Shown here: one piece after another, positions 1 to 44,378 of the stretch
Position numbering within the stretch: position 1 is the first letter of the stretch
How the letters are laid out: every line of letters starts with the position of its first letter
NCBI GenBank assembly: GCA_021204865.1
Contig: JAJPYQ010000096.1
Coordinates: forward strand, 1-44,378
Source: Prevotellaceae bacterium
GTDB taxonomy: Bacteria > Bacteroidota > Bacteroidia > Bacteroidales > Bacteroidaceae
DNA: 44,378 nt
Reading direction: 5' to 3'
The notes under the pieces: generated by a model
Databases searched by the model: none
Seen by the model: only the letters and a program-made list of their open reading frames with translations
Told to the model about the DNA's origin: nothing
Made by a program: the position numbers and the translations under genes

Positions 1-96
1 GTAGACCTCTTCATGCAAAGGGGTGTAGACCTCTTCATGCAAAGGGGTGTAGACCCTTTTGGTGAAAGGGGTGTAGAGGCCTATACGTGAGGCGCG
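1..96. repeat. 24-bp tandem palindromic array (array A), cut by window edge
   Basis: Four exact 24-base units (1-24, 25-48, 49-72, 73-96), each beginning GTAG. Units 1 and 2 are identical; the third has the stem-loop core ACCCTTTTGGTGAAAGGGGT; the fourth keeps the register but has a different core, GCCTATACGTGAGGC. The first three units belong to the same sequence family as the array at 39653-39860. The array probably extends left of the window. It lies downstream of the 2-oxoacid oxidoreductase operon. Confidence 0.85.
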
Positions 97-107
97 CAGA
101 AACATAA

Positions 108-137
108 AGGCTCGCCCATACGACGATGAGCGAGCCT
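108..137 (-). terminator. Hairpin terminator of the oxidoreductase operon
   Basis: Inverted repeat AGGCTCGC (108-115) and GCGAGCCT (130-137), with an additional CAT/ATG pair inside. Read on the minus strand the hairpin is followed by a T-rich stretch (TTTATGTTT), and it lies just beyond the stop of the minus-strand gene ending at 166. This fits an intrinsic terminator for that operon. Confidence 0.6.
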
Positions 138-165
138 CTGTGAAGCCTTGCGTTATACGTCCGTC

Positions 166-711
166 CTACTCCACAGGCACGACCAGGTCCATGCCAAGGC
201 GCAGCGCCTGCTCGTTCATGGGTATGAGGTTGTGGTGCCGCTGTGGCAGCTTCTTCCTGAGGGCTTCCATGACGCCGGGTATCGTCACCACTGGGCAGAC
301 CCTCAGCAAGCCCCCGAGGACTATCATATTGTACGCCTTGCCCCAGTTGCGCTCGTTGGCAGCGTCCATCGCGTCGATGCGGAAGACGCTGATGTCCCTG
401 CGTGTGGGCGGCTCGATGATGCCGTAGCTGTCGTAGAGCAGGATGCCCCCCGGCACGATGCGGCTCTCGAACTTCTCGAGGGAGGGCTGGTTGAGTATGA
501 CTGCCGTGTCGAAGCGGCTGAGCACGGGGGAGGATATGCGCTCGTCGCTCACGATGACAGTGACGTTCGCCGTGCCGCCCCTCTGCTCAGGTCCGTAGGA
601 GGGCATCCAGCTCACCTCCTTGCCCTCCACCATGCCGGAGTAAGCCACCATCTTGCCCATGGAGAGCACTCCCTGCCCCCCGAAGCCTGCTATGATTATC
701 TCTCTCTTCAT
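166..711 (-). CDS. 2-oxoacid:ferredoxin oxidoreductase, gamma subunit
   Basis: Protein of 181 residues matching the gamma domain of 2-oxoacid:ferredoxin oxidoreductases, which oxidatively decarboxylate a 2-oxoacid to acyl-CoA and pass electrons to ferredoxin in the cytoplasm. The glycine-rich N-terminal motif GFGGQGVLSMGK and the following segment with YGPEQRGG are typical of the family. Its start overlaps the stop of the beta-subunit gene by 4 bases, so the two are translationally coupled. It is the last gene of a five-gene minus-strand unit (TPR, ferredoxin, alpha, beta, gamma) and is followed by a hairpin terminator. Whether the substrate is 2-oxoglutarate or a branched-chain 2-oxoacid cannot be decided from the sequence. 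Confidence 0.93.
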   Translation of the reverse strand: MKREIIIAGFGGQGVLSMGKMVAYSGMVEGKEVSWMPSYGPEQRGGTANVTVIVSDERISSPVLSRFDTAVILNQPSLEKFESRIVPGGILLYDSYGIIEPPTRRDISVFRIDAMDAANERNWGKAYNMIVLGGLLRVCPVVTIPGVMEALRKKLPQRHHNLIPMNEQALRLGMDLVVPVE

Positions 712-1487
712 TGCTCAGTCTCCTTTCCAGTGTCCTTAAGGTCGCCCAGCTTGTAGTAGGGGAACATGTGCTCCTCCATCCACTTGTTAGCGCTCTGGGG
801 CGACATCTTCCAGCCTGCGCTGCACGTGGAGACTATCTCCACAAGGTTGGAGCCTATGCCGTGCATAGAGTACTCGAACGCCTTGCGGAGCGCCTTCTTC
901 GCGCGGTTGATGGCAGCGACGGTGTGTACCGCCTGCCTCGTGACGTAGGCAGTGCCCTCGAGGTGGGCGGCTATCTCGGTGATGTTGAGCGGGTAGCCGT
1001 GCAGGTCAACGTCCCGCCCGTAGGGGCAGGTGGATGTCTTCATGCCGAGGAGCGTGGTGGGTGCCATCTGCCCTCCCGTCATCCCGTAGATGGCGTTGTT
1101 GATGAAGATGATGGTGAAGTGCTCCCTGCGGTTGAGGGCGTGGATGGTCTCGCACGTGCCTATGCAAGCCAAGTCGCCGTCGCCTTGGTAGGTGAACACG
1201 AGGCGGTCGGGCCAGAGGCGCTTCAGCGCTGTCGCCACTGCTGGTGCACGCCCGTGTGCTGCCTCCTGCCAGTCGATGTCCACGTAGTTGTAGGCGAAGA
1301 CTGCGCAGCCCACGGGGGAGACGGCGATGGTTCTGTCCGTCAGCCCCATCTCCTCCACTATCTCGGCTATGAGCTTATGCACCACGCCGTGGCTGCACCC
1401 CGGGCAGTAGTGCATGGGGTTGTCGTTGAGCAGCTCGGGCTTCTGGTATACTAAGTTCTCGGGCTTAATGATATCTTCCTTGGTCAT
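708..1487 (-). CDS. 2-oxoacid:ferredoxin oxidoreductase, beta (TPP-binding) subunit
   Basis: Protein of 259 residues that carries the thiamine diphosphate and metal site of the complex. The TPP motif is visible as GDGDLACIG followed about 20 residues later by FINNAIYG. The N-terminal CPGCSHG segment contains two of the cysteines usually found in this subunit. Its start overlaps the alpha-subunit gene by 4 bases and its end overlaps the gamma gene by 4 bases, so all three catalytic subunits should be made from one transcript. Length is normal for the KorB/VorA-like family. Substrate (2-oxoglutarate or 2-oxoisovalerate) is unresolved. Confidence 0.94.
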   Translation of the reverse strand: MTKEDIIKPENLVYQKPELLNDNPMHYCPGCSHGVVHKLIAEIVEEMGLTDRTIAVSPVGCAVFAYNYVDIDWQEAAHGRAPAVATALKRLWPDRLVFTYQGDGDLACIGTCETIHALNRREHFTIIFINNAIYGMTGGQMAPTTLLGMKTSTCPYGRDVDLHGYPLNITEIAAHLEGTAYVTRQAVHTVAAINRAKKALRKAFEYSMHGIGSNLVEIVSTCSAGWKMSPQSANKWMEEHMFPYYKLGDLKDTGKETEQ

Positions 1488-2560
1488 AATATCTCTTTCT
1501 TAAGTGCCTCTACTACCTCGTCTGGGTCAGGCACAACGCCTCCCATCCTGCCGAAGTGCCTTACGGGCAACGTGTCCCTTACTGCAAGGCGCACGTCCTC
1601 TATCATCTGCCCTGAGTTAAGCTCCACGCAGAGGATGCCCTTCGCCTGCCTTGCCCTGCGGGCAATAGCCTCGGAGGGGAAGGGCCAGAGGGTTATGGGG
1701 CGGAGCAAGCCTGCCTTGATGCCTCCCTGGCGGAGGGTCTCCACTGACTTCTCGGCTATGCGTGCCTGAGAGCCGAAGGCAACGATGAGGTACTCAGCGT
1801 CGTCGCAGCATATCTCCTCGTAGCGCACCTCTTTCTCCCTTATCGTGGCGTACTTCTCTTGCAGGCGCAGGTTGCGGTTCTCCATCACGTGCGGGTCCAT
1901 CTCAAGGGAGGTGATGATGTTAGGCTTGCGCCCGTTAGTCCTGCCCGTGGTAGCCCAGGGGCAGGAGGCTATTATCTCCTCCGCCGTGCGACGTGGACGA
2001 GGCTCAGGCAGCACCACCTTCTCCATCATCTGCCCCACGATGCCGTCGGCAAGGATAAGGGAAGGCGTGCGGTACTGGAAGGCGAGCTTGAAGGCAAGCC
2101 CCACGAAGTCCGCCATCTCCTGCACCGAGGCTGGGGCGAGCACGATGATGTGGTAGTCGCCGTGACCGCCTCCCTTCGTCGCCTGGAAGTAGTCCGACTG
2201 GCTGGGCTGTATCGTGCCAAGCCCCGGTCCGCCTCTCTGCACGTTAACCACGAGGCAGGGGAGCTCTGCGGCAGCCATATAGGAGATGCCCTCCTGCTTG
2301 AGGCTAACGCCCGGGCTTGAGGAGGAGGTCATCACCATCTTGCCGCTTGCCGCCCCGCCGTAGACCATGTTGATGGCGGCAAGCTCGCTCTCTGCCTGCA
2401 AGACCACCATGCCCGTGGTCTCCCAAGGCTTCTGCTCGCAGAAGGTCTCCAGTATCTCCGACTGCGGGGTGATGGGGTAGCCGAAGTAGCCGTCCACGCC
2501 TATCCTTATGGCGGCGTGTGCTATCGCCTCGTTTCCTTTAAGTAATACCGTATCAGCCAT
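1484..2560 (-). CDS. vorB: 2-oxoacid:ferredoxin oxidoreductase, alpha subunit (VorB/KorA-like)
   Basis: Protein of 358 residues, the pyrimidine-binding alpha subunit. The N-terminal motif GYPITPQSEI is diagnostic for alpha subunits of 2-oxoacid:ferredoxin oxidoreductases, and the C-terminal region with VAFGSQARIAEK is the transketolase C-like domain. In Bacteroidales this cluster is usually annotated as VorB (3-methyl-2-oxobutanoate dehydrogenase), although 2-oxoglutarate is an equally reasonable substrate; the symbol is therefore tentative. One base separates it from the ferredoxin gene upstream and it overlaps the beta gene downstream by 4 bases. Such complexes make acyl-CoA and reduced ferredoxin in anaerobes. 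Confidence 0.93.
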   Translation of the reverse strand: MADTVLLKGNEAIAHAAIRIGVDGYFGYPITPQSEILETFCEQKPWETTGMVVLQAESELAAINMVYGGAASGKMVMTSSSSPGVSLKQEGISYMAAAELPCLVVNVQRGGPGLGTIQPSQSDYFQATKGGGHGDYHIIVLAPASVQEMADFVGLAFKLAFQYRTPSLILADGIVGQMMEKVVLPEPRPRRTAEEIIASCPWATTGRTNGRKPNIITSLEMDPHVMENRNLRLQEKYATIREKEVRYEEICCDDAEYLIVAFGSQARIAEKSVETLRQGGIKAGLLRPITLWPFPSEAIARRARQAKGILCVELNSGQMIEDVRLAVRDTLPVRHFGRMGGVVPDPDEVVEALKKEIL

Positions 2561-2561
2561 A

Positions 2562-2789
2562 TCATTGCTTAGTTCTATACACCGTTATGCACCCGTCGGG
2601 GCAGACGATGGCGCAGGAGGCGCAGCCCGTGCAGGCATCCTCATTCACTGCCCCAGCGTATGTGTAGCCCTTGTGGTTGACACGCTTCTTGCTTAGCTCT
2701 ATCACGCCTTGGGGGCAAGCCACAGCGCAGAGGTTGCACCCCTTGCACCGCTCCGTGTCCACGACTATAGCGCCTATTGTCTTAGCCAT
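2562..2789 (-). CDS. Ferredoxin-like 4Fe-4S delta subunit
   Basis: Small protein of 75 residues with two complete 4Fe-4S cluster motifs, CKGCNLCAVACP (from about residue 15) and CTGCASCAIVCP (from about residue 53). This is the two-cluster ferredoxin subunit that takes electrons from the TPP-bound intermediate in the alpha/beta/gamma complex. It ends one base before the alpha subunit gene and starts 15 bases after the TPR gene, in a single minus-strand unit. No signal peptide, so cytoplasmic. Confidence 0.93.
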   Translation of the reverse strand: MAKTIGAIVVDTERCKGCNLCAVACPQGVIELSKKRVNHKGYTYAGAVNEDACTGCASCAIVCPDGCITVYRTKQ

Positions 2790-2804
2790 CTATTGTCTCT
2801 CCTT

Positions 2805-3083
2805 TTATTGGTTATACATGTCCTTGTAGCGGAAGTCGAGTATGCTCATCAGCATCTCTCGGGCTGAGGCGGCGGGGCTTTGGGGGTTAAGCTCGATGGC
2901 TTCAAGGTAGTTGTTGAGAGCCTGCTGCCAGTCGCCCTTCTTGCGGTAAGCGTTGCCCAAGAGGTAGTAAGGCTCGTCGCTCACGCCTCCGCTCTCCCTT
3001 ATCAGGGCGTTAAGCTCCCCTATGGCAGCCTCCGCCTTGCCTTCGCCTATCATCAGCCTTATCTCTTGCAGTCGCTCGCCCAT
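2805..3083 (-). CDS. Small TPR-repeat protein, first gene of oxidoreductase operon
   Basis: Protein of 92 residues with about two tetratricopeptide repeats: the segment DEPYYLLGNAYRKKGDWQQ followed by ALNNYLEAIELNP is a clear TPR pattern. It has no catalytic motifs and no signal peptide, so a protein-protein contact role is likely. It opens the operon for the 2-oxoacid:ferredoxin oxidoreductase, with a Bacteroidota promoter element 19-26 bases upstream. A role in assembly of the complex is an inference from position only. Confidence 0.85.
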   Translation of the reverse strand: MGERLQEIRLMIGEGKAEAAIGELNALIRESGGVSDEPYYLLGNAYRKKGDWQQALNNYLEAIELNPQSPAASAREMLMSILDFRYKDMYNQ

Positions 3084-3101
3084 GCTCTTGTTCTTCTATG
3101 G

Positions 3102-3109
3102 CAAAGATA
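3102..3109 (-). promoter_or_regulatory. -7 promoter element (TATCTTTG) for TPR-oxidoreductase operon
   Basis: On the minus strand this reads TATCTTTG, an exact match to the Bacteroidota -7 consensus TAnnTTTG, with the start codon 18 bases further on. A matching TTTG at about 20 bp upstream was not found, so only the -7 box is claimed. Confidence 0.6.
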
Positions 3110-3238
3110 GCCTTTTGCCTTTCCCTTACTCCAGCCTCTTCCTTAAAATACTCTAAATATAGCCCCTAAAGCGCCTTAAGCGAGGGCGAGCCGCTTGCTT
3201 AATGCACACTGTGCCGCCCCTTTGTGCAAGATAATGCC

Positions 3239-3246
3239 TAACTTTG
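3239..3246 (+). promoter_or_regulatory. -7 promoter element (TAACTTTG) for the nuclease gene
   Basis: TAACTTTG matches TAnnTTTG exactly and lies 22 bases before the ATG at 3269. The nearest TTTG upstream (3221-3224) is only 14 bases away, shorter than the usual 19-21, so the -33 box is unclear. The rest of the gap back to 3110 shows no gene. Confidence 0.55.
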
Positions 3247-3268
3247 CCCCACAATAAACCAAGAGACT

Positions 3269-4144
3269 ATGGCAAGGAAGAGAAAGAGGAACACGAAGCT
3301 CTCTGTGGTGCTTGCCCTTGTGGCATTGGCGCTAGTCTATACCTTCCAGGGGCAGCAGAAGCCAGAGGCTGTCACGGAGCAGGCGGTCACCCCCACTGAA
3401 AGCCCCGCCTCCCCCTCAAGGCAGACGAAGGAAGCACGACGCAAGGGCATCGAGATACCCGCCTACCTCACCGACAGAGACGAGGAGATAGTGCAGCACA
3501 CGGGCTTCACCCTCTCCTACAACAAGGCTCGCCTGCTGCCCAACTGGGTGGCTTGGGTCTTGACTGCCGAACGCACGAAGGGGACACTGAAGCGAGCCAA
3601 CAACTTCCAGCCCGACGAAGGGATTAAGGCTCGCCCCATAGCCTACGACAGCGACTACCGTGGCTCTGGCTACGACCGTGGGCATCAGTGCCCCTCCGCC
3701 GACTGCAAGTACGACCGTGACGCAATGAACCAGTGCTTCCTCCTCAGCAACATCTGCCCGCAGACGCACGCCCTCAACGCGGGCGACTGGGAGGAGCTGG
3801 AGAAGCTCTGCCGCAAGTGGGCTGTGGCTTACGACAGCATATACATCGTCTCAGGCCCTATAATAGAGAGGGGTGTGGAGTACGACAAGATAGGCAGCAA
3901 CGGAGTGACCGTGCCCAAGCAGTTCTACAAGGTGGTGCTCCGCTGGGACGGCAACCGCAATGCCGAGGCTATAGGCTTCATCTTCGACAACGACAGCTCC
4001 CACAAGCCCCTCCGCCAGCACGCCGTGACTGTTGACAGCGTGGAGCGCAGGACGGGCATCGACTTCTTCTCCAAGCTCCCCAAGGACGTGGAGCGAAGGG
4101 CGGAGGCCACGTACGACTGCGACCGCTGGCAGAACCTCCCTTAA
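3269..4144 (+). CDS. DNA/RNA non-specific endonuclease (DRGH type), membrane-anchored or secreted
   Basis: Protein of 291 residues. A basic N-terminus is followed by a hydrophobic segment (LSVVLALVALALVYTF, about residues 10-25), giving a signal anchor, so the nuclease domain should face the periplasm or outside. The catalytic domain contains YDRGHQCPSADC with the DRGH catalytic histidine, followed by the metal-binding Asn region FLLSNICPQ, both diagnostic for the NucA/Serratia nuclease family, which cuts DNA and RNA without sequence specificity. Likely roles are nucleotide scavenging or degradation of extracellular DNA. It has its own promoter and is followed by a hairpin, so it is probably monocistronic. 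Confidence 0.92.
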   Translation: MARKRKRNTKLSVVLALVALALVYTFQGQQKPEAVTEQAVTPTESPASPSRQTKEARRKGIEIPAYLTDRDEEIVQHTGFTLSYNKARLLPNWVAWVLTAERTKGTLKRANNFQPDEGIKARPIAYDSDYRGSGYDRGHQCPSADCKYDRDAMNQCFLLSNICPQTHALNAGDWEELEKLCRKWAVAYDSIYIVSGPIIERGVEYDKIGSNGVTVPKQFYKVVLRWDGNRNAEAIGFIFDNDSSHKPLRQHAVTVDSVERRTGIDFFSKLPKDVERRAEATYDCDRWQNLP

Positions 4145-4154
4145 GCGAGAGACA

Positions 4155-4172
4155 GAGCAAGCTTGCTTGCTC
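4155..4172 (+). terminator. Perfect hairpin after the nuclease gene
   Basis: GAGCAAGC (4155-4162) and GCTTGCTC (4165-4172) form an 8-bp stem with a 2-base gap, starting 10 bases after the nuclease stop. A second inverted repeat (AGCGAC...GTCGCT) follows near 4178-4196. No long T tract follows, so terminator function is likely but not certain. Confidence 0.45.
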
Positions 4173-4236
4173 TTCCGAGCGACTGGGAGGTCGCTGAAGG
4201 CCACCTGATGATATAACCATATAAACAACTGATACG

Positions 4237-6570
4237 ATGAAGAAACTAATCCTAAGCCTTGCAATTTGTCTCGGCTGCCTTTGCGCCCATTCGCAAGGCA
4301 TTGCGCCAGCCATCCCCGTAGACCCTGTGATTGAAGCCCGCATAGATTCCACCCTCAAGCGCCTTACCTTGGAGGAAAAGGTAGGGCAGATGTGCCAGAT
4401 AACCGTGGACGTGATAACGGACTTCCCTGCCAGCAAGGAAGAGTTCCACTGGAGCGAAGCCATGCTCGACACGGTGATAGGCAAGTACAAAGTGGGCTCG
4501 CTGCTTAACGTGCCGCTGAGCGTTGCGCAGACCAAGGAGACGTGGGCGAGGCTCATCACCCGCATTCAGGAGAAGTCATTGCAGGAAATAGGCATACCCT
4601 GCCTCTACGGTGTTGACCAGATACACGGGACGACCTACACACTGGGCGGCACCCTCTTCCCGCAAAGCATCAACATTGCCGCCTCGTTCAACAGAGACTT
4701 GGCAAGAGAGAGCGCGGCTACCTCGGCTTACGAGACGAGGGCGGGGCTAATCCCCTGGACGTTCGCCCCCGTCATGGACTTGGGGCGAGACCCCCGCTGG
4801 TCTCGTATGTGGGAAAGCTTTGGGGAGGACTGCTTCCTGAACGCTGAGATGGCGAGAGAGATGGTGAGGGCTTTCCAAGGGGACGACCCGAACCACGTGG
4901 GACTGTTCAACGTCTCCGCCTGCATCAAGCACTTCATGGGCTACGGCGTGCCTGTGAGCGGGAAAGACCGCACGCCCTCGTCCATCTCACGCTCCGACCT
5001 CAGGGAGAAGTACTTCGCCCCCTTCCTCGCCTCCATCCGAGGCGGAGCTCTCTCGCTGATGGTGAGCTCAGGCATGGACAACGGGATGCCCTTCCACGCC
5101 AACCGTGAGCTGCTTACGGGCTGGCTCAAGGAGGGGCTTAACTGGGACGGGATGATAGTGACGGACTGGGCTGACATCATTAACCTCTGCTCAAGAGACC
5201 ACGTAGCGGCTACGCAGAAGGAGGCGGTGAAGCTGGCTATCAACGCAGGGATAGACATGTCGATGGTGCCTTACGACTTGCGCTTCTGCACCTACCTTCG
5301 GGAGCTTGTCGAGGAGGGCGAGGTGCCTATGAGCCGCATCGACGACGCTGTCAGGCGTGTGCTTCGCCTTAAGTTCCGCCTCGGGCTGTTCGACAACCCG
5401 ACGTGGGACACTGCAGCCTACAGCCAGTTCGGCAGCGAGGAGTTCAGGGACAAGGCACTGCACGCCGCCGAGGAGACGGAGGTCTTGCTGAAGAACGAGG
5501 GCGGCATCCTGCCCCTGCGGCAAGGCACGAGGATACTCCTTTGCGGACCCAACGCCAACTCTATGCGCTGCCTCGACGGGGGCTGGTCGTACAGCTGGCA
5601 GGGCGACAAGGCGGACGAGCTGGCTGCTGAGCGGAACACCATCTACGAAGCCCTCTCCGACAAGTTCGGCAAGGGCAACGTCATCTACGAGCCGGGCGTC
5701 ACCTACCGCAACGAGGAGGGCAGCCAGTGGTGGCAGGAGAACGAGCCTGAGCTTGAGAGGGCGCTTGAGGCGGCTCGGGAGGCTGACGTGATCATTGCCT
5801 GCGTGGGCGAGAACTCCTACTGCGAGACCCCGGGCAACCTCACCGACCTCACCCTCTCCCCCGCCCAAAGGGAACTGGTCAGGGAGCTCGCCAAGACGGG
5901 GAAGCCCATAGTGCTCATCCTGGGCGAGGGCAGACCCCGCATCATAAGCGAGATAGAGCCGCTGGCGAAGGCCGTGGTGGACGTGCTGCTGCCGGGCGAC
6001 TACGGGGCGGACGCTCTGGCTAACCTGCTCCGGGGCGAGGCTAACTTCAGCGCCAAGCTTCCCTTCACCTACCCGCGCCTCATCAACTCCCTCTCCACCT
6101 ACGACCACAAGTACTGCGAGAACACCTCAACGATGGAGGGCAGCTACAACTACAACGCCACCGTCGACGCGCAGTGGCCTTTCGACTTCGGCCTCAGCTA
6201 CACCACGTTCGCCTACAGCAACCTCAGGGTAGACAAGCCCTCCTTCTCTGCCGACGACGAGCTCACCTTCACCGTCGACGTCACCAACACCGGCAGCGTG
6301 GCGGGCAAGGAGAGCGTGCTCCTCTACTCAAGCGACCTCGTGGCGAGCAGCGCCCCCGACGTTATGCGCCTCAGAGCCTTCGAGAAGGTCTCGCTCGAGC
6401 CGGGAGAGACGAAGTCCGTAAGCCTACGTCTCATGGGCAGCGACCTCGCCTTTGTCAACTACCAGGGACAGTGGACACTCGAGGCGGGCGACTTCCTCAT
6501 GCGCTGCGGCGGCCTGAGCCTGCCCGTCGCCTGCGCTGTAGGCAAGACGTGGGACACGCCCAATCGTTGA
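4237..6570 (+). CDS. GH3 family beta-glucosidase (secreted)
   Basis: Protein of 777 residues. Residues 1-20 form a signal peptide (hydrophobic [14 protein letters not shown]). The N-terminal GH3 barrel contains the substrate-binding KHFMGYGVP segment and the nucleophile region [10 protein letters not shown], with Asp at about residue 310. The alpha/beta sandwich domain follows, and the C-terminal third (from about residue 660, [14 protein letters not shown] onward) is the fibronectin type III-like domain usual in family 3. Length is normal. Such enzymes release terminal beta-linked glucose or xylose from oligosaccharides, probably in the periplasm. No TAnnTTTG box was seen in the 92-base gap upstream. 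Confidence 0.93.
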
Positions 6571-6583
6571 CGCTCTGGCCCTG

Positions 6584-6613
6584 GTATAAGGGGGACCGTG
6601 GCCCCTCTTATAC
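6584..6613 (+). terminator. GC-rich hairpin after GH3 gene
   Basis: GTATAAGGGGG pairs with CCCCTCTTATAC (one bulged base) 14 bases beyond the GH3 stop. A related GGTATAAGGGG stem occurs at about 12045, also beside a repeat array. Likely terminator, though no T tract follows. Confidence 0.5.
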
Positions 6614-6642
6614 ACCTTTCATGAAGCCTATATAACACCCTT

Positions 6643-6786
6643 CAGGCAACCCCTCGCAAGGGGTTCAAGGCAACCCCTTGCGAGGGGTTCGGTTGGACCC
6701 CTTGCGAGGGGTTCCTCGGAGCCTCACTGTGAGGCGTGACGGTCCCTCACAGTGAGGCGCAAAGGAGCCTCACAGTGAGCCGCTGC
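6643..6786. repeat. 24-bp palindromic array with two different cores (array B)
   Basis: Six consecutive 24-base units. Units 1-3 (6643-6714) carry AACCCCTTGCGAGGGGTT, with unit 1 holding the reverse-complement loop (CCCCTCGCAAGGGG). Units 4-6 (6715-6786) carry an unrelated palindrome, CCTCACTGTGAGG or its complement CCTCACAGTGAGG, yet keep the 24-base register. The leader TGAAGCCTATATAACACCC just before it recurs at 28946. This array fills most of the 306-base gap between the GH3 and sulfatase genes. Confidence 0.9.
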
Positions 6787-6837
6787 AAAGCCCCTATAGC
6801 AATCGCCGCGGCTCCTTACGGGTTTTTCCCCCTTTCG

Positions 6838-6869
6838 CTTGCCGCGAACGGCCTTATTCCTTATATTTG
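6838..6869 (+). promoter_or_regulatory. Bacteroidota promoter for sulfatase-glmM-nagA-channel unit
   Basis: CTTG (6838-6841, one mismatch to TTTG), a 20-base spacer and TATATTTG (6862-6869, exact TAnnTTTG). It lies directly downstream of array B. The first in-frame ATG (6877) is only 7 bases after the box, the next (6898) 28 bases after it. Confidence 0.65.
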
Positions 6870-6876
6870 CGTGCAG

Positions 6877-8484
6877 ATGAACCCTACTATACCTCGTATG
6901 ACAACCCTAAGCGCACCCCCGGCAACAGTCAGCAAGACCCTCGGCAGCCCCCTCGGCAGCCCACGGCTGCCGCTCATCCCGGCTCTCTGCTGCGCCGCCC
7001 TAATGCCCTCCCTGGCGAAGGCCCAAGGTGAGCAGAAGCCGAACATACTCTTCATCCTCTGCGACGACATGGGCTGGGGCGACCTCGGCTGCTACGGGCA
7101 GCACTACATCAGCACGCCCAACATCGACCGCCTCGCCCACGAGGGGATGCAGTTCATGCAAGCCTACGCCGGCAGCCCCGTAAGCGCTCCCTCGAGGGCA
7201 TCGCTGATGACGGGGCAGCACACTGGGCACTGCGAGATAAGGGGCAACCGCGAGTACTGGAGCGGGCAGGACACGGTGATGTACGGACAGAACGTTGACT
7301 ACGCCCGCGTCGGGCAGCACCCCCTCGACTCGGCGCACGTGGTGATACCTGAGATAATGAAGCGGAACGGCTACACGACGGGGCAGTTCGGCAAGTGGGC
7401 AGTGGGATACGAGGGCAGCTGGTCAACGCCCGACAAGCGGGGCGTGGACGAGTTCTACGGGCCTCTGTGCCAGTTCCAGGCACACGCCTACTACCCCAAC
7501 TTCCTCAACCGCTACAGCACAGCCCTTGGCGACACGGGCGTGGTGCGAGAGCTGCTGACAGAGAACATCGAGCACGCCTTCCAAGGCGAGGACTACTACA
7601 ACCGTCCGCAGTACTCCGCCGACCTCGTGCACGAGAGGGCGATGCAGTGGCTTGACCGACAAGAGAAGGGGCAGCCCTTCTGCGGCTTCCTTACCTACAC
7701 CCTGCCGCACGCCGAGCTTGTGCAGCCCGAGGACAGCATCCTGCTCTCCTATAAGAGGCAGTTCACGGAGGACAAGACCTTCGGGGGTGCACCCCAGAGC
7801 TGGTACCACGCCATAACCAACGTGCACGCAGAGTTCGCAGGGATGATAACGAGGCTCGACACGTACGTGGGGCAGATAATGGACAAGCTCAGGGAGAAAG
7901 GGCTGGCGGACAACACGGTGGTCATCTTCTCGAGCGACAACGGCCCGCACGAGGAGGGCGGGGGAGACCCGACGTTCTTCAACCGCGACGGGGTGCTCCG
8001 AGGCATCAAGCGAAGCTGCCACGAGGGAGGCATACGCATCCCCTTCATAGTGTGGTGGCCAGGGCACGTCGAGGCTGGCGTGAGGAGCGAGCAGCAGATA
8101 GCCTTCTGCGACATTATGCCCACCTTCTGCGACATCATAGGCGAGACGGACTACGTCAGCAAGTACCAGAACAAGCGACTGGGCGAGGACGACTACTTCG
8201 ACGGCATATCCTTCCTGCCCACGCTCTTAGGAGACGACGAGAGGCAGCAGAGCCACGACTACCTCTACTGGGAGTTCGACGAGACCGACCAGATAGCCGT
8301 GCGCCAAGGCGACTGGAAGCTGATAGTGAAGCAAGGCAGACCCGAGCTCTACAACCTCGGGGACGACGTGCACGAGGACCACGACCTCTCGGCCGACTAC
8401 CCCGAGAAGGTGAGGGAGCTCGTGGGGATAATAGGCAAGGCGCACACGCCTAACAAGAACTTCAACGTAACACTACCGCTATGA
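6877..8484 (+). CDS. Secreted sulfatase, serine-type (S1 family)
   Basis: Protein of 535 residues if started at 6877. The reading frame is open further upstream but that part lies in repeat array B, so the start is placed after the promoter; ATG 6898 is an equally good choice. A signal peptide is present (LPLIPALCCAALMPSLAKAQ). The metal-binding N-terminus ILFILCDDMGWGDLG and the signature SAPSRASLMTG (S at about 103) identify a type I sulfatase; the Ser-x-Pro-Ser-Arg form requires conversion to formylglycine by an anaerobic sulfatase-maturating enzyme, which is not encoded here. It removes sulfate esters from glycans. Its stop overlaps the glmM start by 4 bases (ATGA), linking it to amino-sugar metabolism. 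Confidence 0.92.
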   Translation: MNPTIPRMTTLSAPPATVSKTLGSPLGSPRLPLIPALCCAALMPSLAKAQGEQKPNILFILCDDMGWGDLGCYGQHYISTPNIDRLAHEGMQFMQAYAGSPVSAPSRASLMTGQHTGHCEIRGNREYWSGQDTVMYGQNVDYARVGQHPLDSAHVVIPEIMKRNGYTTGQFGKWAVGYEGSWSTPDKRGVDEFYGPLCQFQAHAYYPNFLNRYSTALGDTGVVRELLTENIEHAFQGEDYYNRPQYSADLVHERAMQWLDRQEKGQPFCGFLTYTLPHAELVQPEDSILLSYKRQFTEDKTFGGAPQSWYHAITNVHAEFAGMITRLDTYVGQIMDKLREKGLADNTVVIFSSDNGPHEEGGGDPTFFNRDGVLRGIKRSCHEGGIRIPFIVWWPGHVEAGVRSEQQIAFCDIMPTFCDIIGETDYVSKYQNKRLGEDDYFDGISFLPTLLGDDERQQSHDYLYWEFDETDQIAVRQGDWKLIVKQGRPELYNLGDDVHEDHDLSADYPEKVRELVGIIGKAHTPNKNFNVTLPL

Positions 8485-9881
8485 CACTAATCAAATCAAT
8501 CTCAGGCATCAGGGGAACAATAGGCGGACGTGCTGGTGACACGCTCAACCCCTTGGACATAGTCAAGTTCACCAGCGCCTACGCCGTGGTCATCCGCAAG
8601 GCAACCCCTATCGGGTCGGGCAAGATAGTCGTCGGGAGAGACGCTCGCATCAGTGGCGAGATGGTGAAGAACATTGTCTGCGGCACGCTGATGGGCATGG
8701 GCTTCGACGTGATTAACATCGGGCTCGCCTCCACGCCGACAACGGAGATAGCCGTCACGATGGCAGGGGCTGACGGGGGCATAATCCTCACGGCAAGCCA
8801 CAACCCGAGGATGTGGAACGCCCTTAAGCTGCTCAACTGGAAGGGCGAGTTCCTCAATAAGGAAGAGGGCGAGGAGGTGCTGCGCATTGCCGAGGCGGAG
8901 GACTTCTCCTACGCTGAGGTGGACGCCTTGGGCAAGTACACCGAGGACTTCAGCTACGACCAGAAGCATATAGATATGGTGCTTGGGCTTGACCTCGTTG
9001 ACGCTGAGGCGATAAGCAAGGCAGGCTTCAGCGTCGCCTTCGACTCGGTCAACTCCGTGGGCGGCATCATCCTGCCTAAGCTCTTCGAGCAGTTGGGCGT
9101 GAGGAACGTGAAGGGGCTGTACACAGAGCCTACGGGCGACTTCAAGCACAACCCCGAGCCGCTGGAGAAGAACCTTGGAGACATCAAGGCGCTTATGCAA
9201 AAGGGAGGCTTCGACATAGGCTTCGTGGTAGACCCTGACGTAGACCGCCTCGCAATGTTCTCGGAGGACGGCACGATGTACGGCGAGGAGTATACGCTAG
9301 TGACGGTGGCTGACTGGGTGCTTCAGCACACGCCTGGCAACACCGTGAGCAATCTCAGCTCAACGAGGGCGCTTAGGGACGTGACCCGTCGCTACCCTGG
9401 CTGCGAGTACTCTGCCGCTGCCGTGGGCGAGGTTAACGTTGTGGCTAAGATGCGAGAGGTGGGGGCTGTGATTGGAGGCGAAGGCAACGGCGGGGTCATC
9501 TATCCCGCAGCCCACAGCGGCAGGGACGCACTGGTGGGCATCGCCCTTATGCTTACTTACCTCGCCAAGTCGGGCAAGAAGACGAGCGAGCTTAGGGCAA
9601 GCTTCCCGCCCTACTTCATAGCGAAGAACCGCATAGACCTGACCCAAGGCACGGACGTGGACGCTATCCTCGCAAGGGTCAAGGAACTCTACAAGGACGA
9701 GGATGTGAACGACATTGACGGAGTGAAGATAGACTTCCCCGACAAGTGGGTGCACCTGCGCAAGTCGAACACCGAGCCTATCATCCGCGTCTACAGCGAG
9801 GCTTCGACAATGGAAGAGGCGGAAGCCCTCGCGGGGCAGATAATGGAACTGGTTAACGATATAACAAGAAGAAAGGAATGA
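8481..9881 (+). CDS. glmM: Phosphoglucosamine mutase GlmM
   Basis: Protein of 466 residues of the alpha-D-phosphohexomutase superfamily. The active-site phosphoserine loop TASHNPRMWNALK lies near residue 104, the metal-binding loop DPDVDRLA near residue 253, and the sugar-binding GEGNGGVIYP and phosphate-binding RKSNTEPIIRVY motifs follow in order. GlmM interconverts glucosamine-6-phosphate and glucosamine-1-phosphate for peptidoglycan and LPS precursors in the cytoplasm. The start ATG overlaps the sulfatase stop by 4 bases, and nagA follows after 4 bases. The related phosphomannomutase activity cannot be excluded, but the family length and the nagA neighbour favour GlmM. Confidence 0.88.
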   Translation: MTLIKSISGIRGTIGGRAGDTLNPLDIVKFTSAYAVVIRKATPIGSGKIVVGRDARISGEMVKNIVCGTLMGMGFDVINIGLASTPTTEIAVTMAGADGGIILTASHNPRMWNALKLLNWKGEFLNKEEGEEVLRIAEAEDFSYAEVDALGKYTEDFSYDQKHIDMVLGLDLVDAEAISKAGFSVAFDSVNSVGGIILPKLFEQLGVRNVKGLYTEPTGDFKHNPEPLEKNLGDIKALMQKGGFDIGFVVDPDVDRLAMFSEDGTMYGEEYTLVTVADWVLQHTPGNTVSNLSSTRALRDVTRRYPGCEYSAAAVGEVNVVAKMREVGAVIGGEGNGGVIYPAAHSGRDALVGIALMLTYLAKSGKKTSELRASFPPYFIAKNRIDLTQGTDVDAILARVKELYKDEDVNDIDGVKIDFPDKWVHLRKSNTEPIIRVYSEASTMEEAEALAGQIMELVNDITRRKE

Positions 9882-9885
9882 GACA

Positions 9886-11049
9886 ATGCTTACACAGATA
9901 ATAAACGCCCGCATCCTCACGCCGCAAGGCTGGCTGAAGGACGGGAGCATGATACTGAGGAACCACAAGATCCTCGAAGTGACTAACTGCGACCTCGCCA
10001 TCATCGGGGCTAACATCATCGACGCCAAGGGCATGTACGTCGTGCCGGGTGGCATAGAGATGCACGTGCACGGGGGCGGAGGCAGGGACTTCCAAGAGGG
10101 GACGGAGGACGCCTTCCGCACCGCCGTGGAGGCGCACCTTAAGCACGGCACAACGACCATCTTCCCAACGCTTAGCAGCAGCACAGTGCCTATGATAATG
10201 AAGGCGGTGGAGACCTGCTCGAGGCTAATGCACGAGGAGAACACTCCGATAGCGGGGCTGCACCTCGAGGGGCATTACCTGAACAAGGCTAAGGCTGGGG
10301 CGCAGATGCCCGAATGGATTAAAGACCCCGACCCCAACGAGTACATCCCCATCGTGGAGAACTGCCCTTGCATCAAGCGTTGGGACGCTGCGCCCGAGCT
10401 GCCAGGGGCGATACAGTTCGGCAGGTACTGCAGCGAGAGGGGCATACTGCCCTCGATAGCCCACACGCAGGCGGAGTGGAAGGACGTGAAGGCTGCCTTC
10501 GAGGCAGGCTACACGCACGTCACGCACTTCTACAACGCTATGCCTGGCTTCCACAACAAGAGGGAGTACAAGTACGAGGGGACGGTGGAGAGCGTCTACC
10601 TCATCGACGACATGACGATAGAGTGCGTCTCGGACGGCATCCACGTGCCGCCCACCATCCTGCGCATGGCTTACAAGATAAAGGGCGTGGAGCGTATGGC
10701 TTTGACGACTGACGCCCTCGCCCTCGCCGCAAGCGACGCTGAGGCTAAGGCGTTCGACCCCCGTGTGGTCATCGAGAACGGTGTGTGCAAGCTGAGCGAC
10801 CGCTCGGCTCTCGCTGGCTCGATAGCCACGATGGAGCGGCTGGTGCAGGTGGCTGTGCAGGAGGCTGAGATACCCCTCGAGGACGCTGTGCGTATGGTCA
10901 GCGAGACCCCTGCCCACATCATGCGCATCAACGACCGCAAGGGCACGCTGCAGCGTGGCAAGGACGCTGACATCCTTATCCTCGACGACGAGCTCCGTGT
11001 GCGCTGCGTCTGGCAGATGGGCAAGATTGTAGAGAACAGCCTGTTTTGA
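9886..11049 (+). CDS. nagA: N-acetylglucosamine-6-phosphate deacetylase
   Basis: Amidohydrolase of 387 residues. Metal and catalytic positions are visible as PGGIEMHVHGGG, HLEGHYL, SIAHTQAEW, VTHFYNAMPG, DGIHVPP and LTTDALA. NagA removes the acetyl group from GlcNAc-6-phosphate, giving glucosamine-6-phosphate, the substrate of the GlmM encoded just upstream. One departure from the usual pattern is HLEGHY where most family members have HLEGPY or HLEGPF, a change beside the metal-binding Glu. Length is normal. The stop overlaps a TTG start of the channel gene (TTGA). Confidence 0.87.
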   Translation: MLTQIINARILTPQGWLKDGSMILRNHKILEVTNCDLAIIGANIIDAKGMYVVPGGIEMHVHGGGGRDFQEGTEDAFRTAVEAHLKHGTTTIFPTLSSSTVPMIMKAVETCSRLMHEENTPIAGLHLEGHYLNKAKAGAQMPEWIKDPDPNEYIPIVENCPCIKRWDAAPELPGAIQFGRYCSERGILPSIAHTQAEWKDVKAAFEAGYTHVTHFYNAMPGFHNKREYKYEGTVESVYLIDDMTIECVSDGIHVPPTILRMAYKIKGVERMALTTDALALAASDAEAKAFDPRVVIENGVCKLSDRSALAGSIATMERLVQVAVQEAEIPLEDAVRMVSETPAHIMRINDRKGTLQRGKDADILILDDELRVRCVWQMGKIVENSLF

Positions 11050-11909
11050 CTTCCTTAGGCAAAGGACATAGTGAAGACCTCCTTCAGGATGGGCGCAAGC
11101 CTACCCTGAAGGAGCGTCTTTACGTCGTCATCTTCGAGAGCGACACGCCTCTGGGCAAGCTCTTCGACGTGTGCCTCCTTGTGATGATAGCCCTGAGCAT
11201 CGTGCTCATCATCATCGAGAGCATGCAGGGCTTGCCCCAGTACTGGAAGCGGGTGTTCACTGTCTTCGAGTACGTCTTCACCCTCTTCTTCACCCTCGAG
11301 TACCTGCTTCGTCTCTACTGCTCGCCCCGCCCGAGGGAGTACGCCCTGAGCTTCTTCGGCATCATTGACTTCCTCAGCACCATACCCCTCTACCTCGGCT
11401 GGATATTCGTCTCCGCCCGCTACCTTATGGTGCTGCGCACGTTCCGCCTCATCCGTGTGTTCCGAGTGTTCAAGCTCTTCAGCTTCCTCTCCGAGGGCGA
11501 CTACCTGCTGCGCTCGCTCCTGCTCTCGGCTCGCAAGATAATAGTCTTCTTCCTCTTCGCCGTCATACTCGCCGTGTCGCTCGGCACGCTGATGTACATG
11601 GTGGAGGGAGGCGTTGAGGGGACGCAGTTCACCGACATCCCCTCGAGCATCTACTGGGCGGTAGCCACGATGGCCACCGTAGGCTACGGGGACATCGCCC
11701 CCGTCACGCCCTTGGGGCGCTTCCTCAGCGTGCTGGTCATGCTGCTCGGCTACACCATCATAGCCGTCCCCACGGGCATCGTCTCGGCGGAGTTCATCAA
11801 AGAGGGCGCCAAGCGTAGGAAGGCGGGCAAGTGCCCAGAGTGCGGCTCCCCGCTGCCCCCGAAGGCTCGCTTCTGCCCCCACTGCGGGAAGAGCTTGGCC
11901 GCCAGCTAA
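11046..11909 (+). CDS. Voltage-gated-type potassium channel with C-terminal zinc ribbon
   Basis: Protein of 287 residues with six membrane segments. The S4-like helix carries regularly spaced arginines (RTFRLIRVFRVFKLF), and the pore holds the selectivity filter TVGYGD followed by the last helix. After the membrane part comes a short cytosolic tail with a treble-clef style zinc ribbon, CPECGSPLPPKARFCPHCG. The start is TTG overlapping the nagA stop; no ATG occurs in frame before the first membrane helix. It should conduct potassium across the inner membrane. The zinc ribbon could be a sensory or assembly module, which is an inference. Confidence 0.88.
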   Translation: MTSLGKGHSEDLLQDGRKPTLKERLYVVIFESDTPLGKLFDVCLLVMIALSIVLIIIESMQGLPQYWKRVFTVFEYVFTLFFTLEYLLRLYCSPRPREYALSFFGIIDFLSTIPLYLGWIFVSARYLMVLRTFRLIRVFRVFKLFSFLSEGDYLLRSLLLSARKIIVFFLFAVILAVSLGTLMYMVEGGVEGTQFTDIPSSIYWAVATMATVGYGDIAPVTPLGRFLSVLVMLLGYTIIAVPTGIVSAEFIKEGAKRRKAGKCPECGSPLPPKARFCPHCGKSLAAS

Positions 11910-11940
11910 CACCTTCCGTCATCCCTGTTATATAGGCTTC

Positions 11941-12036
11941 GGACACATCCTATATAGGATACCTCCACACATCCTATATAGGATACCTCCACACATCCTA
12001 TATAGGATATCTCCACACATCCTATATAGGATATGT
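11941..12036. repeat. 24-bp palindromic array with ATCCTATATAGGAT core (array C)
   Basis: Four 24-base units (11941-11964, 11965-11988, 11989-12012, 12013-12036), each with the perfect palindrome ATCCTATATAGGAT. The flank TTATATAGGCTTCGG before it is the reverse complement of the right flank of array D. It lies between convergent genes. A hairpin-like GGTATAAGGGGC...GCCCC segment follows at 12045-12068. Confidence 0.9.
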
Positions 12037-12101
12037 CTGGCGATGGTATAAGGGGCGCAGCGAGCCCCGTGCTTGGGCTTCGCTTAAGGGTAGCTTAAGG
12101 C

Positions 12102-12794
12102 TTAAGGCTCAACGCTCTGCGAGTGTGTCTCCGCCTCGGTCTGCGCCTCTATGTCCCTGCGCAGGTCTTCGAGTACCTTGCCGTGGTAGGAGAAGTACTT
12201 CGCCCCCTGGTACGAGCCCGAGGCGTTCTGCCTCTCTTCGGGCATGAAGGTGCCGACGAAGGGGGAGAGCTTGAAGATCCTGTCCTGATACTCCACGGCG
12301 TCGTCCGAGGCGACCTTGACGTCTATGCCAAGGGGCTCGAAGCGCACTGTCTCGCCTATCCTTATGCCCACGAGGCTGAACTTGAAGCGTCCTCGCCTGT
12401 GCGGCTCCTTCTTGGCGTCTGCCTCCTGCTCGCCGCAAGGCTTGTCGGGCAGGGGCTTGTTGTCCTCGTACTCCACCACCTCAGCGTCGTCGACAGCCTG
12501 TGCGATGTCGCGGAAGATGCTTAGAGCCACCCCGGGGGCGACGTTGAAGAACTCGCGGTTCTGCCGTATGCGCAGGTCGGTGAGGCGGTCTATCATCTTG
12601 TGCACGAGCTTCTCCACCTCGTTGTACTTCACCGTCTTCATCGTGGCGAATATCTCGAAGGGCAGAGGCACGGCCGTGTTGTCAAGCTCCTTCGAGCGCA
12701 CGTCGACGGGGCGGGCGCTCTTGCCTATCTTCACCCAGTCTTCCCTGAAGCTCGGGTTCGTGAGAATGTAGACGTAACCTGGTTCCTTACTCAT
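12102..12794 (-). CDS. GIY-YIG (T5orf172-type) nuclease-fold protein with DUF4357-like C-terminus
   Basis: Protein of 230 residues. The N-terminal half shows the GIY-YIG layout: GYVYILTN for the first strand, VKIGKS for the second, a conserved Arg in VDVRSKELDN and the Glu in RQNREFFNV. This is the T5orf172/MUG113 subtype. The C-terminal part (FSLVGIRIGE, then SYQGAKYFSYHGK near residue 200) resembles DUF4357. Such proteins often sit near restriction or defence genes, and here a restriction-modification pair follows upstream on the same strand. GC content matches the host chromosome rather than the lower-GC pair, so it may not have arrived together with them. Substrate unknown. Confidence 0.8.
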   Translation of the reverse strand: MSKEPGYVYILTNPSFREDWVKIGKSARPVDVRSKELDNTAVPLPFEIFATMKTVKYNEVEKLVHKMIDRLTDLRIRQNREFFNVAPGVALSIFRDIAQAVDDAEVVEYEDNKPLPDKPCGEQEADAKKEPHRRGRFKFSLVGIRIGETVRFEPLGIDVKVASDDAVEYQDRIFKLSPFVGTFMPEERQNASGSYQGAKYFSYHGKVLEDLRRDIEAQTEAETHSQSVEP

Positions 12795-12825
12795 AGTGTA
12801 TCGTTTTCCTTGGTGTGATGCTTAG

Positions 12826-13779
12826 CTATCTTATGCGACGATGCCCGGGAGATGCGCCGAGGAACTTGTCTCCATTGAGATGTATCATGTGGTCGGGCAT
12901 ACTCGCTATCCAGACCTCAGTCTCCCACGCCAATTGCTCTGAGAACTTCTTGAACGTGCGGAAATCAAGGAACGCTGTCACATATATCTTCGCTGCCTTA
13001 ACTCTCTCTGTCATAGCCTCTATCTCCAATATCCGTTTCGGGTTCATCGGACCGACAGAAGTCACCGCTTCCACGAAGTACAGCCAATCCTTGTCTTCCC
13101 TGTACAGCACGACATCAGGCATCTTGTCATGCGCCGTTATCGAGAAGCCGACAGAGGAAAGCCTCTCCACATTCTTGACCATGTCTTTCTTAGTGGTGTC
13201 GCCAACGTAAAGGCACTCCGAGCTTGGTGCAAAGCGAGGCGCGAACTCCTCTATTATGGCTTTCTGTAACTGGTTGTGCTTGCCTGGACTAAACGTAAAG
13301 TCCCTATCGTTTATCCTCACAGGCATTTTCCGCATTTTCCTTTTTGAGGCATAAAGGTTGGATAAGGTGTCATGTCTGTCGAGAAACAGCCTCAACGCTT
13401 CGTTTGTCCCCAAAGCGCATGCCTCATTGCCGTCTACTGATTGCATGACGGCAAGAAACTCATCCGTCAAGCGATAGTGATAGTTGGGGCTGTTGGTAGC
13501 CATCCCATTGTCTTCAACAAGAGCGGCAGTCCTGAATGGGTGCATAGCTTGTTTGCGGAACGTTTCCCTTGAGTTCTCCGCATACCTGAAGCCATAACAC
13601 TCAGCGATGAACGCCATGACATCATGAATTCTTATCCAGCCGTTAGTTGCCTCAGACCAAGGCATCTCTCTCTTTAGCCTTGCCATCGCAAGTAAAGTCA
13701 GGCAACAAAGCTGGCTTCGCTGCCTTAGTGGCATCTTTACTGCCGCCAACAGTTCTTTCGCCTGCTCTAACTTATCCAT
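12826..13779 (-). CDS. Type II restriction endonuclease, BsuBI/PstI family
   Basis: Protein of 317 residues. The C-terminal half matches BsuBI/PstI-type enzymes: CLYVGDTTKKDMV, then MPDVVLY followed by WLYFVEAVTSVGPMNPKR, which supplies the acidic and Glu-x-Val type catalytic residues of the PD-(D/E)xK fold and the family-specific VTSxGP block. The N-terminal half is helical and probably contacts DNA. Known family members cut CTGCAG; this recognition is inferred by homology. The start lies inside the end of the methyltransferase gene (13-base overlap), a common arrangement that delays the nuclease. Base composition is clearly lower in GC than the flanking genes. Confidence 0.87.
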   Translation of the reverse strand: MDKLEQAKELLAAVKMPLRQRSQLCCLTLLAMARLKREMPWSEATNGWIRIHDVMAFIAECYGFRYAENSRETFRKQAMHPFRTAALVEDNGMATNSPNYHYRLTDEFLAVMQSVDGNEACALGTNEALRLFLDRHDTLSNLYASKRKMRKMPVRINDRDFTFSPGKHNQLQKAIIEEFAPRFAPSSECLYVGDTTKKDMVKNVERLSSVGFSITAHDKMPDVVLYREDKDWLYFVEAVTSVGPMNPKRILEIEAMTERVKAAKIYVTAFLDFRTFKKFSEQLAWETEVWIASMPDHMIHLNGDKFLGASPGHRRIR

Positions 13780-15221
13780 CTGCTGAGTATCTCATTGCAA
13801 TTTGCCACGGACAATTCCATGTGCATTAGCTCCCTCCCCATCTCTTCTACCACTGGTCTTTCGGGAATGGGCATCTGGTTTATCTCCGTCGAGTTAACCT
13901 GTGTCGAGCCATTGAGTATTCTGTAATAGCTATCGTAAAGGCTGGAGTTCAGCAGTACAAATAGCCCGTATGTCACACAGGGCGAGTCGCACTTGATATA
14001 GTTGACTTTATTCTGTGTGCTGATGTATGCGAACTGCGGATATTCTTGTTTCAGGTATATACCACACTGCAGCCTGCGCTCTTCTTCTTTTGAGGTGAAA
14101 CGTTTAACCATCAGGAAGTCACTGTTCTCTTGCAAGAACGCTTTCCTGTCTGTCTTGATAACCTCTCCCTCCTTCCCCAAAGGCCAGATGACACGACCGC
14201 CTTTGATATGCTGTGAATACAATAGAGGAAACGCTCCCTCCTCCAGCCGGTCGCGCAAGGCTTCCCTCGTTCTGAAGTCAACGATTAAGCCAGTCTGCAT
14301 ACGCATATTGAGCTCAGGCAAAGTCTTTCGGAAATGGTTTACTTGGTTAAGGACATCGACATCACTGTTGTTAGTGGCAAGATAGACAAACTGATTGGGG
14401 GACACGATGGTCTCGTAAGGTGCGCGGAAACGCTTGAAGTCCTTGAAGTCAGAGGTGGACGATGACGTGATATTGATGTGGTCAGGCTTTACAGTCGTTC
14501 TCCTTACCTTTATGATTAATGTCTCCTGCAATACCGCTTCACGGTCAAACACCTTGTCCCTGCTATCGAACAGATGAATGTCAGTTATCACGCAATTGGC
14601 AAACAGGTATTGCCTGAAACGCTTGAAGTACGCTCCCGATGTCCAAGAGCGCGGCACTATGTAAACCAATTCTTGCCCCTTCCTCAAGTTGCGAATGCCC
14701 ATAGCCCAAAACAGGAAGTAAAGATTGGGGGCTCCGTGGCAAACCGTCCGCATCGCCTTTGCCTCTTTCGCCTCTTTCGGTATCTTGAGATAAGGAGGAT
14801 TGCCAATGATGTAATCGTAGACGTTATTGTCGACTGGGAACAGAGAACAGTCCTCAAATGTCTGGCTTGTGATATAGTTATCTTGGATTATCTCATACGA
14901 TATGCCGCATTCAGCCTTTGCCAAGTCTAAGTTCGCCTTTAACAAAGGAAGTACTCGTTCGTCTGTCTCGTAGCAAGTCACACATATCTTTCCCTTGTAG
15001 CCGTCCCGCTTCAGCCTGTCAATGACCGCAGCCGTTAAAATGCCAGTACCCGCCCCAGCGTCCAACAGTCGTAGCTCTGGCTTGGAAAAGTCAAAGTCAA
15101 AGAGAGAAGCCATAAATTCGGCAGTGGTCGCATTCGTGAAGAACTGACCATACATCTTCCTCTTCGCTTTGGGCACAGAAGCTATGAAACCATCGGTGTT
15201 CCTTAATGTTGAACTTAGCAT
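13767..15221 (-). CDS. N6-adenine DNA methyltransferase, partner of the BsuBI/PstI-type nuclease
   Basis: Protein of 484 residues. Motif I for S-adenosylmethionine binding is LLDAGAGTGILTAA (around residue 55) and the catalytic motif IV is DYIIGNPPYLKIPK, the NPPY form of N6-adenine methylases. An upstream motif X region (KMYGQFFTNATTAEFMASLF) gives the gamma-class order. The C-terminal half should hold the target-recognition domain. It protects host DNA at the site cut by the nuclease that overlaps its 3' end. It begins only 22 bases after the mltG stop on the same strand, with no clear promoter in that gap, and its GC content (near 50% in lines counted by eye) is low for this window. Confidence 0.9.
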   Translation of the reverse strand: MLSSTLRNTDGFIASVPKAKRKMYGQFFTNATTAEFMASLFDFDFSKPELRLLDAGAGTGILTAAVIDRLKRDGYKGKICVTCYETDERVLPLLKANLDLAKAECGISYEIIQDNYITSQTFEDCSLFPVDNNVYDYIIGNPPYLKIPKEAKEAKAMRTVCHGAPNLYFLFWAMGIRNLRKGQELVYIVPRSWTSGAYFKRFRQYLFANCVITDIHLFDSRDKVFDREAVLQETLIIKVRRTTVKPDHINITSSSTSDFKDFKRFRAPYETIVSPNQFVYLATNNSDVDVLNQVNHFRKTLPELNMRMQTGLIVDFRTREALRDRLEEGAFPLLYSQHIKGGRVIWPLGKEGEVIKTDRKAFLQENSDFLMVKRFTSKEEERRLQCGIYLKQEYPQFAYISTQNKVNYIKCDSPCVTYGLFVLLNSSLYDSYYRILNGSTQVNSTEINQMPIPERPVVEEMGRELMHMELSVANCNEILSRWIS

Positions 15222-15243
15222 TTTACGTTTTAAGCAAGCGCAA

Positions 15244-16245
15244 CTATCTTATCCCCCGCTGGTCGAGCGCCTTGCGGTAGCGGCGGGCGTTGCTGAGGTG
15301 CTCTTGGTAAGTGGCTGCGAAGCGGTGCGTGCCAGAGAAGTCCTCCTTGGCGCACATATAAAGGTAGTTGGAGTGCGTGTAGTCGAGCACTGCGTCGATG
15401 CCTGCCACCGAGGGCATGCGGATGGGACCAGGGGGAAGACCCTCGTGGAGGTAAGTGTTGTAGGGGCTCTCGACTTGCAGGTGTTCGTTGAGCAGGCGGC
15501 GGAGGGAAAAGTCTCCGACAGCGAACTTCACCGTGGGGTCTGCCTGAAGGGGCATGCCGCACTTGAGGCGGTTGATGTACATCCCCGCTATCGTGGGCTT
15601 CTCGCCGTTGTCGTTGGTCTCCTCGTCCACGATGCTCGCCAGCGTCGCCACCTCCACGTGCGTCATGCCGAGCGCCTTAGCCTTGGCCTCGCGAGCCACG
15701 TTCCAGAAGAGGATGTTCTCACGTCGCATGCGGCTCATAAGGTCATCGAGGGAGACGTTCCAGTAAACCTCGTAGGTGTTGGGAATGAAGAGGGCGATGA
15801 CGGTCTCGGGCGTGTAGCCGTAGGAGTCGGTGTAAAGGGCGTTGCCGAGAGAGGAGGAGACGTAGGCGGAATCGAGCATGAGGCGTGAGGAGAGGAAGGC
15901 GGCGAGGGCGTCGGTCGTTCGGAGGCTGGGCAGGGTAAGCTGCACGGGGTCTTGCCTTCCGCTGCGAAGGCGCTTGTAGATAGTTGTGATGCTCTGCCCC
16001 TTCGTGATGATGTACATCCCCGGCTTCGCTCCGCCTCCCATGCGGGTCAAGAGCCTGAGGCCAAGGGTACGCACGCCAGCCTGTGAGAGCCTTGAGGGCA
16101 GGGAGTCTTGCTCACCAGTGCGGATGTAGAGGCGTGCCTCCTCGTCGCCCTTGTAAGCTGAGCTGAACAGCACCCACGAGGCTGAGGCGCAGCCCACGAG
16201 CAGCAAGGCTACGACCGAGACGACGATGAGCCAGCCTCGCCTCAT
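15244..16245 (-). CDS. mltG: Endolytic murein transglycosylase MltG
   Basis: Protein of 333 residues with one N-terminal membrane anchor (LIVVSVVALLLVGCASASWVL). The YceG/MltG domain is recognised by VATLASIVDEETN, which holds the catalytic Glu, followed by IAGMYINRLKCGMPLQADPT. MltG cuts nascent glycan strands of peptidoglycan at the inner membrane and sets strand length. Its start overlaps the stop of the GH51 gene by 4 bases, an unusual partner for a cell-wall enzyme. The methyltransferase follows 22 bases downstream. Confidence 0.93.
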   Translation of the reverse strand: MRRGWLIVVSVVALLLVGCASASWVLFSSAYKGDEEARLYIRTGEQDSLPSRLSQAGVRTLGLRLLTRMGGGAKPGMYIITKGQSITTIYKRLRSGRQDPVQLTLPSLRTTDALAAFLSSRLMLDSAYVSSSLGNALYTDSYGYTPETVIALFIPNTYEVYWNVSLDDLMSRMRRENILFWNVAREAKAKALGMTHVEVATLASIVDEETNDNGEKPTIAGMYINRLKCGMPLQADPTVKFAVGDFSLRRLLNEHLQVESPYNTYLHEGLPPGPIRMPSVAGIDAVLDYTHSNYLYMCAKEDFSGTHRFAATYQEHLSNARRYRKALDQRGIR

Positions 16246-18719
16246 AGCTCAACGAGGGTGAACGAGTAGGCGGGCAGCTTCACGAGGCAATCGGGCGAGA
16301 GCGTGGCCTCACCCTCCTTGGGCAGTGCCTTCTCGCTGTCGTAGCGCCCGCTCAAGGTTGTGGTCTTGCACTGCCTCTCGTCGTCGAGCAGCCCCGAGAG
16401 CGTAAGGTGCGCCTCCACCTCCTTGGGCAGCATGTTCACGAGCTTAAGGTAAGCCTTCCCCGTCTTGCTGTCCTTGACGGCGCTCACCGCGATGCGCTCC
16501 CTCACTCCTGGCGTGCTGTCGCTCAAGACTACCGTTGAGGGCAGGTAGCGGTCGCCCTGGCTGTTGCCCCACATCTTGTGGGCGTAGTAGGAGACGGTAG
16601 GCTTCACCTCAGTGTTGGAGAAGTATATCATGTCGGGTCGCCACTGAGTGTGCTTGACGTTGGCAAGCAAGGGGGCGTAGCTGCTCATCGTGACAACGTC
16701 GCCGTTCCGCTCAAGCGAGCAGAAGTAGAGAGCCTCCGCGAGAGCCGTCTCCACGGTGCTCTTGCGCCCCTTGTTCTGAGCCGCCCACTCCCCGAGATAG
16801 ACTTTCGGGGCGGAGCGGTCGTACTGGTCGTAGAACGACTGGTTGTTCACGAACCACCCGGGCGGCAGGTAGTAATGCTCGTCAACCATATCTATGATGT
16901 CGCTGTTCTCGTTCGCAAGCCTCCAGCCCTCGTCGTAGTCCGAGCCGTAATAGAACGGGCCCACCGTGCCGCAGATGGTGATGTCGGGGTACTTCTCTTT
17001 GACGGCACGGCAGAGCATAAGGTAGCGCTCCGTGAACGTGGGGCTGATGAGGTCCTCGTTGCCTATGCCTATCATCTTGAGCCCGAAAGGTTTCTTGTGC
17101 CCTTGCGCTATCCTCTTGCTCCCCCACACTGTGGAAGCGTCGCCGTTAGCCCACTCTATGAGGTCAAGCACGTCTTGCACGTACTGCCCCATCTCGTCCA
17201 TCGGGATGCCGCCCTGCTGACCGCCGCCCCCGTCGCTTGAGTTGGCGCAAGGCACGCCAGCCGCCACCACGGGCAACGGCTCCATTCCCATGTCCTCGCA
17301 CATCTGAAAGAACTCGTAGTAGCCAATGCGGCGGCTCTGGTGGTAACCCCAGAGGTTGCGCTGCGGCTTGCGGTCCTCGAGCGGGCCGATAGTCTCCTTC
17401 CAGTGGTACATATTGCCCAAGCCGTCGCCGTGCACGAGGCAACCGCCGGGGAAGCGAAGGAACTTCGGGTTGAGGGCCGCGATGGTCTCGGCTAAGTCCT
17501 TGCGAAGCCCGTGCCCCTTGTAAGTGTCCTCGGGCATTAGGCTAACCATGTCAAGCACCGTCTCGCCTTGTTGAAGGGGGCGTATGTCAAGCACCGCGCT
17601 GTCGCAGTCAGCCTTGGCAATGAGCGTAGCCTTGCATTTCTTCCACTGTCCGCCAGCTGCCACGGTGGCGGAGGCAAGCTCCTTCTCGCCGTCGAGCAGC
17701 GTGACGCGCGCCTTGCCTCCACGTAGCCAAAGCGAGAGGTCGTACTTAGCACCCTTGCGCAGCACTATGCCGTCCCAGCCCGTGTTGCGCAGCGACGCCC
17801 CGACGGCTTCCTCGCTTACCTTAAGTCCAACGGCGTGCGGGTTGTTCTCGCTAATGCCCTTAGCGTCGAGGTCAAGCGTAGCGTCTCCCCGAAGCTCCCA
17901 AGCCGTGGTCTGGTTCCACTTGCCCTTGCCCCCCGTGTCGTGCGGAGTGTACTCGAAGTCGCCATTCTGCACAAGCTCAGCGTTCAAGCCTCCGTCGGCG
18001 CTGTAGTTGATGTCCTCGAAGAACACGCCCATCAGCTTGTCGCTTATCTCTTTAGGCTGACTGGCGTCCACCACGATGTCCGCCCTCACCTCCTTAAGTT
18101 TGGCGAAGCGCATGGAGTCGTGCGCGGCGGTCTCGTTGTTCATTCGGCTGCGGGCGTTGAAGGCTGCCTGGTAGTCGGTGAGCCTCTCGAGCGTAGCCCT
18201 CGGTATGCGTATCTCGGAGGAGCGGCTCGCCGCCTCCACCTCCCGGGGCTTGCTGAAATTGACGAGGTCCGAGGAGGCGGTGGCGAAGTACCTTCCCTCC
18301 CGGTTGTGGAAGACAACGGTGTACTGCGTCCCGTCGTAGCTTATCTCTGGGCTGAGGCACTGTCCCGCTCCCGGCATGAACGGGTAGTCCTGCGGCCGCC
18401 AATGCACAAGGTCGCGGGTGCAGGTAACGCCGAACTGCTCCGCACGGTCGTCAACCTGGAAGACGAGCGCAACCATCCCGTCCTCGCCAGCTGCCCAGGA
18501 GGGGGCGTACATCTTCTTTCCCTTGCCCCAAGGCCCATAGTCGCTCGTCAGGATGCAATCGTTGAGCTCCTGGCTCCACTGCTTGCCGTCCGAGCTCCAC
18601 TCGAGGAAGAGCCCCTGCCCCTTCTCGTTGCCATAGGGGCGGACATACACACTGTCAGGCACGCCTGCGCTCAGCGCGCAAGCCACCGTCAACATTGAGG
18701 TGGTCAATAAGGTCTTCAT
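16242..18719 (-). CDS. GH51 alpha-L-arabinofuranosidase (secreted)
   Basis: Protein of 825 residues with a signal peptide (TSMLTVACALSAGVPDS). Roughly the first 200 residues resemble a beta-propeller fragment of the kind found in GH43-like or sialidase-like proteins (VYVRPYGNEKGQGLFLEW). The GH51 part starts at about residue 210 with GVFFEDINYSADGG, then a carbohydrate-binding-like insert, KFLRFPGGCLVHGD, the acid/base IGIGNEDL (Glu near 554) and the nucleophile YLGEWAAQ (Glu near 643). It removes arabinofuranosyl side chains from arabinan or arabinoxylan. It overlaps the lipoprotein gene before it and mltG after it by 4 bases each. Confidence 0.92.
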   Translation of the reverse strand: MKTLLTTSMLTVACALSAGVPDSVYVRPYGNEKGQGLFLEWSSDGKQWSQELNDCILTSDYGPWGKGKKMYAPSWAAGEDGMVALVFQVDDRAEQFGVTCTRDLVHWRPQDYPFMPGAGQCLSPEISYDGTQYTVVFHNREGRYFATASSDLVNFSKPREVEAASRSSEIRIPRATLERLTDYQAAFNARSRMNNETAAHDSMRFAKLKEVRADIVVDASQPKEISDKLMGVFFEDINYSADGGLNAELVQNGDFEYTPHDTGGKGKWNQTTAWELRGDATLDLDAKGISENNPHAVGLKVSEEAVGASLRNTGWDGIVLRKGAKYDLSLWLRGGKARVTLLDGEKELASATVAAGGQWKKCKATLIAKADCDSAVLDIRPLQQGETVLDMVSLMPEDTYKGHGLRKDLAETIAALNPKFLRFPGGCLVHGDGLGNMYHWKETIGPLEDRKPQRNLWGYHQSRRIGYYEFFQMCEDMGMEPLPVVAAGVPCANSSDGGGGQQGGIPMDEMGQYVQDVLDLIEWANGDASTVWGSKRIAQGHKKPFGLKMIGIGNEDLISPTFTERYLMLCRAVKEKYPDITICGTVGPFYYGSDYDEGWRLANENSDIIDMVDEHYYLPPGWFVNNQSFYDQYDRSAPKVYLGEWAAQNKGRKSTVETALAEALYFCSLERNGDVVTMSSYAPLLANVKHTQWRPDMIYFSNTEVKPTVSYYAHKMWGNSQGDRYLPSTVVLSDSTPGVRERIAVSAVKDSKTGKAYLKLVNMLPKEVEAHLTLSGLLDDERQCKTTTLSGRYDSEKALPKEGEATLSPDCLVKLPAYSFTLVEL

Positions 18720-19432
18720 TCTTCCTGTGCTTCTTGCTTTATCACTAAAGGTGTTGTCACTCCGCGGCTCGTCAGGTTAATGGTGTTCCGCCTCTCCTCC
18801 TTCGTGGCGTTCTCCTCGAGGGCAATGGGCGCCTTCACGGAGCCTGCCTGGCCGCTTGCGCTAAGCAGGGTGACGAACACCTCGCTCTCCTGCTCTTCTG
18901 GGAGCGAGAGCTCCCAGTCGCCGTACACCACGAAGGTGAGCGTGTCGGTCACCTGCATTGCCGTGTCCGTCAGCTCGAACGTGGCCATCTGCGGGTAGCC
19001 GAGGGAAGAGTTGTACTCGTACGAGGGCTGCGGGCGGGTGACGTTGAGCCAGCCCAGCTGAAGGTAGCTTGCCGTGGCGGTGGCGCTCCAGTCGTTGGGG
19101 CCGTAGTTATAGATGCTTATCTCCCCCACGCGTGTCTCTCCCGTGGTGTTCGGCTCGAACGTCACGGGGATGCCTATCTGGTAATAGCCGTAGTAGCTGT
19201 TCTCTATCTCCATCTCGGCAAGTCCCGGGTCGATGGTGATCCACGTGTCGGTGGTCGTCGCCCTGTAGCTGTCGAAGGTGGTGAACACGATGGTGTCCTT
19301 TGGCTGATCGGCGTACATCGCGCCGTACGTGCCGGGGTAGGGGTTACTCATCGAGATGGCGTGGCGGTAACTCTCTTTGTCGCACGAGGCAAGCAAGCCT
19401 GCCGCGGCGAGAAGGATAAAGGCTTTTCTCAT
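18716..19432 (-). CDS. Surface lipoprotein with BACON-like repeats
   Basis: Protein of 238 residues. The N-terminus FILLAAAGLLASCDK is a lipoprotein signal with the lipidated Cys near residue 16. The mature part is beta-rich and shows two repeated immunoglobulin-like sections; phrases such as WELSLPEEQESEVFVTLLSA and the Thr/Asn-rich ending NLTSRGVTTPLVIKQEA resemble BACON domains, which bind mucin or glycans in Bacteroidota. It precedes and overlaps the GH51 gene by 4 bases, so a glycan-binding helper role is plausible. Family assignment is moderate. Confidence 0.72.
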   Translation of the reverse strand: MRKAFILLAAAGLLASCDKESYRHAISMSNPYPGTYGAMYADQPKDTIVFTTFDSYRATTTDTWITIDPGLAEMEIENSYYGYYQIGIPVTFEPNTTGETRVGEISIYNYGPNDWSATATASYLQLGWLNVTRPQPSYEYNSSLGYPQMATFELTDTAMQVTDTLTFVVYGDWELSLPEEQESEVFVTLLSASGQAGSVKAPIALEENATKEERRNTINLTSRGVTTPLVIKQEAQEE

Positions 19433-19462
19433 ATTGGTAAGTGAAATGATACGTTACGCTCG

Positions 19463-19470
19463 CAAAAATA
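19463..19470 (-). promoter_or_regulatory. -7 promoter element (TATTTTTG) for lipoprotein-GH51-mltG unit
   Basis: On the minus strand the sequence is TATTTTTG (TAnnTTTG), 30 bases before the ATG at 19432. No TTTG at the right distance upstream was seen. Confidence 0.5.
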
Positions 19471-19513
19471 CAAAATCCGCCGCCATTTGCCGCGGCTCGG
19501 AGGCTATTTAACG

Positions 19514-19531
19514 CATTTCCGCAGGGAAATG
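19514..19531 (-). terminator. Hairpin downstream of the kinase gene
   Basis: CATTTCC (19514-19520), loop GCAG and GGAAATG (19525-19531) form a perfect 7-bp stem about 75 bases beyond the kinase stop on the minus strand. It is followed there by CGTTAAATAG. Confidence 0.45.
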
Positions 19532-19607
19532 GGAGAATGAGGCGATGCAACGTTAATGCGAAACGGCGACAAATGGAGAGATGCGGATTACTCTAATGAG
19601 CTTCGCT

Positions 19608-21137
19608 TTAGTCTGACACGGGGCGAACGGAATGCCCATAATAGCGACGAAGGATGCACCGTTCGAAGTAACTACTTGAAAAGTGAAGTATGTATGCGCA
19701 CGACGTACGCTCTACGCAGGGCGTTGAGCTCCAATAACCACCAACGTACTCATCACTAAAGATTGCCGCCTTGTGGCGAAAGCCAGTAGCGGGAAAGAAG
19801 ATGCTGTTCCCATTTGGTCCTGTCACCATATAGCCCTTGTGTCCGTCCACAGTCGTCCACGTGCGCTGGCACTTTTCTATCAGTTCGTCAATCTCGCTCG
19901 CCGTTGGCAAACGCCACGAGCTTCCCCAGTTGGCACGTGCCGCATCATAAATCTCGTCGCCAGCAATATCGGGCATATCCATCATGGTATACGTGACGCT
20001 GTTTGATGCTATGTATTTAGACTTCGCTCTGCTCTCTCCCCAGGCGAAGTGGTCACCGTAATCGGACGGGGTGTTCGCCCCGACGTTGCACGTTGCCCAC
20101 TTTACGCTCAGCCCCAAGTCAACGTACTCGTGCCCGTTGATGAAATTAGCTTTAGGCTTCGGCGCAGATAGCTTACTAAGCTCCGTCTTGTTAGAATCTG
20201 GCGGATACACTGCTTCTACCTTAATGTCGTTTTGCGGGCTGTTGCTCTCCAGTACGCTAAGCACCTCGGCAACGCTTTGATACCTGCCGTTGGGCATCGG
20301 GTTCATGCACTTCGCTACAAGTGAGACGAGCCACTCGGACACGCCAACCTTGCGCAGCTTTGCTATTGGGAAGCTGCCTTTAAGCTTGAGCGAAGCCTCT
20401 GGCGGGCGGCATCCCGTGAGCATATTGTATATTGTCGCTCCGAGGGCATACACGTCTATAGTGGCGGGGAAGCCTTGACCCTCGTGGTAGCCCGCCTGCT
20501 CTACCGGGACAAAGCCCATAGTTCCGACACCCACTTTCGTGCAGGTCTCAGGTTGTCCGTTCCCGTCGTAATGCTTGGCGAGTCCAAAGTCGACAAGCAC
20601 AGCGTGACCAAAGCGCGCCATTACGTTCTGCGGCTTGAGGTCGAGGTGCAGCATTCCGTTCGAGTGCATGAACTGAAGGGCGGAACATATCTCACGGACG
20701 AAGGCGACCGCTTCCACCTCGCTTAGTTTTCCACTGCTGACGAGCCGGTCGTCGAGGCTACTGCCGGCGATGTACTCCATCGAGTAGTAAACCGTGCCGT
20801 TCGCCTCGAACGACTCAAGCACCTTCACAATGTTGGGATGCCGCAGCTTGGAGAGGTTGCTCGCCTCGCGAATGAACTTCTTCTTGTATTCCTCAAACAA
20901 GCCATGCTGGCTGACGCTGGTCACCGACATGCCGCTCCGTCCGTTGATGTCGTGCATAAAGAACTCCTTCAGCGCCACGTTAAGGTCCAACGCCCCAAGC
21001 GCACCCTCAATCCTCACCGTGGCAAGGTAGGTGATGCCGAACGAACCCTGGCCCAGCACACGCTCTATCCTGTACTGGTAGGAGCGTCCCTTAAGTGTTG
21101 TGCCTATCAGAAGGCAATCTGAAGTGACGTTTTCCAT
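19608..21137 (-). CDS. Ser/Thr protein kinase fused to a FISUMP (C-type-lectin-like) domain
   Basis: Protein of 509 residues if started at the first ATG; a TTG 15 bases earlier is possible. Residues 20-295 form a Hanks-type kinase: VLGQGSFGITYLA (28-40), catalytic Lys 57 in ALKEFF, Glu 91, HLDLKPQN (164-171) and DFG (183-185). The usual HRD Arg is Leu, so this is a non-RD kinase. After a short polar linker, residues 335-509 match the Fibrobacter succinogenes major paralogous domain: EYVDLGLSVKWATCN, WRLPTASEIDELI, FFPATGFR, GGYWSST and a YGHSVRPV end. There is no signal peptide or membrane segment, so both parts should be cytosolic although most FISUMP proteins are secreted. It has its own strong promoter. 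Confidence 0.88.
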   Translation of the reverse strand: MENVTSDCLLIGTTLKGRSYQYRIERVLGQGSFGITYLATVRIEGALGALDLNVALKEFFMHDINGRSGMSVTSVSQHGLFEEYKKKFIREASNLSKLRHPNIVKVLESFEANGTVYYSMEYIAGSSLDDRLVSSGKLSEVEAVAFVREICSALQFMHSNGMLHLDLKPQNVMARFGHAVLVDFGLAKHYDGNGQPETCTKVGVGTMGFVPVEQAGYHEGQGFPATIDVYALGATIYNMLTGCRPPEASLKLKGSFPIAKLRKVGVSEWLVSLVAKCMNPMPNGRYQSVAEVLSVLESNSPQNDIKVEAVYPPDSNKTELSKLSAPKPKANFINGHEYVDLGLSVKWATCNVGANTPSDYGDHFAWGESRAKSKYIASNSVTYTMMDMPDIAGDEIYDAARANWGSSWRLPTASEIDELIEKCQRTWTTVDGHKGYMVTGPNGNSIFFPATGFRHKAAIFSDEYVGGYWSSTPCVERTSCAYILHFSSSYFERCILRRYYGHSVRPVSD

Positions 21138-21171
21138 GTACTTTCCAAGCAAGCTTTAGGAGTTTCCGCCG

Positions 21172-21203
21172 CAAAGATAGCGAACTTTCAGGAGATAGGC
21201 AAA
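21172..21203 (-). promoter_or_regulatory. Consensus Bacteroidota promoter for the kinase gene
   Basis: Minus strand: TTTG (21203-21200), 20-base spacer, TATCTTTG (21179-21172). Both boxes match consensus exactly. The predicted leader is about 30 bases to ATG 21137. Confidence 0.75.
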
Positions 21204-21256
21204 AGGTATGTATCGGACGGCAATTTAGGTGAAAAGATGTCCCGAGGCGAGGGCAA

Positions 21257-21367
21257 TCAACCGCACGGGACAAATCAATCAACCGCGGCAGTCGATGCCC
21301 CTCGACCGCACGAGGCGAATCAATCGACCGCACGAGGCGAATCAATCGACCGCACGAGGCGATTGGC
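21257..21367. repeat. 22-bp direct repeat array (array F1)
   Basis: About five units of 22-23 bases; units 21302-21323 and 21324-21345 are identical (TCGACCGCACGAGGCGAATC plus AA) and the flanking ones are degenerate (TCAACCGCACGGGAC...). It lies in the 650-base gap between the divergent kinase and 21788 genes, which carries no convincing gene. Confidence 0.85.
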
Positions 21368-21518
21368 AAGACGCTTCGAAGGTCGTCGGGCACCTCCACG
21401 ATGCGTTATGGGCGACGGCCATTGAATTGTAGCTAATCGCAACGTTGCGTGAAGGTCGACGGCTTATAAAGCTTCAGGTCGGCTCCAACGTTGTCGCAAG
21501 CCTAACGCAACGTGCGAG

Positions 21519-21606
21519 TTGGGCGACGCCTAATTAGGCGTTGCCCATTACCTAATTAGGCGTTGCCCAATTCCTAATTAGGCGTTGCCCGAAACCTAAT
21601 TAGGTT
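21519..21606. repeat. 22-bp palindromic array with CCTAATTAGG core (array F2)
   Basis: Four 22-base units (21519, 21541, 21563, 21585), each with CCTAATTAGG, mostly as GCCTAATTAGGC or ATTAGGCGTTGCCC context. The final copy becomes AAACCTAATTAGGTTTTTT, a stem with T tract that would act as a plus-strand terminator. Between F1 and F2 lie further short palindromes such as CGCAACGTTGCG (21439-21450). Confidence 0.88.
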
Positions 21607-21752
21607 TTTTATGCCCTTTATCGGAGCGTGTTCCAGAGGGAATGAGCGGAACACGCTGCGAATATAGTGAATTTTGGCGGCAGTTGCAAGGATAAAGCGC
21701 CCCGTTTCGCCAAGCGCGGGGGAAATTCACGCGTAAATATGGCGTTATTTTA

Positions 21753-21782
21753 TTTGCCTTTTATGTTTTTTGTTTACTTTTG
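21753..21782 (+). promoter_or_regulatory. Bacteroidota promoter for the 21788 gene
   Basis: TTTG (21753-21756), 18-base spacer, TACTTTTG (21775-21782). The ATG at 21788 starts five bases later, so the transcript is predicted to be leaderless or nearly so. Confidence 0.65.
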
Positions 21783-21787
21783 CTTGG

Positions 21788-22141
21788 ATGAACAACGAAT
21801 ACCATAGAGACATCATCGAGCTACTTATGGAGAGCGGCAAGCGAGGGATGAAGGTGAAGGACATCGCGAGGCACATCTACAACCGCCACTGCGGCTTCTT
21901 CGCCCCTGAAGTGGTGTTCGACAAAATCTACATGCAGGTGCGCTTCTATCTGTGCCGCCAGGTGAGCGGAGGGCGTTCCCCCTTCTGGCGCCGACGTTGG
22001 GGATACTACGCCATACGCCCCGACTTCGCCCGCCAGCTCACTCTCGCCCCCAAGATCTTCCGCATCGAGGCGGACAGCAAGCAGTTAAGGTCGAAGGAAG
22101 AGGTAAAGGCGGTGCAGCTTCAGCTCTTCGAGGAGAGTTAG
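21788..22141 (+). CDS. Conserved small protein with winged-helix-like N-terminus
   Basis: Protein of 117 residues. A start at 21770 is possible but would lie inside the promoter, so ATG 21788 is chosen. I do not recognise a named family. The N-terminal half (YHRDIIELLMESGKRGMKVK, then DIARHIYNRHCGFF) has the helix spacing of a winged helix or HARE-HTH domain, and the middle is rich in Arg, Trp and Tyr (SPFWRRRWGYYAI), which would suit nucleic-acid contact. It ends 4 bases before the stop of the convergent lptD gene. DNA binding is an inference. Confidence 0.7.
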   Translation: MNNEYHRDIIELLMESGKRGMKVKDIARHIYNRHCGFFAPEVVFDKIYMQVRFYLCRQVSGGRSPFWRRRWGYYAIRPDFARQLTLAPKIFRIEADSKQLRSKEEVKAVQLQLFEES

Positions 22142-22145
22142 CCCC

Positions 22146-25040
22146 TCAATACCAGCTGATGTCGCTGCTGTAGCTGCTCTGCTTCTTCCACTTCAAGGCG
22201 TCGGTCAGTGTGCTTGCGTTGCAGGAGAAGGTGAAGTTGTAGCTTCGGTAGGGCGAGATGACCATAGAGCAGGACATGGAGAAGCAGTGCAGGTCGCGGC
22301 TCAACGAGGCGGTTGTCATGGAGAGCTTGTGGTAGTTGAAGTCGTAGCCGCTGGAGAAGTTGATGTTCCAGCCTTGGCTGATGCGTATGTTGCCCGAGAA
22401 GTTCATGGTGTGCGTCAGTTTGTAGGGGTAGCGCATACGCTTGACGTGTATCTTGGCCGACGTGTTCTCACGCATTGTCACACCGTAGCTCACGGTGAAG
22501 CTCCACGGGATGGAGAAGAACAGGTAGCCGTCCTCGTCCACTCCCTCCTTGCTCTTGTCGGTGCTGTTCCTCGACTGGGCACGCTCAGGGTCAAGGTTCT
22601 GGTTCTGCGGGTCAGTCTCCATCTCCTCTATGTCATCCTCGTCGTCGCCCCCCGGCTTGCCTTCTCCCTTCTGCTTGCCGAAGAGCTTCTTGAACGTGGC
22701 GTTGTTGATGGTGTAGGAGAGGTTCTGCGACATGCCCTGGAAGCGCCCGAACCTGCCCTTCGACCATTCAGTGTGGTTGCCCACATAGACGTTGCCGTTC
22801 TCGTCCATCTCATAGGCGTAGGTGGCGAAGACTGCGTTCATGCTGAAGGTGTAGCTTTTGGTCAGCTTCAGGCGGACACGCATGGAGAGGTCGCTCCACG
22901 GCTGCGACTTGGCGGCCATGTTGTAGCTCAGGCTGCCTCCGAGCTCGTCGATGATGCTTATCTTCTTGATGGAGTCGTTCTTGTCCTTCACCTTCATCTC
23001 AATGTTGTTGGCTATGTCGAGGGTGACGCTTCCCGTCTTGCCCTGCGACACGGTGCCGTAGAGCATGCCCGTGTAAGGCGAGTAGGAGACTGTCGAGACG
23101 TTGCCCTCCTCGTCGGTCTTCACGTAGGTGTCCCAGAATCCGTAGCGGGCTTTGCCGAAGTCGGGAGCGTAGTTGAAGCTGAGGGTAGGCGTGAAGACGT
23201 GGCGTATCGCCTTTATCTTCTTGCCGCCGAAATGCGGCAAGGGGTAGAACATACCGTAGAGCTTGGTGGTGGCCGAGAGGCTCATGCTGTAGTTGTACAC
23301 GTTGTTGAAGCCGAACACCGTGTCTCGCACCACGGCTTGGTTCTGTGTGTCCCACGACTGGTTCACCTTGTAGGCGTACATTCGGTCGGTGAAGGAGAAC
23401 GAGGGCGTAACGTTGATGTAGTTCAATATCGTGAAAGACGCGCTGATTGGCACCGAGTGCTTCATGCCGTTCTGCCAGTCCTTGATGAGGTTGCTCTTCA
23501 TTAGCTGGTTCTCCTTCGTCGAGATGCTGTTGGAGATGGTTCCCGTGTAGCTCATCGCTATCTTCTCGTACCAACGCTCCTTGCCAGCCATCTTCTTGCG
23601 CTTGAATGGGTAGAAGCGGTTCACCGATATGTTGAGCGAGGGCAGTGTGAGCGAGATGCTGCTGTCTCGCATATTCTGGCTCATGTTGGCCGAGCCCGAG
23701 AGCGTCATGCCTATGCTGTTGAACGTCTTGGAGTAGGCCACGGAGCTTGTGCGTGTGCTTTGTGTGTAGCTCTCCGGGTTGTACATACTCGTCAGGTTGT
23801 TCTTCTCGTAGCTGCTCGTGGCGAAATTGACGCTGGCGGAGAAGCTCTGCGTGGGGTTGGCCTTGGAGTCTTGCCGGTGGCTCCAGGTGAGCTTGAAGCT
23901 CTTGGTCTCCGTGAAGTCGGGCATGTTCTTCTCGCCCGTCTTCGTGTCCTGATAGCTGAAGTAGAAGCTGCCGCTGAACTTGTATCGTATCTTGTAGTTT
24001 GACGTTGCGCTCACGCCCCACGACCCTTTGGTGTATATCTCTCCCAGCAGCTTCAGGTCGATGTAGTCATTGATGGCGAAGTAGTAGCCACCGTCCCTTA
24101 GGTAGAAGCCTCGGCTTGTCTCGTCGCCGTAGGTGGGCATTATCACGCCGCTGCTGTAGCTCTCGGTGAAGGGGAAGAAGCCGTAAGGGATGGCCAGGGG
24201 CAGTGGCACTTCCTCCACGACAAGGTAGGCGGGACCGAACACCACCCTTTCGCCAGGCCTCACCTTGGCGCGAGTGAGCTTGAGGTAGAAGTGCGGGTCG
24301 TCGGCGTCGCAGGTCGTGTACTTCCCGCCCCTTAGGTACATGATGCCGGTGCTGTCGCGCTTGCTGTCGTCGCTTATGAGGAAGCCCTCGCCCTGCTGAG
24401 TGTAGACGTTGGTGATGAATGCCTTCTTGGTCTTGAAGTTGTAGCTTATGCTGTCGGGCTCGTAAGTGTCGCTTCCCTGCTTGAACACAGGCTTGCCGAC
24501 AATCTCGCCCAAGGTGTCCGTCCTCCCCGCTGCGTGCACAAGGCTGCTGTCAAGGTTCATCGTTATCCAGTCCGCGTCGAGGTTCAGGTTCTCGTACTGC
24601 ACCTTGCTGTTGCCGTAAAGGTTGGCTCGGGAGATGACGTAGTCGAACGTGATGGAGTCCTCGGCTGAGTAGTCGACGGGGTAGTCAAGGGCGCTCTTGC
24701 TCTCGTGGGCAGTGTCGCGCTTTGTGGTGTCCATCTTCGAGGAGTCGGGCATAAGCTCGAGCGTCTTCCCCTGGGCAAGCATGCCGAGGATGCTGTCCTC
24801 GTTGTAGGAGTTGAGCACGCTGTCGACGGTCAGCTGTCGGCTTATGAAGACGCTGTCCACAGCCTTGCGCAAGGTCCCGGCACTGTCGCGCTCCAGCGTG
24901 TCCAGCATTAACGTGTCGAGGGAGAGAGTGTCGGCGTCGTCCGTGGCGAATGAACTGGCGTATCGCAGCGGGGCAACACCGTAAACGATAACACAAAGCA
25001 GGCTCGAAAGAAATATTATGCTGAGCTTCTTCGCCTTCAA
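22146..25040 (-). CDS. lptD: LptD-like LPS assembly outer-membrane protein
   Basis: Protein of 964 residues starting at TTG, the first start codon after an in-frame stop. A signal peptide (LSIIFLSSLLCVIVYG) is followed by an Asp/Ser-rich segment, then an OstA/LptA-like jelly-roll (from about residue 125, ANLYGNSKVQYENLNLDADWI) and the LptD beta-barrel, with the characteristic GRKY-like segment YLRGGKYTTCD and IPYGFFPFTESYSSGVIMP. The long barrel of alternating aromatic strands runs to the end, closing in Trp-Tyr. It inserts LPS or lipooligosaccharide into the outer leaflet. The very acidic stretch GGDDEDDIEEMETD near residue 795 is probably an extracellular loop. Confidence 0.88.
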   Translation of the reverse strand: MKAKKLSIIFLSSLLCVIVYGVAPLRYASSFATDDADTLSLDTLMLDTLERDSAGTLRKAVDSVFISRQLTVDSVLNSYNEDSILGMLAQGKTLELMPDSSKMDTTKRDTAHESKSALDYPVDYSAEDSITFDYVISRANLYGNSKVQYENLNLDADWITMNLDSSLVHAAGRTDTLGEIVGKPVFKQGSDTYEPDSISYNFKTKKAFITNVYTQQGEGFLISDDSKRDSTGIMYLRGGKYTTCDADDPHFYLKLTRAKVRPGERVVFGPAYLVVEEVPLPLAIPYGFFPFTESYSSGVIMPTYGDETSRGFYLRDGGYYFAINDYIDLKLLGEIYTKGSWGVSATSNYKIRYKFSGSFYFSYQDTKTGEKNMPDFTETKSFKLTWSHRQDSKANPTQSFSASVNFATSSYEKNNLTSMYNPESYTQSTRTSSVAYSKTFNSIGMTLSGSANMSQNMRDSSISLTLPSLNISVNRFYPFKRKKMAGKERWYEKIAMSYTGTISNSISTKENQLMKSNLIKDWQNGMKHSVPISASFTILNYINVTPSFSFTDRMYAYKVNQSWDTQNQAVVRDTVFGFNNVYNYSMSLSATTKLYGMFYPLPHFGGKKIKAIRHVFTPTLSFNYAPDFGKARYGFWDTYVKTDEEGNVSTVSYSPYTGMLYGTVSQGKTGSVTLDIANNIEMKVKDKNDSIKKISIIDELGGSLSYNMAAKSQPWSDLSMRVRLKLTKSYTFSMNAVFATYAYEMDENGNVYVGNHTEWSKGRFGRFQGMSQNLSYTINNATFKKLFGKQKGEGKPGGDDEDDIEEMETDPQNQNLDPERAQSRNSTDKSKEGVDEDGYLFFSIPWSFTVSYGVTMRENTSAKIHVKRMRYPYKLTHTMNFSGNIRISQGWNINFSSGYDFNYHKLSMTTASLSRDLHCFSMSCSMVISPYRSYNFTFSCNASTLTDALKWKKQSSYSSDISWY

Positions 25041-25069
25041 CGCACTTCAGGTTCTGACAATAATCGTCG

Positions 25070-25077
25070 CAAAGTTA
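25070..25077 (-). promoter_or_regulatory. -7 promoter element (TAACTTTG) for lptD
   Basis: Minus strand TAACTTTG, exact TAnnTTTG, 29 bases before the TTG start at 25040. The gap also contains a GGTTAA...TTAACC inverted repeat (about 25098-25121) touching the stop of the HD gene, which could end that transcript. Confidence 0.5.
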
Positions 25078-25115
25078 TAACAAATAAAGGGAGGCGAAGG
25101 TTAATTTGTTGTTTT

Positions 25116-25655
25116 TTAACCGAAGAGGAGCTGCCACTCCCTGAACCGCTCCACGCAGTCCTCGCCAAAGCGGCTGAGGCTCTTCTCTATCCTTGCCGTC
25201 GTCTTCTCCTGCCTGAGGTCGGTCTTGGAGAAGAACTTGTCGGCGAAGCACACGAGCTGTTCCTCCAGCGTCTCGGGCAGGAAGTCTCGGTGGGGGAGAG
25301 GCAAGCCGCGCTCCTCTATCTGCCTTACCGTGAGCCCCGTGCCTGTGTGCCGCTCCGCCACTCTGGCGTGCCTTGGCAAGCCCTCCTTGCGTAGCAGCTC
25401 CGCACCCAGCAGTCCGTGCGAGAGGTAATGCCCCTGCCCATGGCAGTGTATCGAGGGAGCGTCGGTGAGGAAGATGCCGATGTCGTGGAGCATAGCCGCC
25501 TCGTAGACGAACTGGCGGTCGAGGCTCAGCTCAGGGTGAGCGTCAAGGCAGCGCAGAGCCTTCTCGGCTACCAGCTCACTGTGCACAGTGAGTATCTCCA
25601 GCAGGGGCGGGTTGTCGCTGTAGTACTTCGAGATTAAGGCGTAAGCGTCAGTCAT
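25116..25655 (-). CDS. HD-domain (HDIG) phosphohydrolase-like protein
   Basis: Protein of 179 residues. The frame is open 27 codons further upstream, but ATG 25655 overlaps the stop of the protease gene as ATGA and fits the family start (MTDAYALISKYY). The HD metal site is AAMLHDIGIF with a further conserved His pair in HCHGQGHYLSHG and AERHTGTG. HD proteins of this kind hydrolyse phosphate esters such as nucleotides; the exact substrate is not known. Transcribed with the C10 protease upstream by translational coupling. Confidence 0.85.
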   Translation of the reverse strand: MTDAYALISKYYSDNPPLLEILTVHSELVAEKALRCLDAHPELSLDRQFVYEAAMLHDIGIFLTDAPSIHCHGQGHYLSHGLLGAELLRKEGLPRHARVAERHTGTGLTVRQIEERGLPLPHRDFLPETLEEQLVCFADKFFSKTDLRQEKTTARIEKSLSRFGEDCVERFREWQLLFG

Positions 25656-27403
25656 CTTATCAATATCTTCTTGCCGTGCTTCACGTACAATCCCCTCACT
25701 GGTCGCTCGACGCGCCTCCCTTGGAGGTCGTACCAAGCGTCATCGTCCCGCCCTCCCTCGACGACTGAAGGCTCGTCGATACGGTCGAGAGCTTCCTCAC
25801 GCTTCGCCGTGAAGGTGTAGGTCCGTTGTATTGTCCACGGGCAACGTATATATAAGGTATAGGTCACGCCGTCCTCGAGGTGCTGGAAGGTGCAGCTTTG
25901 ACGCACCGTCTCCCCTCCAGCCACGCTAAGCACGTCCCAATGCCGCTGGTCTATCTCCGCTCCTTTGGGAAAGAGGCAGTAAGTCACAAGGTTGCCAGCG
26001 TAGCCCCCCGAAGCCTCGTTAGTAACGTCGAGGGAGAGCGTGGCCGTAAGGTTGTCGCCGTAAGTCACAAGCTGGTGCGTCACCTCGCCGAACACCAGCT
26101 GCGGGCTAATGCCTTGGGCTATGCTCACCTGCTGCTGGTAGGGCAGCGTCACGTCGTCCGTGCTAAGGCTCATTATCCTCTCTCCCGTCTCCGTGAACTG
26201 GCAGTACACAGGCCACGTCTTGCTCTCGAGCGGTGCGAGGCAGACGCTGCTGAGAGCCACGTAGTCAGCCTGCTGGAAGATGGCGGTGTCGGTGGGCAGG
26301 AAGGTAAGCACCTCGAAGGTGAAGTAGAGGCTGTCCCTCGTGGTGTTGGTCATGTGGAAGTCTGCCTCTACGTAGCCCTGCGTGTCGGGCTCACGGCGGA
26401 AGGTGATGGTGTCCACCCTCACGCCTGCGAGGGCATCTTCGGTCGAGAGCGTGTCGAAGACGTCTATCACGAAGTCATCGGGGTGAAGGAACATAGCCGT
26501 CTGGTTGGAGAAGAAGCCTTCGTTGCGCCCCAGCTCCGTGGGGTCGGAGTACTGCTCAAAGGGGTTAAGGTAGTCAAGGTCGTAGTACCCGTCGTAATGC
26601 CCGCTGTAGCCCCAGTTGATATGATAGTAGCCCTGCTCGTCCACGCCGTCGATGTTGAAGGCGTGCCCGCTGAGAGCCATATTGTAGCCCGTGTAGCATA
26701 TCGGGCGGCCGCACTCAAGCTCGTTGCGCAGCATTCGGTTCCACGCCTCGTTGCTGTAGAGAGCCCTCTGTAGGAAGGCGATTGTCTCGTAGTCGAAGGC
26801 GCTCCACAGTGGCTCGAACGCCTTGAAGAGGCTCGCCCCGCTGCTCTCCGTCCCCCAGCTCATCTCAGCGGCTACGCCGCAGTAGTACGTCAGGTCTGCC
26901 ACCGCCCGTGCCTGCTCGTCGGTGTAGCCTGCGGAGTAGTCGTCGAGGATATTGTCCCAGTCAATGCGAGTGCCGGGCAGCACGTCGTCGATGACGTAAT
27001 GCTCGGTCTCCCAGCCGTGCAGCGTGTCGAGCAGAGCCTCGGGGTGCTTCCAGTAAGAGAGCACCTGCTCAAGGCACGTCGCCACGCAGCCTGTCACGCA
27101 GCGCTCCGCACTCTGTGTGCCGTCGGAGTAGGTGTAGTAGGGGCAGGAGTTGTTGAAGGGGGCGTACTGGCTTCTGACGCTCTTAAGCAGAGGCTCCACA
27201 GCCTTGCCTTGCGTCCGCTCTGCGTAGCGTGGCTGAGCCTTGTAGGCTCTGAGCAGCTCCCTCAAAGCGTCGGGCATACTGTCGCTCTCCGAGGCGGGGT
27301 CGTACTGCAAGTCGTAGGCAAGCACAGCCTCGCCTTGCCTTACCTTATGCTGCGCAAGGCAGGGCATCGAGGCTAAAAGGAGGAGGATAAACACGCTTCT
27401 CAT
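25652..27403 (-). CDS. C10 family (streptopain-like) secreted cysteine peptidase
   Basis: Protein of 583 residues with signal peptide SVFILLLLASMPCLAQ. A propeptide region is followed by the active-site Cys in VTGCVATCLEQVLSYWKHP (near residue 104) and the catalytic His in LSGHAFNIDGVDEQGYYHIN (near 247), then WGYSGHYDGYYDL, all typical of family C10. The C-terminal part has immunoglobulin-like modules and ends in YDLQGRRV...GLYVKHGKKI, a short Bacteroidota C-terminal sorting-like motif. Such peptidases are secreted by Bacteroides and Prevotella and digest host or dietary proteins. The HD gene is coupled downstream. Confidence 0.9.
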   Translation of the reverse strand: MRSVFILLLLASMPCLAQHKVRQGEAVLAYDLQYDPASESDSMPDALRELLRAYKAQPRYAERTQGKAVEPLLKSVRSQYAPFNNSCPYYTYSDGTQSAERCVTGCVATCLEQVLSYWKHPEALLDTLHGWETEHYVIDDVLPGTRIDWDNILDDYSAGYTDEQARAVADLTYYCGVAAEMSWGTESSGASLFKAFEPLWSAFDYETIAFLQRALYSNEAWNRMLRNELECGRPICYTGYNMALSGHAFNIDGVDEQGYYHINWGYSGHYDGYYDLDYLNPFEQYSDPTELGRNEGFFSNQTAMFLHPDDFVIDVFDTLSTEDALAGVRVDTITFRREPDTQGYVEADFHMTNTTRDSLYFTFEVLTFLPTDTAIFQQADYVALSSVCLAPLESKTWPVYCQFTETGERIMSLSTDDVTLPYQQQVSIAQGISPQLVFGEVTHQLVTYGDNLTATLSLDVTNEASGGYAGNLVTYCLFPKGAEIDQRHWDVLSVAGGETVRQSCTFQHLEDGVTYTLYIRCPWTIQRTYTFTAKREEALDRIDEPSVVEGGRDDDAWYDLQGRRVERPVRGLYVKHGKKILIR

Positions 27404-27407
27404 GCCG

Positions 27408-27415
27408 CAAAGGTA
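27408..27415 (-). promoter_or_regulatory. -7 promoter element (TACCTTTG) for the C10 peptidase
   Basis: Minus strand TACCTTTG ends only four bases before the ATG at 27403, so the start of the transcript should coincide with the start codon. No good -33 box was seen. Confidence 0.5.
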
Positions 27416-27436
27416 GGCATTTAGCTTATCTTTTGG

Positions 27437-27444
27437 TACTTTTG
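27437..27444 (+). promoter_or_regulatory. -7 promoter element (TACTTTTG) for the tannase gene
   Basis: TACTTTTG matches TAnnTTTG and lies 26 bases before ATG 27471. It is divergent from, and 21 bases away from, the peptidase box, so the two promoters overlap in their upstream regions. Confidence 0.55.
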
Positions 27445-27470
27445 CCCCTGCTAACCTAAACTAAAGCACT

Positions 27471-28925
27471 ATGAAACGTACCATTCTTAACCTTATCTTG
27501 TTGGCTGCCTCGCTCTCTGCCTGCGCCCAAGGAGACCCCCTCAGGTTCGACCCCTCGAAGGGCGAGCGGCAAACGCTCACCATGCCCGACGGCAAGCTGG
27601 TGGAGTATATGGCGTGGGAGGGCATACCCTACGTCACCAACGTGGAGGACGCTGCCTACCAGTGCCTCAACTTCTACGCTCCCCTGACGGACGCTGACCT
27701 TAGCAACGCCCCCATCCTGCTGCGCAACAACGTGGGCGGCTATATGGCTGCCAAGGCTATGCGCCCTTCCCCCACGGACGCGACGGGGCGTGCCCTTAGC
27801 GAGGGCTACGCTGTCTGCATACCGGGCTCGAGGGGCAGCAACTCCACCGTCACGTCCGAGGCTGACGGCACGACCGTCTACACGGGGCGTGTCCCCGCTG
27901 GGCTGCTCGACCTCAAGGCGGCTGTGCGTTACCTCCGCCACAACGACGACCTTATGCCGGGCAGTGCCGAGAGGATTGTGTCCGACGGCACGAGCGCTGG
28001 AGGGGCGATGTCCGCCTTGCTCGGGGCGACGGGCAACCACCCCGTCTACCGTGACCTGCTCAAGGCTATGGGAGCCGCCGACGAGCGTGACGACATCTTC
28101 GCAGCCGTGTGCTACTGCCCAATCACCGACCTCGACCACGCCGATATGGCTTACGAGTGGCTCTTCTCCTGCACCAACGGGGAGGAGCGCCAGCTCTCCC
28201 CAGAGCAGCAAGCCGTCAGCGAGGAGCTTGCGGCTCAATACCCCGCCTACCTCGAGAGCCTCGAGCTGAAGACCAAGGACGGCACTCTGCTCACGGCTGA
28301 CAACTACCTCGACTACGTTAAGGGCTTCATCCTTCAGTCGGCACAAAGGGCGGTGAGCGAGACCTGCCAGCTGCCCGACAGCATAGGCATCCTTATGTAC
28401 GAGCCACAGCGCGGGGGAGGCGGACCCCGAGGGGGCTTCGGCAGAGGCGGGAGCGAGTTCGTAAGGGACGTGGACATGAGGCAGTACCTCGGCTACGTCG
28501 CACGTGCGGCAAGGCTCAAGACCCCTCCAGCCTTCGACTCGCAGGGCTTGCCCCAAGCCCGTCAGACGCCTGAGAACCAAGCCTTCGGCGACAGCGAGGG
28601 CAACTCCTACAACTTCACCGACTACAGCCTGCGCAAGGCAACGGGCGACCCCTCGGCGAGCCTTAGCCAGGAGCAGAGGCAGCGGGTGTGGATGATGAAC
28701 CCAATGAACTTCATCACCGAGGAGGCCGCCTCGAAAGCGCCGCACTGGTACATAAGGCACGGCGCGCGCGACACGGACACGAGCTTCCCCGTCCCCGTCA
28801 ACCTCGCCACGAAGCTGCTGAACAACGGCTACGACGTTGACTTCGCCCTGCCGTGGAACCGTCCTCACAGCGGCGACTATAACCTCGACGACCTCTTCCG
28901 CTGGATAGCCCGACTGCCTCGTTAA
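27471..28925 (+). CDS. Subtype B tannase / alpha-beta hydrolase (secreted)
   Basis: Protein of 484 residues with a signal peptide (TILNLILLAASLSACAQ; the Cys could also be lipidated). The nucleophile elbow is SDGTSAGGAMSALLG with Ser near residue 175. The C-terminal catalytic Asp and His are in IRHGARDTDTSFP and ALPWNRPHSGDYN, matching subtype B bacterial tannases, which split galloyl esters from tannins; related esterases act on other plant phenolic esters. A Gly/Arg-rich insert (GGGGPRGGFGRGG, near residue 313) is unusual and probably a flexible surface loop. It is convergent with the beta-galactosidase gene. Confidence 0.83.
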   Translation: MKRTILNLILLAASLSACAQGDPLRFDPSKGERQTLTMPDGKLVEYMAWEGIPYVTNVEDAAYQCLNFYAPLTDADLSNAPILLRNNVGGYMAAKAMRPSPTDATGRALSEGYAVCIPGSRGSNSTVTSEADGTTVYTGRVPAGLLDLKAAVRYLRHNDDLMPGSAERIVSDGTSAGGAMSALLGATGNHPVYRDLLKAMGAADERDDIFAAVCYCPITDLDHADMAYEWLFSCTNGEERQLSPEQQAVSEELAAQYPAYLESLELKTKDGTLLTADNYLDYVKGFILQSAQRAVSETCQLPDSIGILMYEPQRGGGGPRGGFGRGGSEFVRDVDMRQYLGYVARAARLKTPPAFDSQGLPQARQTPENQAFGDSEGNSYNFTDYSLRKATGDPSASLSQEQRQRVWMMNPMNFITEEAASKAPHWYIRHGARDTDTSFPVPVNLATKLLNNGYDVDFALPWNRPHSGDYNLDDLFRWIARLPR

Positions 28926-28966
28926 GCCTCACGGTGACTCGTCGTGAAGCCTGTATAACACCCTTC

Positions 28967-29062
28967 AGACATATCCTATATAGGATGTGTAGATATATCC
29001 TAAATAGGATGTGTGGACATATCCTATATAGGATGTGTCCGAAGCCTATACGTGAGGCTTAA
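28967..29062. repeat. 24-bp palindromic array (array D), related to array C
   Basis: Three 24-base units (28967, 28991, 29015) with ATCCTATATAGGAT (the middle one ATCCTAAATAGGAT), then a fourth in-register unit with GCCTATACGTGAGGC, the same core that ends array A. Left leader GAAGCCTGTATAACACCC matches the one before array B; right flank GTGTCCGAAGCCTATA matches array C read in reverse. Confidence 0.9.
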
Positions 29063-29085
29063 CGCTCCCTCACCCTGACAAGCAA

Positions 29086-29115
29086 CGCCCCCGACGCTTA
29101 GGTGTGTCGAGGGCG
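29086..29115 (-). terminator. Hairpin terminator downstream of beta-galactosidase
   Basis: CGCCCCCGAC (29086-29095) pairs with GTCGAGGGCG (29106-29115), with one G-U type pair in the minus-strand RNA. It lies 30 bases beyond the beta-galactosidase stop. Confidence 0.5.
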
Positions 29116-29145
29116 CTGCCTATGGGGTTGTCTCGCAGCCTCTGC

Positions 29146-32316
<3,171 letters not shown>

Positions 32317-32331
32317 TTAAGTACTCTGGGG

Positions 32332-32363
32332 CAAAGATAGCGCAAACGAGATTAACTTGCAAA
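32332..32363 (-). promoter_or_regulatory. Consensus Bacteroidota promoter for beta-galactosidase
   Basis: Minus strand: TTTG (32363-32360), 20-base spacer, TATCTTTG (32339-32332). Both boxes are exact. Predicted leader about 33 bases. Confidence 0.75.
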
Positions 32364-32374
32364 CGATAGTTTGC
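32359..32374. promoter_or_regulatory. Putative operator palindrome GCAAACGATAGTTTGC
   Basis: Perfect 6-bp inverted repeat with a 4-base centre, overlapping the -33 box of the beta-galactosidase promoter and lying 20 bases before the -33 box of the divergent DUF4160 promoter. A half site GCAAACGA recurs at 32342-32349, inside the beta-galactosidase promoter spacer. Binding of a regulator is inferred. Confidence 0.5.
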
Positions 32375-32393
32375 GACAAAAAGCTCCGCTTTC

Positions 32394-32424
32394 TTTGCTT
32401 GTTGCTCTCGTTGCACTATCTTTG
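32394..32424 (+). promoter_or_regulatory. Consensus Bacteroidota promoter for DUF4160-DUF2442 pair
   Basis: TTTG (32394-32397), 19-base spacer, TATCTTTG (32417-32424). The ATG at 32452 follows after 27 bases. This placement rules out the longer in-frame start at 32371. Confidence 0.75.
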
Positions 32425-32451
32425 CCCAAGGGAACACAAAGGCAAGAAGAT

Positions 32452-32709
32452 ATGCCAGAGATAAGCACTTTCTACGGAATAGCGATTTATATGTATATGA
32501 GCGAGCATAACCCGCCTCATTTCCACGTCACGTATCAAGGCTACAAGGCAATCATAACCATCAAGGACGGAATTGTGACGGGAAGCATGCCAAGGAGAGC
32601 CTTGAACCTTGTCTTCGAATGGCTCGACCAGCATAAGGACGAGTTGCTCGAGAACTGGGAGAGGCTTTCCCAGGCGGAAGCCCCTCTAAGGATACAACCT
32701 CTAAACTAA
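32452..32709 (+). CDS. DUF4160 protein
   Basis: Protein of 85 residues. The pattern ISTFYGIAIYMYMSEHNPPHF, with the HNPPHFHV segment near residue 20, is the DUF4160 signature. It is followed by a helical C-terminal half (WLDQHKDELLENWERL). DUF4160 genes are often found directly beside DUF2442 genes, as here with a 3-base gap, and the pair is regarded as toxin-antitoxin-like. No molecular activity is known to me. The upstream extension lies inside the promoter and was rejected. Confidence 0.85.
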   Translation: MPEISTFYGIAIYMYMSEHNPPHFHVTYQGYKAIITIKDGIVTGSMPRRALNLVFEWLDQHKDELLENWERLSQAEAPLRIQPLN

Positions 32710-32712
32710 AGT

Positions 32713-32958
32713 ATGATGAGCCCGATACTCACGATAAGCCATGCGGAGCAGGTGGGGGACTATACCCTGCTGCTTTCCTTCAGCAATGGGGAGACGCGCC
32801 GCTTCGACTTCTCTGGGGAGATGCAGAGAGGGATATGCCACAAGCTTAGAGACCCTGACTATTTCCGCCGCTTCACCCTCGACCCGTTCTCCGTTGACTG
32901 GAACAACGAGATTGGCTTCGCCCCCGAATACCTTTACGAGAAGGGCGAGCCTATTTGA
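32713..32958 (+). CDS. DUF2442 protein
   Basis: Protein of 81 residues (a second ATG at 32716 could also start it). It matches DUF2442: a beta-rich start YTLLLSFSNGETRRFDFSG, then FRRFTLDPFSVDWNNEIGFA and the closing YLYEKG. It forms a two-gene unit with the DUF4160 gene. DUF2442 proteins are proposed partners or antitoxins in such pairs; this role is not shown by the sequence itself. Confidence 0.85.
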   Translation: MMSPILTISHAEQVGDYTLLLSFSNGETRRFDFSGEMQRGICHKLRDPDYFRRFTLDPFSVDWNNEIGFAPEYLYEKGEPI

Positions 32959-32967
32959 GATCTTGTT

Positions 32968-32980
32968 CCCTCGTGGAGGG
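32968..32980. terminator. Bidirectional hairpin between convergent transcripts
   Basis: CCCTC, loop GTG, GAGGG, followed by TCTT on the plus strand and preceded by TTGTT. It sits in the 24-base gap between the DUF2442 and DUF5606 stop codons. Confidence 0.45.
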
Positions 32981-32982
32981 TC

Positions 32983-33414
32983 TTACTCCTGAATGTTGTC
33001 CCCTTGGGTGGGCTTCACCTCCTCTTCGAAGTCGGTTATCTGGTTCTGGACGAGGATGTTGTACCACTGCACGAGCTTGCGGATGTCGGAGGGATGTACA
33101 CGGTCCCTGTCGTAGTTGGGCAGGGCTTTGGTCATGAAGGCAGCGAGCTCCTCCTTGCTTGCCTGCTTAAGGTCGAGCTCGACGGGCTTGCCCTCCTGCT
33201 GCTCGAGTATGGTCTTGAGCACCTGCCTTAAGGGCACTTCCTCGGAGTCGGTGTACATGGCCACGTCCCCGAGGGATATTATCCTTTCCGTCCCGAATGC
33301 GGGCATGCGGCGGTGCGCCTCGTCCAGCGTCTCCACCACGAGTGTGCGCTTCCCTTTCGAGACGAGGCGGAACAGCCCCGGCTTGCCTGATATGGCGAGG
33401 ATCTTCTTCAGCAT
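32983..33414 (-). CDS. DUF5606 protein
   Basis: Protein of 143 residues matching a Bacteroidota-specific family; the N-terminus MLKKILAISGKPGLFRLVSK is the conserved block. It has no signal peptide or membrane segment. It is the last gene of the nusB operon and its start overlaps the end of coaE by 7 bases. Function unknown; the small N-terminal beta domain suggests ligand or nucleic-acid binding, as inference only. Confidence 0.85.
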   Translation of the reverse strand: MLKKILAISGKPGLFRLVSKGKRTLVVETLDEAHRRMPAFGTERIISLGDVAMYTDSEEVPLRQVLKTILEQQEGKPVELDLKQASKEELAAFMTKALPNYDRDRVHPSDIRKLVQWYNILVQNQITDFEEEVKPTQGDNIQE

Positions 33415-33992
33415 AGTATAGTCTTCTTTAGTTGGTTAAGTATGTCTTCTTCGCTTGTGCCCGTCTCGTTGCTGATGACGTGGGTGGCTCGGTCGAGGGC
33501 AAGCCCCGTGTCCTGCCTTCGCATCCTCGCCTCCACGTCCTCTTGCGTTGCGCCGAGCCTCCTCATGGCTCTCCGCAGGCGTGTCTCGGGGGATGCTGTC
33601 ACCACGAGTATCTCGTCCACCTCCTTGTCGAAGCCGCTCTCTAAGAGGATGGCGCTCTCCACGCACACCGTCGGGGCTTCCTGCCTCCCCAGCCACTCAC
33701 GGAGGTCTCTCCTCACGGCCGGGTGCACTATTGCGTTCACCCGGCGGGCGTTATGCTCCGAGGCGAAGAGATAGGCCGCGAGCAGGGGCTTGTCGAGGCT
33801 TCCGTCCCTAAGGAACACCCCGCTGCCCAGCAGCTTTCTCAGGGCTTCCCGCACAGCGGGGTCAGAGCCCATGATGCGTTGAGCCTCCTTGTCGCAGTCG
33901 TAACAGGGCACGTTGAGGCGTTCCCTCAGTATCCCGCAGACGAAGCTCTTTCCGCTCCCTATGCCCCCCGTCACCCCGATGCGCCTCATCAT
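33408..33992 (-). CDS. coaE: Dephospho-CoA kinase
   Basis: Protein of 194 residues with the Walker A loop GVTGGIGSGKSFV at the N-terminus, the Asp of YDCDKEAQ, and the lid and base-binding region RLRRAMRRLGATQEDVEAR. CoaE phosphorylates the 3'-hydroxyl of dephospho-CoA with ATP, the last step of coenzyme A synthesis. Starts inside the end of the YbbR gene (4-base overlap) and overlaps DUF5606 by 7 bases. Confidence 0.95.
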   Translation of the reverse strand: MMRRIGVTGGIGSGKSFVCGILRERLNVPCYDCDKEAQRIMGSDPAVREALRKLLGSGVFLRDGSLDKPLLAAYLFASEHNARRVNAIVHPAVRRDLREWLGRQEAPTVCVESAILLESGFDKEVDEILVVTASPETRLRRAMRRLGATQEDVEARMRRQDTGLALDRATHVISNETGTSEEDILNQLKKTILC

Positions 33993-35011
33993 TCCAGCGA
34001 GTCGGTCTCGGCGTTGTCGCCCTGCTCTATCAGGTAGTCCACCTCCTGCGGCTCTATGCGCACGTTGGAGACCCCTTCGGGCACGTTGTGCAGGGAGAGC
34101 GGTATCTTCGTCTTCCCCTCCCGCTGGCAGGCGAGTATCTCCTCGTAGGTTAGCAGTATCACGAAGTCGTCGGCGCTCAGCTCCTTGCTGTTCGTGTAGC
34201 CCACCGTGAAGCTTACCTGCACGGAGGAGGGGAAGGTGGTGAGGAACTTGTCCGCCGGGAAGTTGGAGGTGTGGATAGGCACGTCGAAGGAGTTCTCCAC
34301 GTACACGTCCACCTCCACGTCTAACCTCACCTGGTCTGTGCTGTACTTAGCTCCCTTAAGCCCCTCAAGCCCGACGTTGAGGGAGGTGTTAGCGTCCACC
34401 TCTTCGAGGCTTACTGGCGTTGTGTAAACGGCAGTGAGGGTGTCCAGCACGTCCTGCGTGGCGTAGACATCCACCTCGGCAGGCGTGGGCTTGACCTCGA
34501 GCAGGTAGCAGTCGGGCGAAGGGTCTATCGTGCCAGCCACCTTAACGGGGACGGACTTGTAGAGCCCGTGGTTGAAGTAGAACTCCAGCGTGTCGGGCGA
34601 GACGCTGAGTATCTTTGTGGTTGAGAGCAGGCTTCCGCTTATCAGCCTCTGCGCCTCGGCGGTGCCTATGCTCACCCTTCCGCTCTCGCCAGCCGCTGCC
34701 ACGTCGTTGAAGGAGACCTCAACGGGCGGCACTCCGTAGCGGATGTAGTGTATGAGCGACGTGCCCTTGTCGCTCACCTTCACCCTCAGCTCGCTTGGCA
34801 GGGGGGAGGTTATCACCACCCCCTCAGGCACGTTCACCAGCTCAAGCTTCACGGTCAGCTTCTTCTCCAAGGTCTCGTCCAGCGTCTGTAGCATCCAGAA
34901 GACGGCTGAGATGGCGAGGAAGAAGAGGAAGACCAGGAACTCCCTGAAGCGAGGGCTTGAGAGGAAGTCGCTGATCCTTTTCCAGAAGCTTTGCAGCCTG
35001 TACCTGTCCAT
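33989..35011 (-). CDS. YbbR/CdaR-like domain protein
   Basis: Protein of 340 residues with one N-terminal membrane helix (FLVFLFFLAISAVFWML, about residues 25-42) and a large extracytoplasmic part with YbbR-type repeats, for example VPVKVAGTIDPSPDCYLLEV near residue 155. In Firmicutes the related CdaR controls a c-di-AMP cyclase; in Bacteroidota the gene lies between yajC and coaE and its partner is not known. Gap to yajC is 35 bases. Confidence 0.88.
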   Translation of the reverse strand: MDRYRLQSFWKRISDFLSSPRFREFLVFLFFLAISAVFWMLQTLDETLEKKLTVKLELVNVPEGVVITSPLPSELRVKVSDKGTSLIHYIRYGVPPVEVSFNDVAAAGESGRVSIGTAEAQRLISGSLLSTTKILSVSPDTLEFYFNHGLYKSVPVKVAGTIDPSPDCYLLEVKPTPAEVDVYATQDVLDTLTAVYTTPVSLEEVDANTSLNVGLEGLKGAKYSTDQVRLDVEVDVYVENSFDVPIHTSNFPADKFLTTFPSSVQVSFTVGYTNSKELSADDFVILLTYEEILACQREGKTKIPLSLHNVPEGVSNVRIEPQEVDYLIEQGDNAETDSLE

Positions 35012-35046
35012 CTTGCGGGGAGCGGCTTAGGGTAGGGTAGGGGTGT

Positions 35047-35364
35047 TTATTTTTTGTCGGCTGAGGGAGCGGAGGCGAAGACGGAGTTCTTGTCCACCTT
35101 TATCTTCACGTCACGGGCAATCTCCACGATGAGCGTGTTGTCCTCCTCAGAGATCTGCCTCACCGTCCCGTATATGCCTCCAGCCGTCACCACCTGCGTG
35201 CCTACGCCGATGGAGTTGCGGAAGTTCTGCAGTTCCTTTTGCTTCTTCTGCTGGGGGCGTATCATGAAGAACCACATGATGGCGAAGATAACCACCATCA
35301 TAATGATAAAAGACATGTTCCCGCCGCCTCCGGCAGCCATAGTGATCAGTAGTGTCGTGTTCAT
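35047..35364 (-). CDS. yajC: Preprotein translocase accessory subunit YajC
   Basis: Protein of 105 residues with a single membrane helix (MSFIIMMVVIFAIMWFFMI) followed by the YajC motif RPQQKKQKELQNF and the conserved VGTQVVTAGGIYGTV. YajC associates with SecDF and the Sec channel. Placed between nusB and ybbR in the same transcript. Confidence 0.94.
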   Translation of the reverse strand: MNTTLLITMAAGGGGNMSFIIMMVVIFAIMWFFMIRPQQKKQKELQNFRNSIGVGTQVVTAGGIYGTVRQISEEDNTLIVEIARDVKIKVDKNSVFASAPSADKK

Positions 35365-35379
35365 ATCCTTGTCTTAGAG

Positions 35380-36318
35380 TTAGTTATCCATATCTTTTAC
35401 GAGCAGCCCCTCCTTCACGAGGCGGCGGCACAGGGAGTCGAGCATCCCGTTCACGTACGAGCCGCTGCGGGGCGTGCTGTAGTCTTTCGCTATCTCGACG
35501 TATTCGTTAATGCTCACGCTGACGGGTATGCCGGGGAAGGAGAGTATCTCGGCCAGCGCCACCTGAATGATGTAGAGGTCCATCCTCGCTATGCGGTCCA
35601 GCTCCCAGTTCTTCGTCTGCTCGGAGATGAGCCCTCGGTAGAACTCCTGGTTGGTGAGGGCGTTCCTGAGTATCTGGCTTGCGAACTCTTTGTCCTCGTC
35701 GTTGCTGAAGTCGGGCAGCAGCTCTTGCTCTTTGCCCTTCTGCTCGTCGAAGCGACGTATGGTCTTCAGCACGAAGGTGTCAACGATGAACTTGTCGTCG
35801 TTCCAGTAGAGGTTAGCCCCCTCCAGTATCTCGTCCAGCTCCTCGTTCTCGCACAGCACGTTCCGGTATATCTTCCGCCAGAGCTCGCGGTCTTCCTCGT
35901 AGGAGCTCTCGGGGCTCGCGGTATAGTCCAGGAAGAAGTCCCTCGTGGAGATGTTGCTGAAGAGCCGCCTGAGGAAGTCCTCCTCTTCTTCCAGCCAAGA
36001 GAAGTGCTGGTGCGAGCGCCACTTCTCCAGCTGCTCGTTGTCCCTCAGCTGTGCTATGAAGCGGTTCTTCATCAGCTTCACTGCGGGGGGAGTCGGCTCG
36101 CATAGCCTTACGGCCCGCGCCACCTGGCTCTCAATTACCCTGCGGGCTATGCTGTCGAGGCTAAGCAAGAGCGAGAGGAGCTGCATATAGAGGCTGTAGG
36201 CCTGTGCGAGGCTGTGGAAGAGTTCTTTCTCCGTTGTGTCTATTGATTTGCCCTCGTTGAGATAATAAGCGTACACTATCTGGACAGTCTTCAGCCTGAT
36301 TAATTCACGGTTGATCAT
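35380..36318 (-). CDS. nusB: Transcription antitermination factor NusB, long form
   Basis: Protein of 312 residues, about twice the E. coli length. The C-terminal 130 residues hold the classical NusB fold (LDRIARMDLYIIQVALAEIL, then VSINEYVEIAKDYS and FVNGMLD-like YVNGMLDSLCRRL). The N-terminal half, also helical, is the extension usual in Bacteroidota. NusB with NusE binds boxA RNA and supports rRNA antitermination. First gene of a five-gene minus-strand operon, with a promoter box 26 bases upstream. Confidence 0.93.
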   Translation of the reverse strand: MINRELIRLKTVQIVYAYYLNEGKSIDTTEKELFHSLAQAYSLYMQLLSLLLSLDSIARRVIESQVARAVRLCEPTPPAVKLMKNRFIAQLRDNEQLEKWRSHQHFSWLEEEEDFLRRLFSNISTRDFFLDYTASPESSYEEDRELWRKIYRNVLCENEELDEILEGANLYWNDDKFIVDTFVLKTIRRFDEQKGKEQELLPDFSNDEDKEFASQILRNALTNQEFYRGLISEQTKNWELDRIARMDLYIIQVALAEILSFPGIPVSVSINEYVEIAKDYSTPRSGSYVNGMLDSLCRRLVKEGLLVKDMDN

Positions 36319-36343
36319 ATACTCGCTTCGCTTCGGTAGAGTG

Positions 36344-36351
36344 CAAAATTA
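36344..36351 (-). promoter_or_regulatory. -7 promoter element (TAATTTTG) for the nusB operon
   Basis: Minus strand TAATTTTG, exact TAnnTTTG, 25 bases before ATG 36318, lying in copy one of the 57-base repeat. Confidence 0.6.
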
Positions 36352-36440
36352 GGCAATTCGCGGGGAAACGACACGATTTGCGCCTTGTTTTTTTGTGTGG
36401 CTAAGGTTAACCCCTCGTGGCGAACGCACGGTCTTTTTCT

Positions 36441-36459
36441 AAAAGTCGCGCCGACTTTT
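36441..36459. terminator. Intrinsic terminator-like hairpin in a divergent gap
   Basis: AAAAGTCG, loop CGC, CGACTTTT followed by T on the plus strand and preceded by a T-rich tract, so it could act in both directions. It is placed upstream of both flanking genes, where a terminator is unexpected. Confidence 0.55.
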
Positions 36460-36661
36460 TCCCTCGACCGCGCATTCTTTTGCCCCAAAACCGCCGATGT
36501 TTTTCCCCCGTCCGCACGGGTCGGGGACGTTGGGGCGGGGCTATCTCCCGAGTGCGCGATTAGGCAATCCGCGGGGAAATAAAGAGATTAGTGCCTTGTT
36601 TTTTTGGAAGTCTCACAAAAAATTCCAAATTTTGGCGGCAGTAAATACCTATATATTAATT

Positions 36662-37000
36662 ATGGAAGACAATGTTAGACCTAATGCCATGCCAGCCAAG
36701 GAGATAGCCTTTTCCAAGGTCATCAAGGCGGGCAGGCGCATCTACTACGTGGATGTGAAACTCAACCGCAAGGACGAGATGTACCTCTCCATCACCGAGA
36801 GCAAGAAGATTGTGACGGGTGAGGGAGACGACTCGCTGGTGAACTTTGAGAAGCACAAGATATTCGTCTACAAGGAGGACTTCGACAAGCTGAAGGAGGC
36901 TATCGGCGAGGCCATAGACTACATTGAGATGCGCCAGGGAAAGGCGGAGCCAAGGAGAGAGGAGGACACTGACGAGATAAAAATCGACATCGATTTTTGA
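36662..37000 (+). CDS. PUR-family nucleic-acid-binding protein (DUF3276)
   Basis: Protein of 112 residues from ATG 36662; the reading frame is open upstream but that part covers the repeat and lacks family similarity. It matches the PUR-alpha-like DUF3276 family: FSKVIKAGRRIYYVDVKLNR, YLSITESKKI and FEKHKIFVYKEDFDKL. Proteins of this fold bind single-stranded DNA and RNA. The C-terminus is acidic (EEDTDEIKIDIDF). It lies just upstream of the gene for ribosomal protein L25, whose -33 box overlaps its stop codon. Confidence 0.9.
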   Translation: MEDNVRPNAMPAKEIAFSKVIKAGRRIYYVDVKLNRKDEMYLSITESKKIVTGEGDDSLVNFEKHKIFVYKEDFDKLKEAIGEAIDYIEMRQGKAEPRREEDTDEIKIDIDF

Positions 37001-37026
37001 TATTGCCGGCGAAAAGCAGTAATTTT
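36995..37026 (+). promoter_or_regulatory. Consensus Bacteroidota promoter for L25 gene
   Basis: TTTG (36995-36998), 20-base spacer, TAATTTTG (37019-37026). The -33 box overlaps the end of the DUF3276 coding region. The predicted 5' leader of the L25 mRNA is about 88 bases, long for this window. Confidence 0.75.
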
Positions 37027-37119
37027 GCCCCGCTTTTTCGGGCACATCAGAGAGTGTGATGGCGAATTAAGCACTGAACTTAATTTATAGTAACACAACA
37101 AAACAGAAGAGAAAAGACA

Positions 37120-37713
37120 ATGAAGAGTATTGACATCAAGGGCGTAGGCCGCACCGCCAACGGGAAGAAGGGGGCTAAGCTGACACGCCGTGAGGGCTAT
37201 GTACCCTGCAACATCTACGGGGAGAAGAAGGGAGACAACGGGCTGCCAGTGGCTGAGAGCTTCGCAGTGAAGACGGAAGACCTTAGGAAGCTTGTCTACA
37301 CGCCCGACATCTTTGTGGTGAACCTCGACATCGACGGCACGCCGCACAAGGCGGTGATGAAGGAGCTGCAGTTCCACCCCGTGACGGACCGCATCCTGCA
37401 CATCGACTTCTACGAGGTGACGGAGCAGAAGCCCATCATCTTCGAGGTGCCCATCAAGCTGAACGGCTTGGCGGACGGCGTCAAGGCAGGCGGCAAGCTG
37501 GTGGCTAACGTGCGCAAGCTTAAGGTGAAGGCACCCTACACGCAGATACCCGACCGCCTGAACATAGACGTGACCTCCCTCGCCCTTGGCAAGACCATCA
37601 AGGTGGCTGAGCTGAGCTTCGAGGGCTTGGAGCTGATAACCAGCCCGAGCGTGGTTGTCTGCCAAGTGAAGATGACCCGCAGTGCCATAAGCGCGGCGGC
37701 TAAGGAACAGTAA
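37120..37713 (+). CDS. rplY: 50S ribosomal protein L25 / general stress protein Ctc
   Basis: Protein of 197 residues, the long CTC form with an N-terminal 5S rRNA-binding domain (GVGRTANGKKGAKLTRREGY, then VPCNIYG) and a C-terminal beta domain (FEVPIKLNGLADGVKAGGKL). It binds 5S rRNA in the large subunit. Followed after 72 bases by pth, the usual neighbour of ctc; that gap holds an imperfect stem (GGCAGGACAGCGAA with TTTGCTGCCCCGCC) and a short T tract that may be an attenuator. Confidence 0.94.
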   Translation: MKSIDIKGVGRTANGKKGAKLTRREGYVPCNIYGEKKGDNGLPVAESFAVKTEDLRKLVYTPDIFVVNLDIDGTPHKAVMKELQFHPVTDRILHIDFYEVTEQKPIIFEVPIKLNGLADGVKAGGKLVANVRKLKVKAPYTQIPDRLNIDVTSLALGKTIKVAELSFEGLELITSPSVVVCQVKMTRSAISAAAKEQ

Positions 37714-37785
37714 GATAACTGAGTATGAAGGAGGCAGGACAGCGAATAGCCACGGGCGTTTGCTGCCCCGCCTTGCTTTTGTAAG

Positions 37786-38400
37786 ATGGGCTTATTCTCG
37801 TTCTTCAGAAGGAAGAAGCAAGGCACACCCGCTGAGATGAAGTATCTGATAGCAGGACTGGGCAACGTGGGCGACGACTATGCCGGCACACGGCACAACG
37901 TGGGCTTCCGTGTGGTGAACGCCTTGGCCGAGGAGGCTGGGGCGCAGTTCGCCGACAAGAGGTACGGCCTCATAGCCAAGATGAGGGTGAAGAACAGGGA
38001 GCTTACCCTGCTCAAGCCCTCCACCCTTATGAACCTCTCGGGCAACGCCGTGCGCTTCTGGCTCGGGAAGGAGAACATCCCCTTGGAGAACCTGCTCGTC
38101 GTCTGCGACGACCTTAGCCTGCCCCTCGGCACCATCCGCATGAAGCCCTCAGGCTCGGCGGCAGGGCACAACGGGCTTAAGCACATCGCCCAGACTCTTG
38201 GCACTGAGGCTTACGCCAGGCTCAGGGTGGGCATCGGCAGCGACTTCCCCCGAGGGGGGCAGATAGACTTCGTGCTTGGGCGCTTCCCCGAGGAGGACGA
38301 GGCGGTAATCAACCAGAAGGTAAAGGTGGCTGCTGAGGCTGTGAAGGCGTTCGCCCTCAGCGGGGTGCAGTTCGCAATGAACCAATATAACGGCAAGTGA
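37786..38400 (+). CDS. pth: Peptidyl-tRNA hydrolase
   Basis: Protein of 204 residues. The core starts at [21 protein letters not shown] (ATG 37837) with the catalytic His in TRHNVGF; further motifs are [23 protein letters not shown] and GHNGLKHI. A basic 17-residue N-terminal extension ([11 protein letters not shown]...) is not typical, so 37837 is a possible alternative start. Pth releases tRNA from stalled peptidyl-tRNA. Its stop overlaps a GTG of the pepT frame. Confidence 0.94.
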
Positions 38401-38402
38401 AG

Positions 38403-39626
38403 ATGGACTTAGTAGAGCGTTTCCTTAAGTACGTCTCCTTCGACACGCAGAGCTCAGAGGAGACCGCAGACCGCTGCCCAAGCACGGAGCGGCAGATGGC
38501 TCTCTCGGAGCATCTCTTCAAGGAGTTGCAGGCTCTCGGGCTTGAGGACGTGGAGATGGACAGCCACGGCTACGTCTACGCCACGCTGCCCGGGAACACC
38601 ACCAAGCAGGTGCCCACGATAGGCTTCATCGCACACATAGACACCAGCCCCGATGCCCCAAGCAAGGGCGTTAAGCCACGCCTCATAGAGCACTACGACG
38701 GGGGGGACATCCAGCTCTCAGAAGGCATCAGGACCACCGTTGAGCAGTTCCCCGAGCTGCTCAACCACAAGGGCGAGACACTTATAGTCACCGACGGGCG
38801 CACCCTGCTTGGTGCCGACGACAAGGCAGGCGTCGCGGAGATAGTGACCGCTATGGAGCGCCTCCTGGAGCACCCCGAGATACCCCACGGCAAGGTGCGC
38901 ATCGCCTTCAACCCCGACGAGGAGATAGGCAACGGGGCGCACCTCTTCGACGTGGAGCGGTTCGGCTGCCAGTGGGCTTACACCATGGACGGCGGCGAGG
39001 CGGGGGAGCTGGAGTACGAGAACTTCAACGCCGCTCAGGCGAGGGTCGTCATAAGGGGGCGCAGCGTGCACCCCGGCTACGCCAAGGGCAAGATGCTCAA
39101 CGCCTCGCTCCTGGCCAGCGAGTTCGCCCTCTCGCTTCCCGAGGGCGAGCGCCCCGAGACCACAGAGGGCTACGAGGGCTTCTTCCACCTCTGCTCGGTG
39201 CGTGCCACCGTGGAGGAGGCGGAGCTTAGCTATATAATACGAGACCACGACACAGCCCGCTTCGAGGGGCGCAAGCAGGCCATCGTGCGGCTTGCCGAGA
39301 GCCTCACGGAGAAGTACGGCGAGGGCGTGGTGACAGTCACCCTCAAGGACCAGTACCGCAACATGCTCTGCCAGCTCGAGGGCAAGCCCCACATCACGGA
39401 CATCGCCCGAGAGGCCATCGAGGAGGCGTGCGGCTCGTGCAAGGTAGTGCCTATACGAGGCGGCACGGACGGGGCGCAGCTCTCCTTCCTGGGGCTTCCC
39501 TGCCCCAACATATTCGCCGGGGGGCTCTTCTTCCACGGGCGGCACGAGCTTGTGCCAGTAGAGAGCATGGAGAAGGCAGTCGAGACCATCGTCAATATAT
39601 GCAGGATAACGGAGGAAAGGGCGTGA
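38403..39626 (+). CDS. pepT: Peptidase T (tripeptidase)
   Basis: Protein of 407 residues from ATG 38403 ([17 protein letters not shown]), which aligns with the start of E. coli PepT; a GTG at 38397 overlapping the pth stop is an alternative. M20 family zinc motifs are visible: [32 protein letters not shown] and the C-terminal [18 protein letters not shown]. It cleaves the N-terminal residue from tripeptides in the cytoplasm. It is followed by repeat array E. Confidence 0.94.
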
Positions 39627-39652
39627 GGTACAGAGAGGAGACGAGGCATGGC

Positions 39653-39860
39653 ACCCTTCGAGAAAGGGTTGTAGAGGCCCTTCGGCAAAGGGTTGTAGAG
39701 GCCCTTCGCAAAAGAGGTGTAGACCCCTTTCGCAAAAGAGGTGTAGACCCTTTCGCCCAAAGAGGTGTAGACCCTTTCGCCCAAAGAGGTGTAGACCCCT
39801 TTACCCAAAGAGGTGTAGACCCCTTTACCCAAAGAGGTGTAGACCCCTTTCGCGGGCGCC
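39653..39860. repeat. 24-bp tandem palindromic array (array E), same family as array A
   Basis: Seven complete 24-base units at 39671, 39695, 39719, 39743, 39767, 39791 and 39815, with partial units at each end. Each starts GTAGA and has a stem CCCTTT / AAAGAGG with a variable loop. Units 39791 and 39815 are identical, as are 39743 and 39767. Because 24 is a multiple of three, several reading frames stay open across it, but none looks like a gene. Confidence 0.92.
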
Positions 39861-39894
39861 ATAATAGAGAGAACCTTAACCTTAGGTATGCGTG

Positions 39895-40332
39895 ATGGCT
39901 AACGAGGAGGCACGTGTGGACAAGTGGCTGTGGGCGGCCCGCGTCTTCAAGACACGGACCCTCGCGGCGGACGCCTGCAAGATGGGGCGGGTCACCCTCA
40001 GGGGCGCCCAGGTGAAGCCCTCAAGGCTCATAAAGGCTGGCGACACCATAGACGTGCGCAAGCCGCCCGTCACCTACTCCTTCCGCGTCCTGCAAGCCAT
40101 AGAGAAGCGTGTGGGAGCGAGGCTCCTGCCCGAGGTGCTGGAGAACGTCACGCCCCCCGAGCAGTACGAGCTGCTGGAGATGAGCCGCATAGGCGGCTTC
40201 GTGGGCAGGGCAAGGGGAACGGGCAGGCCGACGAAGAAAGACCGCCGCAGCCTCGATGAGTTCACTGAGACAGCACCAGAGTTCTATGCCGACGCGGCAT
40301 TTGAGTTCGACCTCGACGACGACACAGACTAA
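39895..40332 (+). CDS. S4-domain RNA-binding protein (Hsp15-like)
   Basis: Protein of 145 residues from ATG 39895. The S4 domain is RVDKWLWAARVFKTRTLAAD followed by ACKMGRVTLRGAQVKPSRLI and the GDTIDV turn. The C-terminal tail is basic then acidic (TGRPTKKDRRSLDEF...). This is the Hsp15 type, which in E. coli rescues stalled 50S subunits carrying peptidyl-tRNA; that fits the pth neighbour two genes away. It ends 22 bases before the large secreted protein gene. Confidence 0.9.
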   Translation: MANEEARVDKWLWAARVFKTRTLAADACKMGRVTLRGAQVKPSRLIKAGDTIDVRKPPVTYSFRVLQAIEKRVGARLLPEVLENVTPPEQYELLEMSRIGGFVGRARGTGRPTKKDRRSLDEFTETAPEFYADAAFEFDLDDDTD

Positions 40333-40354
40333 CACATCAATAATACTTATACCT

Positions 40355-43300
40355 ATGAGAAAACTTACCTTTACCCTCGCCCTCCTCTCGGTCGCTGCCT
40401 TCGCCTTCGCTGAGACGGACAGGGAGGACATCACGAGCCAGTACCTCAAGAACCCCTCCTTCGAGGAGGACGACCTCAGCTCACTTACCAAAGAGACCAC
40501 CCGCGGAGGCTATCCCTTCACCTCCGTCACGGACTGGACCTTCACCTCTTCCCTTAGCTCAGGCTACGGTCAAGCGGAGTTCATGACGGCGGAAGCCACT
40601 GCCACCGACAATGACTACGGAGCGCCTGGCTCCCCCTCCGACGGCACGCAGATGGTCTACCTCAGGGACGCCTGGAACAGCACCTCCGCCTCCCTTATGC
40701 AGAGCGTGACACTGCCTGCGGGCACTTATGCCCTCTCTGTGGACAACAAGTGTGTGACTGAGGGCAGCGGGCACTCCGTTAACCTTGTGGCGGGCGACAC
40801 CCGCACAAGCCTCACCTTCCAAAGCTCAATGCCCAGCCAGTGGAGCACGGCAGAGCTGGTGTTCACTCTCGACGAGGAGACCACGCTGGATGTTGGCGTG
40901 TCCCTTAGCTTTGCTAATGTAGCCAAGGGAGGCTCAGTGCTGCTCGACAACTTTCGCCTCTACCAGTACCCCGAGGGCTACGAGGAGCCTGAGGAGACAG
41001 ACGTGACATCGCCCACCGAGGGAGTGATAACGCAAGACTTCGTACGCGAGGCGGACATGATGGCGGACATACTGCAGATGATAGCCAACTTCAGCCAGTA
41101 TATGGTCAACGACTTCTACTACTGCGTCGAGACGAACAGCATAAACGAGGACTGCGGCTACTTCAAGGGCGAGAGCTCGGGAGCCTCCAACGAGGAGGGC
41201 GTTCGCACCAACGCCGACCTCTCCATGCTCTGCGCCTTCCTCGTGAAGTACGCCAAGAATAAGGTCACGCTGCCCTCGGGCGTGACGTGGTCAACCTTAG
41301 AGGACCTTGCCAAGAGGTCGCTCATCTTCGCCTACTCCACCCACAAGGCCAACAAGCTGAAGATAACCTCAAGCGGAGACTACTGGGGCAGCACCGCGGC
41401 AAGCGACTACGTGTGGGAAAGCTCCCTCTGGGCGCTCTCGGTGGCTTACTCGGCTTACTTCCAGTGGGACAGCCTCTCGGACACTCAGAAGAACTACATC
41501 TATGCAATGCTCAAGGCGGAGTGCAACTACGAGCTGGAGCGCACCATCCCCACGGGCTACTCGGGCGACACCAAGGCCGAGGAGAACGGATGGGAGGCAG
41601 GCATACTGGCTGCCACCCTCGGGCTCTTCCCCGACGACCCACTGGCCGACAAGTGGTTCAGCCGCCTCAGGGAGTTCGCCATCAACAGCTACTCTCACTA
41701 CACCGACGCATCGAACACCACGGTCATCGACCCCTCGTACGACAATAAGACGGTAGCCGACCTCTACATAGGCGACAACCTCTACACGGACTACACCCTG
41801 CAGAACCACAGCCTCTTCCACACCAGCTACCAGAACGTCGTTATGCAGGAGCTCGGCGAGGCAGCCCTCGCCCTGAAGATGTTCCAAGGGAGCAACGAGA
41901 AGTGGCAGACCAACGCCCTTATGCACAACAACCAGGAGGTGATGGACAGCGTGCTCAACTGGCTCGCACTCACCGACGGGGAGCTGGCTATGCCTAACGG
42001 CAACGACTGGAGCCTCTTCCTCTACGACCAGATAACGAGCTACACGACGCAAGCTTGCTTCCAGAGCGACCCCAACGCCCTCATGCTCGAGAACATGGCG
42101 TACAAGAACATCAAGGCACGCCAGCAGACCACCTCGGACGGCTCTTGGCTCCTTCGCCCCGACGTTGGAGCAAGGCGTATGGGAGTGGAGGGGCACCGCG
42201 TGATGATGACCTACCTCATGCACCTCGCCATCTCTACGGCAGACCTCACCCCGACCGACTGGGAGGCGTTCCGCTCCTCTCACAGCGAGGCTAAGGTCTT
42301 CCCCTGCCAAGACGTGGTGAGAGCCTTCACGAAAGACCGCTTCACCACCTTCTCCTGGAGCTCAGGACTTAGCAGCTACACGGGCTACTTCGCCTCCAAC
42401 ACGCCCGACAAGAACAAGATACTCGTGCCTTACCGCGCCAACAACACGGGCAACCTGCTGGGCTGGTACACCGTGAGCGGGCAGAGCACCAACGCCACGC
42501 CAGTGGTAAGCGGAGAGTTCGACCTTGACGGGGACGCTTACACAATGAACGGGGAGCTTAAGACCAACGGCTCTACCCTCGACCATCGCTTCGCCATCTA
42601 CTCAACGCCGGGCAACGCCGTCATCTACCTCGACTACGTGACGGGGCTCTCCTCGGGCACTATCACCGGGGAGTACGGAGGCTTGCTCGCCATCAGCACC
42701 GACGAGCTGACCAAGCTCAAGCGCACCCTCTACTACGCCAGCGGAGACGGCTCTGACCACAAGCAGCTCGACGGCACAAGCCTCACCACCTTCAGCTCCG
42801 ACTGGGTGAACATAGACAACGAGCTCGGGGTCATCGGGCAGAACGGCAAGAAGATGGCGTTCGGCGACCGTGAGGAGAACAACAGCATCTACACCTCCAA
42901 GCTCTACCCGATGTACAGCACTACGAGCCGCACGTTCAAGAGCGGCACGGTGGTGGACAGGCGAGGCCTTGTGTACTACAGCAGCGTGGACGCTGAGACG
43001 ACTGCCGAGATGAACTCCCGCCTTGTCACCCTCACCGACCAAGTGCCCGAGGGATGGAACGCCCTGATAGCCTCCGACCCTGACGACACACGCTACCTGC
43101 TCATCGCCAACTTCCAAGGCGAGACAGAGGAGGCCACGCTCACTGACATTCAGGTGAACGGCTTAGCCCCAGTCTTCAAGCAGGAGACCACCATCACCGA
43201 CAGCAAGTCCACCGCCACCTTCTCCCTCCAGCAGAACCACTCCGAGGGCAGCGTGCTCTCCTTCCTCGTCGAAGGCTCGGGGCTGACGGCTCAGCTCGAC

Positions 43301-44221
43301 AACGACAGCTCCGCCTACGTGGCAGTGGCAACCAGCGGAGACCTGACCGTCCACATCGGGCAGGCAAGCCGTGAGATAAGCGTGCAGGAGGGAGACACCC
43401 TCTACATCACCCTCGACCAGGAGGGCAACATCACCTACGAGCAGACATCCCTCCCTGAGGCAGAGTACGACCCCACGAGCCTCATCGTGAACCCTAACTT
43501 CGACGAGGGCACCAACGGCTGGGAAGGCTCCCCCTCGGTAAGCTACAGCTGCGCGGAGAAGTGGAACACCACATTCGATGTCTACCAGACCATAACGGGG
43601 CTCACCCCGGGGCTCTACCGCCTCTCGTGCCAAGGCTTCTACCGTGACGGGGGCTACGCCTCGGCAGCCTCCCTCAGGAGCTCGGGCAAGGAGGTGCTCA
43701 ACGCTTACCTCTACGCCAAGAGCACCGTGGGCGACACCGCCTGCGAGGTGGACACTGCGCTCGTCTCCATCTTCACCGAGGCGGGAAGCATAGGCACGGT
43801 GGGAGTAAGCACGAGCTTCGGCTACGTGCCCAACACGATGGAGCAGACGCACCAGTACTTCCTCGCCGGGCTCTACCCCAACTCGCTCGAGCCGCAGGTG
43901 GGGGAGGACGAGACCCTCACCATAGGCGTGCGCAAGACCGTCGCCGTCTCAGACGACTGGGCTATCTTCGACACCTTCACCCTCGAGTACCTCGGGCAGG
44001 CGCCTGACGAAGAGGTAGAAGAGGGTGAGGGCGAAGGTGAAGAAGAAGGCGAAGGCGAGAGCGGGGAGGAAGAGGAGGAGGAAGACCCAACCGGTCTCAG
44101 CCCCGTCTCCGCCCAGGCCTCCGCAGTGAAGGTCTACACCCTCACGGGAGCGCGCATCCCCGAGGGCGACAGCCTCCAGCCCGGAGTGTACATAGTGAAC
44201 GGCAGGAAGGTGCTGCGCTGA
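40355..44221 (+). CDS. Large secreted multidomain protein, putative polysaccharide-degrading enzyme
   Basis: Protein of 1288 residues from ATG 40355, with signal peptide LTFTLALLSVAAFAFA. Residues about 25-205 form a carbohydrate-binding-like jelly roll (LKNPSFEEDDL). Residues 215-700 look like an alpha/alpha toroid, with EENGWEAGILAATLG and LQNHSLFHTSYQNVV (Asn-His near 484) as candidate catalytic segments. A beta-sandwich part follows (KILVPYRANNTGNLLGWYTV). A second jelly roll starts near 1043 (LIVNPNFDEGTNGWEG), then a Glu/Gly-rich linker at about 1219-1245 and a C-terminal sorting-like motif ending VYIVNGRKVLR. The architecture recalls polysaccharide lyases (PL8-like) or heparinase II/III-like proteins, but the classic PL8 motifs are not seen, so the family stays open. 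Confidence 0.75.
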   Translation: MRKLTFTLALLSVAAFAFAETDREDITSQYLKNPSFEEDDLSSLTKETTRGGYPFTSVTDWTFTSSLSSGYGQAEFMTAEATATDNDYGAPGSPSDGTQMVYLRDAWNSTSASLMQSVTLPAGTYALSVDNKCVTEGSGHSVNLVAGDTRTSLTFQSSMPSQWSTAELVFTLDEETTLDVGVSLSFANVAKGGSVLLDNFRLYQYPEGYEEPEETDVTSPTEGVITQDFVREADMMADILQMIANFSQYMVNDFYYCVETNSINEDCGYFKGESSGASNEEGVRTNADLSMLCAFLVKYAKNKVTLPSGVTWSTLEDLAKRSLIFAYSTHKANKLKITSSGDYWGSTAASDYVWESSLWALSVAYSAYFQWDSLSDTQKNYIYAMLKAECNYELERTIPTGYSGDTKAEENGWEAGILAATLGLFPDDPLADKWFSRLREFAINSYSHYTDASNTTVIDPSYDNKTVADLYIGDNLYTDYTLQNHSLFHTSYQNVVMQELGEAALALKMFQGSNEKWQTNALMHNNQEVMDSVLNWLALTDGELAMPNGNDWSLFLYDQITSYTTQACFQSDPNALMLENMAYKNIKARQQTTSDGSWLLRPDVGARRMGVEGHRVMMTYLMHLAISTADLTPTDWEAFRSSHSEAKVFPCQDVVRAFTKDRFTTFSWSSGLSSYTGYFASNTPDKNKILVPYRANNTGNLLGWYTVSGQSTNATPVVSGEFDLDGDAYTMNGELKTNGSTLDHRFAIYSTPGNAVIYLDYVTGLSSGTITGEYGGLLAISTDELTKLKRTLYYASGDGSDHKQLDGTSLTTFSSDWVNIDNELGVIGQNGKKMAFGDREENNSIYTSKLYPMYSTTSRTFKSGTVVDRRGLVYYSSVDAETTAEMNSRLVTLTDQVPEGWNALIASDPDDTRYLLIANFQGETEEATLTDIQVNGLAPVFKQETTITDSKSTATFSLQQNHSEGSVLSFLVEGSGLTAQLDNDSSAYVAVATSGDLTVHIGQASREISVQEGDTLYITLDQEGNITYEQTSLPEAEYDPTSLIVNPNFDEGTNGWEGSPSVSYSCAEKWNTTFDVYQTITGLTPGLYRLSCQGFYRDGGYASAASLRSSGKEVLNAYLYAKSTVGDTACEVDTALVSIFTEAGSIGTVGVSTSFGYVPNTMEQTHQYFLAGLYPNSLEPQVGEDETLTIGVRKTVAVSDDWAIFDTFTLEYLGQAPDEEVEEGEGEGEEEGEGESGEEEEEEDPTGLSPVSAQASAVKVYTLTGARIPEGDSLQPGVYIVNGRKVLR

Positions 44222-44243
44222 GCAATGCGCCTCTAAGGCTAAG

Positions 44244-44276
44244 GGGAGGGCAGGCCCACTCAGGGCTTGCCCTCCC
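44244..44276 (+). terminator. Strong hairpin terminator after the large secreted protein
   Basis: GGGAGGGCAGGCCC (44244-44257) pairs with GGGCTTGCCCTCCC (44263-44276), 14 pairs with one G-U. It begins 22 bases after the stop and is followed by TCTCTTAG. Confidence 0.7.
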
Positions 44277-44323
44277 TCTCTTAGTGACCCGCCGTTAAGC
44301 CTCTTATACAGGTGTCGTATACC

Positions 44324-44378
44324 TGCTAACAAGCAGGTGAATTGAGGTGCTAACAAGCAGGTGAATTGAGGTGCTAAC
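44324..44378. repeat. 24-bp tandem array (array G), cut by window end
   Basis: Two complete 24-base units (44324-44347, 44348-44371) and part of a third, with TGCTAACAAGCA as core; the first copy extends to CCTGCTAACAAGCAGG. Preceded by AAGCCTCTTATAC, a relative of the flanking motif of arrays B to D. It continues beyond the window. Confidence 0.85.

Follow-up and report, generated by a model that had tools for sequence, protein, structure and literature searches.

Palindromic tandem arrays with a narrow 22- to 24-bp pitch over mostly unrelated cores in a Prevotellaceae genome and its relatives

Introduction

Tandem repeats are normally thought to inherit the length of whatever was duplicated. 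Protein sites that recur roughly every two helical turns are known from the iterons of plasmid origins and from the ~22-bp end sites of Tn7 and Mu; those systems have one core per replicon or element at a single location, whereas the arrays described here carry many cores chromosome-wide. The species that bears them belongs to the same order as Porphyromonas gingivalis. In that organism, BrickBuilt is a 23-nt minisatellite MITE of one family, intergenic, built of a head-to-tail unit without spacers, and equipped with a leader, a tail, and IS5-like terminal repeats (PMC4596501). Tandem repeats of 22, 23, and 41 nt, reported for strain W83, are also mentioned in that report, whose text holds no word starting with "palindrom." Judged by the available portion of that report, BrickBuilt is the closest described element: our arrays resemble it in being intergenic, in their head-to-tail units of 22 to 24 bp, in their dispersed copies, and in their variable unit number. 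They differ from it, on the same portion, in having about ten families per genome, palindromic cores, one narrow pitch over unlike cores, and a distribution over many species. A leader or tail with terminal inverted repeats, of the kind reported in the available BrickBuilt text, was not found at our loci, where the common sequence is in most cases the array plus up to ~50 bp of flank; matches farther than ~50 bp out seem mostly to be neighboring arrays.

REPs, as presented in the available parts of PMC3733652 and PMC3116915, are palindromes of 20–40 bp that bear a GTAG or CGTC tag and often stand alone or as pairs with 1–5 or 20–100 bp between them. Like the REP, BIME, and REPIN elements of those sources, the arrays consist of short, extragenic, multicopy palindromes in species-specific families, some of them clustered or in tandem, and two RAYT-size genes occur in this genome. 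Unlike the REPs described there, their units stand head to tail at a fixed 22–24 bp, are mostly untagged, and also occur where no Y1 transposase was seen. The archaeal Borg elements offer a further likeness, as the available part of PMC9879509 describes many independently arisen, fast-changing tandem arrays, partly intergenic, within one lineage; the Borg units described there, however, are perfect copies of differing lengths, and the text has no word starting with "palindrom." Searches of the open-access literature yielded no description of a common repeat length over unrelated palindromes, which is weak evidence of absence since subscription papers mostly fall outside it, and the available part of a P. 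gingivalis resequencing paper (PMC5771137) contains nothing on 22-bp repeats. Two familiar classes were set aside. CRISPR arrays have repeats of 24–48 bp and unique spacers of even length, along with cas genes, while the units here abut at 22–24 bp with a variable part of ~4–14 bp. Protein-coding tandem repeats were rejected because periods of 22 and 23 are not multiples of 3 and the arrays are noncoding by our gene calls. What sets these arrays apart is the narrow pitch over mostly unrelated palindromic cores, at 22, 23, or 24 bp.

Results and Discussion

Arrays in the window

The window is the whole stretch of DNA analyzed, a 44,378-nt contig, and all coordinates below refer to its + strand. 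A first-pass annotation had described six intergenic arrays in it, each with units of exactly 24 bases and together using four or more unrelated palindromes. All six proved to be tandem, with palindromic or near-palindromic units. Array A (1..96), cut by the contig start, has three 24-bp units of family a (GTAGACC..GGGGT) and then a fourth with GCCTATACGTGAGGC. Array E (39663..39853) belongs to the same family, with ~8 units of 24 bp, five of which lie within 7 mismatches of the family a consensus; it had no match among plasmid records. Array C (11941..12036) comprises four 24-bp units of ATCCTATATAGGAT, which defines family c, and is flanked by genes that are convergent by our gene calls. Array D (28967..29062) consists of three family c units at 24 bp followed by GCCTATACGTGAGGC. 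Array F (44324..44378), cut by the contig end, holds 2.3 copies of TGCTAACAAGCAGGTGAATTGAGG and represents family d (GAGGTGCTAACAAGCAGGTG). Array B (6643..6786) begins with three copies of AACCCCTYGCRAGGGGTT (family b) at 24 bp and continues with three of CTCACWGTGAG at 23 bp. The six arrays represent four mutually unlike families at 24 bp, and array B adds its second core; one core is shared by A and E and another by C and D.

Array B had been singled out for a core change without any slip in register. Its palindrome centers lie at 6656.5, 6680.5, 6704.5, 6728, 6751, and 6774, giving spacings of 24, 24, 23.5, 23, and 23 bp, so the pitch does shift from 24 to 23 bp where the core changes. The core of its first unit is the reverse complement of the core of its second. 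The intergenic location of the six arrays agrees with our gene calls with one exception: taken at its longest frame, the ORF after array B shares its first 50 bases with the array, although it probably starts farther downstream.

An exact 24-base unit does not hold throughout the window either, which also contains two 22-bp arrays absent from the first-pass annotation. At 21256..21365, TCGACCGCACGAGGCGAATCAA recurs at 22 bp; the repeat finder reports 21302-21362, and the leftward part, which includes one 23-bp step, was added by eye. A further 22-bp array at 21438..21607 contains four copies of CCTAATTAGG (21529-21604; cores centered at 21533.5, 21555.5, 21577.5, and 21599.5), preceded by four short, unlike palindromes centered at 21443.5, 21467, 21489.5, and 21511, with a spacing of 21.5–23.5 bp that is suggestive only. 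We treat the run at 21443-21511 as a hint, not a result, because three of its four palindromes have arms of only 4 bp, chance yields such palindromes, and four other short ones in the stretch were set aside.

Beside array C, at 12102-15221, a gene for a T5orf172/MUG113 domain protein lies near a DNA adenine methyltransferase-like gene. The matches fall below the curated cut-off, and the region may be an island of restriction or defense genes.

Period across the genome

Arrays were located with Tandem Repeats Finder and a simple gene mask in an own-genome sample of 611,591 bp, made up of the window and 40 further stretches and covering 26% of the 2.34-Mb, 96-contig genome. Gene calling relied on a simple script based on ORFs and codon usage, which makes the coding and noncoding labels approximate (124 versus 122 noncoding arrays in two runs). 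The stretches came from contigs C1 to C40, mostly starting at base 1, and those on C24 and C28 were placed over known family c matches. Because contig starts are array-rich and these two stretches were so chosen, the density of 16 arrays per 10 kb of noncoding sequence is an overestimate.

Among the 122 noncoding arrays, 24 have a period of 22 bp, 38 of 23 bp, and 34 of 24 bp (96 in all), and three have a period of 21 bp. The remaining periods are 1–16 bp (seven arrays), 42–48 bp (eleven), 66 or 69 bp (four), and 75 bp (one), with none from 25 to 41 bp. The broad spread of periods that would speak against a set unit length was not seen, and the unit proved to be 22, 23, or 24 bp, one value per family. 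Coding-class repeats of the same genome have periods of 15–20 (four), 21 (five), 22 (three), 23 (four), 24 (six), and 25–40 bp (four); this class is a poor control because its 22s and 23s are probably arrays in miscalled frames.

Ten families, a to j, were defined by hand from their cores. Single-linkage clustering of arrays had chained 73 of 99 into one cluster and was discarded. Families a, b, c, and d occupy 19, 16, 5, and 11 loci in the 611,591 bp, a few of them chance hits since up to 7 mismatches were allowed, and their same-strand neighbors stand at 24 bp. Families e, f, and g have a period of 23 bp and the others 22 or 24 bp; in all ten, the spacings listed for same-strand neighbors correspond, in every case but one, to one or two periods of the family. 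Family a contributes 26 steps of 24 bp and family e 51 steps of 23 bp. Families c, h, and i are small, and g and j are loose, g matching 79 places of which 24 are noncoding.

Distribution in relatives

The genus sample comprised 40 stretches (781 kb) from 36 other genomes. For 20 of the genus stretches, 8 came from contigs with a strong or weak Y1_Tnp match, and 5 of these include the match. Of the 60 noncoding genus arrays with a period of 15–60 bp, 33 have a period of 22 bp, six of 21, two of 23, and one of 24; five fall at 15–20 bp, seven at 25–40 bp, and six are longer. A set of named relatives, the best 80 of 590 glmM loci (830 kb, partly of the same species), gave 50 arrays, with 19 at 22 bp, six at 21, one at 23, one at 24, twelve at 15–20, and seven at 25–40 bp. 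The GlmM of the window is at most 87% identical to any protein among these best 80 of 590 loci, from which its own or very near records may have been left out; the top of the set consists of Prevotellaceae and Bacteroidaceae metagenome assemblies, several from animal guts and rumen. In other families of the order (20 stretches), one of 15 arrays has a period of 22 bp, two of 21, and one of 23, and two stand at 44 bp. As small controls from outside the phylum, 300 kb of S. meliloti plasmids held one array, of period 15–20, and 100 kb of E. coli held none by one gene calling, whereas another calling, on 50 of these kb, classed one period-21 array as noncoding. Coding repeats in the four tabulated groups of relatives lack a 22–23-bp peak (22 at 15–20 bp, 16 at 21, four at 22, none at 23, five at 24, and 15 at 25–40 bp). 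The sharp peak over many unrelated cores that had been anticipated at 24 bp is thus narrow as foreseen, but its mode in the genus is 22 bp. The arrays appear to characterize a lineage, in which 22 bp dominates and this species stands out by its 23- and 24-bp expansions.

One account of this pattern is common descent without any ruler, in which an old 22-bp minisatellite spread, its cores were substituted, and its length was inherited. We consider it rather unlikely, although it has points in its favor. Each family keeps one period, and the 53 genus arrays with a base unit of 21–24 bp (own species excluded) fall into 34 clusters, compared with 51–52 after shuffling, at a criterion of 12 of 14 matching bases and with a few long consensus units (44, 66, and 69 bp, one probably coding) included. 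Some cores are thus common to several species and many are not, so the cores are for the most part not decayed copies of one sequence, yet neither are they wholly independent. Against common descent stand the narrow ranges of single families. Family a was found in two of 61 genus genomes, its own and one with a weak match, and families h and e in one of 31, their own only, which leaves none or almost none in 60, 30, and 30 other genomes; these three families hardly occur, if at all, outside this species. Deeper sampling of two near relatives (372 kb) showed them to be almost array-free, with two arrays of period 22. That the nearest sampled kin nearly lack arrays also counts against inheritance from an old minisatellite, and it makes the arrays seem dispensable.

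At the glmM end of the window, an alignment with ten near-kin stretches covers only glmM and its neighbor. In four species an array with a core of its own precedes glmM, which we judged unremarkable given array density.

Unit anatomy and step length

A unit consists of a palindromic core of 10–20 bp, perfect or imperfect in its pairing, and a freely varying spacer. Consensus units are more palindromic than shuffled ones in the own genome (5.03 versus 3.12; 78 arrays), in the genus (4.59 versus 3.15; 32 arrays), and in named relatives (5.17 versus 3.31; 19 arrays from the best 80 of 590 loci). Where an array has a clear palindrome and its units vary to some extent, conservation is higher in the core than in the spacer: 0.910 versus 0.749 in the own genome (35 of 52 arrays, p = 7.9e-5), 0.816 versus 0.620 in the genus (16 of 19, p = 0.005), and 0.868 versus 0.677 in the best 80 of 590 named-relative loci (10 of 12, p = 0.01). 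Between successive units, spacers differ at 18, 31, and 33% of positions in these three samples and cores at 4, 9, and 9%.

Despite these differences, single core-to-core steps equal the period in 415 of 428 cases (274 of 276 in the own genome, 91 of 99 in the genus, and 50 of 53 in named relatives). The 13 exceptions comprise three of 1–2 bp and ten of 4–9 bp, most of the latter being, in our view, fortuitous matches to the core. Eight of the 11 double steps are exact and three are off by 1, 2, and 4 bp. Neutral intergenic alignments of relatives contain 281 gap openings to 1956 mismatches, and a simulation at this rate, read with the same finder, predicts ~28 single-step offsets of 1–3 bp against the three observed; it lets units evolve independently, and homogenization between them would make the difference less marked. 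Small length errors occur at about one-tenth of the simulated frequency, which is a further point against common descent with a merely inherited length.

The spelling of the word mostly changes by array and by species while the spacing stays near 22 bp, or at 23 or 24 bp in some families of this species, which suggests that something measures distance rather than reads letters. Helical phasing alone does not explain the pitch, as 23 and 24 bp are not whole helical turns. The arrays might work like a cooperative operator array, in which one protein occupies adjacent cores and its binding depends on their spacing; the conserved palindromic cores and locked spacing bear on this only indirectly. 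Our preferred reading, held tentatively and at somewhat less than even confidence, is that these are REP/BrickBuilt-like dispersed noncoding palindromic minisatellites of a Bacteroidales genus whose pitch is kept by a putative dimeric DNA-binding protein or transposase. The palindromes would be sites for a homodimeric DNA-binding protein or a transposase multimer, which might sit on neighboring units at a fixed distance. Units could arise by ordinary slippage, with only those in step persisting, and a changing binding partner could drive the turnover of cores. That dozens of repeats, for the most part unrelated, have the same length, and that small length changes are removed from them while the spacer drifts, would reflect an unrecognized fixed-step DNA-binding or copying activity, and the natural variants at 22, 23, and 24 bp provide a ready test set. 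The first-pass annotation had named possible rulers, a protein among them; our protein search, which was for Y1_Tnp, identified no pitch-keeping protein, and a named ruler is not supported. A templated copying process, also proposed there, is conceivable.

The centers of some cores are asymmetric and occur in two reverse-complement states, with intermediates rarer. In family b, the center reads TG 20 times, CA 10, TA 2, and CG 2 (p = 2.8e-5, with units of one array counted singly); in family a, positions 8 and 21 read TG 21 times, CA 13, CG 6, and TA 3 (p = 3e-4, units likewise counted singly). The first two units of array B differ in this way. The two states imply that palindromic cores turn round relative to their neighbors, perhaps because the two arms recombine or because the polymerase switches template within a hairpin. 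They also lend themselves to a purely mutational origin, in which one-strand hairpins lead the polymerase to switch template, duplicating palindromic units and flipping their centers with no binding protein involved. This origin is improbable in our assessment: it offers no reason for 22 bp or for the rarity of small changes in spacer length, and such arrays are missing from the small S. meliloti control and, apart from the one array that depends on gene calling, from that of E. coli.

Register across core changes

Several loci retain register where one core gives way to another. In the window, GCCTATACGTGAGGC lies at 79-93 in array A (center 86, 24.0 bp from the center of the third unit at 62) and at 29044-29058 after array D (center 29051, 23.5 bp from the last core). 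Even with one mismatch allowed, it occurs only these two times in the genome, each time one period past an array, and the two arrays are themselves unlike. A second case is TTTCCTTAAGGAAA, which has five genomic copies, its reversed control having none. At four of them, a palindrome with another core stands at 22.0 bp (CCACACGTGG, GCTACACGTAGC, CCACGTGTGG, and CTACATGTGA); at the fifth, GCTACGTGTAGC stands at 44.0 bp, past a unit of CCTTAAGG, which has the core of TTTCCTTAAGGAAA itself. The pattern was first seen in three of the loci, and the remaining two (one at 22.0 bp and the other at 44.0 bp) were read afterward; the CCACACGTGG and CCACGTGTGG matches, just below the test threshold, were read from aligned rows. 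The neighboring cores at the five loci are partly interrelated and look like variants of one frame, as common descent would have it. In one relative, two loci of ~18 and ~12 rows of 22 bp run through different cores, by eye.

We also walked outward from 249 array edges, counting as an unrelated palindrome one with at least 6 of 8 pairs. Such palindromes lie exactly one period past the edge in 8 of 170 cases, compared with 0.6% elsewhere (p = 1e-5), or in 6 of 170 (p = 6e-4) when two possibly decayed relatives are removed. Lesser peaks ~11 bp before and after this position are consistent with the second dyad that these arrays have. Two cruder tests were null. The spacing of palindrome pairs in intergenic DNA of the own genome, genus, and order has no 22–24-bp peak for dissimilar sequences; over all pairs, in whole sequence and intergenic DNA alike, there is a 22–24-bp peak for like cores and none that is clear for unlike ones. 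The phase differences of eight usable neighboring array pairs run from -4 to 11 with no clustering, in a test whose center call is ambiguous, each period of these arrays containing two dyads. In the own genome, six pairs of neighboring arrays differ in period. Register survives several changes of core, in excess of chance in two tests and not in the two cruder ones. The proposal that length is set independently of sequence thus has partial support, once the unit length is corrected.

A more far-reaching interpretation takes the arrays as a chromosome-wide scaffold of palindromes that conserves distance and not sequence. A protein or copying enzyme with a step of ~22 bp would lay down or police the units, and cores, re-invented in each species, could replace one another on the spot, even inside a single array, while the register is retained. 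We regard this as doubtful, and keep to dispersed palindromic minisatellites with a protein-kept pitch as the tentative choice.

The five TTTCCTTAAGGAAA copies (loci L289, L290, L291, L292, and L293) form a composite in a single register: in most copies, TTTCCTTAAGGAAA is flanked by 22-bp ATTCC..GCTTTT units to one side, and the palindromic units lie to the opposite side.

RAYT genes and end tags

Another candidate explanation is that the arrays are mobile palindromes akin to REPs, with a RAYT (Y1 transposase) that would both move them and set the unit length. Two RAYT-size Y1_Tnp genes in the own genome, flanked by GTAG-tagged palindromes and by 22- or 44-bp arrays, fit this idea, as does the GTAG of family a. 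The proximity means little where arrays are so dense, however, and GTAG is near-constant in only one of ten families. Y1_Tnp matches above the cut-off occur in 18 of 61 genus genomes, and RAYT-size genes, by our reading frames of 142–203 aa with a near-full Y1_Tnp match, in only 7 of these 61 incomplete genomes, a scarcity that makes a RAYT unlikely as the general cause. Arrays of 22 bp are moreover present in four genomes (G005, G012, G049, and G068) without any Y1_Tnp match. Movement by a RAYT is on balance a poor candidate for what fixes the pitch, and a putative dimeric binding protein, or a transposase multimer, remains our provisional preference.

An unpaired GTAG or CGTC end tag of the REP type is not general among the families: by eye, GTAG is near-constant only in family a, and the column counts of the other families shown have no constant word of this kind. 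Family e has CGTC inside its palindromic core, on one strand, and not as an end tag.

The two RAYT-size genes, L159:1408-1851 and L160:1447-1941, lie on contig C24, ~8 kb apart and oppositely oriented. GTAG-tagged palindromes of the GTAGCCGGGGGTCGAGC..GACACCCCCGG type flank the first, and both genes are near 22- or 44-bp arrays. In the 44-bp array at L160:833-976, two different palindromes alternate every 22 bp. Arrays of 44 to 45 bp (AACCCTCGGCTACTC..ACCCCC..GGGGGTT) at L022:41-232 and L160:1204-1421 carry GTAG on the other strand, and one of them is directly upstream of a RAYT-size gene.

Strand symmetry and gene context

The arrays might instead act when transcribed, as hairpin terminators, mRNA barriers, or small RNAs, the last having been raised in the first-pass annotation. 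A slight convergent excess could be read this way: of 87 arrays, 33 lie between convergent, 42 between co-directional, and 12 between divergent genes, with gaps totaling 14.1, 23.7, and 9.8 kb. This bias toward converging genes is weak, and the other indications run the opposite way. Over ten families, units are oriented with their genes in 39 cases and against them in 38, single families varying (10 to 18 in g, 5 to 1 in j); G-T and A-C mispairs in six families are about equal, at 98 and 90; and the window has no Rfam match at the gathering score. Mispair symmetry, the lack of an overall orientation, and the lack of an Rfam match in the window suggest that the arrays work as double-stranded DNA and not as RNA, and transcribed hairpins, small RNAs included, are very unlikely.

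Contig ends and a coding repeat

Of 62 sampled contig ends, 19 lie within 60 bp of an array, compared with about 3% expected. Arrays at many contig ends are what one would expect if these repeats break assemblies, and the arrays may thus explain breaks in this one. Separately, one coding tandem-repeat block occurs twice in the own genome, at L017:8203-8351 and L017:11498-11646, ~3.3 kb apart, which suggests a duplication.
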